NCBI GenBank assembly: GCA_026705295.1
Contig: JAPPBA010000120.1
Location: 1-44,393 of the forward strand
Direction: 5' to 3'
Length of the DNA stretch: 44,393 bases
Source: Candidatus Palauibacter australiensis
Lineage (GTDB): Bacteria > Gemmatimonadota > Gemmatimonadetes > Palauibacterales > Palauibacteraceae
Position numbers and translations under genes: made by a program. Of the stretch, positions 1 to 44,393 are shown piece after piece. A model generated the notes under the pieces. It made no database searches, had not been told where the DNA came from, and worked only from the letters and a program-made list of their open reading frames with translations. The first letter of the stretch is position 1; each line of letters starts with the position of its first letter.

Positions 1-647
1 GGACCTTTCCGAGCCCGAATGGCGGTCTCCTCCCCGTCCTAAGGGGGATCGACCTGACCGTGGACCCAGGGGACGCCCTGGCCATCGTGGGTCCGAGTGG
101 GTCGGGGAAGTCCACGCTGCTACATTTGCTCGGCGCCCTCGACCGGCCGACGGCGGGAGACGTCTGGCTCGGGGGCGAACGGGTGTCGGAACTCGGGGGC
201 GAGCGGCTCGCCGAACTGAGGAACCGGTTCGTCGGGTTCGTCTTCCAGTTCCATCACCTGCTGCGCGATTTCACGGCGCTGGAGAACGTGATGCTGCCGC
301 GGCTGATCGCCGGGGCGTCGCGGGAGGACGCCCGCGACCGGGCCGCGGCACTGCTGGCCCAGGTGGGTCTGGCGGAACGGGCGAGCCACCGGCCGCGCCG
401 GCTGTCCGGCGGTGAGCAGCAGCGGGTCGCGGTGGCGCGGGCGCTGGCGAACGCGCCGCCGCTCGTGCTGGCGGACGAGCCGTCCGGCAACCTCGACGCC
501 CCGGCGACGTTGCGCCTGCACGACCTGTTGTTCGAACTGGTGGACGGACACGGCGCGGCGCTGGTCGTCGTGACGCACAGCCGCGAACTGGCGGGTCGGG
601 CGGGGCGGGTGCTGCGCATCGAGAGCGGGGCGCTCGTGGCGGCGTGA
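1..647 (+). CDS. lolD: LolD-like ABC transporter ATP-binding protein (5' end outside window)
   Basis: ATPase subunit of a MacB/LolCDE-type ABC transporter, which in diderm bacteria extracts lipoproteins from the inner membrane for transfer to the outer membrane. The frame is already open at base 3 and reads through the usual N-terminal part (VLRGIDLTVDPGDALAIVG), so the true start lies left of the window. A GTG at 60 would remove the first strand and is not the start. Visible motifs are Walker A GPSGSGKST, Q-loop region FVFQFHHLL, signature LSGGEQQRVAVARALA, Walker B LVLADEPSGNLD and H-loop VTHS. The FQFHHLL and DEPSGNLD wording is typical of the LolD/MacB/FtsE branch. LolD rather than MacB is inferred from the absence of a fused permease. 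mcsA follows after 32 bases and may be co-transcribed. Confidence 0.85.
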   Translation, partial: TFPSPNGGLLPVLRGIDLTVDPGDALAIVGPSGSGKSTLLHLLGALDRPTAGDVWLGGERVSELGGERLAELRNRFVGFVFQFHHLLRDFTALENVMLPRLIAGASREDARDRAAALLAQVGLAERASHRPRRLSGGEQQRVAVARALANAPPLVLADEPSGNLDAPATLRLHDLLFELVDGHGAALVVVTHSRELAGRAGRVLRIESGALVAA

Positions 648-679
648 TGGAGCGCCGGGCGAGGTAACGGAGAAACGGG

Positions 680-1174
680 ATGGACTGCGAGAACTGCGGG
701 GAGCGCAAGGCGACGATCACCCTCACGGAGATCGAGAACAACGAGATGCGTACGCTCAATCTCTGTTCGACCTGCGCGACGCTGAAGGGAGTGTCGGCCG
801 GCGGCGGATCGGCGCCCATGGCGGACCTGCTGGCGCACCTCGGCGGGAGCGCCGGGGACACGCTGTTCGACGAGGCCGGCGAGGCGTGCGAGTACTGCGG
901 CACCGGGGCCGGCGACTTCCGCAAATCCGGGAGGCTGGGCTGTCCGCAGTGCTACGCGCAGTTCCACCGTCAGCTCCGTGCGCTCCTCCGCCGCGTACAC
1001 GGCTCCTCTCAGCACATGGGGAAGGTGTACGTGAGCACGGCCCCGGACGCGGACCCGGAGCAGGTCCGCCTCTCCACCCTCCGGCGCCGGCTCGATCGCG
1101 CGGTGGAGATCGAAGACTTCGAATCCGCGGCGGACCTCAGGGACGCGATCCACGCGCTGACGGAGGTGTCGTGA
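680..1174 (+). CDS. mcsA: McsA-like zinc-binding activator with C-terminal UVR motif
   Basis: McsA is the zinc-binding partner that activates the protein-arginine kinase McsB. The 164-residue product has four CxxC pairs (CENC at the N-terminus, CSTC near residue 31, CEYC near 71, CPQC near 88), expected for two zinc sites. A C-terminal UVR-type helical hairpin (RRRLDRAVEIEDFESAADLRDAI) resembles the interaction motif of UvrB, UvrC and ClpC. The ATG at 680 has GGAG eight bases upstream. The stop overlaps the mcsB GTG in a GTGA, and clpC follows. In Firmicutes the order is ctsR-mcsA-mcsB-clpC; here a LolD-like gene occupies the ctsR position. Identification rests on the cysteine pattern, the UVR tail and the neighbours. 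Confidence 0.88.
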   Translation: MDCENCGERKATITLTEIENNEMRTLNLCSTCATLKGVSAGGGSAPMADLLAHLGGSAGDTLFDEAGEACEYCGTGAGDFRKSGRLGCPQCYAQFHRQLRALLRRVHGSSQHMGKVYVSTAPDADPEQVRLSTLRRRLDRAVEIEDFESAADLRDAIHALTEVS

Positions 1175-2247
1175 CGGACGGGCCCGAAGCCGCGCCGCAC
1201 ATCGGGACCCACGGTCTCGACTGGCTGGATGAGGAAGGGCCCGACGGCGACATCGTCGTCTCGAGTCGCGTACGCCTCGCCCGCAACCTCCAGGGATATT
1301 CGTTCTCGGCCCACGCGACCGGAGAAGAGCGCGAAGCCCTGCTCGAGAAGGCGCGGGCGGCGACGGAGGCCGCGGGCGTGCTCGAAGAGGTCGATTTCTG
1401 GGAGATATCGCGCCTCGGCCCGATGGACCGCCTCCTCCTGCTCGAGCGGCGCCTCGTGAGCAAGGAACTCATCGGGAAACCCGAAACTGGACCGCGTCGC
1501 GGCTCGGGCCTCGTCCTGTCCCGGACGCGGGCCCTCGGGATGATGGTGAACGAGGAAGATCACCTCCGGCTGCAGACGCTGCGCGGGGGCTTCCAGCTCG
1601 CGGCCGCGTGGCGCGACCTCGATCAGCTCGACGAGGAGATTGGCGCCCGCCTTCCGTACGCCTTCCACCAGGAGTTCGGCTTCCTCACCTCCTGTCCGAC
1701 CAACGTGGGGACCGGGCTGCGGGCCTCCGTCTTCATCCATCTGCCCGGTCTCGTCCTCACCCGTCAGATCCGCAAGGTGCTCGAGGGGATGGGGCAACTC
1801 GGCGTGACCTATCGGGGTCTATACGGAGAGGGTTCGAGGATCGTGGGAAACCTGTTCCAGATCTCGAACCAGACGACCCTGGGCAAGACCGAGGAGGACC
1901 TGATCGACCAGCTTGAGCGCCTGGTCGGCCGCGTCATCGGATACGAGAAGCAGGCGCGGGCTGTCCTGCTGCGCGAGGCGCCGAACGTGCTCGAGGACAA
2001 GGTCTGGCGAGCCTACGGCATCCTGTCTCACGCAAGAAGCCTGCCGTTCGAGGAGATGATGAACCTCCTTTCCGGAGTCCGTCTCGGCATCTCGCTGAAA
2101 CTTCTGAAAACGCCTCGGGTAGATGTGATCAGCCGCATGATGATCCATGCCCAGACCGCCCATCTCGCGCGTGCGGCCGGGCGCCGGCTCGACGAGGCGG
2201 ATGCGGACGCGTTCCGCGCCAGCTACGTTCGAAGAGCCCTTGCGTAG
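1171..2247 (+). CDS. mcsB: Protein-arginine kinase McsB
   Basis: ATP:guanido phosphotransferase-fold kinase that phosphorylates arginines on misfolded proteins, marking them for ClpC-ClpP. The 358-residue product (usual length about 350) begins at GTG 1171, preceded by GGAGG and overlapping the mcsA stop. The frame stays open further upstream, but that part is a shadow of mcsA. Family motifs are SSRVRLARN near residue 30, NEEDH at 127-131 holding the catalytic Glu, and CPTNVGTGLRAS with the catalytic Cys at 175. At the C-terminus, where Firmicutes McsB carries the phospho-arginine-sensing RDxxRA motif, I read A345-D346-A-F-R349-A350. The first Arg is therefore absent, which may weaken allosteric self-activation (inference). 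Function as McsB is secure from motifs and context. Confidence 0.93.
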   Translation: MTDGPEAAPHIGTHGLDWLDEEGPDGDIVVSSRVRLARNLQGYSFSAHATGEEREALLEKARAATEAAGVLEEVDFWEISRLGPMDRLLLLERRLVSKELIGKPETGPRRGSGLVLSRTRALGMMVNEEDHLRLQTLRGGFQLAAAWRDLDQLDEEIGARLPYAFHQEFGFLTSCPTNVGTGLRASVFIHLPGLVLTRQIRKVLEGMGQLGVTYRGLYGEGSRIVGNLFQISNQTTLGKTEEDLIDQLERLVGRVIGYEKQARAVLLREAPNVLEDKVWRAYGILSHARSLPFEEMMNLLSGVRLGISLKLLKTPRVDVISRMMIHAQTAHLARAAGRRLDEADADAFRASYVRRALA

Positions 2248-2314
2248 CGCGGGATCGTACTAGTGTACACCAGTTACGCCGTCGGCCCCTGCGTCGACGC
2301 CCCATGAGGCGCGG
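2248..2314 (+). promoter_or_regulatory. mcsB-clpC intergenic gap with possible operator-like palindrome
   Basis: This 67-base gap is the only non-coding interval of note in the mcsA-mcsB-clpC-bamA run. It contains GTACTAGTGTAC at about 2257-2268, with an ACTAGT palindrome inside. I see no CtsR direct repeat (GGTCAAA-type) and no CIRCE inverted repeat (TTAGCACTC-N9-GAGTGCTAA), the usual heat-shock operators for clpC. A weak TTGCGT at 2240 lies in a poor position for a promoter. Whether transcription starts here is open. Confidence 0.2.
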
Positions 2315-4804
2315 ATGAACTACAATTTCACGGATCGTGTTCGAAAGGTGCTCGCCATGGCGCGCGAGGAGGCCATCCGCCTCAAACACGATTACGTGGG
2401 AACGGAACACATCCTCCTCGGCCTGATCCGCGAAGGGGAGGGCGTCGCCGCCGCGGTTCTGGCCAACCTCTCCGCCGACCTCGACGAGTTGAAGCGGCTC
2501 GTGGAGGGGAACATCCGGACGGGGAAGAGCAGTTCGTCGATTGGCGAACTCCCTTACACGACGCAGGCGAAGAACGTGCTCGAGCACGCGATGGCCGAGA
2601 CGGAGGAGCTCAACCACACCTACGTGGGGACGGAGCACCTGCTGCTCGGTCTCCTCCGCCAGGAGAAGGGGCTCGCGGCCAAGGTGCTCGGAGAAGCCGG
2701 AATCGGGCTCGACGGCGCGCGGGCCGAGACGCTGAAGCTCCTCGGGACGGACATGCCGGCCGGCGGTACGCCCGCCACGGCCTCCGTTTCCGACCCCGCG
2801 AGTTCGTCGGGCAAGAAGGGCGACAAGAAGTCGAAGACCCCGGCGCTCGACCATTTCTGCCGCGATCTCACGCAGCTCGCCAGCCAGGGGAAGCTCGATC
2901 CGACGATCGGACGGCTGGGCGAGATCGAGCGCATGATGGAGGTCCTCTCGCGCCGCAAGAAGAACAACCCCGTGCTCATCGGCGAGCCGGGCGTGGGCAA
3001 GACGGCGATCGTCGAGGGGCTTGCCCAGGCCATCCAGCGGGGCGACGTGCCGGACAGCCTGAAGCGGCACCGCGTCCTGGCGCTCGACATGGCGGCGGTC
3101 ATCGCCGGCACCAAGTACCGGGGTCAGTTCGAGGAACGCCTCAAGGCGATCGTCAACGAGACCTCGCAGGCGAAAGGCGTCATCCTCTTCATCGACGAGC
3201 TGCACACCCTCGTCGGGGCGGGGGCGGCGGAAGGCGCGATCGACGCGTCGAACATGCTCAAGCCGGCGCTCTCCCGGGGGGAGCTGCAGTGCGTGGGCGC
3301 CTCCACCCTGAACGAGTACCGGAAGTACATCGAGAAGGACGGGGCGCTGGAACGCCGCTTCCAGACCGTGATCGTCGAAGCTCCGACCATCGACGAGACC
3401 GTGGAGATCCTTCAGGGTCTCCGGAAGTACTACGAAGACCACCACAACGTGGAGATCCCGGATGCGTCGCTTTCCGCCGCCGCCCGGCTGGCGGAGCGCT
3501 ACATCACGGACCGCTTTCTCCCGGACAAGGCCATCGACGTGATCGATGAGGCGGGCGCGAGGTCGAGGCTCGCCGCTCAGGTGCCGCCCGCCGAGGTGCA
3601 GGAGTTCCACGCGAAGCTCGAGGAACTCGCGGAGTGGAAGGACGCCGCGATCAGCGACCAGGACTTCGAGCGCGCCGCCTACCTGCGGGATCGGGAGAAG
3701 GAGGTTCAGGAGGAGATCAAGCGCCGGCGCGACGAATGGGAGCGCGCCCGGGCCGAGTTCCGCCCCACGGTCGACGAGGACGATATCGCCTTCATCGTGG
3801 GCCGCTGGACGGGGATTCCCGTGACCCGGCTGCGGGAGGCGGAAACGGACCGCCTGCTCCGCATGGAGGACGAACTACACGAGAGCGTCGTCGGACAGGA
3901 CGAGGCCATCGAGGCGGTAAGTCGCGCCATCCGCCGCGGGCGGGCGGGACTGAAGGACCCCGACCGGCCCATCGGGAGCTTCATCTTCTGCGGTCCGACG
4001 GGAGTGGGAAAGACGGAGCTGGCGCGGGCGCTGGCGCGCTTCCTGTTCGCGGAGGAGAGCGCGCTCGTGCGCGTGGACATGTCGGAGTACATGGAGAAGT
4101 TCTCCGTGAGCCGTCTCATCGGCGCGCCGCCGGGCTACGTGGGCTACGAGGACTCCGGCGCGCTCACGAAGGCCATCCGGCGGCGGCCGTACAGCGTCGT
4201 CCTGCTCGACGAGATCGAGAAGGCGCATCCCGACGTCTTCAACATCCTCCTCCAGGTCCTCGACGAGGGCCGGCTCACGGACAACTACGGCCGGGTCATC
4301 GACTTCAAGAACACCGTCGTCATCATGACGTCGAACGTCGGGAGCCGGGACATCGGCAGCTCGACCCGCGTGGGGTTCACGGAGGAGTCGAGCGGGATCG
4401 ACTACGACCGGATCCGGGAACGGGTGTCGGACGAGATCGACCGCGTGTTCACGCCCGAGTTCCTGAACCGGGTCGAGGAGACGATCGTCTTCCACCCGCT
4501 GTCGAAGGAGCAGCTGGGAGAGATCGTGCACATCCAGCTCAGGGAGGTGCAGAAGCGCCTCGCGGAGGAGAGGCTGGAACTCGAGCTGACCGATGCGGCG
4601 ATCCGTTTCCTGGTGGACCGCGGCTACGACGAGAAGTTCGGGGCGCGCCCGCTCAAGCGGACGATTCAGCGGCACGTCGAGGATGCGCTCTCCGAGCGGA
4701 TTTTGATGGCCGATTTCGAGCCCGGCGACCGGATCCGGGTGGACATCGCCGACGACGAGGACAGCCTGGTGTTCGCCACGCCCACGACGTCCTCGGCGAC
4801 ATGA
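2315..4804 (+). CDS. clpC: ATP-dependent Clp protease ATP-binding subunit ClpC
   Basis: Hsp100 unfoldase that recognises phospho-arginine-tagged substrates and feeds them to ClpP. The 829 residues show the double Clp-N repeat (residues 1-145) with YVGTEH in both halves. Glu31 and Glu107 align with the glutamates that bind phospho-arginine in Bacillus ClpC. Next come AAA domain 1 (Walker A GEPGVGKT near 223, Walker B ILFIDELH), a middle domain with a UVR motif ([16 protein letters not shown]), and AAA domain 2 (Walker [10 protein letters not shown] near 560, Walker [12 protein letters not shown]) with a ClpB-type C-terminal domain. The UVR-bearing middle domain separates ClpC from ClpA and ClpB. 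The ATG at 2315 has GAGG upstream. The stop overlaps the bamA ATG. No ClpP gene is present in the window. Confidence 0.96.
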
Positions 4805-7230
4805 GCCGGTGGCGGCCGCCTGCCGGCGCGGCGGGCGGACTGTGGCTGACGGGCCTGATCCTCGGGCTCGCCGCGGCGGAGCCGGCGGCGGGGCAGTTTC
4901 AGCTCGACCAGTCGTCCGTCCGCGTCGATTCGGTCGTGGTGGTGGGGAATCAACGCCACCCCGCGAACGTCATCATCACCCGCAGCGGGCTCCGCTCGGG
5001 CAACGTCGTGCGCCAGCCCCAGATCCAGGATGCGATCCGGCGCCTCTTCAGCTCCGGCGACTTTTCGGATGTCGAGATCGGAGTGGTGGAGTCGGACGAT
5101 CCAGAGCGCGGCGTGTTCTATATCCGCGTGGAAGAACGGCCCTACATCACGCAGTACGCGTTCCGCGGACTGGAACGGGTGGACGAGGATGTGATCCGGG
5201 ACACGATCGGCCTCGCGAACAACAGTCCGCTCGACCCGAGCCGGATCGGGCGGGCGCGCGTCACGCTCCTCGAACTGTTGTCCAACGAGGGATTCCCGAC
5301 CGCGAGCGTGGATACGCTCATCCGCCCGGACCCGGCGTTTCCTCGCGACCTGCTCGTCGTGTTCGACGTGGACGAAGGCCCGCGGCTCGGGGTCACGGCG
5401 ATCACGTTCGACGGGAACGAGGCCTTCACGGACGCGGAACTCCGGGCAGCGATGGCCACGGACGAGGAGGGATTCTTCTGGTTCGATTCGGGAGAGCTCA
5501 AGAAGGATGAATTCCGGCGCGACCTGACGGAGCGACTCCCGGACTTCTACCGCGCCAACGGCTATCTCGACTTCGAGGTCCTCGGGGACACGGTCATATC
5601 GGACCGCGTCACCGGGAAGGGCCGGATCGAGATCCGGGTGGCGGAGGGCGCCCAGTATCTGCTCGAGGACCTGAGGATCACGGGCAACCGCGCCTTCCCG
5701 CTCGCGACGATCGAGCCGATCGTCCGCCGCGACCAGCACGAGGCCGAAGGGGAGGAGGAGTATCCTCCGTTCAACTTCACGGCGTTCTACGCTTCGCCGG
5801 CGGACCTCGGGGACCTGTACCGCAACAACGGATACCTCGGCTCGCGCGTCACGCCGGACGTGCGGCGCGTGGATGTCCCCGAGGGCGAGGCGCCCCGCGT
5901 CACGGCCCATCTCGTCATCCAGGAGGGGGCGCGGAGCTACATCCGCGAGATCGCGATCGAAGGGAACACGGCTACGCACGACCGGGTGATCCGGAACCGC
6001 CTGCTCATCTTCCCCGGAGACGTGTACTCGCAGGAACGCCTGATCCAGTCGTTCCAGAACATCCAGGGGCTGAACTTCTTCGAGCCGCTGCCGCCGGACG
6101 AGGCGATCGACATCCGCCCGCGGCCGGACGGGGACATCGACATCTCGCTGCGCGTCCAGGAGAAGCAGACGGGGACGCTGAACTTCGGGATCACCGCGTC
6201 CGGCTACACCGGGCTCGCGGGCTTCATCGGCTATACGCAGCCGAACCTCTTCGGGCTCGCGAAGACGGGGAGCTTACGCTGGATCTTCGGCCGCCGGCAG
6301 CGGGACCTCGACATCAGCTACTCCGATCCGGAAGTCCTCGGAAGCCACTACTCCGCCAACGTATCGCTCCGGGATTCGCGCGATCAGTTCACCGGTTTCA
6401 GCCTCGGGGACCGCCGCCAGAGGGGCGGCCTGACGGAGGTCGGCGTCCCCATCTTCGGGATTCGGAACACGCGCGTGTTCGTGGGCTACTCGCTCTTCGA
6501 CGACGACGTGCGGGGGCTGGACACGACGAACGTGGTCGGGCGGCGGTTCTCGCTCTTCTCCGGCCTGCGGTCCACGCTCTCCGGGCGCCTGGTCCAGGAC
6601 AGCCGGAACAATCCGCTGTTCGCGACGGCCGGCGCCCGCAACCAGATCGCGTTCCGTCAGACGGGCGGCCTGCTGGGAGGCGATGGGAACTACCAGAAGC
6701 TCGATCTGACGAGCGAGTGGTTCGTGCCGGTGGGCCAGCTCGGAGGGGGCCCCGGGAGCACGAGCCCCCCCATCGAACTCACCTTCGGACTCAGCTTCGA
6801 GGCGGGACTCATCCTGGGCCGGAATCCGTTCTTCACCGAACGCTACTACGCGGGGGGCACGCAGGCGGGGATCCAGTTACGAGGGTACGACGAAGCCTCG
6901 ATCACACCGTCGGGGCACATCCCGGACAACGCCCCCTTCAGCGACCTCGACCGCGTGGGAGAATCGTTCTTCCGGACCGGGGTGACTTTCGGGATCAAGC
7001 TCACGAGCAGCATCTTCATGAGCGCCTTCATGGACGCGGGGAACGTCTGGCTGGACGCCAGCCAGCTCAACCCGACGGACCTCCTGGTGGGGGCCGGGAT
7101 CGGCGCGAGTCTCGTGACGCCGTTCGGTCCGCTGGGCCTCGACTACGCATACGGGTTCGATCGGCGCGATGTCCTGGGCCGGCCGGATCCGGGTTGGCAG
7201 TTGCACTTCAAGTTCGGACGCGTGTTCTGA
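4801..7230 (+). CDS. bamA: Outer membrane protein assembly factor BamA
   Basis: Central beta-barrel of the BAM complex, which folds and inserts outer-membrane proteins. The 809-residue product starts at ATG 4801, overlapping the clpC stop as ATGA. A hydrophobic signal segment ([20 protein letters not shown]) comes first. The N-terminal half then carries successive POTRA-like repeats with the [40 protein letters not shown] and [14 protein letters not shown] pattern. The C-terminal bacterial surface antigen barrel contains the [17 protein letters not shown] block, equivalent to the L6/VRGF region, and ends in an aromatic residue (LHFKFGRVF), as barrel substrates do. An ompH/skp gene follows 18 bases later and lpxD after it, the classical bamA-skp-lpxD-fabZ-lpxA-lpxB order. 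The frame continues upstream inside clpC but that part is not coding. Confidence 0.95.
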
Positions 7231-7248
7231 ACCGAGAGGGATAACGAC

Positions 7249-7857
7249 ATGAACTCGATCCACAGGGGTGCGGGGCCGGCGGCGATGTGCGCGCTCGCGC
7301 TTGGCGCGCTGGTCGCGGGCCCTCTGGCCGGGCAGGAGCCGGCCGGCGCGCCACCGGTGCTGGAACTCGTCCCGCTGCCCCCGGAGGGGACGCCGATCGT
7401 CTACGTGAACACGCAGGCGATCCTCCCCGTCGCGCCCGGTGCCGATTCGGCCGGCGCGGCGTTTCAGCAGCTTTCCGTCGAGTTCGAGGGTGAGCTCGAC
7501 GCCTTCGCGGCGGAGATCGACTCTCTCATCGGGGCGTACCAGCAGCAGCAGTCTCTGCTCGACCCTGCCGGACGCCAGCAGAAAGAGCAGGAGATCCGCG
7601 ACAAGCAGCAGGAGGCGGCCACGAGGCAGCAGGAGTTGAACGTGGAATTGGATCGGCGTCGCGCGGAGCTGCTCGAACCGATCGTGGTGCGCGTGAACGA
7701 CGTGATCGAGGAGATCCGGGCGGAACGCGGCTTCTCGATCGTGCTCGACATCGCCGCGGGCGTGGTGGCGGCGGACCCTTCGCTTGACATCACCACCTCG
7801 GTGCTCGAGCGTCTCGGGGTGGATCTCGCCGCCCTCTCGGCCCAGCCCGGCAGCTAG
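7249..7857 (+). CDS. OmpH/Skp family periplasmic chaperone
   Basis: Skp-like holdase that escorts unfolded outer-membrane proteins to BamA. The 202 residues start with a cleavable signal peptide (MNSIHRGAGPAAMCALALGALVAG). A short strand follows (IVYVNTQAILPVAPGA, where family members read VDxxxVLxxxP). Then comes a long Gln/Glu/Arg-rich coiled-coil of about 90 residues (roughly 75-165) forming the tentacle arms, and a C-terminal strand region (FSIVLDIAAGVVAADPSLDIT) that matches the closing segment of Skp homologues. The RBS GAGAGGGA sits about eight bases before the ATG. The position directly after bamA and before lpxD is the standard one for skp. The overall fold is secure; orthology to E. 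coli skp is inferred from position. Confidence 0.88.
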   Translation: MNSIHRGAGPAAMCALALGALVAGPLAGQEPAGAPPVLELVPLPPEGTPIVYVNTQAILPVAPGADSAGAAFQQLSVEFEGELDAFAAEIDSLIGAYQQQQSLLDPAGRQQKEQEIRDKQQEAATRQQELNVELDRRRAELLEPIVVRVNDVIEEIRAERGFSIVLDIAAGVVAADPSLDITTSVLERLGVDLAALSAQPGS

Positions 7858-7910
7858 CCGGTCGGGTCCGGCTGCCAGCGGCGCGGCCCAGCTTCGGCTC
7901 CGTTCCCCGA

Positions 7911-8981
7911 ATGCCGGCGTTCACGGTCTCCGATCTCGCCCGTCGCGTCGGCGCGGACGTGCTGGGTGATCCCGACCGCCGCTTGACCGGAGTGGCCTCA
8001 CTCGACGTGGCCGGTCCGGAGGATCTCGCATTCTTCGCCCGCGAGACGATGCGGGAGGCCGTCCACGGGACGCGGGCGGGGGCGGTGTTGACCCCGCGCA
8101 GCTTCGAACCTGGCGCTGCCCGGTACAGCGTTCTGAAGGTTGACGACCCCCAACTCTCCTTCGCCAGCATCGTGCGGCTCTTCCATCCGGAGCCCGCGCC
8201 GCCGCCGGGGATCCACCCAGCCGCCCGCATCGACGAGGGGGCCCGGATCGGAGAGGCGGTGTCGGTGGGCCCGGGCGCGGTGGTGGAGGACGGGGCCCGC
8301 ATCGGGCGCGGGACGTGGGTGGGGCCCGGGACGCTCGTCGGCCGCGGAGCCCGGATCGGGAGGGACTGCCGGCTCGGCCACGCCGTCTCCATCCTCCACG
8401 GCGTCGAGTTGGGCGACCGCGTGCGCGTGCACGCCGGCGCGCGCGTCGGGACGGACGGCTTCGGGTACGTGCCCGGGCCGGACGGGGCCCACAAGGTGCC
8501 GCAGATCGGCGGCTGCGTGATCGGCGCCGACGTCGAAATCGGAGCGAATTGTACGATCGACCGGGGTGCGCTCGACGACACGCGGATCGGCGACCGCACC
8601 AAGCTCGACAACCTCGTGCACGTGGGACACAACGTGCGGATCGGAAGCGATTGCCTCATCGCGGCGCACGTCGGCATCGCGGGAAGCTGTGACATCGGCG
8701 CCGGCACGCAGTTCGGCGGCCAGGCGGGCGTGGCCGGCCACCTGACGATCGGTGCCGGCGCGCGCATCGCGGGCCAGACCGGCGTGGTTCAGGATGTGCC
8801 GCCCGAAGCGGAGTTGGGAGGGACGCCGGCCCGGCCCCAGCGGTCGTGGCTCAAGGAAGCCGCGCACCTGAGCCGGCTGCCGGATCTCTTCCATCGCGTC
8901 GCGCGGCTCGAGCGGCGATCGGGGGTTCGTGAGGGCGAGCGGCCCGTTGGGCGAGACCGGGCGGACGACGGAAGCGGTTGA
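7911..8981 (+). CDS. lpxD: UDP-3-O-acylglucosamine N-acyltransferase LpxD
   Basis: Third step of lipid A synthesis: transfers a 3-hydroxyacyl chain from ACP to the amine of UDP-3-O-acyl-glucosamine. The 356 residues show the N-terminal uridine-binding domain (1-100, including LTGVASLDVAGPEDLAFFA). A left-handed beta-helix of hexapeptide repeats follows (about 105-330; for example RIGEAVSVGPGAVVEDGARIG). GTDGFGYVPG and the LDNLVHVGHNVRIGSDCLIAAHVGIAGS block hold the catalytic His region. The tail is helical. The ATG at 7911 has no clear Shine-Dalgarno sequence. The stop overlaps the lpxC TTG. The N-terminal domain and the GFGY motif separate it from lpxA, found further along the same cluster. 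Confidence 0.95.
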   Translation: MPAFTVSDLARRVGADVLGDPDRRLTGVASLDVAGPEDLAFFARETMREAVHGTRAGAVLTPRSFEPGAARYSVLKVDDPQLSFASIVRLFHPEPAPPPGIHPAARIDEGARIGEAVSVGPGAVVEDGARIGRGTWVGPGTLVGRGARIGRDCRLGHAVSILHGVELGDRVRVHAGARVGTDGFGYVPGPDGAHKVPQIGGCVIGADVEIGANCTIDRGALDDTRIGDRTKLDNLVHVGHNVRIGSDCLIAAHVGIAGSCDIGAGTQFGGQAGVAGHLTIGAGARIAGQTGVVQDVPPEAELGGTPARPQRSWLKEAAHLSRLPDLFHRVARLERRSGVREGERPVGRDRADDGSG

Positions 8982-9856
8982 CGGCGAAACAGCGGACGAT
9001 CGCGCGGGCCGTGGAGGTGCACGGGTACGGCATACACACCGGCGAGCCCTCCGTCGTCAGGCTCCGCCCCGCGCCCGAGCACGGCGGTCTGCGCTTCCGT
9101 CGCACAGACCTCCCCGACTCACCGGAGATACCGGCCACGGTGGACTCCGTGCACTCCGCCCACCGTGAAACCGCCCTCCGCAAGGGTGACGCCGTGGTTC
9201 GCACCGCCGAGCACGTGCTCGCCGCGGCGCACGGGCTGGCGCTGGACAACCTCTGGATCGACGTCTCCGGGCCGGAAGCCCCCGCACTCGACGGGAGCGC
9301 CGCCGCGTGGTGCGACCGGCTGCTGGAAGCCGGACCGGTGGCACAGGAGGCGGAGGCGCCCCGCCTCCGGATCGACCGTCCCCTGCACCTGAAGATCGGG
9401 GGGACCCGGTACGATGTCCTCCCCGCGGAGTCCGGCCGCGTCTCGGCGACGATCGACTTCGACCACCCTCTCATCGGGCGGCAATCCGCAAGCGCGCGGC
9501 TGGAGCCAGCAGAGTTTGCCCGCGAGATCGCGCCAGCCCGCACCTTCGGTCTCGCCGCTTGGGCGGAGGCGCTGCGGGAGCGGGGACTCGCGCTCGGAGC
9601 GACGCGCGAAAACACCCTCGTCCTCTCCGGAGAGGGGCTCGAAAGCGGCCAGGAACTCCGTTTCCCGGATGAGTTCGTGCGCCACAAGATCCTGGACATC
9701 ATCGGCGACCTCGCACTCGTGGGCGCGAGGCTGCAATGTCATGTGGTCGCCGAGCGGCCGGGACATCGCGGCAACCTTGAACTCGCCCGCAGGCTGGCAG
9801 CCCGCATGGGGCGGGGACGCGGATCGAGGGAGAACGAGACGAACGAGGAAGGGTGA
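8978..9856 (+). CDS. lpxC: UDP-3-O-acyl-N-acetylglucosamine deacetylase LpxC
   Basis: Zinc deacetylase for the committed step of lipid A synthesis. The 292-residue product has the two-domain LpxC layout. It opens with VEVHGYGIHTG. Zinc and catalytic residues are visible: EHVLAAAHG with Glu78 and His79, HKILDIIGD with His236 and Asp240, and the GHRGN histidine at 263. These positions nearly match E. coli LpxC (79, 238, 242, 265). ARTFG near residue 185 is also characteristic. The start is a TTG at 8978 that overlaps the lpxD stop as TTGA; no upstream ATG or GTG suits the domain boundary better. The stop overlaps the fabZ ATG as TGATG. In Bacteroidetes LpxC and FabZ are fused; here they are separate but adjoining. 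Confidence 0.95.
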   Translation: MTAKQRTIARAVEVHGYGIHTGEPSVVRLRPAPEHGGLRFRRTDLPDSPEIPATVDSVHSAHRETALRKGDAVVRTAEHVLAAAHGLALDNLWIDVSGPEAPALDGSAAAWCDRLLEAGPVAQEAEAPRLRIDRPLHLKIGGTRYDVLPAESGRVSATIDFDHPLIGRQSASARLEPAEFAREIAPARTFGLAAWAEALRERGLALGATRENTLVLSGEGLESGQELRFPDEFVRHKILDIIGDLALVGARLQCHVVAERPGHRGNLELARRLAARMGRGRGSRENETNEEG

Positions 9857-10284
9857 TGGACGTCACCGACATACTGAACATCCTGCCGCACCGGTATCCG
9901 ATGCTCCTGGTGGACCGCGTGCTCGAGATCGAGCCGGGGCAACGGATCGTCGGCCTGAAGAACGTGAGCGCCAACGAACCGTTCTTCGCCGGGCATTTCC
10001 CCGGCCGTCCCGTGATGCCCGGCGTGCTCATCATCGAGGCGCTCGCCCAGTGCGGGGGAGTCCTGCTGATGAGCGGCCTCCAGAACCCCGAGGACAAGGT
10101 CATCTACTTCCTTTCGGTGGACGGCGTGAAGTTCCGGCGCCCGGTCATCCCCGGAGATCAACTGATCCTCGAACTGGACCTCGTTCAGGGGCGGGCAAAG
10201 CGCGGAAAACTGAAGGGGATTGCGCGGGTCGACGGTAGAGTTGTCGCGGAGGCCACGATTCTCGGCCAGGTCATGGACCGGTGA
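9856..10284 (+). CDS. fabZ: 3-hydroxyacyl-ACP dehydratase FabZ
   Basis: Hot-dog fold dehydratase of fatty-acid elongation, which competes with LpxA for the hydroxyacyl-ACP pool; this explains its place in lpx clusters. With the ATG at 9856 the product has 142 residues. It contains LPHRYPMLLVDRV near residue 10, the catalytic block GHFPGRPVMPGVLIIEALAQ (His47, Glu61), and the C-terminal VKFRRPVIPGDQL strand. The GTG three bases earlier (9853) would add one residue. I prefer ATG because GAGGAAGGG sits at a good distance and the TGATG overlap with lpxC is standard. The stop overlaps the lpxA GTG. Confidence 0.95.
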   Translation: MDVTDILNILPHRYPMLLVDRVLEIEPGQRIVGLKNVSANEPFFAGHFPGRPVMPGVLIIEALAQCGGVLLMSGLQNPEDKVIYFLSVDGVKFRRPVIPGDQLILELDLVQGRAKRGKLKGIARVDGRVVAEATILGQVMDR

Positions 10285-11135
10285 CCTCGGCGGGCTACGC
10301 TCCGGGGCGCCACGCGACGGCGGTCGTCGATCCGTCGGCGAGCATCGCCTCCAGTGCCACCGTGGGCCCTTACACCGTGATCGGCCCGGACGTGGAGGTC
10401 GGCGAACGGGTACGGATCGGCCCGCACGTGCTCATCGAACGGGATACGCGCGTGGCCGAGGATGTGCGGATCGCCAAGGGCGCCGTCCTCGGTTCGGACC
10501 CGCAGGACCTCAAGTATGCGGGGGAGCGCACCTTCCTGGAGATTGGAGCCCGCACCGTCGTGCGCGAATTCACCACGCTGAACCGGGGGACGGCCGCAAG
10601 CGGCCTGACTTCGGTCGGGGCGGACGCGCTCGTGATGGCCTACGTGCACATCGCCCACGACTGCCTCATCGGCGATCATGTCGTGCTCGCGAACGGCGTG
10701 ACCATGGGAGGACACGTCGAGATCGGGGACTGGGGGATCGTCGGCGGGCTGACGGGTATCCACCAGTTCACGCGCATCGGCCGGCACGCGATGGTCGGAG
10801 GAGGCGCGCGCGTGTCGCGGGATGTCGCACCATACACCCTCGTCGGGGGGGGGCGGACCCGCACGTACGGCGTCAACCGCATCGGCCTCGAACGCCGGGG
10901 ATTCGACCCGGACGCGATCCGCGCCCTCCAGGCTGCCTACCGGACGATCTTCCGGTCGGGTGAACCGCTCCGGACGAGTCTCGAGCGCGTCCGGCGGGCA
11001 GACATGTCCCCCGAGGTGCGGGAACTCGTGGAGTTCATCCACGATTCCGCGCGCGGCGTGACCCCCACGCGCGTCGGCCCGGACGACGACCTGCCGCCGG
11101 AGCCGCGCGAGGCGAAGCCCCGGTCCGCCGTGTGA
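10281..11135 (+). CDS. lpxA: UDP-N-acetylglucosamine O-acyltransferase LpxA
   Basis: First step of lipid A synthesis: 3-O-acylation of UDP-GlcNAc. The 284 residues begin at GTG 10281, overlapping the fabZ stop, and form a hexapeptide-repeat beta-helix (about 12-190) with a helical C-terminal domain. Diagnostic segments are GSDPQDLKYAGE near residue 71, VREFTTLNRGT near 94, and YVHIAHDCLIGDHV near 121 with the catalytic His at 126. NRIGLERRGF marks the start of the C-terminal domain. If the neighbouring Gfo/Idh/MocA enzyme is GnnA-like, LpxA here might accept a 3-amino sugar nucleotide, but nothing in this sequence alone decides O- against N-acylation. Confidence 0.95.
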   Translation: MTSAGYAPGRHATAVVDPSASIASSATVGPYTVIGPDVEVGERVRIGPHVLIERDTRVAEDVRIAKGAVLGSDPQDLKYAGERTFLEIGARTVVREFTTLNRGTAASGLTSVGADALVMAYVHIAHDCLIGDHVVLANGVTMGGHVEIGDWGIVGGLTGIHQFTRIGRHAMVGGGARVSRDVAPYTLVGGGRTRTYGVNRIGLERRGFDPDAIRALQAAYRTIFRSGEPLRTSLERVRRADMSPEVRELVEFIHDSARGVTPTRVGPDDDLPPEPREAKPRSAV

Positions 11136-12106
11136 GCCGGATCCCGGCCGGCGTCGTCGGGGTCGGGAAGCTGGGCGCCGAGCACGCCCGGCTCCTGGCG
11201 CAGAGCGACGCGTTCGAGTTGGAGGGGGTCCACGACCGGTCGGCCGCACGGACGAAGGAGGTCGCGGACGCGCTGTCCGTGCCAGCCTTCGCGGAGGCGG
11301 AGGCGCTGCTCGACCGGGTCGAAGCCGTCGTCATCGCGGTGCCCACCGGGGCACACCACGAGGCTGCGACCGCCGCGCTGCGGGCGGGTTGCCACGCGCT
11401 GGTCGAGAAACCGCTCGCCTCAAGCCTCGACGAAGCGGACGGCATCCTCGCGCTCGCGGAGGAGGAGGGTGTCGTTCTCGGAGTCGGACACGTCGAGCGC
11501 TTCAACGGCGTCCTCCTGGCCGCGGATCCATGGCTCGATCGGCCGCGCTTCATCGAGTCGCTGCGCATGGCGCCGTTTCAGGCCCGCGGGGCGGACACGA
11601 CGGTGATTCTGGATCTCATGATCCACGACATCGACCTCGTCCTCACGCTGACGGAAGCGCCGCTGGTGGACGTGCGCGCTGTGGGCGTGCCCGTCATTTC
11701 CCCCCGGATCGACCTCGCCAACGCGCGCCTTTCCTTCGAGGACGGCACCGTGGCGAACATCACCGCGAGCCGCGTGGCGCTGAAGGCGCTGCGAAAGCTG
11801 CGGTTGTTCCAGGGCTCCGGGTACTTCAGCTTGGACTTGGCGGCCGAGACGGGACATCACTACCGGCGGCGCGATCCAGGGGCCGGGACCGCGATCACGG
11901 GAGTGGAGGCCATGGTGGAGCATATCCCGCTGGAGGCTGGCGGCGGCGAGGCCCTCGCCCGCGAACTCGGGGCCTTCGCCGACGCGATCGCCGGACGTCC
12001 GAGCCGCCTGGTATCGGGTCGCGCGGGCAGGGAAGCGCTGGAAGTCGCGATCCGGATCACCCACGAAATCGAGGAGTTCGTACATGTCGTTGCTCAAGAT
12101 TCGTGA
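11132..12106 (+). CDS. Gfo/Idh/MocA-family oxidoreductase in the lipid A cluster
   Basis: NAD(P)-dependent sugar(-nucleotide) dehydrogenase of 324 residues. The N-terminal Rossmann fold begins GVVGVGKLGAEHARLL. The family lysine is in HALVEKPLASSLDEA (around residue 98). A C-terminal alpha/beta substrate domain includes MIHDIDLVL, with the conserved His-Asp pair. It sits between lpxA and the lpxB region, overlapping lpxA as GTGA. In Acidithiobacillus and Leptospira, GnnA of the same family oxidises UDP-GlcNAc at C3 and the neighbouring aminotransferase GnnB makes UDP-GlcNAc3N for N-linked lipid A. No GnnB-like gene is here, so the exact reaction is unknown. Many lpx clusters carry such a gene without gnnB. 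The family call is firm; substrate is inference. Confidence 0.85.
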   Translation: MSRIPAGVVGVGKLGAEHARLLAQSDAFELEGVHDRSAARTKEVADALSVPAFAEAEALLDRVEAVVIAVPTGAHHEAATAALRAGCHALVEKPLASSLDEADGILALAEEEGVVLGVGHVERFNGVLLAADPWLDRPRFIESLRMAPFQARGADTTVILDLMIHDIDLVLTLTEAPLVDVRAVGVPVISPRIDLANARLSFEDGTVANITASRVALKALRKLRLFQGSGYFSLDLAAETGHHYRRRDPGAGTAITGVEAMVEHIPLEAGGGEALARELGAFADAIAGRPSRLVSGRAGREALEVAIRITHEIEEFVHVVAQDS

Positions 12107-12218
12107 GGAGCGGAAGAAGCTCGGAGGCGCGGTCAAGCGCGGACCCCGAACCCTGGTACTCCTCATTCTCCTTGCGCTCGTCCTCATGCTGATGGCCTAC
12201 CTCGGCGGGGTGTCCTGA
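12084..12218 (+). CDS. Small single-pass membrane protein (44 aa) between the oxidoreductase and lpxB
   Basis: A short frame with an ATG at 12084 and a stop at 12216-12218. It encodes a basic N-terminus (MSLLKIREERKKLGGAVKRG) followed by one strongly hydrophobic helix (TLVLLILLALVLMLMAYLGG) and a short tail. By the positive-inside rule the N-terminus would be cytoplasmic. Support for reality: GAGGAG seven bases before the ATG, a 23-base overlap with the preceding gene and a CTGA overlap with the likely lpxB start. The Lys/Arg-then-hydrophobic design is also unlikely in a random frame of this GC content. I do not recognise a family. A role in anchoring or regulating membrane-surface lipid A enzymes is only a guess from position. 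Confidence 0.7.
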   Translation: MSLLKIREERKKLGGAVKRGPRTLVLLILLALVLMLMAYLGGVS

Positions 12219-13381
12219 CCCCACGTCCAGGGCCGGCGCTCTTCATCTCCGCCGGCGAAGCGTCGGGGGACCGCCACGGCGCGGCGGTGGCGCGCGAGAT
12301 CCGGCGTAAGCTGCCCGAGGCGAGGCTATTCGGGATCGGCGGCCGCGAGATGGACGCGGCCGGCGTGTCGACCATCGCCGGCCTGGACGAGTTGTCGGTC
12401 ATGGGGGGAACGGAGGTGCTGCGGCGCCTGCCGGGCTTCCTTCGACTGGAGCGCCGGATCCGGCGGCTTTTCGCGACGGAGGATGTCCGGCTGTTTCTTC
12501 CGATCGATTACCCGGGGCTGAACCTGCGGCTTGCCCGCGCCGCGCGGCGGCAGGGGCGGCGGGTCCTCTACTACATCGCGCCTCAGGTGTGGGCCTGGCG
12601 GGAGGGCCGGGCCCGGAAGCTCCGGCGCGACTGCGACCGCGTACTCACCGTGCTCCCGTTCGAAGCGGCGCTGCTCGAGGGGTACGGCGTGCGCGCAACG
12701 TTCGTCGGGCACCCTCTCCTCGACGAGACGCGCGCTCCCGAAGGCGGCGCCGGGGTCGGCGCGGCCGCGGGGCGGGGCCCATCCGGTGCGGGGAGAGTGG
12801 TTGGACTCTTCCCGGGATCGCGCGCGCAGGAGGTCCGGCACATGCTGCCGGTCTTCGCGGAGGCCGCGCGGCAACTCGCGCGCTCGCATCGGGACCTCGA
12901 CTTCATCATCGCGCGCCCCCCGCATCTACCGGAGTTGCTGTACGCGGAAGCGGGATTCCCGACCGCGGGAGCGCGCGAGGTGACCGAGCGGTCCTGGGCG
13001 GCCCTCACGAAGTCCGGCACGATCACGCTCGAACTCGCGCTCGCGGGCGTGCCGATGGTCGTGGGCTACCGCATGAGCCGGGTGGAGTGGGCCATCGGCC
13101 GCCGGCTGGTCCGCGTCCCGTCCATCGTGCTCGTCAACCTCGTGGCAGAGGCTCCGGTCGTCCCGGAGTTCCTGCAGGACCGGCTGACGGCCGATGGCGC
13201 GGCGGCGGCCGTCGAAGCGCTCCTGGCCGAGGAAGCGCCGGCTCGGCGCAAGATGCTGCACGGCTTCGACGTCGTTCGCGAGCGGCTCGGGAAGCCGGGG
13301 TGCGCGGCCCGGGTCGCGGGACACGCGGTCGGCCTCCTGGCGGGCCCCGAGTCCGCGCACGGGCCCGGCGCGCCGTGCTGA
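12215..13381 (+). CDS. lpxB: Lipid-A-disaccharide synthase LpxB (probable CTG start)
   Basis: Glycosyltransferase (GT19) that joins UDP-diacylglucosamine and lipid X into the lipid A disaccharide. The conserved N-terminal motif SAGEASGDRHGA is encoded at about 12251-12286, upstream of the first in-frame GTG (12287), so that GTG cannot be the start. Between the previous in-frame stop (12104-12106) and this motif I find no in-frame ATG, GTG or TTG. The CTG at 12215 overlaps the preceding TGA as CTGA, with GGGG four bases upstream. It gives 388 residues, the usual LpxB length. Other motifs are FGIGGREMDAAG, LPIDYPGLNLRLA, YYIAPQVWAWREGR, FVGHPLLDE and LFPGSRAQEV. LpxB identity is secure; the CTG start is inference. 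Confidence 0.92.
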   Translation: MTPRPGPALFISAGEASGDRHGAAVAREIRRKLPEARLFGIGGREMDAAGVSTIAGLDELSVMGGTEVLRRLPGFLRLERRIRRLFATEDVRLFLPIDYPGLNLRLARAARRQGRRVLYYIAPQVWAWREGRARKLRRDCDRVLTVLPFEAALLEGYGVRATFVGHPLLDETRAPEGGAGVGAAAGRGPSGAGRVVGLFPGSRAQEVRHMLPVFAEAARQLARSHRDLDFIIARPPHLPELLYAEAGFPTAGAREVTERSWAALTKSGTITLELALAGVPMVVGYRMSRVEWAIGRRLVRVPSIVLVNLVAEAPVVPEFLQDRLTADGAAAAVEALLAEEAPARRKMLHGFDVVRERLGKPGCAARVAGHAVGLLAGPESAHGPGAPC

Positions 13382-15138
13382 GCGCGCGCCGCATCCCGCT
13401 GGGCGTCGCCGTCCGGCTCGTGCGGGTCGCCCTCCCCATCAGCCGGACGTGGCGCTTTCGGCATCCCGATGATCCCGGCCGGCCGTATCGGCCTCTGCTG
13501 AAGCATGAGGTCCACGCGTGCTGGCACGAACACCTCCTCCCACTCACATGCCTCTTCGCGGGCCAAGCACTCGCGACGCTCGCAAGCCGCGACCGCGATG
13601 GCGAGATCATCTCGCGCGTTCTCCGACGCCTCGGCTATGGCGTGGCCCGGGGCTCGAGCACGCGTGGTGGCTCGGCGGGGTTCCGCCAGTTGGCCCGCCA
13701 CTTCACGGCGGGACGCGGCGTGATTCTCACGGGGGACGGGCCGCGCGGCCCCCGACGGTCGCTGAAGGAAGGCGCGTCGCGCATCGCGTCCGTGACGCAC
13801 AGCGCCGTGAGCGTGGTGGGCGTCGCGGCTTCCTCGGGCCTGCGGCTTCGGAGCTGGGATCGCTTCCTCATCCCGGCCCCCGGGGCGACCGTGTTCGTGT
13901 CGCTCGCTCCGGTCGTCGAAAAGGGCACTCCGGGCACCGGAGACATACAGGCCGCGCTCCGGCGCGAAGTGGCGCGCTGTGAGCAGGCGGCGCGCGAGGC
14001 CCGCTGGGCCCGTCCGCCGGGAGTCCTGCGCAGTGGACGTGGACGGGGGGGCGCGACGGGCGCATCGCCGGGCCGCGGGCGAGAGACTCCGGCGATGCGC
14101 GCGCTCGAACTCCGCCTCCGGGGCCAGTGGCGCCGGAGGCGCCCGGCGCCCGCGCTCGGAGCGCTGGCCCGCGTGTACGGCGGCATCCACGCAGGCCGGC
14201 ACGGACTCTACGACTACGGCTTCCTCCTCACGCGCTCCGCCGGCATCCCCGTGATATCGGTCGGCGGCGTCACCGTCGGGGGCAGCGGCAAGACGCCGCT
14301 CTCCGCGCTGATTGCCCGTGCCCTTCGGGAGGCCGGACACCGCCCGGCCATCCTCGCGAGGGGATACGCCGACGAGCTCGATCTGCTCGCGCACGAGGCG
14401 CCAGGGGCGTCGATCCGGGGCCACCCGGACCGGCTCCGGTCGGGGCGGCGGGCGGCGGCGGAGGGGGCGACGGTGGCCATCGTCGACGATGGCTTTCAGC
14501 ATCGGCGCCTCTTCCGCGACCTGGACCTCCTCGTCCTCGACCGGGACGCCCTTCGCCGCACGAACGGGGCACGACTCCCTGCCGGTCCGTTTCGCGAGCG
14601 CTGGGAGCGTGCCGTCGCCCGTGCGGACGCGATCCTCTGCACGGGACGGGAGCCATGGACGGTCGAGCTGTCCCGCTTCGACGGCGAACTCCGGGGCCGG
14701 CTCGGGAGTCTGGCCCCCGGCGTCCCCGTGGCGACGGCGGCCTTCGGGCACGGGCCCCTCGAGGCGGCCAACGCGGGAGCGCGCGGCTGGTCCGGATCGC
14801 CGGCGCCCCGTCTCGCCTTGACCGGGATCATGAAGCCCAATCTCTTCTTCGCGCAGGCCGGCGCCGTGTGCGCGTCGGTACGGGAGCGACTCGCGCTGAG
14901 CGATCACGGGATGCCGTCGGCGCGGGAGCGGATGGCCGCGATCCGCGCGGCGGGGCGGGGCGGCGTGCTCACCACGCGCAAGGATCTCTCCCGGCTCCGC
15001 CCGCTCTTCGACGCGGACCTGCCGATCTGGGTGCTCCCCGAGACTCTCACATGGAAGGCCGGCTGGGAAGACGTGAGACGGCTGATTCTCGATACGGCAT
15101 CGGGCCGGAAAGACCGTGATCCGGCGGCCGAGGGGTGA
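13375..15138 (+). CDS. lpxK: Fusion: DUF374 lysophospholipid-acyltransferase-like domain + tetraacyldisaccharide 4'-kinase LpxK
   Basis: One uninterrupted frame of 587 residues, from a GTG at 13375 that overlaps the end of lpxB by seven bases. Residues ~20-225 form a DUF374 acyltransferase-like domain: HACWHEHLLPL, SRDRDGEIISRVLRRLGYGV, RGSSTRGG, LTGDGPRGPRRSLKEGA, RLRSWDRFLIP. A basic linker follows. Residues ~241-587 are LpxK, which phosphorylates the lipid A disaccharide: GLYDYGFLLTRSAGIP, ISVGGVTVGGSGKTP (P-loop), ARGYADE, VDDGFQHRRLFRDLDLLVLD, ALTGIMKPNLFF. An in-frame ATG at 14095 lies where a separate lpxK would begin, so an internal start could also give free LpxK. DUF374 genes often neighbour lpxK or waaA, so the fusion joins related functions. 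The stop overlaps rlmH as GTGA. Confidence 0.85.
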   Translation: MLSARRIPLGVAVRLVRVALPISRTWRFRHPDDPGRPYRPLLKHEVHACWHEHLLPLTCLFAGQALATLASRDRDGEIISRVLRRLGYGVARGSSTRGGSAGFRQLARHFTAGRGVILTGDGPRGPRRSLKEGASRIASVTHSAVSVVGVAASSGLRLRSWDRFLIPAPGATVFVSLAPVVEKGTPGTGDIQAALRREVARCEQAAREARWARPPGVLRSGRGRGGATGASPGRGRETPAMRALELRLRGQWRRRRPAPALGALARVYGGIHAGRHGLYDYGFLLTRSAGIPVISVGGVTVGGSGKTPLSALIARALREAGHRPAILARGYADELDLLAHEAPGASIRGHPDRLRSGRRAAAEGATVAIVDDGFQHRRLFRDLDLLVLDRDALRRTNGARLPAGPFRERWERAVARADAILCTGREPWTVELSRFDGELRGRLGSLAPGVPVATAAFGHGPLEAANAGARGWSGSPAPRLALTGIMKPNLFFAQAGAVCASVRERLALSDHGMPSARERMAAIRAAGRGGVLTTRKDLSRLRPLFDADLPIWVLPETLTWKAGWEDVRRLILDTASGRKDRDPAAEG

Positions 15139-15611
15139 CGCGGATCCTCGTGGCCTCGGTCGGACGGAACCGGGCGACCCCTCTTCGAAGGGCGACGGCG
15201 GAGTACGAGGACCGCCTGCGGCGGTACATCCGGTTCGACACCGTGGTCGTCGGCCCGGCGCGACTCCCCGATGCCCGCGCCGTGGAGGCGCAGGAGCGGG
15301 AGGCGGCGGCCCTCGAGCGCCGACTCCCGGCCGACCTGGACCTCATCGCGCTCACGCGCGAGGGCGAGCGCTGGACCACGCGGGCCCTCGCGGACTACCT
15401 GGACGATATGCGCACGTACGGACGCCCCGGAGCCGCGTTCGCGATCGGCGGGGCGCACGGGCTGGCCCCACGCCTGCTTGCCCGCGCGCGGGCGCGACTC
15501 GCGCTCTCGGCCATGACGCTTCCGCACGAGATCGCCCGACTCGTCCTCACGGAGCAACTTTACCGGGCGGCCACGATCCTCCGTGGCGAGCCCTACCACA
15601 AGGGTCCCTGA
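15135..15611 (+). CDS. rlmH: 23S rRNA (pseudouridine1915-N3)-methyltransferase RlmH
   Basis: SPOUT-family methyltransferase that modifies helix 69 of 23S rRNA on the assembled 70S ribosome. The 158-residue product matches RlmH length (about 155). It has the SPOUT knot region (FAIGGAHGLAPRLLARA, LALSAMTLPHEIARLVLTEQLYRA) and the conserved C-terminal tail (ATILRGEPYHKGP, where most members end in PYHR/K). The N-terminal MTRILVASVGRNR and YEDRLRRY also fit. The start is GTG 15135, overlapping the lpxK stop. Only eight bases separate its stop from the next gene. Confidence 0.95.
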   Translation: MTRILVASVGRNRATPLRRATAEYEDRLRRYIRFDTVVVGPARLPDARAVEAQEREAAALERRLPADLDLIALTREGERWTTRALADYLDDMRTYGRPGAAFAIGGAHGLAPRLLARARARLALSAMTLPHEIARLVLTEQLYRAATILRGEPYHKGP

Positions 15612-15618
15612 GGGAACC

Positions 15619-16371
15619 GTGAGCGCCCCGACGAGCGCCCCCGCCGAGTGGTTCCGGGAATGGTTCGGCCGAGCCTACCTCGAGCTGTATCCGCATCGGG
15701 ATGAGGAGGAGGCCGCCCGGGCGGTCGCGCTCTACCGGGAGCGCGCCGGGCTCGCGGCGGGCGACCGCGTCCTCGACCTCGCCTGCGGCGCGGGACGGCA
15801 CCTGCAGCGCCTCCGCGCGGCCGGCCTGCGGGCGATCGGGATCGACCTCTCGGCCCCGCTCCTCGATGCGGCTCGCACGCGCCCCGGCGTGGACGGATCC
15901 CTCGTCCGCGCGGACATGCGCGGGCTCCCGTTCGCCGCCGGGACGTTCGACGGTCTCGTGAACTTCTTCACCTCCTTCGGCTACTTTCTCACGCCGGAGG
16001 AGGACGTGGAGGTCCTGCGGGAAATCCGGCGCGTGCTGCGGCCCGGCGCCCCTTTCCTGATGGACTACCTGCACGCGGCGTGGGTCATCGACCGCCTCGA
16101 CCCCGAGTCCGTGGGCGAGATCAACGGAACTCCCGTGAGGCAGACGCGGTGGGTGGAGGGAGACCAGGTCTTCAAGCGAATCGAGATCGGCGGCGGCGCG
16201 GACCGCGAACCGGAAGTCTATCACGAGCGGGTACGCCTCTATTCCCCGGAGGCGCTGCGCACGCTCCTCCGCGAGCAGGGGCTCGAGGCGACGAACGCTT
16301 TCGGTGCATACGACGGGACGCCGTTCCGGGGCGACTCGGCCCGCCTCCTCCTGCTGGGACGGACGCTTTGA
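15619..16371 (+). CDS. Class I SAM-dependent methyltransferase
   Basis: Rossmann-fold methyltransferase of 250 residues with motif I VLDLACGAGRHLQRL, the acidic motif II end GIDLSAPLL, motif III VRADMRGLPFAAGTFDGLVNFF and post-motif IRRVLRPGAPFLMDYL. The C-terminal half (QTRWVEGDQVFKRIEI, ERVRLYSPEALRTLLREQGL) is typical of small-molecule methyltransferases annotated as Methyltransf_25/11. I chose the GTG at 15619 because GAGGGA lies just upstream. The longer in-frame GTG at 15583 would overlap rlmH by 29 bases. The stop overlaps the bshC TTG as TTGA, so the two are probably coupled. A substrate cannot be read from the sequence; a role with bacillithiol is conceivable but only positional. Confidence 0.85.
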   Translation: MSAPTSAPAEWFREWFGRAYLELYPHRDEEEAARAVALYRERAGLAAGDRVLDLACGAGRHLQRLRAAGLRAIGIDLSAPLLDAARTRPGVDGSLVRADMRGLPFAAGTFDGLVNFFTSFGYFLTPEEDVEVLREIRRVLRPGAPFLMDYLHAAWVIDRLDPESVGEINGTPVRQTRWVEGDQVFKRIEIGGGADREPEVYHERVRLYSPEALRTLLREQGLEATNAFGAYDGTPFRGDSARLLLLGRTL

Positions 16372-17942
16372 GTTCGCCGCAGAACCCGGAACTCATCTCG
16401 CGCCCGCTGGGCGTCCCAGGCTCCATCGCCCGCGCCGTATTGGACGCCGCCGGCCCGGGCCTCCTTCCGCTCGCCGGCCGTCTTTCCGCGACCCACGCCC
16501 CGCCCCCACGCCCCGCCCGGATCGGACCCGACGCCTTCGGCGTTTCCGGCCCCGGGGTCCGCGACCGCCTCGAGTCCGTCCTCCGGGGGCAGGGGACCTT
16601 CGTCACGACGGGGCACCAGCCCGTCCTCCTCCTCGGACCCCTCTACGTCCTCTACAAGGTCCTCACCGCTATCTCGCTCGCCTCCCGCCTCGAGCGGACG
16701 CTCGGTGCGCCCGTCATCCCTCTCTTCTGGATCGCCTCGGATGACCACGACTGGGACGAGGTGGGAAGCGCGACGATCCTCGACCGCTCCGACGCGCCGC
16801 AGACGCTCGCCCTCCCGGTCCCCCCCGGGGGTGATCGCCGATCCGTGGGATCCCACGTTTTGGACGATTCCTGGATGGATGTCCTCGACGCCCTGCCCGA
16901 AATCCTTCCTGAATCGGAGTTTACGTCACACTACCTCGAGCTCGTGCGAGCTGCCTACGCGGAGGGCCAGCCGGTGTCCGCGGCTTTCGCCCGGTTCCTC
17001 GCGGGTGTGCTCGGCGATCGGGGGTACGCCTGGCTCGATTCGGCGCGGCCGGAGGTCCGGCGCGCCGCGGCCCCCTTCTACCGCCGGCTTCTATCGGACT
17101 GGGACGGGGTCCTCGAGGCCGAGGCGGAGGGTGCGGGCGCGCTGCGGGCGTCGGGCTTCGAGGCCCCGATCTCGCGGGTCGATGATGCGCTGCCGCTGTT
17201 CTTCGACGAGGGCGGCGGGCGACACCGCGTCCGGCGCGACGGAACGGCAGCGCCGCAAACCTGGGCCGCGCGGCTGGACGCCGCGCCCGAGGCCTTCTCG
17301 CCGAACGTCGCGTCGCGCCCCGCGCTCGAATCCTACCTCCTTCCCGTAGCCGCGACCGTGCTCGGACCCGGGGAGATCGCGTACTGGAGTCAGCTGGGGC
17401 CGCTGTTCGAGGCCCTCCGCGTCCCCCTGCCGTCCGTCCATCCCCGCGCGGCGTGGACGCTGCTCGAGGCGCGCACGCGACGGGTTCTCGAGCGCACGGG
17501 ACTTTCGTCGCAGGATCTCGCCGGGGGGACCGAGCCCGCCGTCGAGCGCCTCACGCGGGAGTCGCGGCCGGAAAGGGTCGAGCGGGCGCTGCGCCGTTTC
17601 CGGGAGGGCGCCGAGGCCGGCATGGCCGCGATCGAGGCGGCCGTGGCCGAAGACGTGCCGGGACTGCGGGGGGCGGCGGGGAAGATGCGGAAGGGCATCC
17701 TCGACGCGGCCTCCGAGCTGTCCCGCCAGGTGGACCGCGCGACCCGGGAACGGCTCGACGTCCGGCTGGGCCAGGTGCGGCGTGCGGGGGCGAACCTCTT
17801 CCCGCGGCGGCGCCCACAGGAACGCGTGCTGAACCCGCTCTCCTTCCTCTGCCGCTACGGGCCCGGACTCGTGGAGCGGTTGGCCCGCGAAACCGACCGC
17901 CAGGTCGCGTCCTTCTTGGCGGGTCGCGCGGAAGATGGATAG
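16368..17942 (+). CDS. bshC: Bacillithiol biosynthesis cysteine-adding enzyme BshC
   Basis: BshC adds cysteine to glucosaminyl-malate in the last step of bacillithiol synthesis. The 524-residue length fits the family (about 540). Recognisable blocks are TTGHQPVLLLGPLYVLYKVLTAISLA (the HIGH-like nucleotidyl-transferase-fold region, near residue 80), PVIPLFWIASDDHDWDEV, SPNVASRPALESYLLPVAATVLGPGEIAYWSQL near residue 310 and a C-terminal coiled-coil. It ends LNPLSFLCRYGPGLVERL, as BshC proteins do. The start is a TTG at 16368 overlapping the methyltransferase stop. The frame stays open far upstream but only as a shadow. bshA and bshB are not in the window. Bacillithiol is known outside Firmicutes, for example in Deinococcus and Bacteroidetes. 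Confidence 0.92.
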   Translation: MSSPQNPELISRPLGVPGSIARAVLDAAGPGLLPLAGRLSATHAPPPRPARIGPDAFGVSGPGVRDRLESVLRGQGTFVTTGHQPVLLLGPLYVLYKVLTAISLASRLERTLGAPVIPLFWIASDDHDWDEVGSATILDRSDAPQTLALPVPPGGDRRSVGSHVLDDSWMDVLDALPEILPESEFTSHYLELVRAAYAEGQPVSAAFARFLAGVLGDRGYAWLDSARPEVRRAAAPFYRRLLSDWDGVLEAEAEGAGALRASGFEAPISRVDDALPLFFDEGGGRHRVRRDGTAAPQTWAARLDAAPEAFSPNVASRPALESYLLPVAATVLGPGEIAYWSQLGPLFEALRVPLPSVHPRAAWTLLEARTRRVLERTGLSSQDLAGGTEPAVERLTRESRPERVERALRRFREGAEAGMAAIEAAVAEDVPGLRGAAGKMRKGILDAASELSRQVDRATRERLDVRLGQVRRAGANLFPRRRPQERVLNPLSFLCRYGPGLVERLARETDRQVASFLAGRAEDG

Positions 17943-17949
17943 CTTTCGG

Positions 17950-17998
17950 CGTTCGCGGGTACACCATTTCGGAACGCGCGGCGGGTACCCCGCGAACG
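17950..17998 (+). promoter_or_regulatory. Strong inverted repeat after bshC (terminator or leader hairpin)
   Basis: Left arm CGTTCGCGGGTAC (17950-17962) is complementary to right arm GTACCCCGCGAACG (17985-17998) except for one bulged C. The loop is 22 bases. It begins eight bases after the bshC stop and ends 50 bases before the next ATG. No T-run follows, so a classical intrinsic terminator is not shown. A factor-dependent terminator, an RNA-stabilising stem or an attenuator are the options. Confidence 0.5.
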
Positions 17999-18047
17999 GA
18001 CGTTCTTCCAGGGAGGGCGCGACAATGGGCGGCACGGGAGATCCGAG

Positions 18048-18359
18048 ATGACCTTCGCCTTCATGGTCGTCCTCGGGCTGATCGTCCTGATCCCCGTACT
18101 CGCCATCGTGATCGACTCTCCCCTCTCCGAAGCCCTGGCGCGCCGGATCGGGAACACCGACTCCGGAACGAACCAGTCCGCGCGCATCGACGCGCTGGAG
18201 CAGGAAATCCAGTACCTGACGCAGGCGGTCGAGGACATTCGGGAAGAGACCACCTTCGTGCGCGCGCTCGTGGAGGGAGACCAAGCGCTCCCGGCCCTCC
18301 CCGCCCGTGATGCGGGACGGCCGGCCGGAAGCGATGCCGGGAACGACGGGGAGCGTTGA
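18048..18359 (+). CDS. Small membrane-anchored coiled-coil protein of unknown function
   Basis: The 103 residues begin with one hydrophobic helix (FAFMVVLGLIVLIPVLAIVI). A short polar linker follows, then an acidic heptad-rich stretch (ARIDALEQEIQYLTQAVEDIREETTFVRALVEG) likely to form a coiled coil, and a disordered Gly/Ala/Asp-rich tail. The layout, helix then cytoplasmic coiled coil, recalls PspB-type and other small membrane adaptors. I do not recognise a specific family. GGGAG lies eight bases before the ATG. Its 3' end overlaps the 5' end of murJ, so the two are probably translated together. A link to peptidoglycan precursor export is inference from that overlap. Confidence 0.7.
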   Translation: MTFAFMVVLGLIVLIPVLAIVIDSPLSEALARRIGNTDSGTNQSARIDALEQEIQYLTQAVEDIREETTFVRALVEGDQALPALPARDAGRPAGSDAGNDGER

Positions 18360-19938
18360 TCTGACCGAGGGGAAGCCGCCGGGGCAGGGCCGTTCCGCGA
18401 CGCGGGTCGCCGCCGGTATTCTCGCCAGCCGCATCACCGGGTTCCTGCGCGATGTCCTCATCGCCGCCACGTTCGGCGTCGGGCCGATCACGGATGCGTA
18501 CGCGGCCGCCCTCAAGATCCCGAACGCCTTTCGCAACCTCCTCAGCGAAGGCGCCCTCTCCGCCTCTTTCGTGCCGGTGTTCTCCTCCTTGATGGAGCGG
18601 GGCGACACGGCCGCGGCGCGGCGGCTCGCGCAGGGCGTGCTCGGCGGCCTCCTCCTCCTCTCCGCCCTCGTCGTGGCCGCGGTCGTCGCCGCCGCGCCCT
18701 GGCTGCTGCCGATCCTCGCGCCCGGCTACGACGCGGAGCTGAGCGAGCTTACGACGCACCTCGTGCGCATCCTCTTCCCCATGTCCGGGGTGATGATCGT
18801 CGGTGCCTGGTGCCTCGGACTCCTCACGAGCCACCGGCGTTTCTTCCTCCCCTTCGTCGCGCCCGTCGTCTGGAACCTGTCCCAGATCGTCGGCCTCCTG
18901 CTGGGGGCGCGGCTGGGGTGGGCACCGCTCATCGTCGTGCTCACCTGGTCCACCCTCATCGGGAGCGTGCTGCAGGTCGCGATCCAGCTCCCCGCCGTAT
19001 ACCGCCTGCTCGGGACGCTCCGGCCCCGGGTAGACTTCCGTTTCGAGCCTACGCGCCGCGTCGCGCGCAACGCGATGCCGGTCGCGGCGGGGCAGGGGAT
19101 CTTCCAGCTCTCGAGCCTGACCGATGTATTCATCGCCAGCCTCCTCGCCGAGGGCGCGCTCACGGGCATCTACTTCGCCCAGCGCATCGCGATGGTGCCG
19201 ATGGCCCTGTTCGGCGCCTCCGTGGCGGTGGCGGCGCTGCCGGAGATGTCCCGCGAGAAGGGGGTCGAAGCGCTGCGATCCCATCTCTCCACCGGCGTGC
19301 GGCGCGTGGCCTACTTCATCCTTCCATCCGTCGCCGTGCTCCTCCTGCTCGGAGACCTCGTGACGTCGCTCATCTACGAACGGGGAGCCTTTGAGGCCGA
19401 ACACGTACCGGTCGTGCGGTGGGGTCTGGGTGCCTACGCACTGGGACTCGTTGCGACGGGTCTCACGAAGCTGTTCGCGAGCGCGTTCCACGCCCTCCAG
19501 GACACGCGGACGCCGGTGAAGTACGCCATGGCCGGGGTGGGGACCGGCATCCTCATCGGGGCGGCGACCGCGCTGTGGATGGAGGACCGCGGGTTCGGGC
19601 TGCGCGCGGCGGCCGGCCTCGTCTTCGGCAGTTCGGTCGGGGCCTGGGTCAACCTCGTCCTCCTCATGCGCGGACTGGGACGGCGGGGTGCGGGGGGATG
19701 GTTCCTCCCGGTGCGGCGTTCGGTCGGTCGCATGGCCGCGGGCGCCGGCCTCGCGAGTGGCGCCTTCCTGGTGATTCGCTCCCTGCTCGTGGCCCGCCTC
19801 CCGGACGGGTTCCTCGGCGACGCCACCCTCCTCGCGGCCGCGCTCATCGCGGGCGGGCTCTGCTATGTCGGCTGCGCCGGCCTCCCGACCGGACTCCGGG
19901 TCGTCGGCGAGGCCCTAGCTGGGGAGGGGGGAGGATGA
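18334..19938 (+). CDS. murJ: Lipid II flippase MurJ (MviN)
   Basis: MOP-superfamily flippase that moves lipid II across the inner membrane for peptidoglycan synthesis. The 534-residue product has about 14 hydrophobic helices and family motifs: GILASRITGFLRDVLIAATFG, DAYAAALKIPNAFRNLLSEGALSASFVPVF, LAPGYDAE, YFAQRIAMVPMALFGASVAVAALPEMS and LTKLFASAFHALQDTRTPVKYA. These include the charged central-cavity residues in TM1 and TM2. Starts possible in frame are GTG 18307, ATG 18310 and ATG 18334. I chose 18334 because GGAAG precedes it and the conserved protein begins well after it. The gene overlaps the preceding small ORF by 26 bases and its stop overlaps uvrC as ATGA. Confidence 0.93.
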   Translation: MPGTTGSVDLTEGKPPGQGRSATRVAAGILASRITGFLRDVLIAATFGVGPITDAYAAALKIPNAFRNLLSEGALSASFVPVFSSLMERGDTAAARRLAQGVLGGLLLLSALVVAAVVAAAPWLLPILAPGYDAELSELTTHLVRILFPMSGVMIVGAWCLGLLTSHRRFFLPFVAPVVWNLSQIVGLLLGARLGWAPLIVVLTWSTLIGSVLQVAIQLPAVYRLLGTLRPRVDFRFEPTRRVARNAMPVAAGQGIFQLSSLTDVFIASLLAEGALTGIYFAQRIAMVPMALFGASVAVAALPEMSREKGVEALRSHLSTGVRRVAYFILPSVAVLLLLGDLVTSLIYERGAFEAEHVPVVRWGLGAYALGLVATGLTKLFASAFHALQDTRTPVKYAMAGVGTGILIGAATALWMEDRGFGLRAAAGLVFGSSVGAWVNLVLLMRGLGRRGAGGWFLPVRRSVGRMAAGAGLASGAFLVIRSLLVARLPDGFLGDATLLAAALIAGGLCYVGCAGLPTGLRVVGEALAGEGGG

Positions 19939-21845
19939 GCGGCAAGGGAGGCCCGGGCCCCCACGCGTCGCAGCTCGACGGGCTTCGCGAGCAGGCGCGG
20001 GGGCTGGGTCACGAACCCGGAGTGTACCTGTTTCGGGATGCCGCCGGGGACGTCCTCTACGTGGGAAAGGCGAAATCGCTCCGCTCGCGCGTCGCCTCCT
20101 ATTTCGGCGCCGAGGCGAGCCGTTCCGTGAAGCTCGTCCGCCTCGTGCGGGAGATCGACAGCATCGAGACCTTCCCCGTGCGCTCGGAAGCCGAAGCCCT
20201 CCTCCTCGAATGGAATCTCATCCGCGAGTTCGGGCCGCGCTTCAACATTCAGCTCCGCGACGACAAGAGCTATCCGTACATCAAGGTCACGGTCGGCGAG
20301 CCCTTCCCGCGGATCTTCGTGACGCGGCGGCTGAGGGATGACGGTTCGCGGTATCTGGGTCCCTTCACGGATGTCGGGGCGATGCGGCGGGCGCTGCGCA
20401 CGATCAAGAAGATGTACACCGTGCGCTCGTGCCACTACCGAATGCCGGCGGAGCTTCCGCCCCGCCCCTGCCTCGACTATCACATCGGGCGCTGCAAGGC
20501 GCCGTGCGCGGGCCTGCAGTCCGAAGCGGACTACCGGTCGATGATCGACGAGATCCTCGAGATTCTCGGAGGGCGGACGGGGGCCGTGAGGCGCTCGGTG
20601 GAGGACCGGATGGCGGAGGCCGCCGAAGCGCTGGACTACGAACGGGCGGGGGAGCTGAGGGACGTACTGCGCGGCCTCGATCAACTCGAGAGCCGGCAGG
20701 CGGCGATCGACCCCAGGGGCGGGAGCCACGACGCGATCGGATTCGCGCGCCAGCCGGCCGGCGGGTCGGTGTGCGGCATCGTGCTGAGGGTGCGGGAGGG
20801 AAGGCTGGTCGGTCGCCGGCTCCACTATCTCGCGAACGTCGGAGATGAGCCGGACGAAGCCGTGCTCGGAGCCCTGGTGAAGGGGTACTATCTGCGCCAG
20901 GCGGACGATGTCCCCTCGGAGTTGCTCGTTCCGGACGCGTTCGACGAGCAGGACCTCGTGGAGGAGTACCTTTCCGGGGTCGCCGGACACCGCTTCCGCA
21001 TCCGGGTGCCCGCGCGCGGACCCGGGCTGGAGCTGACGCGGGCCGCCAGCCGAAACGCGGCGCACGTGCTGGAGCGGGACCGGGTGGAGCGGGGGGACGA
21101 GGCGGGGACGGGGGCCGAGGCGGCGGGACCGCCGGCCGCGGCGGCGCGGCTCGCGGAGGCGCTCGGGCTGGAGACGCCGGCGCGGGACCTTGTCTGCTTC
21201 GACGTGTCGACGCTCGCGGGCCGGGAGTCGGTTGGCAGTTGCGTGTGGCTCCGGGACGGGCGGCCGCACAAGGATGAGTACCGGAGGTTCCGGATCCGGG
21301 ACTCGGAGGAGGGAAGGACCGATGACTACGCCATGATGCAGGAGATCGTGTCGCGCTACTTCGACCGCCGCGTCCGGGAAGGGCGCGCGCTGCCCGACCT
21401 CGTCGTCGTGGACGGGGGCAGGGGACAGCTGTCGGCGGCGCGGCAGGCCATGGATGGCGCGGGCGTCTCGGACCTGCCCACCGTGGCCCTCGCGAAGCGC
21501 GAAGAGGAGGTGTTCCGGCCCGGGGCCCCGACCCCGTTGCGGCTTCCGCGCGCCGACCCGGGGCTGCACTGGCTGCAGCGGGCGCGCGATGAGGCCCACC
21601 GCTTCGCGCTCCGTTACAACCGGACGCTGCGTCGCCGTCGCGCGCTCCGATCGAGGCTGAGCGAGATCCCGGGGGTGGGGCCGGAGCGGGAGCAGCGTCT
21701 GCTGGAGCGGTTCGGCAGTCTCGACCTCATCCGGAGGGCCACGCCCGCGCAGCTCGCGCGCACGCCGGGGATCGGCCCTGCGACCGCCACGTCGATCCTC
21801 GCCGCCCTCCACGAGGAAGACTCGGCGCGGGGAGCCGTCTCGTGA
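19935..21845 (+). CDS. uvrC: Excinuclease ABC subunit UvrC
   Basis: Nuclease that makes both incisions in nucleotide excision repair. The 636 residues show, in order: a GIY-YIG endonuclease domain (PGVYLFRDAAGDVLYVGKAKSLRSRV, near residues 28-110); a Cys cluster (RPCLDYHIGRCKAPCAG); a UVR motif that binds UvrB (AEAAEALDYERAGELRDVL); an RNase-H-like 5' incision domain (VCFDVSTLAGRESVGSCVWL, PDLVVVDGGRGQLSAA); and C-terminal helix-hairpin-helix repeats (LSEIPGVGPEREQRLLERFGS, LARTPGIGPATATSILAAL). The ATG at 19935 has a very strong purine-rich RBS (GGGGAGGGGGGAGG) and overlaps the murJ stop. The stop overlaps the next small gene as GTGA. Confidence 0.96.
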   Translation: MSGKGGPGPHASQLDGLREQARGLGHEPGVYLFRDAAGDVLYVGKAKSLRSRVASYFGAEASRSVKLVRLVREIDSIETFPVRSEAEALLLEWNLIREFGPRFNIQLRDDKSYPYIKVTVGEPFPRIFVTRRLRDDGSRYLGPFTDVGAMRRALRTIKKMYTVRSCHYRMPAELPPRPCLDYHIGRCKAPCAGLQSEADYRSMIDEILEILGGRTGAVRRSVEDRMAEAAEALDYERAGELRDVLRGLDQLESRQAAIDPRGGSHDAIGFARQPAGGSVCGIVLRVREGRLVGRRLHYLANVGDEPDEAVLGALVKGYYLRQADDVPSELLVPDAFDEQDLVEEYLSGVAGHRFRIRVPARGPGLELTRAASRNAAHVLERDRVERGDEAGTGAEAAGPPAAAARLAEALGLETPARDLVCFDVSTLAGRESVGSCVWLRDGRPHKDEYRRFRIRDSEEGRTDDYAMMQEIVSRYFDRRVREGRALPDLVVVDGGRGQLSAARQAMDGAGVSDLPTVALAKREEEVFRPGAPTPLRLPRADPGLHWLQRARDEAHRFALRYNRTLRRRRALRSRLSEIPGVGPEREQRLLERFGSLDLIRRATPAQLARTPGIGPATATSILAALHEEDSARGAVS

Positions 21846-22033
21846 CGCGCGGCGGACATCCCTCCGCGGGTCTGTGCGCGCGCTGCCGTCACCGCCGCTG
21901 GATCCGGAGCGACCGCGGGTCCGCCTTCCTCCTCTGCCGGCTCTCGCGCACGGACGCGCGTTTTCGGCGCTATCCGACGCTGCCCGTGCTGCGCTGCGCC
22001 GGATTCCAGGCGGAAGCAGAAGAGTCTCCGTGA
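21842..22033 (+). CDS. Small four-Cys zinc-ribbon-like protein (63 aa) between uvrC and gltX
   Basis: GTG at 21842 overlaps the uvrC stop as GTGA, and its own stop overlaps the gltX GTG as GTGA. It is therefore locked between two essential-type genes with no spare bases. The product has a CARC pair at residues 12-15, then RSDRGSAFLLCRLSRTDARF and RYPTLPVLRCAGF: four cysteines spaced as in a zinc ribbon. To my recollection, short proteins with the pattern CxxC...GSxFxLC...D.RFxRYPxLPVxxCxGF occur in several high-GC phyla, usually as hypothetical proteins. I know of no assigned function. A nucleic-acid or protein-binding role is plausible for a zinc ribbon but not shown. Confidence 0.72.
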   Translation: MTRGGHPSAGLCARCRHRRWIRSDRGSAFLLCRLSRTDARFRRYPTLPVLRCAGFQAEAEESP

Positions 22034-23502
22034 CCGCTCCGACCGCTTCGACGGCCCGCGTCCGGACCCGTTTCGCGCCGAGCCCGACCGGAGCCCTCCA
22101 CCTGGGCAACGCGCGCACCGCGATCCTGAATTGGCTCTTCGCGCGGCGGCACGGCGGCGCCTTCGTGCTCCGCCTCGAGGATACGGACACCGAGCGTGCC
22201 GTACCGGGGGGAGAGGAGATCATCTACGAGGCCCTCGACTGGCTCGGCATCGCCCCCGACGAGGGCCCGCGCGAGGGAGGACCGTTCGGGCCGTACCGCC
22301 AGTTGGCGCGCGCCGACCGGCATCGGGCCCGCGCGGCGGAGTTGCTGGAATCCGGGAGGGCGTTCCGCTGCTACTGCCGGCCGGATGAACTCGAGGCGAG
22401 GCGGGAGGTGGCGATCGCCGCGGGGGAGCCCACCGGGCGCGATGCGCGTTGCCGCAACCTTCCTGCCGGGCGGGCGCGCCGCCACGAGGCGGAGGGGCGG
22501 GGGGGCGCCATCCGGCTTCGCATCGAATCCGGGCCCGTCGAGTTCACGGACCTCCTGAAGGGCACCCTCTCGATCGACGGCGACGACCTGGGGGACCTCG
22601 TCCTCGTGCGGAGCGACGGGCGGCCCACGTACAACTTCGCGGTCGCCGTGGACGACATCGAGATGGAGATCAGCCATGTGATCCGGGGCATGGGCCATCT
22701 CTCGAACACGCCCAAGCAGGTGCTCCTCTACCGGGCCTTCGGGGTGAAGCCGCCGGAGTTCGTCCACATCCCGACCGTCCTCGCCCCCGGTGGAGGGAAG
22801 CTCTCCAAGCGGCGTGGGGCGGCCGGCGTCCTCGACTACCGGGAGCGGGGGTTCCATTCGGACGCGGTGCTCAACTACCTGTCGCTTCTCTCGTGGTCCT
22901 CGGAGGACGGGGAGGAGTTCCTGAGCCGGGAGGCGCTCGTGGAACGGATCGACCTCGGCCGGATGGGGGCGGCCGATGCCGAGGTGGACGAGGAGAAGAT
23001 GACCTGGCTGTCGGGACAGCACCTGCGGGCGGAACCGGCCGATCGGCTGGCCCGCGAGTGGGCGGGGCGGCTCGACGTGGAAGGGCTGGGGCTGGACGAC
23101 GCCGATCTCCGCCGCGCGGCGGAGGTGTTCGCCAAGCGCACGCGTCTCCTCTCCGACGTAGGGTCCGAGGTCGAGCCGATCTACCGTGCGCCGGAGACCG
23201 GCGGGTCCGCCGCGCGGGAGTCGCTCTCCGCCCCCGCGGCCGCGACCGCGATCCGCCTCGCCCGCGCGGTGTGGGCGGACACCGCGTGGCGACCCGAACC
23301 CCTCGCCGCGGCGCTTCGCGGCGCGATGCGCGACGCCGGGCTCGCGGGGCGTACCTTCTTTCCGCCCGTCCGGGTCGCCCTGACCGGGCAGCTTCACGGC
23401 CCCGACCTCGGCGAGGTCGCCTACGCGCTCGGACCGGAGCGCACCCTGGCCCGCCTGGCGGCGGCGACAACAGCGGCGACAACAAAGGAGCGAAGCGAAT
23501 GA
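22030..23502 (+). CDS. gltX: Glutamyl-tRNA synthetase GltX
   Basis: Class I aminoacyl-tRNA synthetase charging tRNA-Glu (and possibly tRNA-Gln where Gln-tRNA is made by amidation). The 490 residues contain the HIGH-type motif FAPSPTGALHLGNARTA near residue 14, FVLRLEDTDTERA, a Cys-rich patch beginning FRCYCRP, VRSDGRPTYNFAVAVDDIEMEISHVIRG, the KMSKS-type motif GGGKLSKRRGA near 260, and a C-terminal helical anticodon-binding domain. The GTG at 22030 gives the normal N-terminus. A longer in-frame GTG at 21874 would add 52 residues of non-homologous, shadow-like sequence inside the small zinc-protein gene. The stop overlaps the threonine synthase ATG as ATGA. Confidence 0.94.
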   Translation: MTAPTASTARVRTRFAPSPTGALHLGNARTAILNWLFARRHGGAFVLRLEDTDTERAVPGGEEIIYEALDWLGIAPDEGPREGGPFGPYRQLARADRHRARAAELLESGRAFRCYCRPDELEARREVAIAAGEPTGRDARCRNLPAGRARRHEAEGRGGAIRLRIESGPVEFTDLLKGTLSIDGDDLGDLVLVRSDGRPTYNFAVAVDDIEMEISHVIRGMGHLSNTPKQVLLYRAFGVKPPEFVHIPTVLAPGGGKLSKRRGAAGVLDYRERGFHSDAVLNYLSLLSWSSEDGEEFLSREALVERIDLGRMGAADAEVDEEKMTWLSGQHLRAEPADRLAREWAGRLDVEGLGLDDADLRRAAEVFAKRTRLLSDVGSEVEPIYRAPETGGSAARESLSAPAAATAIRLARAVWADTAWRPEPLAAALRGAMRDAGLAGRTFFPPVRVALTGQLHGPDLGEVAYALGPERTLARLAAATTAATTKERSE

Positions 23503-24638
23503 GCTGGCGCCTCGAATGCGGCCTCTGCGAGCGACCCGTTGCCCGGGGGCTGGCCACCGTGTGCCCGGACCCCGACTGCGGAAAGCCTCTGCTGGCCCGG
23601 TACGACCTCGGAGCCCTGAACGGGGAAGCGCTGCGGCGGGCGTGGAGCGGGCGGCAGGGCGGCATGTGGCGTTTTCGCGAGATCATGCCCGTCGAGCCGG
23701 ACGAAGATCCCGTGACGCTCGGGGAGGGCGGCACGCCCCTGTTCGAGATCGAGATCGGAGGGGAGCTCGAGGGCCTGACGCTGCTGGTGAAGGACGAGGG
23801 CCTCAACCCGACCGGGAGCTTCAAGGACCGAGGCCTGTGCGCCGCCGTCACGCGGGCGGTGCACGAAGGGGCGACGGATCTCGTCATCCCGAGCGCCGGG
23901 AACGCCGGAGCGGCCCTCGCGGCCTACGCGGCGCGCGCGGGAGTGCCGTGTCGCCTCTTCATCCCGGAGGACACGCCGGAGGGCGTCGCCCGGCGCTGCG
24001 AGCATTACGGTGCCGACATCGTCCGGGTCGACGGACTCATCGACGAATGCGGCCGTCTCTCGGCCGAGTACGGCGCGGAAACGGGCGCGTTCAATATCTC
24101 CACGCTCAAGGAGCCCTACCGGATCGAGGGCAAGAAGACGATGATGCTCGAGATCGTCGAAGCGCTCGGCTGGCGCGCACCGGACGCCATCGTCTATCCC
24201 ACCGGTGGCGGCACCGGTCTTATCGGGAGTGCCAAGACGCTGGCGGAGCTGCGTGAACTCGGCCTGATCGACGGGGACACACGCCTCTACGCGGTGCAGG
24301 GCACGGGTTGTGCCCCCATCGTGCGCGCGCACGCGGCGGGTGAGATGTACGCTGAGCCGTGGCGGAACGCTTCGACCGAAGCCTGGGGACTCCGGGTCCC
24401 GGGGGCGCTCGGAGATTTCCTGATGCTCGATGCCATCCGCGAATCGGGCGGCGGCGGCGTGGCCGTTTCCGACGAGGCGATGAAGGACGGGGCCCTCGAA
24501 CTCGGCGCGGCCGGCGTGGGGGCCTCGATCGAAGGCGGGGCCACGCTCGCGGGAGCGCGGGAGCTCAGGCGATCCGGAGCGTTGCGCGATGGAGAAACCG
24601 TCGTCCTCTTCAACACCGCACACCTCCTCACGTACTAG
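23499..24638 (+). CDS. thrC: Threonine synthase (PLP-dependent) with N-terminal zinc-ribbon-like head
   Basis: PLP enzyme converting O-phosphohomoserine to threonine. The 379 residues start with a short four-Cys head (CGLCERP, CPDPDCGKPLL) that is common in archaeal-type threonine synthases. The tryptophan-synthase-beta fold follows: LGEGGTPLFEIEI, the PLP-lysine motif NPTGSFKDRG (Lys near residue 109), PSAGNAGAALAAYAARAG, FNISTLKEPYRIEGKKTM, YPTGGGTGLIG for the phosphate cup and EGGATLAGARELRRSG near the end. The KDRG and EGGATLAG motifs favour threonine synthase over threonine dehydratase or cysteate synthase. An AAAGGAG RBS precedes the ATG. No other hom/thr gene is nearby, so pathway clustering gives no extra support. 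Confidence 0.88.
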   Translation: MSWRLECGLCERPVARGLATVCPDPDCGKPLLARYDLGALNGEALRRAWSGRQGGMWRFREIMPVEPDEDPVTLGEGGTPLFEIEIGGELEGLTLLVKDEGLNPTGSFKDRGLCAAVTRAVHEGATDLVIPSAGNAGAALAAYAARAGVPCRLFIPEDTPEGVARRCEHYGADIVRVDGLIDECGRLSAEYGAETGAFNISTLKEPYRIEGKKTMMLEIVEALGWRAPDAIVYPTGGGTGLIGSAKTLAELRELGLIDGDTRLYAVQGTGCAPIVRAHAAGEMYAEPWRNASTEAWGLRVPGALGDFLMLDAIRESGGGGVAVSDEAMKDGALELGAAGVGASIEGGATLAGARELRRSGALRDGETVVLFNTAHLLTY

Positions 24639-24742
24639 CTGGCGGTCCGCGGCAAACGCCCGTGGGGCTCCGTGCGCCGCGGGAGGCTTCCGGCTATCTT
24701 TACCGTGGTTGCGACTCAAAACAGAAACAGGGGTTCAGAGCG
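24639..24742 (+). promoter_or_regulatory. Intergenic leader with candidate -10 (TATCTT)
   Basis: This 104-base gap separates thrC from the TPR gene. TATCTT at 24695-24700 is a reasonable TAnnnT -10 box in otherwise GC-rich DNA; no convincing -35 sits 17 bases upstream. AGGGG about nine bases before the ATG at 24743 is the likely RBS. A similar TAGCTT lies before the gene at 33302. Transcription from here is an inference. Confidence 0.3.
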
Positions 24743-26071
24743 ATGTCGAACATGGTGCGTACTGGCGCGAGAGCGGCGACCGCCGCCACCGTCGCGTCGA
24801 TCTTCACTTCCGCGGGACTCTTCGGACAGGAATGCGAGTTCGACGCGAACAGCGCGGCCTCCACGGCGTCCGAGGCGATTCAGAGACTCGCCGAGGCCGC
24901 GACGGCCCAGGACAGCCTGACGATCTTCACGGAGGCGTGGGAGGCGCTCGGGGCGGATCTGGATAGCGACAATCCGGTGGTCCCCTTGCTGGGCGCCCAG
25001 ATCCAGATGGGCCTCGGCAACTTTCCGGATGCCGTGGAATTTCTCGAACGCTACGAAGCCACCGCGTCTCCGGAGTGCATGATGCACGGCGAAGCGCAGC
25101 GCTACAACGGCTGGGTCCGGCTCTACAACCAGGGCGTCACGGCCTATAGCGCCTCCGACCACGACGCGGCGCTCGAGGCCTTCATGCTTGCGAACGACTT
25201 CAAACCCGACCTCCGCACGTACAGCAACGCGGCGCTGCTGCAGTCACAGATGGGAGACAACGCCGGTGCGATCGAGACGTACCAGGCCGCGCTCGCCGCG
25301 GACATTCCCGATGCCGATGCGGAGTCGCTGCGCAACACCGTCAGCGGACTCGGCGACATGCTGGCGGAGGAGGGCCGGGCGGATGAAGCGATCCAGACCT
25401 ACAGCGACTACCTCACCCGTTATCCGGACGATGTCGTGATCCAGATCCGGTATGCGGGAGTCCTGTCCGATCAGGGGCAGACCGAGGAGTCGGCCGCGAT
25501 CTATGCCGAAACCCTCGAGCGCACGGACCTGACGTACCAGCAGTGGCTTGAAGTCGGCGTAGGGTTCTACAACGCGCAGAACTTCCCGGACGCGGCAACC
25601 GCCTTTGGGAACGCCCGCGCCGGGAACCCCTACAGCAAGGAAGCGATGGAAAACTACGTCAACGCTTCCATCCAGTCCGGCCGGCCGGGGCCCGTCGTCG
25701 CGCTCGCGGACACCCTCACGCAGTGGTACCCCTACGACGCGCTCGCTCACCAGTTGCGCTTTCAGTCGCTGGGCCGCGCCGACATGAACGACCAGGCGAT
25801 GGAGGCCATGGGCGTGGAGCAGGCGTTGCCGCTCTCCGTCACGTTCGCGCAGATGGCCGCGGCCGCGAACGGCCGGTACATCATCCAGCTCGCGTTCACG
25901 AACCGCACCGAGTCCGGCACGCTGCAGGTCGCGTTCGAGTTCGTCGATGCCGGCGGGCAGGTCGTCACGGAGCATACGCAGACCTTCGATGCCGATTCCG
26001 GCAGCTTCACCTTCGAGATTCAGTCCGACGTACCCCTGGCCGGTTTCCGGTACGGAACGATCGGGGGCTGA
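24743..26071 (+). CDS. Secreted tetratricopeptide-repeat protein
   Basis: The 442-residue product opens with a signal peptide (RAATAATVASIFTSAGLFGQ) and a likely cleavage site before ECEFD. From about residue 50 to 350 it consists of TPR-type helical pairs; clear examples are YNQGVTAYSASDHDAALEAFMLANDFKPD, AALLQSQMGDNAGAIETYQAAL and GVGFYNAQNFPDAATAFGNARAGNP. The last ~75 residues look like a small beta-sandwich (YIIQLAFTNRTESG, VAFEFVDAGGQVV, FTFEIQSDVPLAGFRYGTI). TPR proteins of this kind are common periplasmic scaffolds; the partner is unknown. The ATG at 24743 is chosen because the signal peptide follows directly and a promoter-like gap precedes. Two strong hairpins follow the stop. Confidence 0.82.
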   Translation: MSNMVRTGARAATAATVASIFTSAGLFGQECEFDANSAASTASEAIQRLAEAATAQDSLTIFTEAWEALGADLDSDNPVVPLLGAQIQMGLGNFPDAVEFLERYEATASPECMMHGEAQRYNGWVRLYNQGVTAYSASDHDAALEAFMLANDFKPDLRTYSNAALLQSQMGDNAGAIETYQAALAADIPDADAESLRNTVSGLGDMLAEEGRADEAIQTYSDYLTRYPDDVVIQIRYAGVLSDQGQTEESAAIYAETLERTDLTYQQWLEVGVGFYNAQNFPDAATAFGNARAGNPYSKEAMENYVNASIQSGRPGPVVALADTLTQWYPYDALAHQLRFQSLGRADMNDQAMEAMGVEQALPLSVTFAQMAAAANGRYIIQLAFTNRTESGTLQVAFEFVDAGGQVVTEHTQTFDADSGSFTFEIQSDVPLAGFRYGTIGG

Positions 26072-26073
26072 CC

Positions 26074-26099
26074 GCCCGGCAGGCCGTGGCTTGCCGGGC
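26074..26099 (+). terminator. Hairpin 1 downstream of the TPR gene
   Basis: GCCCGGCA (26074-26081) pairs with TGCCGGGC (26092-26099). The stem continues inward through a G-T wobble and GCC/GGC, leaving a tiny loop: about 11 pairs in all. It starts three bases after the stop of the TPR gene. No T-run follows, so an intrinsic terminator is not proven, but the pair of hairpins here makes a transcript end or processing site likely. Confidence 0.45.
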
Positions 26100-26114
26100 C
26101 TCAGGTCCCGGGGC

Positions 26115-26143
26115 GGGCCGCTCACTGGAAGCCGGAGCGGCCC
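26115..26143 (+). terminator. Hairpin 2 downstream of the TPR gene
   Basis: GGGCCGCTC (26115-26123) is a perfect complement of GAGCGGCCC (26135-26143), nine pairs with an 11-base loop. It lies 15 bases after hairpin 1 and 27 bases before the ATG of the next gene. The following bases are CCTCTGCGGG, not a T-run. Confidence 0.45.
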
Positions 26144-26170
26144 CTCTGCGGGTTCCCCACGTGCCAGACC

Positions 26171-27448
26171 ATGATTCGAATCGCAAGCGTCGAGCCGGGG
26201 TCGATCGCCGCGGATCTTGAACTGCCGGCGGGCCTCGCCGTGCTTGAGATCAACGACAGACCCGTCCGGGACGGCCTGGACCTTCTCTTCTACCAGGCGG
26301 AACCCGCGCTGCGGGTGCTTGCGGAGCAGCGGACGGGAGAGCGGTTCCTGTTCGAGATCGAGAAGCCCGCGGACGAACCCCTCGGCATCGTCCCGGAACC
26401 CGACAAGATCCGCCGCTGCACGAATGCGTGCCCGTTCTGCTTCGTGAAGGGGAACCCGAAGGTCGACCGGCTCCGGACGCCGCTCTACGTGAAGGATGAC
26501 GATTATCGGCTGTCCTTCCTGCACGGCCACTACATCACGCTGACGAACCTGCGTCCGGATGACTGGGACCGCATCTTCGAACAGCGACTGTCGCCGCTCT
26601 ATGTGAGCGTTCATTCGACGGACCCCGCGGTCCGGCTCGGGATGCTGAAGAACCCCCGGAGCGCGAATATCGGGCAGGATCTCGACCGGCTGGCCGAGGG
26701 CCGCATCCTGGTGCACGCGCAGGTCGTACTCTGCCCGGAGGTGAACGACGGCGAACACCTGGCGCGGACGATCGAAGACCTCTATCGCCGCGGGGGCGCG
26801 ATCCGGTCGCTCTCCATCGTACCCGTGGGCCTGACCTCGTGGAACGCCGCGCTGGGCGGGCGGGCGCTCGAACCGGGGGAATGCCGCCAGGCGCTCGACG
26901 CCGTCGACGCGATCCGCGAGCGGGCGCTGTCGGAGCGGGGGCAGGGGTGGTGCTACGCCGCCGACGAGATGTACCTGCAGGCGGGACTCGAGCCGCCCGG
27001 CGCCGCGTACTTCGACGACCACGAACTCGAGAGCAACGGCGTCGGGGCGATCTCCACGCTGACGGATCGCGTGACCGGACAGCTGGAGGCGCTCCGCCCG
27101 CTGGAAGGGTGCCGGGTCGTGGCGGTCACGGGGACCTCGATGGGGCCGACGATGACCCGCCTCGCGGGCCGCATCGCGCGGCGCACCGGGGCCGAGGTGT
27201 CGACGGTGGCGGTCGGGAACACGCTGTACGGGCCGATGGTCACGACGGCGGGCCTCCTGCCCGGCGCGGATCACCGGAGCGCACTCCGCGGCGCGGGGGA
27301 CTTCGACGTGGCCCTCTTCTCGGCGCAGGCGCTGAACGACGGCGACCTCTTCCTCGACGACGTGAGCCTCTCCGAGCTGCAGGCCGATTTTCCCGGCCGC
27401 CGGGTCGAGCCTTCCCACGACCTCGTCGACGTCCTGACGCGACTGTAG
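26171..27448 (+). CDS. DUF512 family PDZ / radical-SAM-like protein
   Basis: The 425 residues begin with a PDZ-like domain (IASVEPGSIAADLELPAGLAVLEINDRPV, 1-70). A CTNACPFCFVKGNPK cluster near residue 80 (Cys-x3-Cys-x2-Cys) is the expected Fe-S site. Core segments are YRLSFLHGHYITLTNL and YVSVHSTDPAVRLGMLKNP. The C-terminal DUF512 domain includes GTSMGPTMTRLAGRI, FLDDVSLSEL and DLVDVLTRL. This family is well conserved in Clostridia and thermophiles, where it also precedes der and plsY as here, but its reaction is unknown. The CxxxCxxC cluster and TIM-barrel-like core suggest radical-SAM chemistry. The ATG at 26171 has no clear RBS. The position next to a ribosome-assembly GTPase hints at translation-related work, without proof. 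Confidence 0.85.
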   Translation: MIRIASVEPGSIAADLELPAGLAVLEINDRPVRDGLDLLFYQAEPALRVLAEQRTGERFLFEIEKPADEPLGIVPEPDKIRRCTNACPFCFVKGNPKVDRLRTPLYVKDDDYRLSFLHGHYITLTNLRPDDWDRIFEQRLSPLYVSVHSTDPAVRLGMLKNPRSANIGQDLDRLAEGRILVHAQVVLCPEVNDGEHLARTIEDLYRRGGAIRSLSIVPVGLTSWNAALGGRALEPGECRQALDAVDAIRERALSERGQGWCYAADEMYLQAGLEPPGAAYFDDHELESNGVGAISTLTDRVTGQLEALRPLEGCRVVAVTGTSMGPTMTRLAGRIARRTGAEVSTVAVGNTLYGPMVTTAGLLPGADHRSALRGAGDFDVALFSAQALNDGDLFLDDVSLSELQADFPGRRVEPSHDLVDVLTRL

Positions 27449-27464
27449 TGTGGTGTCGACACTG

Positions 27465-28790
27465 ATGGCTCTCCGCACGGTCGCCATCGTGGGCCGCCCC
27501 AACGTCGGCAAGTCGACGCTCTTCAACCGGATCCTGGGGCGGCGCGTGGCGATCGTCGCCGAGCGCCCCGGCGTGACCCGCGACCGGCAGTTCGCCGAGG
27601 CGGAATGGGCCGGGCGGCGCTTCCTCCTCGTCGATACCGGGGGCCTCGTCGTGCGGCCGGATGAACGCATCGACCTCGAGGTACGCCGGCAGGCCGAGAC
27701 CGCGATCGGCCACGCGGACGTCGTCGTCTTCGTGGTGGACGGCCGCGACGGCCTCCAGCCCGTGGACCGCCACGTCGCGGACCTCCTGCGCCGGTCGGGC
27801 CTGCCCGTGATCGTGGCCGCAAACAAGCTCGACGAACTCGGCGAAGCGATCGGGCACGTCGACTTCTACGAGCTCGGCCTCGGCGACCCCACGCCGCTGG
27901 CGGCCCTCAGCGGCAAGGGATCGGGGGACCTCCTCGACCGCGTGGTCGAGGCCCTCCCGGAGTCGGCGGAGACGGAGGAGGACGACGCCGACATCCGCAT
28001 CGCCGTCATCGGACGCCCCAACGTGGGCAAGTCCAGCTTCGTCAACCGTCTCCTCGGAGAGGATCGCGTCATCGTCCACGAGGAAGCGGGGACCACCCGC
28101 GACGCGATTGACACAGACCTCGTCCTGGAAGGGCGCCGCGTTCGCCTCATCGACACCGCCGGCCTCCGCCGCCGGGCCCGTATCGTGGATGACCTCGAAT
28201 TCCTCGGGCGGCTGCGGGCGGCCTCGGCCATCGACCGGGCGGACGTCTGTCTCCTCCTCGTGGATACCCGGGCCGGCGCGGCGAACCAGGACTTCCGGAT
28301 CGGGCACCAGGCGTGGGACGCGGGAAAGGGTCTCGTGTTCGTGGCCAACAAGTGGGACCTGATCGAGGACCGCGGACCCTCCGCGCTGGCCGGTTTCGAG
28401 CGCGAACTCCGCGAGCGCGCGCACTATCTTCGCTGGGTGCCGATCATCACCTGTTCGGCGTTGACGGGGAAGCGGGTACGGAAGGCCATCGACCTCGCGT
28501 TCGAGGTGCAGGAAGCGCGGGCGCGGCGGGTGCCCACGGCGGACGTGAACGAAGTCCTTCGACGGCTGGTTGCGCGCCGGCAGCCTCCCCAGGGGGGGCG
28601 GGGGGACGTGCGGCTGCTCTACGGCAGCCAGGTGGCGGCATCCCCGCCGCAGTTCGTACTCTGGTCCAACCGGCCGCACGACCTCAAGGAGCACTATGTG
28701 AGATACCTCGTCGCCGGCTTCCGAGAGGCCTGGGGATTCGAGGGATCTCCCATCCGGGTCAAGTTGAAGAAGCGTTCGGGGCGCGAATGA
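27465..28790 (+). CDS. der: Ribosome biogenesis GTPase Der (EngA)
   Basis: GTPase with two tandem G domains needed for 50S subunit maturation. The 441 residues show G domain 1 (GRPNVGKSTLFNRI, DTGGLV, NKLDE), an acidic linker, and G domain 2 (GRPNVGKSSFVNRL, DTAGLRRRARI, NKWDLIED). The C-terminal KH-like domain follows (KLLYGSQV-type segment read as VRLLYGSQVAASPPQFVLWSNRPHDLKEHY). It ends VKLKKRSGRE, close to the usual R-x-K tail. I chose the ATG at 27465; an in-frame GTG at 27450 would add five residues and neither has a strong RBS. The stop overlaps the plsY ATG as ATGA. Confidence 0.95.
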   Translation: MALRTVAIVGRPNVGKSTLFNRILGRRVAIVAERPGVTRDRQFAEAEWAGRRFLLVDTGGLVVRPDERIDLEVRRQAETAIGHADVVVFVVDGRDGLQPVDRHVADLLRRSGLPVIVAANKLDELGEAIGHVDFYELGLGDPTPLAALSGKGSGDLLDRVVEALPESAETEEDDADIRIAVIGRPNVGKSSFVNRLLGEDRVIVHEEAGTTRDAIDTDLVLEGRRVRLIDTAGLRRRARIVDDLEFLGRLRAASAIDRADVCLLLVDTRAGAANQDFRIGHQAWDAGKGLVFVANKWDLIEDRGPSALAGFERELRERAHYLRWVPIITCSALTGKRVRKAIDLAFEVQEARARRVPTADVNEVLRRLVARRQPPQGGRGDVRLLYGSQVAASPPQFVLWSNRPHDLKEHYVRYLVAGFREAWGFEGSPIRVKLKKRSGRE

Positions 28791-29431
28791 CCGCACCGCT
28801 CCTGACGCTTGCCGCCTATCTCATCGGGGCCTTCCCCACCAGCTACCTCGTCGGGCGCGCCTACGGGTACGACCTCCGGCGGGAGGGGAGCGGCAACCTC
28901 GGATCCACGAACGCCTACCGGGTCCTCGGGTTCTTCCCGGCCGTGGGCGTGCTCGTCGTGGACCTGTTGAAGGGATTCGTGCCCGTGTGGCTCTTCCCGA
29001 TGTGGGACGGGCGGGGCGGCGCCTGGACGCTCGCGTACGGGCTCGCGGCCATCTCCGGACACGTGTGGCCCGTGTACACGAGATTCAGGGGAGGGAAGGG
29101 GGTCGCGACCGCCGCCGGAACGATGGCCGCGCTGGTGCCGGTGGCCGTGATCGTCGCCTTCTTCGTGTGGGTCGTGACGGTGATCCTCACGCGGACGGCC
29201 TCCATGGCGTCCCTCCTCTCCGCGGCCCTCGTGCCCATCATGGCCCGCGGCTCGGCGGCCCCGCGCTCCGTCGTGTTCTATGCGCTCCTCCTCGCCATCG
29301 CGGTCTGGTGGACGCACCGCTCGAACCTCGCGCGGATCGTGAGGCGCGAGGAGTTCCAGGTGGATTGGCGCCGCGGCCGGCTCCCGCGCCGGGAGAGGAC
29401 GGCGCGGAAGTCCCCGGAGGACGAGGCGTGA
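28787..29431 (+). CDS. plsY: Acyl-phosphate:glycerol-3-phosphate acyltransferase PlsY
   Basis: Integral membrane enzyme making lysophosphatidic acid from acyl-phosphate and glycerol-3-phosphate. The 214 residues have five hydrophobic helices and the three PlsY motifs: GSGNLGSTNAYR near residue 37, GHVWPVYTRFRGGKGVATA near 88 and WWTHRSNLARIVRREE in the C-terminal part. DLLKG is also present. The start ATG at 28787 overlaps the der stop. gpsA, which makes its glycerol-3-phosphate substrate, follows with a GTGA overlap, a common plsY-gpsA pairing. The partner PlsX is not in the window. Confidence 0.95.
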   Translation: MTAPLLTLAAYLIGAFPTSYLVGRAYGYDLRREGSGNLGSTNAYRVLGFFPAVGVLVVDLLKGFVPVWLFPMWDGRGGAWTLAYGLAAISGHVWPVYTRFRGGKGVATAAGTMAALVPVAVIVAFFVWVVTVILTRTASMASLLSAALVPIMARGSAAPRSVVFYALLLAIAVWWTHRSNLARIVRREEFQVDWRRGRLPRRERTARKSPEDEA

Positions 29432-30438
29432 GCGGGCAGCGGGTCGCCGTGCTGGGCGCGGGCAGCTGGGGCACGGCGCTGGCCGATGTCCTCGTGCGGA
29501 ACGGCCACGAGGTGCGCCTGTGGGCGCGGGACCCGGCACACGCCGCCGCGATGCGCGACAGCGGGACGAACGAACGCTATCTGCCCGGCATCGAGCTGGG
29601 CCGCCCCCTCACCGTGACATCGGATCTCGCGGAGGCGATGGACGGCGCCGGTTTCGTGCTCTCCGTCTGCCCATCGCACGCGGTGCGCGAGGTGCTGGGA
29701 CACGCCGCGCCCCACCTTGGCGACCAGGTGCTGGTCTCGGCCTCCAAGGGGATCGAGCTCGGCACACACCGGAGGATGTCGGAGGTCATCGTGGAGACGC
29801 TGGGCGAGGCCGCGGGACCCCGCACGGTCGTCCTCTCGGGGCCCAGCTTCGCGGAGGAACTCCTCCGCGGGCTTCCGACCGCGGTCGTCGCCGCGAGCCG
29901 GAGCGAGGCCCACGCGCTCGCCGTGCAGAGCCTGTTCCGGAACGGGTACTTTCGAGTGTACACGCAGCCGGATGTGGACGGCGTGGAGCTCGGCGGGGCG
30001 CTCAAGAACGTGATCGCGCTCGCGGCGGGGATCTCGGACGGGCTGGAGTTGGGTTCGAACGCGCGCGCGGCGCTCATCAACCGCGGACTGGCGGAGACCG
30101 CCCGGCTCGCCCGGCACTTCGGAGCGCGGGAAACGACGCTCGGGGGCCTCGCCGGGCTCGGAGACCTCGTCCTCACCTGCACCGGACGGCTGAGCCGGAA
30201 TCGCTCGGCCGGACTCGCCATCGGAGCGGGTCGCCGGCCGTCGGAAGTGATCGGAGAGATGGACCAGGTGGTGGAAGGCGTGCGGACGGCGCGCGCGGCA
30301 TACGAACTGAGCCGGGACCTGGACGTGGAGATGCCGATCACGAGCAGTGTATATTCGATCCTGTACGAAGATGTGGCGCCCCGGGAGGCGCTGGCGCGGC
30401 TGATGGCCCGGGAACCGAAACCCGAGCGCTGGGGCTAG
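29428..30438 (+). CDS. gpsA: Glycerol-3-phosphate dehydrogenase [NAD(P)+] GpsA
   Basis: Cytosolic enzyme reducing dihydroxyacetone phosphate to glycerol-3-phosphate for phospholipid synthesis. The 336 residues open with the Rossmann motif VAVLGAGSWGTALADVLVRNGHEVRLW. Other motifs are VLVSASKGIELGT, LSGPSFAEELLRGLPTAVVAAS, the catalytic-lysine segment GVELGGALKNVIALAAGISDGLELGSNARAALI, and TLGGLAGLGDLVLTCTGRLSRNR. The GTG at 29428 overlaps the plsY stop. The reading frame also runs upstream inside plsY but only as a shadow. A 75-base gap with a short tandem repeat follows. Confidence 0.95.
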   Translation: MSGQRVAVLGAGSWGTALADVLVRNGHEVRLWARDPAHAAAMRDSGTNERYLPGIELGRPLTVTSDLAEAMDGAGFVLSVCPSHAVREVLGHAAPHLGDQVLVSASKGIELGTHRRMSEVIVETLGEAAGPRTVVLSGPSFAEELLRGLPTAVVAASRSEAHALAVQSLFRNGYFRVYTQPDVDGVELGGALKNVIALAAGISDGLELGSNARAALINRGLAETARLARHFGARETTLGGLAGLGDLVLTCTGRLSRNRSAGLAIGAGRRPSEVIGEMDQVVEGVRTARAAYELSRDLDVEMPITSSVYSILYEDVAPREALARLMAREPKPERWG

Positions 30439-30476
30439 CAGCCCGAGGCAGGACCCGGCGCCAGCGCCACCAAGGG

Positions 30477-30502
30477 CTGCCAGCAAGGACTGCCAGCAAG
30501 GG
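30477..30502 (+). repeat. Short tandem repeat (2 x 13 bp) before the MerR-type gene
   Basis: CTGCCAGCAAGGA at 30477-30489 is followed at once by CTGCCAGCAAGGG at 30490-30502. It fills part of the 75-base gpsA-merR gap and ends just before the purine-rich RBS of the next gene. It could be replication slippage or a pair of binding half-sites for the regulator encoded downstream. Confidence 0.5.
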
Positions 30503-30513
30503 AAGGGGACGGC

Positions 30514-30876
30514 GTGTCCGACCGGATCGCCCCGAAGGAGTACTACTCGATCGGCGAAGTGTGCGAGATCGCGGATCTCAAGGCGCACGTCCTGCGTTAT
30601 TGGGAAACGCAGTTCTCGGCGCTTCGTCCCACGAAGAACCGGGCGGGGAACCGGGTGTACCGGCCGAAGCAGATCCAGCTCGTGCAGCTCCTGCGGCACC
30701 TCCTCTATACCGAGCGGTACACGATCGAGGGCGCACGGCGGAAGCTCGACCAACTGCGGGCGGGCGGGGAACTCGCGGAGCAGGCGCGCGTGGCGTGGGA
30801 CCGGGAGACGATCCGCGATCTCCGGAGGGAGGCCGACGAACTGGTCCAGCTGCTCGAGGACGGCGAGGCCGGGTGA
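30514..30876 (+). CDS. MerR-family transcriptional regulator
   Basis: The 120-residue product has an N-terminal winged helix-turn-helix of the MerR type: YYSIGEVCEIADLKAHVLRYWETQF near residue 10, the wing with RNRAGNRVY-like LRPTKNRAGNRVYRPKQIQ, and a recognition/linker helix LLYTERYTIEGARRKL. A short C-terminal helix follows, for dimerisation. There is no ligand-binding domain or metal-binding cysteine, as in the short MerR regulators of many Deltaproteobacteria. The start is GTG 30514 with GGAAGGGG upstream. The gene is coupled to surE by GTGA. The regulated genes are unknown; the direct repeat just upstream is a candidate autoregulatory site. Confidence 0.88.
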   Translation: MSDRIAPKEYYSIGEVCEIADLKAHVLRYWETQFSALRPTKNRAGNRVYRPKQIQLVQLLRHLLYTERYTIEGARRKLDQLRAGGELAEQARVAWDRETIRDLRREADELVQLLEDGEAG

Positions 30877-31640
30877 CCGAAGCGGAAAAACCCGTCCTCC
30901 TGTGCACGAACGACGACGGTGTGAAGTCGACCGGACTCGCGTTGCTCGCCCGCGTGGCCGAGCCGTTCGGCGACGTGTGGACGGTGGCGCCGGACCGGGA
31001 GCAGAGCGCCACGAGCCATGCGCTGTCGCTGTTCCGCCCGCTCCGGCTGACGCGGCTCGGACCGCGGCGTTACATGGTGGACGGGACGCCGACCGATTGC
31101 GTGCTCCTGGCCCTGAAGGAGATCCTCGAGACACGGCCCCGCTTCGTCCTCTCCGGCGTCAATCACGGCCCCAACATGGGGGAGGACGTGCTCTATTCCG
31201 GCACCGTGGCGGCGGCGATGGAGGCGACGATCCTCGGCGTGCCCGCGATCGCCTTCTCGTTCACGGGGAGCGACGACGGCGTTCTGGAAACCTACGAGGA
31301 GATGCTCGGCCGGATCATCGCCGCCTGCCTCGACCGGGATTCCTTTCCGGATGAGACGTTCTTCAACGTCAACCTTCCGGACCGGCCGGCCGGCCAGGTG
31401 AAGGGGATCACGGTGACGGCGCTCGGCCGTCGCGTGTACCACGACTCGCTCCGCCGGATTCACGATGAGGAAGGAACCGAGTACTTCAAGATCGGAGGGG
31501 GACGTTCGGCGTGGCGCGGCCGGGAGGACTCGGATTTCCGCGCCGTGCGCGCGGGCTTCGTCTCGGTGACGCCGCTCCACCTCGACCTGACGAATTTCGA
31601 ACTGCTGAACGAGGTGAGGTCGTGGCGGCTGGGAGGTTGA
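30873..31640 (+). CDS. surE: 5'/3'-nucleotidase SurE
   Basis: Metal-dependent survival nucleotidase removing phosphate from nucleoside monophosphates. The 255 residues have the metal and active-site motifs LLCTNDDGVKSTGLALLA near residue 10, VAPDREQSATSHALSL, VDGTPTDCVLLAL and LSGVNHGPNMGEDVLYSGTVAAAMEA near 91. FNVNLPD follows further along. The GTG at 30873 overlaps the preceding regulator stop. pcm follows with an overlap, reproducing the surE-pcm pair seen in Proteobacteria, where both are tied to stationary-phase survival. Confidence 0.95.
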   Translation: MTEAEKPVLLCTNDDGVKSTGLALLARVAEPFGDVWTVAPDREQSATSHALSLFRPLRLTRLGPRRYMVDGTPTDCVLLALKEILETRPRFVLSGVNHGPNMGEDVLYSGTVAAAMEATILGVPAIAFSFTGSDDGVLETYEEMLGRIIAACLDRDSFPDETFFNVNLPDRPAGQVKGITVTALGRRVYHDSLRRIHDEEGTEYFKIGGGRSAWRGREDSDFRAVRAGFVSVTPLHLDLTNFELLNEVRSWRLGG

Positions 31641-32299
31641 CGGAGCGGGACCCCGCGGCGGACTACCGGCGCGACCGCCGCCGCCTCGTGGAACGGCTCC
31701 GGGATCGGGGGGTGAGCGATCTGGCCGTCCTGCACGCGTTCGACAGCGTTCCGCGGCATGCGTTCGTACCCGACGTGATGCGGGCCCGCGCATACGAGGA
31801 TGTGCCGCTCCCGATCGGCCGGGGACAGACGATTTCGAGCCCCACGATCCACGCCCTCAGTCTCGAATACGCCGAAATCCGCCCCGGTCATCGCGTCCTC
31901 GAGGTCGGGACGGGCGCGGGATTTCAAACGGCGCTCCTCGCGGCGCTCGGGGCGGCGGTGTACTCCATCGAGCGCATCGCCTCCCTGTACGAGGCCGCGG
32001 CACGCAGGCTGGATCGCCTCGGCGTGGACGCGCGTCTCATGCACGGGGACGGGAGCCGGGGCTGGCCGAAACACGCCCCCTTCCAGGCGATCATCGTGGG
32101 CGCGGCCGCCGCCCGCCCGCCCGAAGCGCTCTTCAGGCAGCTCGCCGACGGTGGCCGCCTGATCGTGCCCGTCGGTACGCGGCGGCAGGAACTGCGGCGC
32201 TACACGCGACGCGGCGACGACTTCGCGCGGGAGACGATCACCGGCGCCCGCTTCGTGCCGCTCATCCAGGATGGGCCGCGGGGCGAGGGCCCCGAATGA
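31622..32299 (+). CDS. pcm: Protein-L-isoaspartate O-methyltransferase
   Basis: SAM-dependent enzyme that starts repair of isoaspartyl residues in aged proteins. The 225 residues contain VPRHAFVPDVMRARAYEDVPLPIGRGQTISSPTIHA (family hallmark near residue 40), the SAM motif RVLEVGTGAGFQTALLAALG, YSIERIASL and the PEALFRQLADGGRLIVPVG region. I chose GTG 31622 because GAGGTGAGG precedes it. The TTG at 31637 would give TTGA coupling but has its RBS directly abutting. The longer in-frame GTG at 31511 lies inside surE. The stop overlaps the DUF368 gene as ATGA. Confidence 0.92.
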   Translation: MAAGRLTERDPAADYRRDRRRLVERLRDRGVSDLAVLHAFDSVPRHAFVPDVMRARAYEDVPLPIGRGQTISSPTIHALSLEYAEIRPGHRVLEVGTGAGFQTALLAALGAAVYSIERIASLYEAAARRLDRLGVDARLMHGDGSRGWPKHAPFQAIIVGAAAARPPEALFRQLADGGRLIVPVGTRRQELRRYTRRGDDFARETITGARFVPLIQDGPRGEGPE

Positions 32300-33216
32300 G
32301 GCCCGTGAGAGCCTGGGCCGGGGTGTACGCGAAGGGTCTCGCCATGGGGCTGGCGGATCTCGTGCCCGGGGTTTCCGGCGGGACGATCGCCTTCATCTCG
32401 GGCATCTACGACGAACTCGTCGCGACGATCGCCGGGCTCGACCGCCGCCTACTCGGAGCGTTCCGGGAAGGAGGGGTGCGCGGCGTCTGGCAGGCGGGCA
32501 ACCTGGGCTTCCTCGCCGTCCTGCTCGCCGGCATCGGCACGAGCGTGTTCGCCTTCGCCGGGCTGCTGCACTGGCTGCTCGCGAACCGGCCCGTGGAGCT
32601 GTGGGCCTTCTTCTTCGGCCTCGTGGCGGCGTCGGTCCCGCTCGTCGGCCGGCAGGTCACGGATCGCCGGGCCGGCACCTGGACCCTTGCCGCCGCCGGG
32701 GCCGTGCTCGCCGTCGTCGTCACGTCGCTGCCCCCGCTCGTCCGCTCCGACGCGCCCCTCTTCCTCGCGGCGGCCGCGGCCGTGGCGGCGTGCGCCATGA
32801 TCCTGCCCGGGATCTCCGGCGCCTTTATCCTGCTCATCCTGGGCGCGTACGCCCCCGTGATCGCCGCCCTCAACGACCTGGACGCCGCTCGGATCGCGGC
32901 CGTGGGCCTCGGGGTCGTCGTCGGCCTGCTCGCGTTCAGCCGCGCCCTGCGGCGCCTCCTCGCGCACCACCGGAACCCCACGCTGGCCGTCCTCACGGGG
33001 GTTCTTCTCGGCTCGCTCAACGCCTTGTGGCCGTGGAAGGCGCAACTCCGTGAGCTGTACACACACAGCGACGGCCGCATCACGTGGTTGCTGGCGAACC
33101 GCTGGCCCGACGGCGCGGGCGAGATGTGGCCGGCGGCGGCTCTCGCGCTCCTCGGGGCGGCGGCCGTCCTTGCGATCGACCGCATCGCCGTCGCGCACGG
33201 GCCCGGCCGCCCCTGA
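32296..33216 (+). CDS. DUF368 (PopT-type) polyprenyl-phosphate transporter
   Basis: Polytopic membrane protein of 306 residues with about eight to nine hydrophobic helices. It carries the DUF368 signature twice in inverted-repeat style: LADLVPGVSGGTIAFISGIYDEL near residue 20 and AMILPGISGAFILLILGAY near 168. DUF368 proteins (PopT) and DedA proteins (UptA) were shown in 2022-2023 to recycle undecaprenyl phosphate across the membrane. This one would therefore serve the same carrier-lipid cycle as MurJ encoded earlier in the window. It starts at ATG 32296 overlapping pcm. Specific substrate is inferred from the family. Confidence 0.88.
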   Translation: MRPVRAWAGVYAKGLAMGLADLVPGVSGGTIAFISGIYDELVATIAGLDRRLLGAFREGGVRGVWQAGNLGFLAVLLAGIGTSVFAFAGLLHWLLANRPVELWAFFFGLVAASVPLVGRQVTDRRAGTWTLAAAGAVLAVVVTSLPPLVRSDAPLFLAAAAAVAACAMILPGISGAFILLILGAYAPVIAALNDLDAARIAAVGLGVVVGLLAFSRALRRLLAHHRNPTLAVLTGVLLGSLNALWPWKAQLRELYTHSDGRITWLLANRWPDGAGEMWPAAALALLGAAAVLAIDRIAVAHGPGRP

Positions 33217-33301
33217 CACCAGGCTGGTAGCGGTGTTCCGCCGGGTCGGGTAGCTTCCACGCCGTTCGGTAACCGAGCAGGAAACGAGGAGGAGACGGCA
33301 G
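33217..33301 (+). promoter_or_regulatory. Intergenic leader with candidate -10 (TAGCTT) and strong RBS
   Basis: TAGCTT at 33251-33256 resembles the TATCTT before 24743, and no clear -35 is seen. A small palindrome TCGGT-A-ACCGA lies near 33266-33276. GAGGAGGAG lies just upstream of the ATG at 33302, one of the strongest ribosome-binding sites in the window. Confidence 0.3.
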
Positions 33302-33997
33302 ATGGCGGACGCACTCGCCAGCGGAAAGACACCAGACGGCGGCGACGGCCGACAGGATGCCTTCGTCCGGTCCACCTTCCGCCTGGCCACCTGGGTCAAC
33401 AAGAACATGCGGGCGGTGCTGGTGGGAGCCGCCGGCGTCGCAATGGTCGTCGTGGGCGTCGTGTACTACACGAACTTCCAGGCTTCGGTGCGCGAGCAGG
33501 CGGCGTCTGAACTCGCGACGCTGCGCATGACCGCCACCGACCCCGAACTCCTCATCGCCGATCTCGAAACCTACGTCGAACGCTTCGACGGCGTCGCGGC
33601 GGCGAACGAGGGCCGACTCGTCCTGGCGCGGACGTACCTCGACCAGGGGCGGTCCGTGGAGGCCGCAGAGATCGCGAGCACGATCTCGGAGGCACCGGAC
33701 CGTCCGGTCGGCCTCGCCGCCCGCGCGCTCCTCGCCGCGGCGCAGGAAGCGTCCGGCGACGCGGAGACCGCCCTCGCGACGTGGGAAGCGCTGGGTGAGA
33801 CGGCGCGCTTCGCCTTTCAGCGCCGCGAGGCGCGCGCTTCCGCGGCGAGAATCCTCGCGTCCCTCGGTCGTCTCGCGGAGGCCGAGACGATCTTCGCCGC
33901 CATCGCCGAGGAAGCCGCGGGGGAGGACCCGGTGGAAGCCGGCGTCTACCGCCTCCGACTCGGAGAGATCAAGGCCCGGCGCGCGGGCAGCGGCTGA
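33302..33997 (+). CDS. Membrane-anchored TPR protein (YfgM-like layout)
   Basis: The 231 residues have a polar N-terminal stretch of about 37 residues, one hydrophobic helix (AVLVGAAGVAMVVVGVVYY), then a helical-repeat domain rich in TPR-like Ala/Leu pairs (NEGRLVLARTYLDQGRSVEAAEIAS, RALLAAAQEASGDAETALATWEAL, SAARILASLGRLAEAETIFAAIAEE). Single-pass anchor followed by periplasmic TPRs is the layout of E. coli YfgM, a SecYEG-associated chaperone adaptor. It is not enough to prove orthology. In many genomes YfgM and Der are neighbours; here der lies about 5 kb upstream. It ends the long plus-strand gene run. Confidence 0.8.
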   Translation: MADALASGKTPDGGDGRQDAFVRSTFRLATWVNKNMRAVLVGAAGVAMVVVGVVYYTNFQASVREQAASELATLRMTATDPELLIADLETYVERFDGVAAANEGRLVLARTYLDQGRSVEAAEIASTISEAPDRPVGLAARALLAAAQEASGDAETALATWEALGETARFAFQRREARASAARILASLGRLAEAETIFAAIAEEAAGEDPVEAGVYRLRLGEIKARRAGSG

Positions 33998-34190
33998 GCT
34001 CGGAACACCCCGGCCGGATTCCCGGCACTCCATACGCGGCAGCCATGCAAGGGCTACGGTTCGTGCAGCCCCGAGAATGGCGCATAAGATATATTATGTA
34101 AACTACGAAGAGAATGCGACCTCCTGATGCCTTCTTCCCGATACCTTTCCCTTTCACTTCCCTGGTAACGGAACCCCAAGGAGCTTTGCC
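33998..34190 (+). other. 193-base gap with an AT-rich island before the Cys-rich gene
   Basis: The longest gene-free stretch of the window. GC-rich sequence gives way at 34084-34106 to an AT-rich core (ATAAGATATATTATGTAAAC), rare in this DNA and suitable for a promoter -10 (TATATT or TATTAT). A possible 16-codon frame (ATG 34077 to TGA 34127, MAHKIYYVNYEENATS) crosses it but has no good RBS. A pyrimidine tract follows near 34140-34160, then AGGAG eight bases before the ATG at 34191. Confidence 0.4.
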
Positions 34191-34706
34191 ATGCCCAACG
34201 GAGGGTCCGATTGCTGCGGCACGTGCTGGTTCAACCGGGCGAATCGCGGCAGGAGAGGCAGCGGGAACCACGACCGGTCGATCGCGAGTCACTGCGAGAT
34301 TCGCGACCTGCCGATCCGCAACCCGTTCTACACGTACTGCAGCAATCATCCGTATCGGCTCCGCCGGCGCGAGCCGGTTCCCCTCGGGCCCGTCTTCGTC
34401 GCGGAGGGCGCCGAGTCGACCCGCAAGGTCTGGATGGCATCCCCGGACACGGAGGAAATCCGGAACCACCTTCTGAAACTTCTCGCCGACGATGAGGCGG
34501 TCGGCGACCACTACCCGTACTTCGGAGCGCCGATCGCGGGTGTCGTCGTCACGCAACTGGCGGAATTCCGCGATCCTCGCGCGATCCCCATCCTGGAGCG
34601 TATCGAGCGCGAACTCTCCGACCGGCCGGAACAGGCGAGCTTCATCCGGCGGGCGATCGAGCGGATTCGTGGATCGTCGGGCGAAGGTGGCCCCCGCGAG
34701 ACCTAG
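34191..34706 (+). CDS. Cys-rich protein with C-terminal helical (HEAT-like) segment, function unknown
   Basis: The 171-residue product starts MPNGGSDCCGTCWFNRANRG and carries further Cys/His at 35 (HCEIRDL), 50 and 53 (FYTYCSNHPYR). Cys8/9, Cys12, Cys35, Cys50 and His53 could form a metal site. A beta-rich middle (VPLGPVFVAE) precedes an acidic helical part resembling HEAT-repeat pairs (VVVTQLAEFRDPRAIPILERIERELSD). The same MPNGGSDxCGTCWFN opening is familiar to me from hypothetical proteins of scattered phyla. I cannot name a function. The gene has its own AT-rich leader and a good RBS. Its TAG stop lies in a CTAG that is also the stop of the convergent DUF5916 gene. Confidence 0.75.
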   Translation: MPNGGSDCCGTCWFNRANRGRRGSGNHDRSIASHCEIRDLPIRNPFYTYCSNHPYRLRRREPVPLGPVFVAEGAESTRKVWMASPDTEEIRNHLLKLLADDEAVGDHYPYFGAPIAGVVVTQLAEFRDPRAIPILERIERELSDRPEQASFIRRAIERIRGSSGEGGPRET

Positions 34707-37015
34707 AAGGCGAAGGTGTGGGAGTACTTGACCATGAGCGCCCGTCCCGATGAGAACGGGAGGCGCGGGTCGACGCCGCCGTTCGTGCGGTCCATGAAGT
34801 AGCCCTCGTTGTAGACCACCCACAGATCCACGCCCTCTCGGAAGTGGTAGCGGAAGCGCGCGTTCACGCTCACCTGCTCCGTCGTCGAGTTGTATTGTGC
34901 GAGCGTGCTCAGCGAGAGGTGCGTGTCGAGCGCGAAATCGAGGTTCAGTCTCGCCAGGTGCGTCGTCAGGAAGTCGCGGTTCGGCAACTCGAAACGGTTG
35001 ACGTGGTAGCTCGGGCGAAGCTCGAAATGCCGGGAGAGGTTCAGCGCCGGACTCAGGCGAAGGCTCACGCGGCGACCGTCGTAGAAGCTCCCCGCCGAAC
35101 CGCCGATCTCCCCGCGCACGAGGCCGCCGCGGGCGAGCCGGAGCGAGGCCTCGGCTTCGTGGAACCAGTACTCCCCCGGGTCGATCTTCAGATCCGCGAT
35201 CTCGAACGGGTCCCGGATGCTCTCGAAGCTCGAACGGGATGTGAGAATCATGAAGGTCCCGGACTTCAAGCCGATCATCATCTGAGGGGCGATAACCCGT
35301 GACTCCGGCGTGAGATCCGCGTTCCTGTAGTAGTGCTGCGTCTCGCCGCTCAGCGTCACGGCGCGCAAGGCCGAGTTGGCCCCCATGAACCAGGAATAAC
35401 CGGCCGATCCTCCGAACAGCGTGAACTCGTTTCGCAGCTGGAAGCCCAGCCGCGGCAGGTAGTCTCCTCCCACGCGGCGATACTGCGCGCTGTAGGCGAA
35501 CCCTTCCTGCCTCCGCCGCTCGAACTGCGCGAAGAGGGTCCCGGCGTCGAGCGGGTTGCGCTCCGCGACATCATCATCGAAGGACTGCGCCCAGCGCAGC
35601 GTCAGGTATTCGTCCCCGAACACCCGAACCTCGCTGTCCGCCCCGTAGGCCACGTTCGTCTTGCCGTACGCATCGACGCGCGTGGTGACGATCCCGCCGA
35701 TGGACGAATTCTGGTTGAAGACCTGCTGCTTGAGCCGCAGCACGCCCATGTTCTCGCCCGGCCGCCCGACCGCGGGGGCCGTCTGCATGTTCAGCAGACC
35801 GAAGTCGAGGCCCCCGGCCCGCCCCACCACGCGCGCACCCCCGTAGATGCGGACGAGTTCGCCGCGGTCGAGCCCGATCCGGCGGCTGAAGAAGACCCGG
35901 TCGGTGACGCCGCCGGTGGCGAAGTCGAAGGTTGCCGAGCGTTCCTGGAAGAACTGCCGCTTCTCCGGGAAGAAGAGGGGGAACCGCGTGACATTGATCT
36001 GCTGGTCGTCCGCCTCCACCTGGGCGAAGTCCGTGTTCGCGGTGAGGTCGATCGACAGGTTCGACGATGGCGAGTACTTGAAGTCGAGGCCCGGTTCCCC
36101 GGTGGGGTCGTCCGTCGTCTCCCAGTACGCCCGCACGTCCGGCGGTTCGCGCAGGGTCGGGATCTGCGTCATCCCCCCGAGCACATACGGCGTCACGTAG
36201 ATCGGGTTCGCGCGATCCACGCCGCTGAAGGTGACCCGTTGCGCCAGCGACGGTTTACCGAAACCGAAGAACCCGTACTCCGGCGAGATGTCGGGGTAGA
36301 CGTGGCGTTCGTTCTTGCGCGAGATCGACCGGTAGACGATGAGCCCCATCGTCACTTCCCCGCCCGTATTCTGGAACCCGAGCGTCGAGAACGGGATCTG
36401 CATCTCCGCCGACCAGCCGTCGTTCGTCCGCTGGACGGCGGCATTCCAGTGCGCGTTCCAGTCGCTGTTGAAGGGCCGGGTCCCTGCCGTCCACTCCGCG
36501 TCGCCCCAGACGGCGCGGTCGGATCGGGCGCCGTTGGGGTTCACCACGAACGCGACGGCCGTCTCGTGGTCGTTGTAGCTGTCGATCACGACCGAGAACT
36601 GGTCGTCGCCGCTGAACCCGTCGCGCGCGAAGCTGTTCGCGCGGATCCCGCCGAGGTCCGAATCGAACAGCTGCCCTGAGACGTACAGATACGCTTCGTC
36701 GTAGGCGATCCGGATCCGCGTCTCTTCGGTGAGGGTTCCGTCGTACGTGGGCGAATACATCACGAGCGGCACGGGGTCGATCTCATCCCACGCGGGTTCA
36801 TCGACGAGGCCGTCGACCTGGATGTGCCCCTGCCCGTCGAGCCGGTGGAGAGACACCGAGGGCTTCCCTCGCCCGCCGTCCTGCGCCGCCGCAGCCATCG
36901 GCGCCACCGCCACGAGCGTCGCGCACAGCCACAGGGCCGTCCGGACGGCAGACCCCGCTATCCCGATTCCGGCCGGGAAGCCGCCAACTCTCCGGGAAGC
37001 GGTCACGCGACGCAT
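34703..37015 (-). CDS. DUF5916 outer-membrane protein, copy 1 (most divergent)
   Basis: The 770-residue product has a signal peptide (ALWLCATLVAVAPMAAAAQ). Residues ~50-240 form a CBM9/DOMON-like sugar-binding domain (IQVDGLVDEPAWDEIDPVP, YDEAYLYVSGQLFDSD, SFARDGFSGDDQFSVVIDSYND). The DUF5916 hallmark follows (NTDFAQVEADDQQINVTRFPLFFPEKRQFFQE, near residue 330). A C-terminal beta-barrel-like region alternates polar and hydrophobic residues and ends KYSHTFAF with a terminal Phe, the usual BAM recognition signal. DUF5916 proteins are abundant in Gemmatimonadota and Bacteroidetes; the cargo is unknown and a role in oligosaccharide binding or uptake is inferred. The ATG lies four bases after the stop of copy 2, so translation is probably coupled. 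Confidence 0.88.
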   Translation of the reverse strand: MRRVTASRRVGGFPAGIGIAGSAVRTALWLCATLVAVAPMAAAAQDGGRGKPSVSLHRLDGQGHIQVDGLVDEPAWDEIDPVPLVMYSPTYDGTLTEETRIRIAYDEAYLYVSGQLFDSDLGGIRANSFARDGFSGDDQFSVVIDSYNDHETAVAFVVNPNGARSDRAVWGDAEWTAGTRPFNSDWNAHWNAAVQRTNDGWSAEMQIPFSTLGFQNTGGEVTMGLIVYRSISRKNERHVYPDISPEYGFFGFGKPSLAQRVTFSGVDRANPIYVTPYVLGGMTQIPTLREPPDVRAYWETTDDPTGEPGLDFKYSPSSNLSIDLTANTDFAQVEADDQQINVTRFPLFFPEKRQFFQERSATFDFATGGVTDRVFFSRRIGLDRGELVRIYGGARVVGRAGGLDFGLLNMQTAPAVGRPGENMGVLRLKQQVFNQNSSIGGIVTTRVDAYGKTNVAYGADSEVRVFGDEYLTLRWAQSFDDDVAERNPLDAGTLFAQFERRRQEGFAYSAQYRRVGGDYLPRLGFQLRNEFTLFGGSAGYSWFMGANSALRAVTLSGETQHYYRNADLTPESRVIAPQMMIGLKSGTFMILTSRSSFESIRDPFEIADLKIDPGEYWFHEAEASLRLARGGLVRGEIGGSAGSFYDGRRVSLRLSPALNLSRHFELRPSYHVNRFELPNRDFLTTHLARLNLDFALDTHLSLSTLAQYNSTTEQVSVNARFRYHFREGVDLWVVYNEGYFMDRTNGGVDPRLPFSSGRALMVKYSHTFAF

Positions 37016-37019
37016 CTCT

Positions 37020-39320
37020 CTACCAGATGAAGGTGTGGGAGTACTTGATCATGACGTTTCGCCCCGCCGACCACGGCAGCCTCGGATCGAACCCGCGGTT
37101 CCGTTCGAAGTTGAACCCTTCATTATACACAATCCAGAGGTCCGTGCCCTCCCTGAAGTGATAGCGGAAGCGCGCGTTGACGCTCGTCCGCTCGTCGAGG
37201 TTGTTGTACTGCGCGAAGGCGCTGAACGAGATGTGGGTGTTGAAGGCGAAGTTCAGCCGCAACCGGCCCAGGTGCGTCGTCGTCGCCTCGCCCCGGTCGG
37301 GGAACTCGAGCCGGTTCACCTCGTAGCCGCCGACGACCTCCAGGTAGCGGGAGATCGTCCACGTGGGGTTGAAGATGAGACCCACGCGCCGCCCATCGTA
37401 GAAGCTCCCCGCCGTCGTCCGGATGTCGCCTCGCACGATCGTGCTGCGCGGCAGCTGCCAGTCGATCCCGGCCTCCGCGAAGCGGTACTGGCCCGGCTGG
37501 ATGGACACCGCGCCGATCGGAAACGGCCGCCGTATGTCCTCGATCTGGCTGTTCGCGTAGGCCGTGATCATCGCGGTCGACTTGAATTCGAGCCGCACCT
37601 CGGGACGGATCGAGCGGGATTCGAGGGTGAGGTCGACGTTGCGCTGGTAGTTCTCGCCCACCATCGCCAGGGTGATCGCGTTCAGCGTCGCGTCGGCCCC
37701 GCGGAGCCAGGTATGGGCGAACTCGCCGCCGAACAGCGTGAAGTCGTGCCGCAGCTGAAAGCCGAGGCGCGGCAGATAGTCCGGACCCACGCGCCGGTAG
37801 AAGAGGTTGTAGGAGACGCCGCGGTCCGTCCGCCGCTCCCAGCGCGCCCGTACGAGGCTCGCGTCGAGCACGTTGCGCTCCCTGACGACCTCGTCCTGCG
37901 TCTGCGCCCAGGTCACCGTGAGATACTCGTCCCCGAACAGGCGCAGCTGCGAGTCCAGGCCGTAGGCCACGTTGTTCCGGCCGTTCGAGCCGTAGCGGGT
38001 CGTGAGGATCCCGCCGATGAACGAATACGGATTGAGCACCTGCTGCTTGAGGCGCATGACGCCCACGTTCTCGCCCGACCGCCCCGCGGCCGGCGCCGTC
38101 TGCATGTTGAGGACCCCGAAGTCCAGGCCGGCGAGCCGGCCGACCAGCCTCGCGCCCCCGTAGATGCGGACGAGTTCGCCCCCTTCGAGCCCGATGCGGC
38201 GGCTGAAGAACACGCGGTCCGTGAACCCTCCCGTCCCGAAATCGAAGGTCGAGGAGCGTTCCTGGAAGAACTGCCGTTTCTCGGGGAAGAAGAGCGAGAA
38301 CCGGGTGAGGTTCACCTGCTGGTCATCCGCCTCCACCTGCGCGAAATCGGTGTTGACGGTGAGGTCGATGGCCAGGTTCGACGAGGGAGAGTACTTGAGA
38401 TCGACGCCCGGCTCCGCCACCTGGTCCCGCTCGGTCCCCCAGAAGGAGGCGGCGTCCGCCGGTTCCCTGAGGACCGGGGTCCGGCTCAGGCCCCCGAGCA
38501 CGTACGGCGTCACGTAGGCCGGCGTCGTGGGCCGCACCCCGCGCAGCGTCATGCGCTGGCCCTGCGAAGGCTTGAGGAAGCCCCCCTGCCCCCATTCGCG
38601 GCCAATGAACGGGAAGACGTGGCGCTCGTTCTTCCGGGCGAGGAAACGGTAGACGATGATTCCCATCGTCACTTCGTCCCCCTGCGCCTGGAAGCCCAGC
38701 GTGGAGAACGGGATCCGGTATTCCGCGAACCAGCCCTCGTCGTTCCGCGAGGTGACGACCTGCCAGTGGGCGTTCCAGTCCACGTTGAACGGCATCACGT
38801 CCCCCGTGAAGTCGCCGTCGTTGGAGAGCGAGCGATCCTGGCGGACGCCGGCCGGCGTGGTCCCGAGCCAGACGCCGGTCTCGTAGTCGTTGTAGCTGTC
38901 GATCACGACCGAGAGGAGATCGTCCCCGCTGAACGCATCCCGGAGGTAGGTGTTCGCCCGGATGCCCTCGGGGTTCGAGTCGTACATCCGGCCGGAGAGG
39001 TACAGGTACTCGTCGTCGTGGGCGAGCCGGACCTCGGTCCGCTCCGTCATCTCGCCCCCGTGGTCCGGAGCCCACATGAACATCGGGAGTGGCTCGATCG
39101 CATCCCAGGCCGGCTCGTCGACGACGCCGTCAACGTCGATCTCGCCCGCGAGTCGGGGGATGGGAACCGGAACGGGCGAGCGGAGCCCCGCGGCGTCGAC
39201 TTGATCCGAGCCCCCGGCCTGCGCGGAGAGCCCGGGCGCCGCGAGCAGGCATACCGGCACAATCCACGCGCACGAAGTCGCGAGTCGCCGACATCGACGG
39301 CCGATGTGGGTCAACGGCAT
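37020..39320 (-). CDS. DUF5916 outer-membrane protein, copy 2
   Basis: About 766 residues with the same design as copy 1: signal peptide (SCAWIVPVCLLAAPGLSAQ), CBM9-like domain (IDVDGVVDEPAWDAIEPLP, YLYLSGRMYDSNPEGI), DUF5916 core (NTDFAQVEADDQQVNLTRFSLFFPEKR) and a barrel ending NVMIKYSHTFIW. It is far closer to copy 3 than to copy 1; in the core block only two or three residues differ from copy 3. I chose the internal ATG at 39320 because the signal peptide follows it directly. The frame is open to 39401 but those 27 residues (Arg/Cys-rich) look non-coding. A 133-base gap with two hairpins separates it from copy 3. Confidence 0.88.
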   Translation of the reverse strand: MPLTHIGRRCRRLATSCAWIVPVCLLAAPGLSAQAGGSDQVDAAGLRSPVPVPIPRLAGEIDVDGVVDEPAWDAIEPLPMFMWAPDHGGEMTERTEVRLAHDDEYLYLSGRMYDSNPEGIRANTYLRDAFSGDDLLSVVIDSYNDYETGVWLGTTPAGVRQDRSLSNDGDFTGDVMPFNVDWNAHWQVVTSRNDEGWFAEYRIPFSTLGFQAQGDEVTMGIIVYRFLARKNERHVFPFIGREWGQGGFLKPSQGQRMTLRGVRPTTPAYVTPYVLGGLSRTPVLREPADAASFWGTERDQVAEPGVDLKYSPSSNLAIDLTVNTDFAQVEADDQQVNLTRFSLFFPEKRQFFQERSSTFDFGTGGFTDRVFFSRRIGLEGGELVRIYGGARLVGRLAGLDFGVLNMQTAPAAGRSGENVGVMRLKQQVLNPYSFIGGILTTRYGSNGRNNVAYGLDSQLRLFGDEYLTVTWAQTQDEVVRERNVLDASLVRARWERRTDRGVSYNLFYRRVGPDYLPRLGFQLRHDFTLFGGEFAHTWLRGADATLNAITLAMVGENYQRNVDLTLESRSIRPEVRLEFKSTAMITAYANSQIEDIRRPFPIGAVSIQPGQYRFAEAGIDWQLPRSTIVRGDIRTTAGSFYDGRRVGLIFNPTWTISRYLEVVGGYEVNRLEFPDRGEATTTHLGRLRLNFAFNTHISFSAFAQYNNLDERTSVNARFRYHFREGTDLWIVYNEGFNFERNRGFDPRLPWSAGRNVMIKYSHTFIW

Positions 39321-39362
39321 GTCCCCAGGGTCGGGGTGGCACCGGGAGCACCGGGAAGGTCT

Positions 39363-39426
39363 GCTCGCCGAAAGAACACCCCGGCGAGCCCGAGGGTTCA
39401 ATCCCGGCGGCGGAGGGCGCGCCGCC
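39363..39426 (-). promoter_or_regulatory. Two small hairpins between DUF5916 copies 3 and 2
   Basis: GCTCGCCG (39363-39370) pairs with CGGCGAGC (39382-39389), and GGCGGC (39406-39411) pairs with GCCGCC (39421-39426). Both lie in the 133-base gap (39321-39453) after the stop of copy 3 and before the start of copy 2 on the minus strand. Neither has a following T-run. They could damp read-through or stabilise the upstream message. Confidence 0.35.
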
Positions 39427-39453
39427 AGCCGAGGAGCCGGCCCCGGCCCCGGG

Positions 39454-41778
39454 CTACCAGCTGAAGGTGTGCGAGTACTTGACCATGACGTTCCGCCCGG
39501 CCGACCACGGCAGTCTCGGGTCGAATCCTCGCTCGCGGTCGAAGTTCAGCCCTTCGTTGTACACGATCCAGAGATCCGTTCCCTCGCGGAAGTGGTAACG
39601 GAAGCGGGCGTTGATGCTCATGCGCTCGTCGAGGTTGTTGTACTGCGCGAACGTGCTGAACGAGACCTGCGGATTGAGAGCGAAGGCGAGCCGCACCCGG
39701 CCGAGTTGCGTGGTCGCCGCCTCCCCCCGGTCCGGAAACTCGATCCGGTTCACCTCGTAGCCGCCGCCGATCTCCAGGTAGCGGGACACGCTCCACATCG
39801 GGTTGAAGATGAGGCCCGCGCGCCGGCCATCGTAGAAGCTCCCCACCGTCGTCCTGATGTCTCCGCGGAAGATCGCGGTGCGCGGCAGCATCCAGTCGAT
39901 GCCGACTTCCCGGAACCAGTATTCGCCCGCCGGGATCGAGAGGTCGGTGACGCGGAACGGCGTTCGGATGTCCTCGAACTGCGTGTTCGAATAGGCCGCA
40001 ATGCGCGACCCCGACTTGAAGGCGAGTTCCAGTTCGGGGCGGATCGATTGCGACTCCGGCGTAACGTCGGCGTTTCGGTAGTAGCTCTCGCCCATCACCG
40101 ACAGCGTGACGGAGTTCAGCGAAGCGCTCGGACCCTGCAGCCAGGTGTGGCCGACCTCGCCGCCGAAGAGCGTGAAGTCGCTGCGCAACTGGAATCCGAG
40201 CCGCGGCGTGTAGTCGGGCCCCACGCGCCGGTAGTAGAGGTTGTACGACAGGCCGCCGTCCGTCCTCCGTTCCCACCGGATGCGAAACAGCGCCGCGTCG
40301 AGCGGGTTCCGCTCGTGCACCGCCTCGTCGAACGTCTGTGCCCACGTGAGCGTCACCCACTCGTTGCCGAGAGGGCGAATCTGCGTATCCACGCCGTAGG
40401 CGACGTTGTCCTGGCCGTTCCCCCCCAGCCGCGTCGCGACGATCCCGCCCACGAACGAGTACGGATTGAGCACCTGCTGCTTCACGCGCATCACGCCGAC
40501 GTTTTCGCCGGAGCGCCCGCCAACGGGAGCGGTCTGCATGTTGAGGAGCCCGTAGTCGAGGCCTCCCATGCGGCCGACGACCCGCGCGCCCCCGTAAATC
40601 CGTACGAGTTCCCCGCCCTCCAGCCCGACCCTTCGGCTGAAGAACACCCGGTCGGTGAAGCCGCCGGTCCCGAAGTCGAACGTTGACGACCGCTCCTGGA
40701 AGAACTGGCGTTTCTCCGGGAAGAAGAGAGAGAACCGGGTGAGGTTGACCTGCTGCTCGTCCGCCTCCACCTGGGCGAAATCGGTGTTGACGGTGAGGTC
40801 GATGGCGAGGTTGGACGACGGGGAATACTTGAGGTCGACGCCCGGTTCCGTCGTCCGGTCCTGTTCCGCCGCCCAGTAGGCGGCCGCGTCCGCCGGCTCG
40901 CGCAGCACCGGCGTCCGGCTGAGGCCGCCGAGCGCGTACGGCGTCACGTAGATCGGCGCCGTGGGCCGGACTTCGCGCAGCGTCACCCGCTGCGTCTGCG
41001 ACGGCTTCATGAAGGCGAGCCGGCCCCATTCCCGCGCGATCGGCGGGTACACCTGGCGTTCGTTCTTCCGGCCGATGTAGCGATAGATGGTGATCCCCAT
41101 CGTCACTTCGTCGCCCTCCGCCTGGAATCCCAGCGTCGAGAACGGGATCCGAAACTCCGCGAACCACCCTTCCCCGTTGCGGGTCGTGCGCACATCCCAG
41201 TGCGCGTTCCAGTCCTCGTTGAAGGGCGGGAGATCGCCGCTGAACTCGGCATCGTTGGAGATCGAGCGGTCCTGCCGGACCCCGGCCGGGGTCGTGCCGA
41301 ACCAGAGCGCGGTTTCGTAGTCGTTGTAGCTGTCGATCACGAACGAAAACAGGTCATCGCCGCTGTAACTGTCCCGATAGAAGGTGTTTACGCGGATGCC
41401 TTCCGGGTTCGAATCGTACATTCGCCCGGAGACGTAGAGGTACCGGTCATCGTGCGCGAGGCGGATCTCCGTCCGCTCCGTCTGCTCCCCGCCGTGGGTG
41501 GGCGACATGATGAAGAGCGGGAGCGGATCGATCGTCTCCCACACGGGCTCGTTCACGACCCCGTCCACCTCGATCGTCTCGGAGATGCGGGTGATGGGTA
41601 CCGGTGCGGCGGGCCGGAGCGCAGCGATGTCCACCTCACCCGCGGCGTTGGCCTGGGCCGCGAGCCCCGAGGCCGTCCACGCGGCCGCCACCGCGCCGGC
41701 GAACAGGGCCCCCGCGAGCCGGTCGCCGCGCACGGACAGCCGTCTCGGCACGCGCAGGGACGTCGCGCGGCTCCTCAT
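39454..41778 (-). CDS. DUF5916 outer-membrane protein, copy 3
   Basis: About 774 residues: signal peptide (LAGALFAGAVAAAWTASGLAAQ), CBM9-like domain (IEVDGVVNEPVWETIDPLP, YLYVSGRMYDSNPEGIRV, YSGDDLFSFVIDSYNDYETAL), DUF5916 core (NTDFAQVEADEQQVNLTRFSLFFPEKR, SRRVGLEGGELVRIYGGARVVGR) and a barrel ending NVMVKYSHTFSW. The ATG at 41778 lies 19 bases downstream of the ion-channel stop. The frame extends to 41910 inside the channel gene, but that part overlaps the channel's zinc ribbon and is not the start. It is the first of the three in transcription order and nearly identical in its core to copy 2. Confidence 0.88.
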   Translation of the reverse strand: MRSRATSLRVPRRLSVRGDRLAGALFAGAVAAAWTASGLAAQANAAGEVDIAALRPAAPVPITRISETIEVDGVVNEPVWETIDPLPLFIMSPTHGGEQTERTEIRLAHDDRYLYVSGRMYDSNPEGIRVNTFYRDSYSGDDLFSFVIDSYNDYETALWFGTTPAGVRQDRSISNDAEFSGDLPPFNEDWNAHWDVRTTRNGEGWFAEFRIPFSTLGFQAEGDEVTMGITIYRYIGRKNERQVYPPIAREWGRLAFMKPSQTQRVTLREVRPTAPIYVTPYALGGLSRTPVLREPADAAAYWAAEQDRTTEPGVDLKYSPSSNLAIDLTVNTDFAQVEADEQQVNLTRFSLFFPEKRQFFQERSSTFDFGTGGFTDRVFFSRRVGLEGGELVRIYGGARVVGRMGGLDYGLLNMQTAPVGGRSGENVGVMRVKQQVLNPYSFVGGIVATRLGGNGQDNVAYGVDTQIRPLGNEWVTLTWAQTFDEAVHERNPLDAALFRIRWERRTDGGLSYNLYYRRVGPDYTPRLGFQLRSDFTLFGGEVGHTWLQGPSASLNSVTLSVMGESYYRNADVTPESQSIRPELELAFKSGSRIAAYSNTQFEDIRTPFRVTDLSIPAGEYWFREVGIDWMLPRTAIFRGDIRTTVGSFYDGRRAGLIFNPMWSVSRYLEIGGGYEVNRIEFPDRGEAATTQLGRVRLAFALNPQVSFSTFAQYNNLDERMSINARFRYHFREGTDLWIVYNEGLNFDRERGFDPRLPWSAGRNVMVKYSHTFSW

Positions 41779-41797
41779 CGGTCCCGCCGCGGTCGGA

Positions 41798-42706
41798 TCA
41801 TTCGAGCAGTTCGGTACCGCAGTGCTTGCAGTGGGTCGCATCCGGGTCGTGGCCGGACGAGGCGCAGCGCAGGCACACCCGCTCCATGGCGGCGCGCACT
41901 CTCGCGTCACGGCTGCCCGTGATCTCGGCCGTCACGATACCCGTCGGGACGGCGATCACGCCGTATCCCAGGATCATGAGGAGCGCGGCGAGCATCTGAC
42001 CCGCCGTCGTCTGCGGCGTGATGTCGCCGAACCCCACCGTCGTCACGGTGACGATGGCCCAGTAGACGCCGCGGGGGATGCTGCTGAAGCCCGCCTCCGC
42101 CCCCTCGATCACGTACATCGCCGCGCCCACGACCGTCACCACGACGAGCACCGCGACGATGAACACGGCGACCTTGTAGGCGCTCGAGCGCAGCGCGCTG
42201 AGCAGGAGTCGCTCTCCCCCCACGAACTGGGCGAGCTTCAGGACCCTGAACACCCGCAGCACCCGCAGCAAGCGGATGACGGCGAGCGCCTGTCCTCCCG
42301 GGATCAGCAGCCCCACGAAGTTCGGCAGGACGGCGAGCAGGTCGACGATCCCGAAGAAGGAACGGGCGTATTGGCCGGCGCGCTCCGCGGAGATGAGGCG
42401 GAATAGGTATTCGACCGTGAACAGCAGCGTGAACACCCATTCGAGCGTCCACAGCGCGCCTCGAGCGCGAAGGTTGAAATCCTGCACGCTCTCCAGCATC
42501 ACGACGACGACGCTGGCGAGGATGACGCCGATCAGGATGAGGTCGAAGAGGCGGCCGGCGCGGGTGAGGTTGCCGAAGATGATGCGGTGGGCCTCGCACC
42601 TCCACCGCGGCCGCTTCGAGAAGACCGGATGGTTCTCGTAGTCGATCGCCGGACGCGGGGGCTCCCGCCGGGACGGGAAGTACGACATGGTCCGGTTCCT
42701 GGCCAT
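41798..42706 (-). CDS. Voltage-gated-type K+ channel with C-terminal zinc ribbon
   Basis: The 302-residue product has six hydrophobic helices. S1-S3 lie around residues 50-130 (LFDLILIGVILASVVVVML, WVFTLLFTVEYLFRLI, FFGIVDLLAVLPNFVGLLI). S4 carries regularly spaced Arg (RLLRVLRVFRVLKL), as in a voltage sensor, and S5-pore-S6 has the K+ filter TVTTVGFGD. The last ~30 residues form a CxxC...CxxC zinc ribbon (CLRCASSGHDPDATHCKHCG), an unusual cytoplasmic tail for this family. The start ATG at 42706 overlaps the glycosyltransferase stop (TGATG); a further ATG at 42688 is possible. The longer open frame to 42853 is a shadow of the glycosyltransferase. Voltage gating is inferred from S4, not tested. 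Confidence 0.9.
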   Translation of the reverse strand: MARNRTMSYFPSRREPPRPAIDYENHPVFSKRPRWRCEAHRIIFGNLTRAGRLFDLILIGVILASVVVVMLESVQDFNLRARGALWTLEWVFTLLFTVEYLFRLISAERAGQYARSFFGIVDLLAVLPNFVGLLIPGGQALAVIRLLRVLRVFRVLKLAQFVGGERLLLSALRSSAYKVAVFIVAVLVVVTVVGAAMYVIEGAEAGFSSIPRGVYWAIVTVTTVGFGDITPQTTAGQMLAALLMILGYGVIAVPTGIVTAEITGSRDARVRAAMERVCLRCASSGHDPDATHCKHCGTELLE

Positions 42707-43497
42707 CACAGCCTCCCGATGAGGGACCGCAGCCGCAGCGCCCACACCCGCCACACCGCCTCGCGCACGATCGCCCCCGACATCTTGCTCTGCCCGAGGC
42801 GCCGGTCGGTGAACACGATGGGGACTTCCCCGACCCGGAACCCCTTCTTCCACGCGCGGAAGTTCATCTCAATCTGGAACGTGTACCCGGTCGATCCCAC
42901 GCGGTCGAGGTCGATCGTCTCCAGCACGCGGCGCGTGAAGCACTTGAAGCCGCTCGTGGAGTCGGCGAGGCGCAGTCCCGTGGCGATGCGCGCGTACTTG
43001 TTCGCGTAGTAGCTGAGGAGCAGGCGCGACATGGGCCAGTTGATGACGTTCACCCCCGCAGTATAGCGGGATCCGACGACGACATCGAAGCGGCCGGTCG
43101 CGGCGATCATGTCGGAAATATAGCGTGCGTCGTGCGAGCCGTCGGCGTCCATCTCGAAGACCCATTCGAAATCCCGCTCCAGCGCCCAGCGGAAGCCGGC
43201 GATGTAGGCGGTGCCGAGCCCTAGCTTCCCTTCCCTGTGCAGGACGTTCACGCGCGGATCTGCCGCGGCGAGCGAGTCGACGAGGGCGCCCGTCCCGTCG
43301 GGCGATGCGTCGTCGACGACGAGGACCGAGAGCCGGGGGTCCTGCGCCAGCACGCCCTCGACGATCCCGGCGATGGAATCGATCTCGTTGTACGTAGGCA
43401 GGATGACGAGGCCCCGCTCGCTGCCTGCGGAAACCGCGGCAGCGACGGGATCGTCTTCCGGGTCGGGAGACGCCGTGAAGGAGATGTCGGGGCTCAT
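42706..43497 (-). CDS. Polyprenol/dolichol-phosphate mannosyltransferase-like glycosyltransferase (GT2)
   Basis: The 263 residues form a GT-A glycosyltransferase of the DPM1 type, which transfers mannose or glucose from a nucleotide sugar to polyprenyl phosphate. Motifs are VILPTYNEIDSIAGIVEGVL, LVVDDASPDGTGALVD, the metal-binding DxD-like MDADGSHDARYISDM, VVGSRYTAGVN and the acceptor-region STSGFKCFTRRVLE. It ends with SKMSGAIVREAVWRVWALRLR. There is no C-terminal membrane domain, as in short DPM1 and Ppm1-type enzymes. It starts at ATG 43497 and is coupled to the channel gene by TGATG. The polar ~25-residue N-terminal extension is not conserved in the family as I know it. Confidence 0.88.
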   Translation of the reverse strand: MSPDISFTASPDPEDDPVAAAVSAGSERGLVILPTYNEIDSIAGIVEGVLAQDPRLSVLVVDDASPDGTGALVDSLAAADPRVNVLHREGKLGLGTAYIAGFRWALERDFEWVFEMDADGSHDARYISDMIAATGRFDVVVGSRYTAGVNVINWPMSRLLLSYYANKYARIATGLRLADSTSGFKCFTRRVLETIDLDRVGSTGYTFQIEMNFRAWKKGFRVGEVPIVFTDRRLGQSKMSGAIVREAVWRVWALRLRSLIGRL

Positions 43498-43661
43498 GGC
43501 GCGCCGAATCTAGCGCCCCGGGGACCGCTCCCGCATGGGTGCGTCGTCACTCCTCCCTCGGAGACGGGCCACCCCGGAGCTCATCGAGGACTTCTTCCGA
43601 GAGGGCAGCCCGGCAGAACGAACCCGGAGATCCGGTGTTCAAACTCCTGGGGGGTTAAATC
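43498..43661. other. 164-base gap upstream of the minus-strand operon
   Basis: On the minus strand a TAGATT (complement of 43507-43512) lies about nine bases before the ATG of the glycosyltransferase and could be a -10 box giving a very short leader. The rest is GC-rich with no gene I can support. Near 43630-43660, GTTCAAACTCC followed by GGGGGGTTAAATCC resembles a T-loop, but no tRNA folds around it. Confidence 0.3.
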
Positions 43662-44393
43662 CTAGAGAAGGAGAGCACGGATGGTCGGATTCTGGTCCGC
43701 AAAGTGTTCCTGCAACACACCCAGGAGATCATCTCGGAACGCGCGCGCCCTACTCCTCATGTCCTCGAAGACCTCGCACTTCCCATCCTCCTGATCGAGC
43801 GCGTCGCGGCTGTCAGGCGTGTCGAGGGCCTCCAGAAACCCGGCATAATGTTCGAGTGCCGACACCGCTTTCCCCCCCACGACCGATTGCACCCGATCAA
43901 GCGGGTACGTTCCGAAGAGTGTCCGCAGCTTCGCAATCTCCTCCTTGTATGGGAGCTCATAACCTTGTCCGATCGCCATCACACCGGACACATACAGCAG
44001 CATCCTCGCGAAGCGGAGTTTGACCAGGCGGATTCTCCGCGGCTTATCGCCGCAACTGACCTTGTGCTCATAATCGACACACATAGTTCGCCAGTACCGG
44101 ATGATGTCGTTCAACAAGAACAGGCAGATCTTATCTTCGCCCGGCTGGTCATAAAGATACCTCTCCAACAACTTGTGCTTTACATCGTGGAAGGCTCCCT
44201 CATTGAACACCCACTCGCCTTCGAGGAGAAGAAGCATCCTTCTCGTTATCGTGTCATTACTGTCGTTCCGGCCACCGATACGGCAGATCGTTTCGACGGA
44301 GAGAGGATCCTTGAACACACCGTCAGCTTCGGGGGGCCGCATGTCGTGATGATCTTGCAGATACGACCATAGTGCGTCTTGTTTCGGTTCCAG
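43662..44393 (-). CDS. Unrecognised protein, C-terminal part (continues beyond the right edge); lower GC
   Basis: The frame is open from the stop at 43662 to the window end, through the ATG at 44342 and 17 more codons (PKQDALWSYLQDHHD), so the start is probably outside. The visible 243 residues are helical and charged: RRMLLLLEGEWVFNEGAFHDVKHKLLERYL, LFLLNDIIRYWRTMCVDYEHKV, RLVKLRFARMLLYVSGVMA and LEHYAGFLEALDTPDSRDAL. The NDIIRYWRTMCVDYEHK and KLRFARMLLYVSG pieces recall C-terminal domains of some DUF294/GlnD-like nucleotidyltransferases in accessory regions. I hold this only as a lead. Base composition is clearly less GC-rich, with codons such as AAA, ATA and TTA-type complements, unlike the neighbours, which suggests horizontal origin. 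Confidence 0.6.
   Translation of the reverse strand: MEPKQDALWSYLQDHHDMRPPEADGVFKDPLSVETICRIGGRNDSNDTITRRMLLLLEGEWVFNEGAFHDVKHKLLERYLYDQPGEDKICLFLLNDIIRYWRTMCVDYEHKVSCGDKPRRIRLVKLRFARMLLYVSGVMAIGQGYELPYKEEIAKLRTLFGTYPLDRVQSVVGGKAVSALEHYAGFLEALDTPDSRDALDQEDGKCEVFEDMRSRARAFRDDLLGVLQEHFADQNPTIRALLL

Follow-up and report, generated by a model that had tools for sequence, protein, structure and literature searches.

Lipid A is an outer-membrane anchor, and the locus described here raises the question of why, in a genus of marine bacteria, two enzymes of its synthesis are read as a single protein: would one chain do the work of both, and would anything be gained from carrying them together? The window, i.e., the whole stretch of DNA that was analysed, is 44,393 nucleotides long and corresponds to contig JAPPBA010000120.1 of assembly GCA_026705295.1, from Candidatus Palauibacter australiensis, a genome with a completeness of 95.5%. 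The original prediction had pointed to a stop-free frame of 587 residues joining a DUF374 domain to LpxK, and this is indeed what we found: 587 codons run from a GTG at 13375 to a TGA at 15136-15138 with 0 internal stops, the four motifs that had been named (RGSSTRGG, LTGDGPRGPRR, GGVTVGGSGKTP, and VDDGFQH) are all read in that frame, and the N-terminal DUF374 and the full C-terminal LpxK both score above their Pfam cut-offs. The gene, its parts, and its immediate neighbours are the following:

12287..13381, + strand: lpxB (PF02684, 251.3 bits), whose stop overlaps the start of the fusion gene
13375..15138, + strand: lpxJ-lpxK fusion gene, 587 aa, GTG start, one stop-free frame spanning both halves
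13375..14016, + strand: DUF374/LpxJ-type acyltransferase domain, residues 1-214 with a Pfam core at 62-127, assigned by Pfam and by a model with PatA, LpxM, and PlsC folds
14017..14094, + strand: Arg/Gly-rich linker, residues 215-240, variable in length and mostly disordered in the model
14095..15135, + strand: LpxK domain, residues 241-587, with helices ahead of the kinase core, assigned by Pfam, NCBIfam, the model, and a fold match
15135..15611, + strand: SPOUT methyltransferase of the rlmH type (PF02590), whose start overlaps the stop of the fusion gene

The window genes that were tested run in the order Omp85-type gene, lpxD, lpxC, fabZ, lpxA, a Gfo/Idh oxidoreductase gene, lpxB, the fusion, and rlmH. 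A search of the genome returned the fusion gene as its sole LpxK match and its sole DUF374 match; a Kdo transferase (PF04413) and an LpxL/LpxM-type acyltransferase (PF03279) are also present, each on another contig than the fusion. The reading that we favour, with a probability of about three in four, is that of one bifunctional polypeptide made of an LpxJ-type acyltransferase, a flexible linker, and an LpxK 4'-kinase, formed once by the loss of a stop; as far as sequence can tell, a single chain should be made, with both activities working.

How far the fusion extends was assessed in 40 relatives, 16 of which belong to the same genus, making 17 genomes with the window's own. In 17/17 genomes of this genus, which includes Candidatus Palauibacter, a single frame without stops carries both halves; the assemblies come from several projects, and L016-L019 share as little as 54, 49, 44, and 41% identity with the window protein. 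The single TGA listed for G004 falls where the kinase match finishes, which is also where the frame itself ends. Public assemblies give close matches from Candidatus Palauibacter and other Gemmatimonadota metagenome-assembled genomes. The phylogenetic spread, which the original prediction proposed to check, is thus that of the whole genus (17/17), against none of 37 other Gemmatimonadota regions, and the separate genes that it would have counted against a fusion, if seen in close relatives, are found only outside the genus.

These 37 regions had been chosen for a long open frame around LpxK, for a match to both halves, or for kinship; the two genes lie in different frames in 31 of them, five have them in a shared frame that a single stop interrupts, and one (G367) is without DUF374 on its contig. 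A further candidate, G025/L026, whose halves share a frame and whose open stretches are listed at 572 aa, was rejected as a fusion, a stop having been found between its genes. A survey of the phylum covered 395 Gemmatimonadota genomes, 370 of them with a match, fusions being judged among the matches listed; among those listed outside the genus, four span both halves (G074, G279, G304, and G358, with one TGA each) and none does so without a stop. In public assemblies, 80 of 104 loci were read: all 10 genus loci are fused, and of the 70 others, 31 showed both halves; in none of these 31, counted outside the phylum, are the halves fused.

The LpxK tree (57 rows) gathers the 17 fused LpxKs in one clade, with a support of 100/100, within a family branch that also holds four unfused rows (G017, G018, G022, and G329). 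In five genomes from other genera of the family (G017, G020, G022, G329, and G361), lpxJ and lpxK are adjacent in different frames; G018 and G367 have LpxK close to where a contig begins and gave no DUF374 match in the genome. Pfam finds neither LpxK nor DUF374 in seven other family genomes (G019, G021, G023, G150, G195, G322, and G390), which include all five of one genus and are uninformative on the fusion. The simplest account is a single origin in the genus ancestor, where the stop separating neighbouring lpxJ and lpxK genes would have been lost.

The whole-chain model consists of two confident domains, with helices 239-250 and 259-280 ahead of the kinase core and a pLDDT below 50 at residues 214-238; its pTM of 0.65 means that the relative placing of the two domains is not fixed. 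Over the 17 genus genomes, the distance between the WDR motif and Walker A takes eight values (110, 118, 132, 133, 134, 136, 139, and 143 residues) with the frame intact, hence repeated insertions or deletions in whole codons, and in five genomes the linker is down to about 5 residues. For pairs among 12 close genomes, dN/dS is 0.17 in the DUF374 core, 0.29 in the DUF374 C-terminal part, 0.40 in the LpxK N-terminal part, and 0.25 in the LpxK core, and reaches 0.75 in the linker for those genomes that have one. The low values of the two cores thus place both halves under purifying selection, and that of the linker makes it loosely constrained.

The main rival to our reading is neutral drift: one chain would carry both activities without any coupling between them, drift in an operon of high GC content having simply removed the stop. 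In its favour, lpxJ and lpxK are neighbours at 56 of the 61 loci outside the genus that hold both, with lpxK starting -120 to +150 bases from the stop of the DUF374 frame, in a sample that was picked by a two-half query and is hence biased (12 of the 56 have a DUF374-WaaA frame, described below); the linker is variable and fast-evolving, and 68% of random 26-codon linkers drawn with the window's composition were free of stops, so that an open linker in a single genome is weak evidence by itself. Against drift, the frame has been kept in 17 genomes out of 17, down to 41% identity and through whole-codon indels in the linker, and another LpxJ fusion exists, with WaaA, the enzyme of a neighbouring step. 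We give uncoupled drift slightly less than an even chance. We are more doubtful of the strongest form of coupling, that of a channelling enzyme adding the 3' secondary chain before Kdo, in which the importance of the hand-over is what preserves the fused frame, and put it forward as a tentative proposal. With its fast evolution and, in five genomes, a length of only about 5 residues, the linker has no apparent channelling-specific feature; substrate channelling within the fusion would be only a possibility.

The bifunctional reading also depends on what the N-terminal half does. The original prediction had hoped that the fusion might reveal the role of DUF374, an expectation that is out of date, as the published accounts already place in DUF374 the lipid A 3'-secondary acyltransferase LpxJ of Helicobacter, Campylobacter, Wolinella, and Rickettsia (PMC6148475, PMC6286764). 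PF04028 (DUF374) matches residues 62-127 with 75.5 bits, for a gathering score of 26.8; the half taken alone has no NCBIfam match. In Rickettsia typhi LpxJ, W60, H61, D86, D132, W172, and D173 are reported as essential and H84 as dispensable (PMC6148475). We mapped these residues by motif and spacing on an alignment of 79 DUF374 proteins, of which the fused genus supplied 17, the R. typhi sequence itself standing outside the alignment:

13522..13527, + strand: W50-H51, counterpart of W60-H61, in 79/79 aligned proteins
13597..13599, + strand: D75, counterpart of D86, in 79/79
13735..13737, + strand: D121 (in DGPRGP), counterpart of D132, in 79/79
13855..13860, + strand: W161-D162, counterpart of W172-D173, in 79/79 and 78/79, respectively

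Five of the six counterparts are therefore invariant, and D162 is kept in all proteins save one. The steps from the histidine through the three aspartates are 24/46/41 residues in the fusion versus 25/46/41 in R. typhi LpxJ numbering, and the position of the dispensable H84 is variable over the 79 proteins (D73 in the fusion). There is no HX4D/E motif at the catalytic histidine, H51 being followed by E52-H53-L54-L55-P56.

Since the LpxK half filled the fold searches made with the whole chain, we also folded the DUF374 half alone, which gave a confident model (pLDDT 86.9, pTM 0.85). Its best matches are PatA (Z 10.6, rmsd 4.6 over 173 residues), LpxM (Z 9.6, rmsd 4.4 over 170), plant GPAT (Z 9.5, rmsd 4.4 over 184), and PlsC (Z 9.4, rmsd 3.6 over 167); these four Z scores are nearly tied, and the next match, the unrelated fold of FtsY, is at 6.5. 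PatA, LpxM, GPAT, and PlsC are also the enzymes with which LpxJ was compared in the Rickettsia study, as described there (PMC6148475). By sequence, a profile of 41 DUF374 domains found PlsC with an E value of 1e-4, and a phmmer search of the PDB with the half returned a single match, at chance level (E 0.98).

One may thus ask whether the DUF374 half is LpxJ at all, or transfers acyl chains to a phospholipid or some other lipid instead, or is an inactive membrane anchor for LpxK. The remoteness of its likeness to solved structures, with tied Z scores among PlsC, PatA, and GPAT, would be compatible with this, as would the lack of an NCBIfam match for the half alone and the other lipid A-type acyltransferase (PF03279) of the genome; yet all six residues essential in LpxJ are kept, the core evolves with a dN/dS of 0.17, and the domain sits between lpxB and lpxK, which leads us to regard a function other than that of LpxJ as unlikely.

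The C-terminal half is readily recognized as LpxK. PF02606 matches it in two stretches (172 bits for a cut-off of 27) and TIGR00682 (lpxK) with 97.2 bits for 91.95; its fold is that of Aquifex aeolicus LpxK (4ehy), with a Z score of 28.9 and an rmsd of 2.2 over 275 residues. Its nucleotide-binding motifs and a possible internal start are located as follows:

14263..14298, + strand: LpxK Walker A GGVTVGGSGKTP, with K306 and T307 invariant in two alignments
14485..14502, + strand: LpxK Walker B DDGFQH, with D371 and D372 invariant in two alignments
14095..14097, + strand: internal ATG, absent from the equivalent position in all 16 other genomes of the genus

The residues described for A. aeolicus LpxK are K51, T52, D99, E100, D138, D139, and H261 (PMC6286764). 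Alignment to 4ehw/4ehx gives K306, T307, D333, E334, D371, and D372 as counterparts of the first six; H511, in an invariant DH motif common to E. coli LpxK, is probably the counterpart of H261. The K, T, DE, DD, and DH residues are all invariant, E. coli LpxK included.

The original prediction had added that the ATG at 14095 could give free LpxK. The codon exists, but as a source of LpxK it is not conserved in any of the other 16 genus genomes, in which we scored ATG, GTG, and TTG as possible starts. If LpxK came mainly from an internal start, with the long chain as a by-product, one could invoke this ATG and the GTG found one codon before its equivalent in eight relatives; L004, L005, and L007, however, have none of the three codons from 95 to 15 codons before Walker A, and neither the place nor the codon of a start is conserved over the 17 genomes, so that an internal start is unlikely to be the general source of free LpxK and the two-product reading is, to us, improbable. 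As for a sequencing or assembly error that would have erased a stop or shifted the frame, which the original prediction kept in mind and which a single genome of metagenome-assembled data could not exclude, it shows no sign and is ruled out by the 17/17 stop-free genomes from several projects.

Returning to the bifunctional chain, the properties published for its two parent families fit together. LpxK is described as phosphorylating substrates with two to six acyl chains, none with Kdo, and its N-terminal amphipathic helix as likely binding the membrane; the LpxJ enzymes studied are described as not needing Kdo (PMC6286764), and lipid IVA has been published as a possible LpxJ substrate. The two halves could thus act sequentially, in either order, on one and the same membrane-bound lipid before WaaA. 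The LpxK half would phosphorylate the LpxB product, and the LpxJ half would add a secondary acyl chain onto the fatty acid in 3' linkage, either on lipid IVA or on the substrate of LpxK, acting at the same membrane face as LpxK and ahead of Kdo addition. Tethering would impose a 1:1 ratio of the two enzymes and keep them near each other, and might let the lipid pass faster from one to the other. The fusion suggests joint catalysis of acylation and phosphorylation, and a coupling of acylation with 4'-phosphorylation would be plausible.

Apart from this gene, a DUF374 frame runs into a Kdo transferase (PF04413) at 13 loci from Candidatus Sabulitectum, Aegiribacteria, and Fermentibacteria. Twelve of these frames are 590-629 aa long and one (L091) is shorter, with 391 aa; Pfam finds both domains in 13/13, and lpxK lies downstream as a separate gene. 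DUF374 is therefore joined to two different neighbouring enzymes of one pathway. From the difference in partner, we infer that the DUF374-WaaA fusion is independent of the lpxJ-lpxK fusion.

So far as our limited searches show, the lpxJ-lpxK gene is a new and conserved combination of two known enzyme families, LpxK and LpxJ being described as separate enzymes in the accounts cited (PMC6148475, PMC6286764). Neither an LpxJ-LpxK nor an LpxJ-WaaA fusion is named in the titles and abstract openings of the literature searched, and either may be recorded already; the description of the order Palauibacterales (PMC10469786) has no mention of lipopolysaccharide, LPS, lipid A, or LpxK in its main text. 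A natural fusion kept throughout a genus argues for LpxJ working beside LpxK, ahead of Kdo transfer; approached from the opposite side, the joining of DUF374 with WaaA indicates this part of the pathway as well. The LpxJ-LpxK fusion also offers, in a compact single protein, a means of testing whether two Raetz pathway steps are coupled. If channelling were true, LpxJ would be a recurrent tethered partner, of LpxK here and of WaaA in the Fermentibacteria type, at the step around lipid IVA.

Compared with known systems, the C-terminal half shares with the LpxK of A. aeolicus (4ehy) and E. coli its fold, both Walker motifs, the DE and DH motifs, and the helices ahead of the core; it differs from them in being fused at its N-terminus and in having about 20 residues fewer between RGY and DE, a gap also present in the other Gemmatimonadota LpxKs with readable motifs. 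The N-terminal half has in common with the LpxJ of Rickettsia and Epsilonproteobacteria the Pfam domain, the six residue counterparts at nearly equal spacing, an LPLAT-like fold, and the pathway, whereas those enzymes are described as stand-alone proteins and the activity of the half is predicted from its sequence. In other Gemmatimonadota, and in Ignavibacteria, Kapabacteria, and others, the separate lpxJ and lpxK genes follow each other in the same order, close or overlapping, and differ from the fusion by a stop or a change of frame between them. Finally, the DUF374-WaaA proteins resemble the Palauibacter fusion in carrying DUF374 N-terminal to a neighbouring lipid A enzyme and differ from it in that the partner is the Kdo transferase, with lpxK kept as a separate gene.

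The Gfo/Idh oxidoreductase gene of the window lies among the lipid A genes, and its top NCBIfam likeness is to UDP-GlcNAc 3-dehydrogenase (157.3 bits, below the cut-off of 450); by its place and kind, we take it to be GnnA-like, with which an amide-linked lipid A would be consistent. As for other steps, LpxI was not found in the window's own genome, and its sole LpxH-like match, on contig C39, falls below the cut-off. At locus L134, on contig C177 of the same genome, an acyltransferase gene overlaps a second gene, which by eye reads as a putative MsbA-like ABC exporter.

Features of the window and of L134
Window 886-2247: ATP:guanido phosphotransferase domain, presumably McsB-type
Window 11132-12106: Gfo/Idh oxidoreductase gene, between lpxA and lpxB
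Window 14359-14376: LpxK RGY-DE segment, short here and in the LpxKs with readable motifs of L020-L032 and L114-L133
Window 16080-17942: BshC, bacillithiol-synthesis protein
L134 1274-2212: LpxL/LpxM-type acyltransferase (PF03279)
L134 2209-3594: putative ABC exporter gene

Seven genomes of the window genome's family gave no LpxK or DUF374 match, namely G021, G150, G195, G322, and G390, all of a single genus, as well as G019 and G023. The LpxC search, which does detect G000, G017, and G022, returned a partial match at most in G150 and G023 and nothing in the other five. Lipid A synthesis may possibly have been lost in these seven genomes, or their assemblies may have gaps; the G150 assembly is a single contig of 90% completeness, yet it shows this same pattern.

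In Fermentibacteria-type genomes, DUF374 (LpxJ) is joined to the N-terminal side of the Kdo transferase WaaA (PF04413) at 13 loci (L055, L068, L069, L071, L080, L084, L091, L096, L097, L098, L106, L111, and L113); there, lpxK stays out of the fusion, as a gene of its own downstream.

In the Gemmatimonadota LpxKs with readable motifs, a stretch of about 20 residues is missing from the segment that joins RGY to the catalytic DE; it is present in A. aeolicus and E. coli LpxK and in the majority of LpxKs with readable motifs from other phyla.
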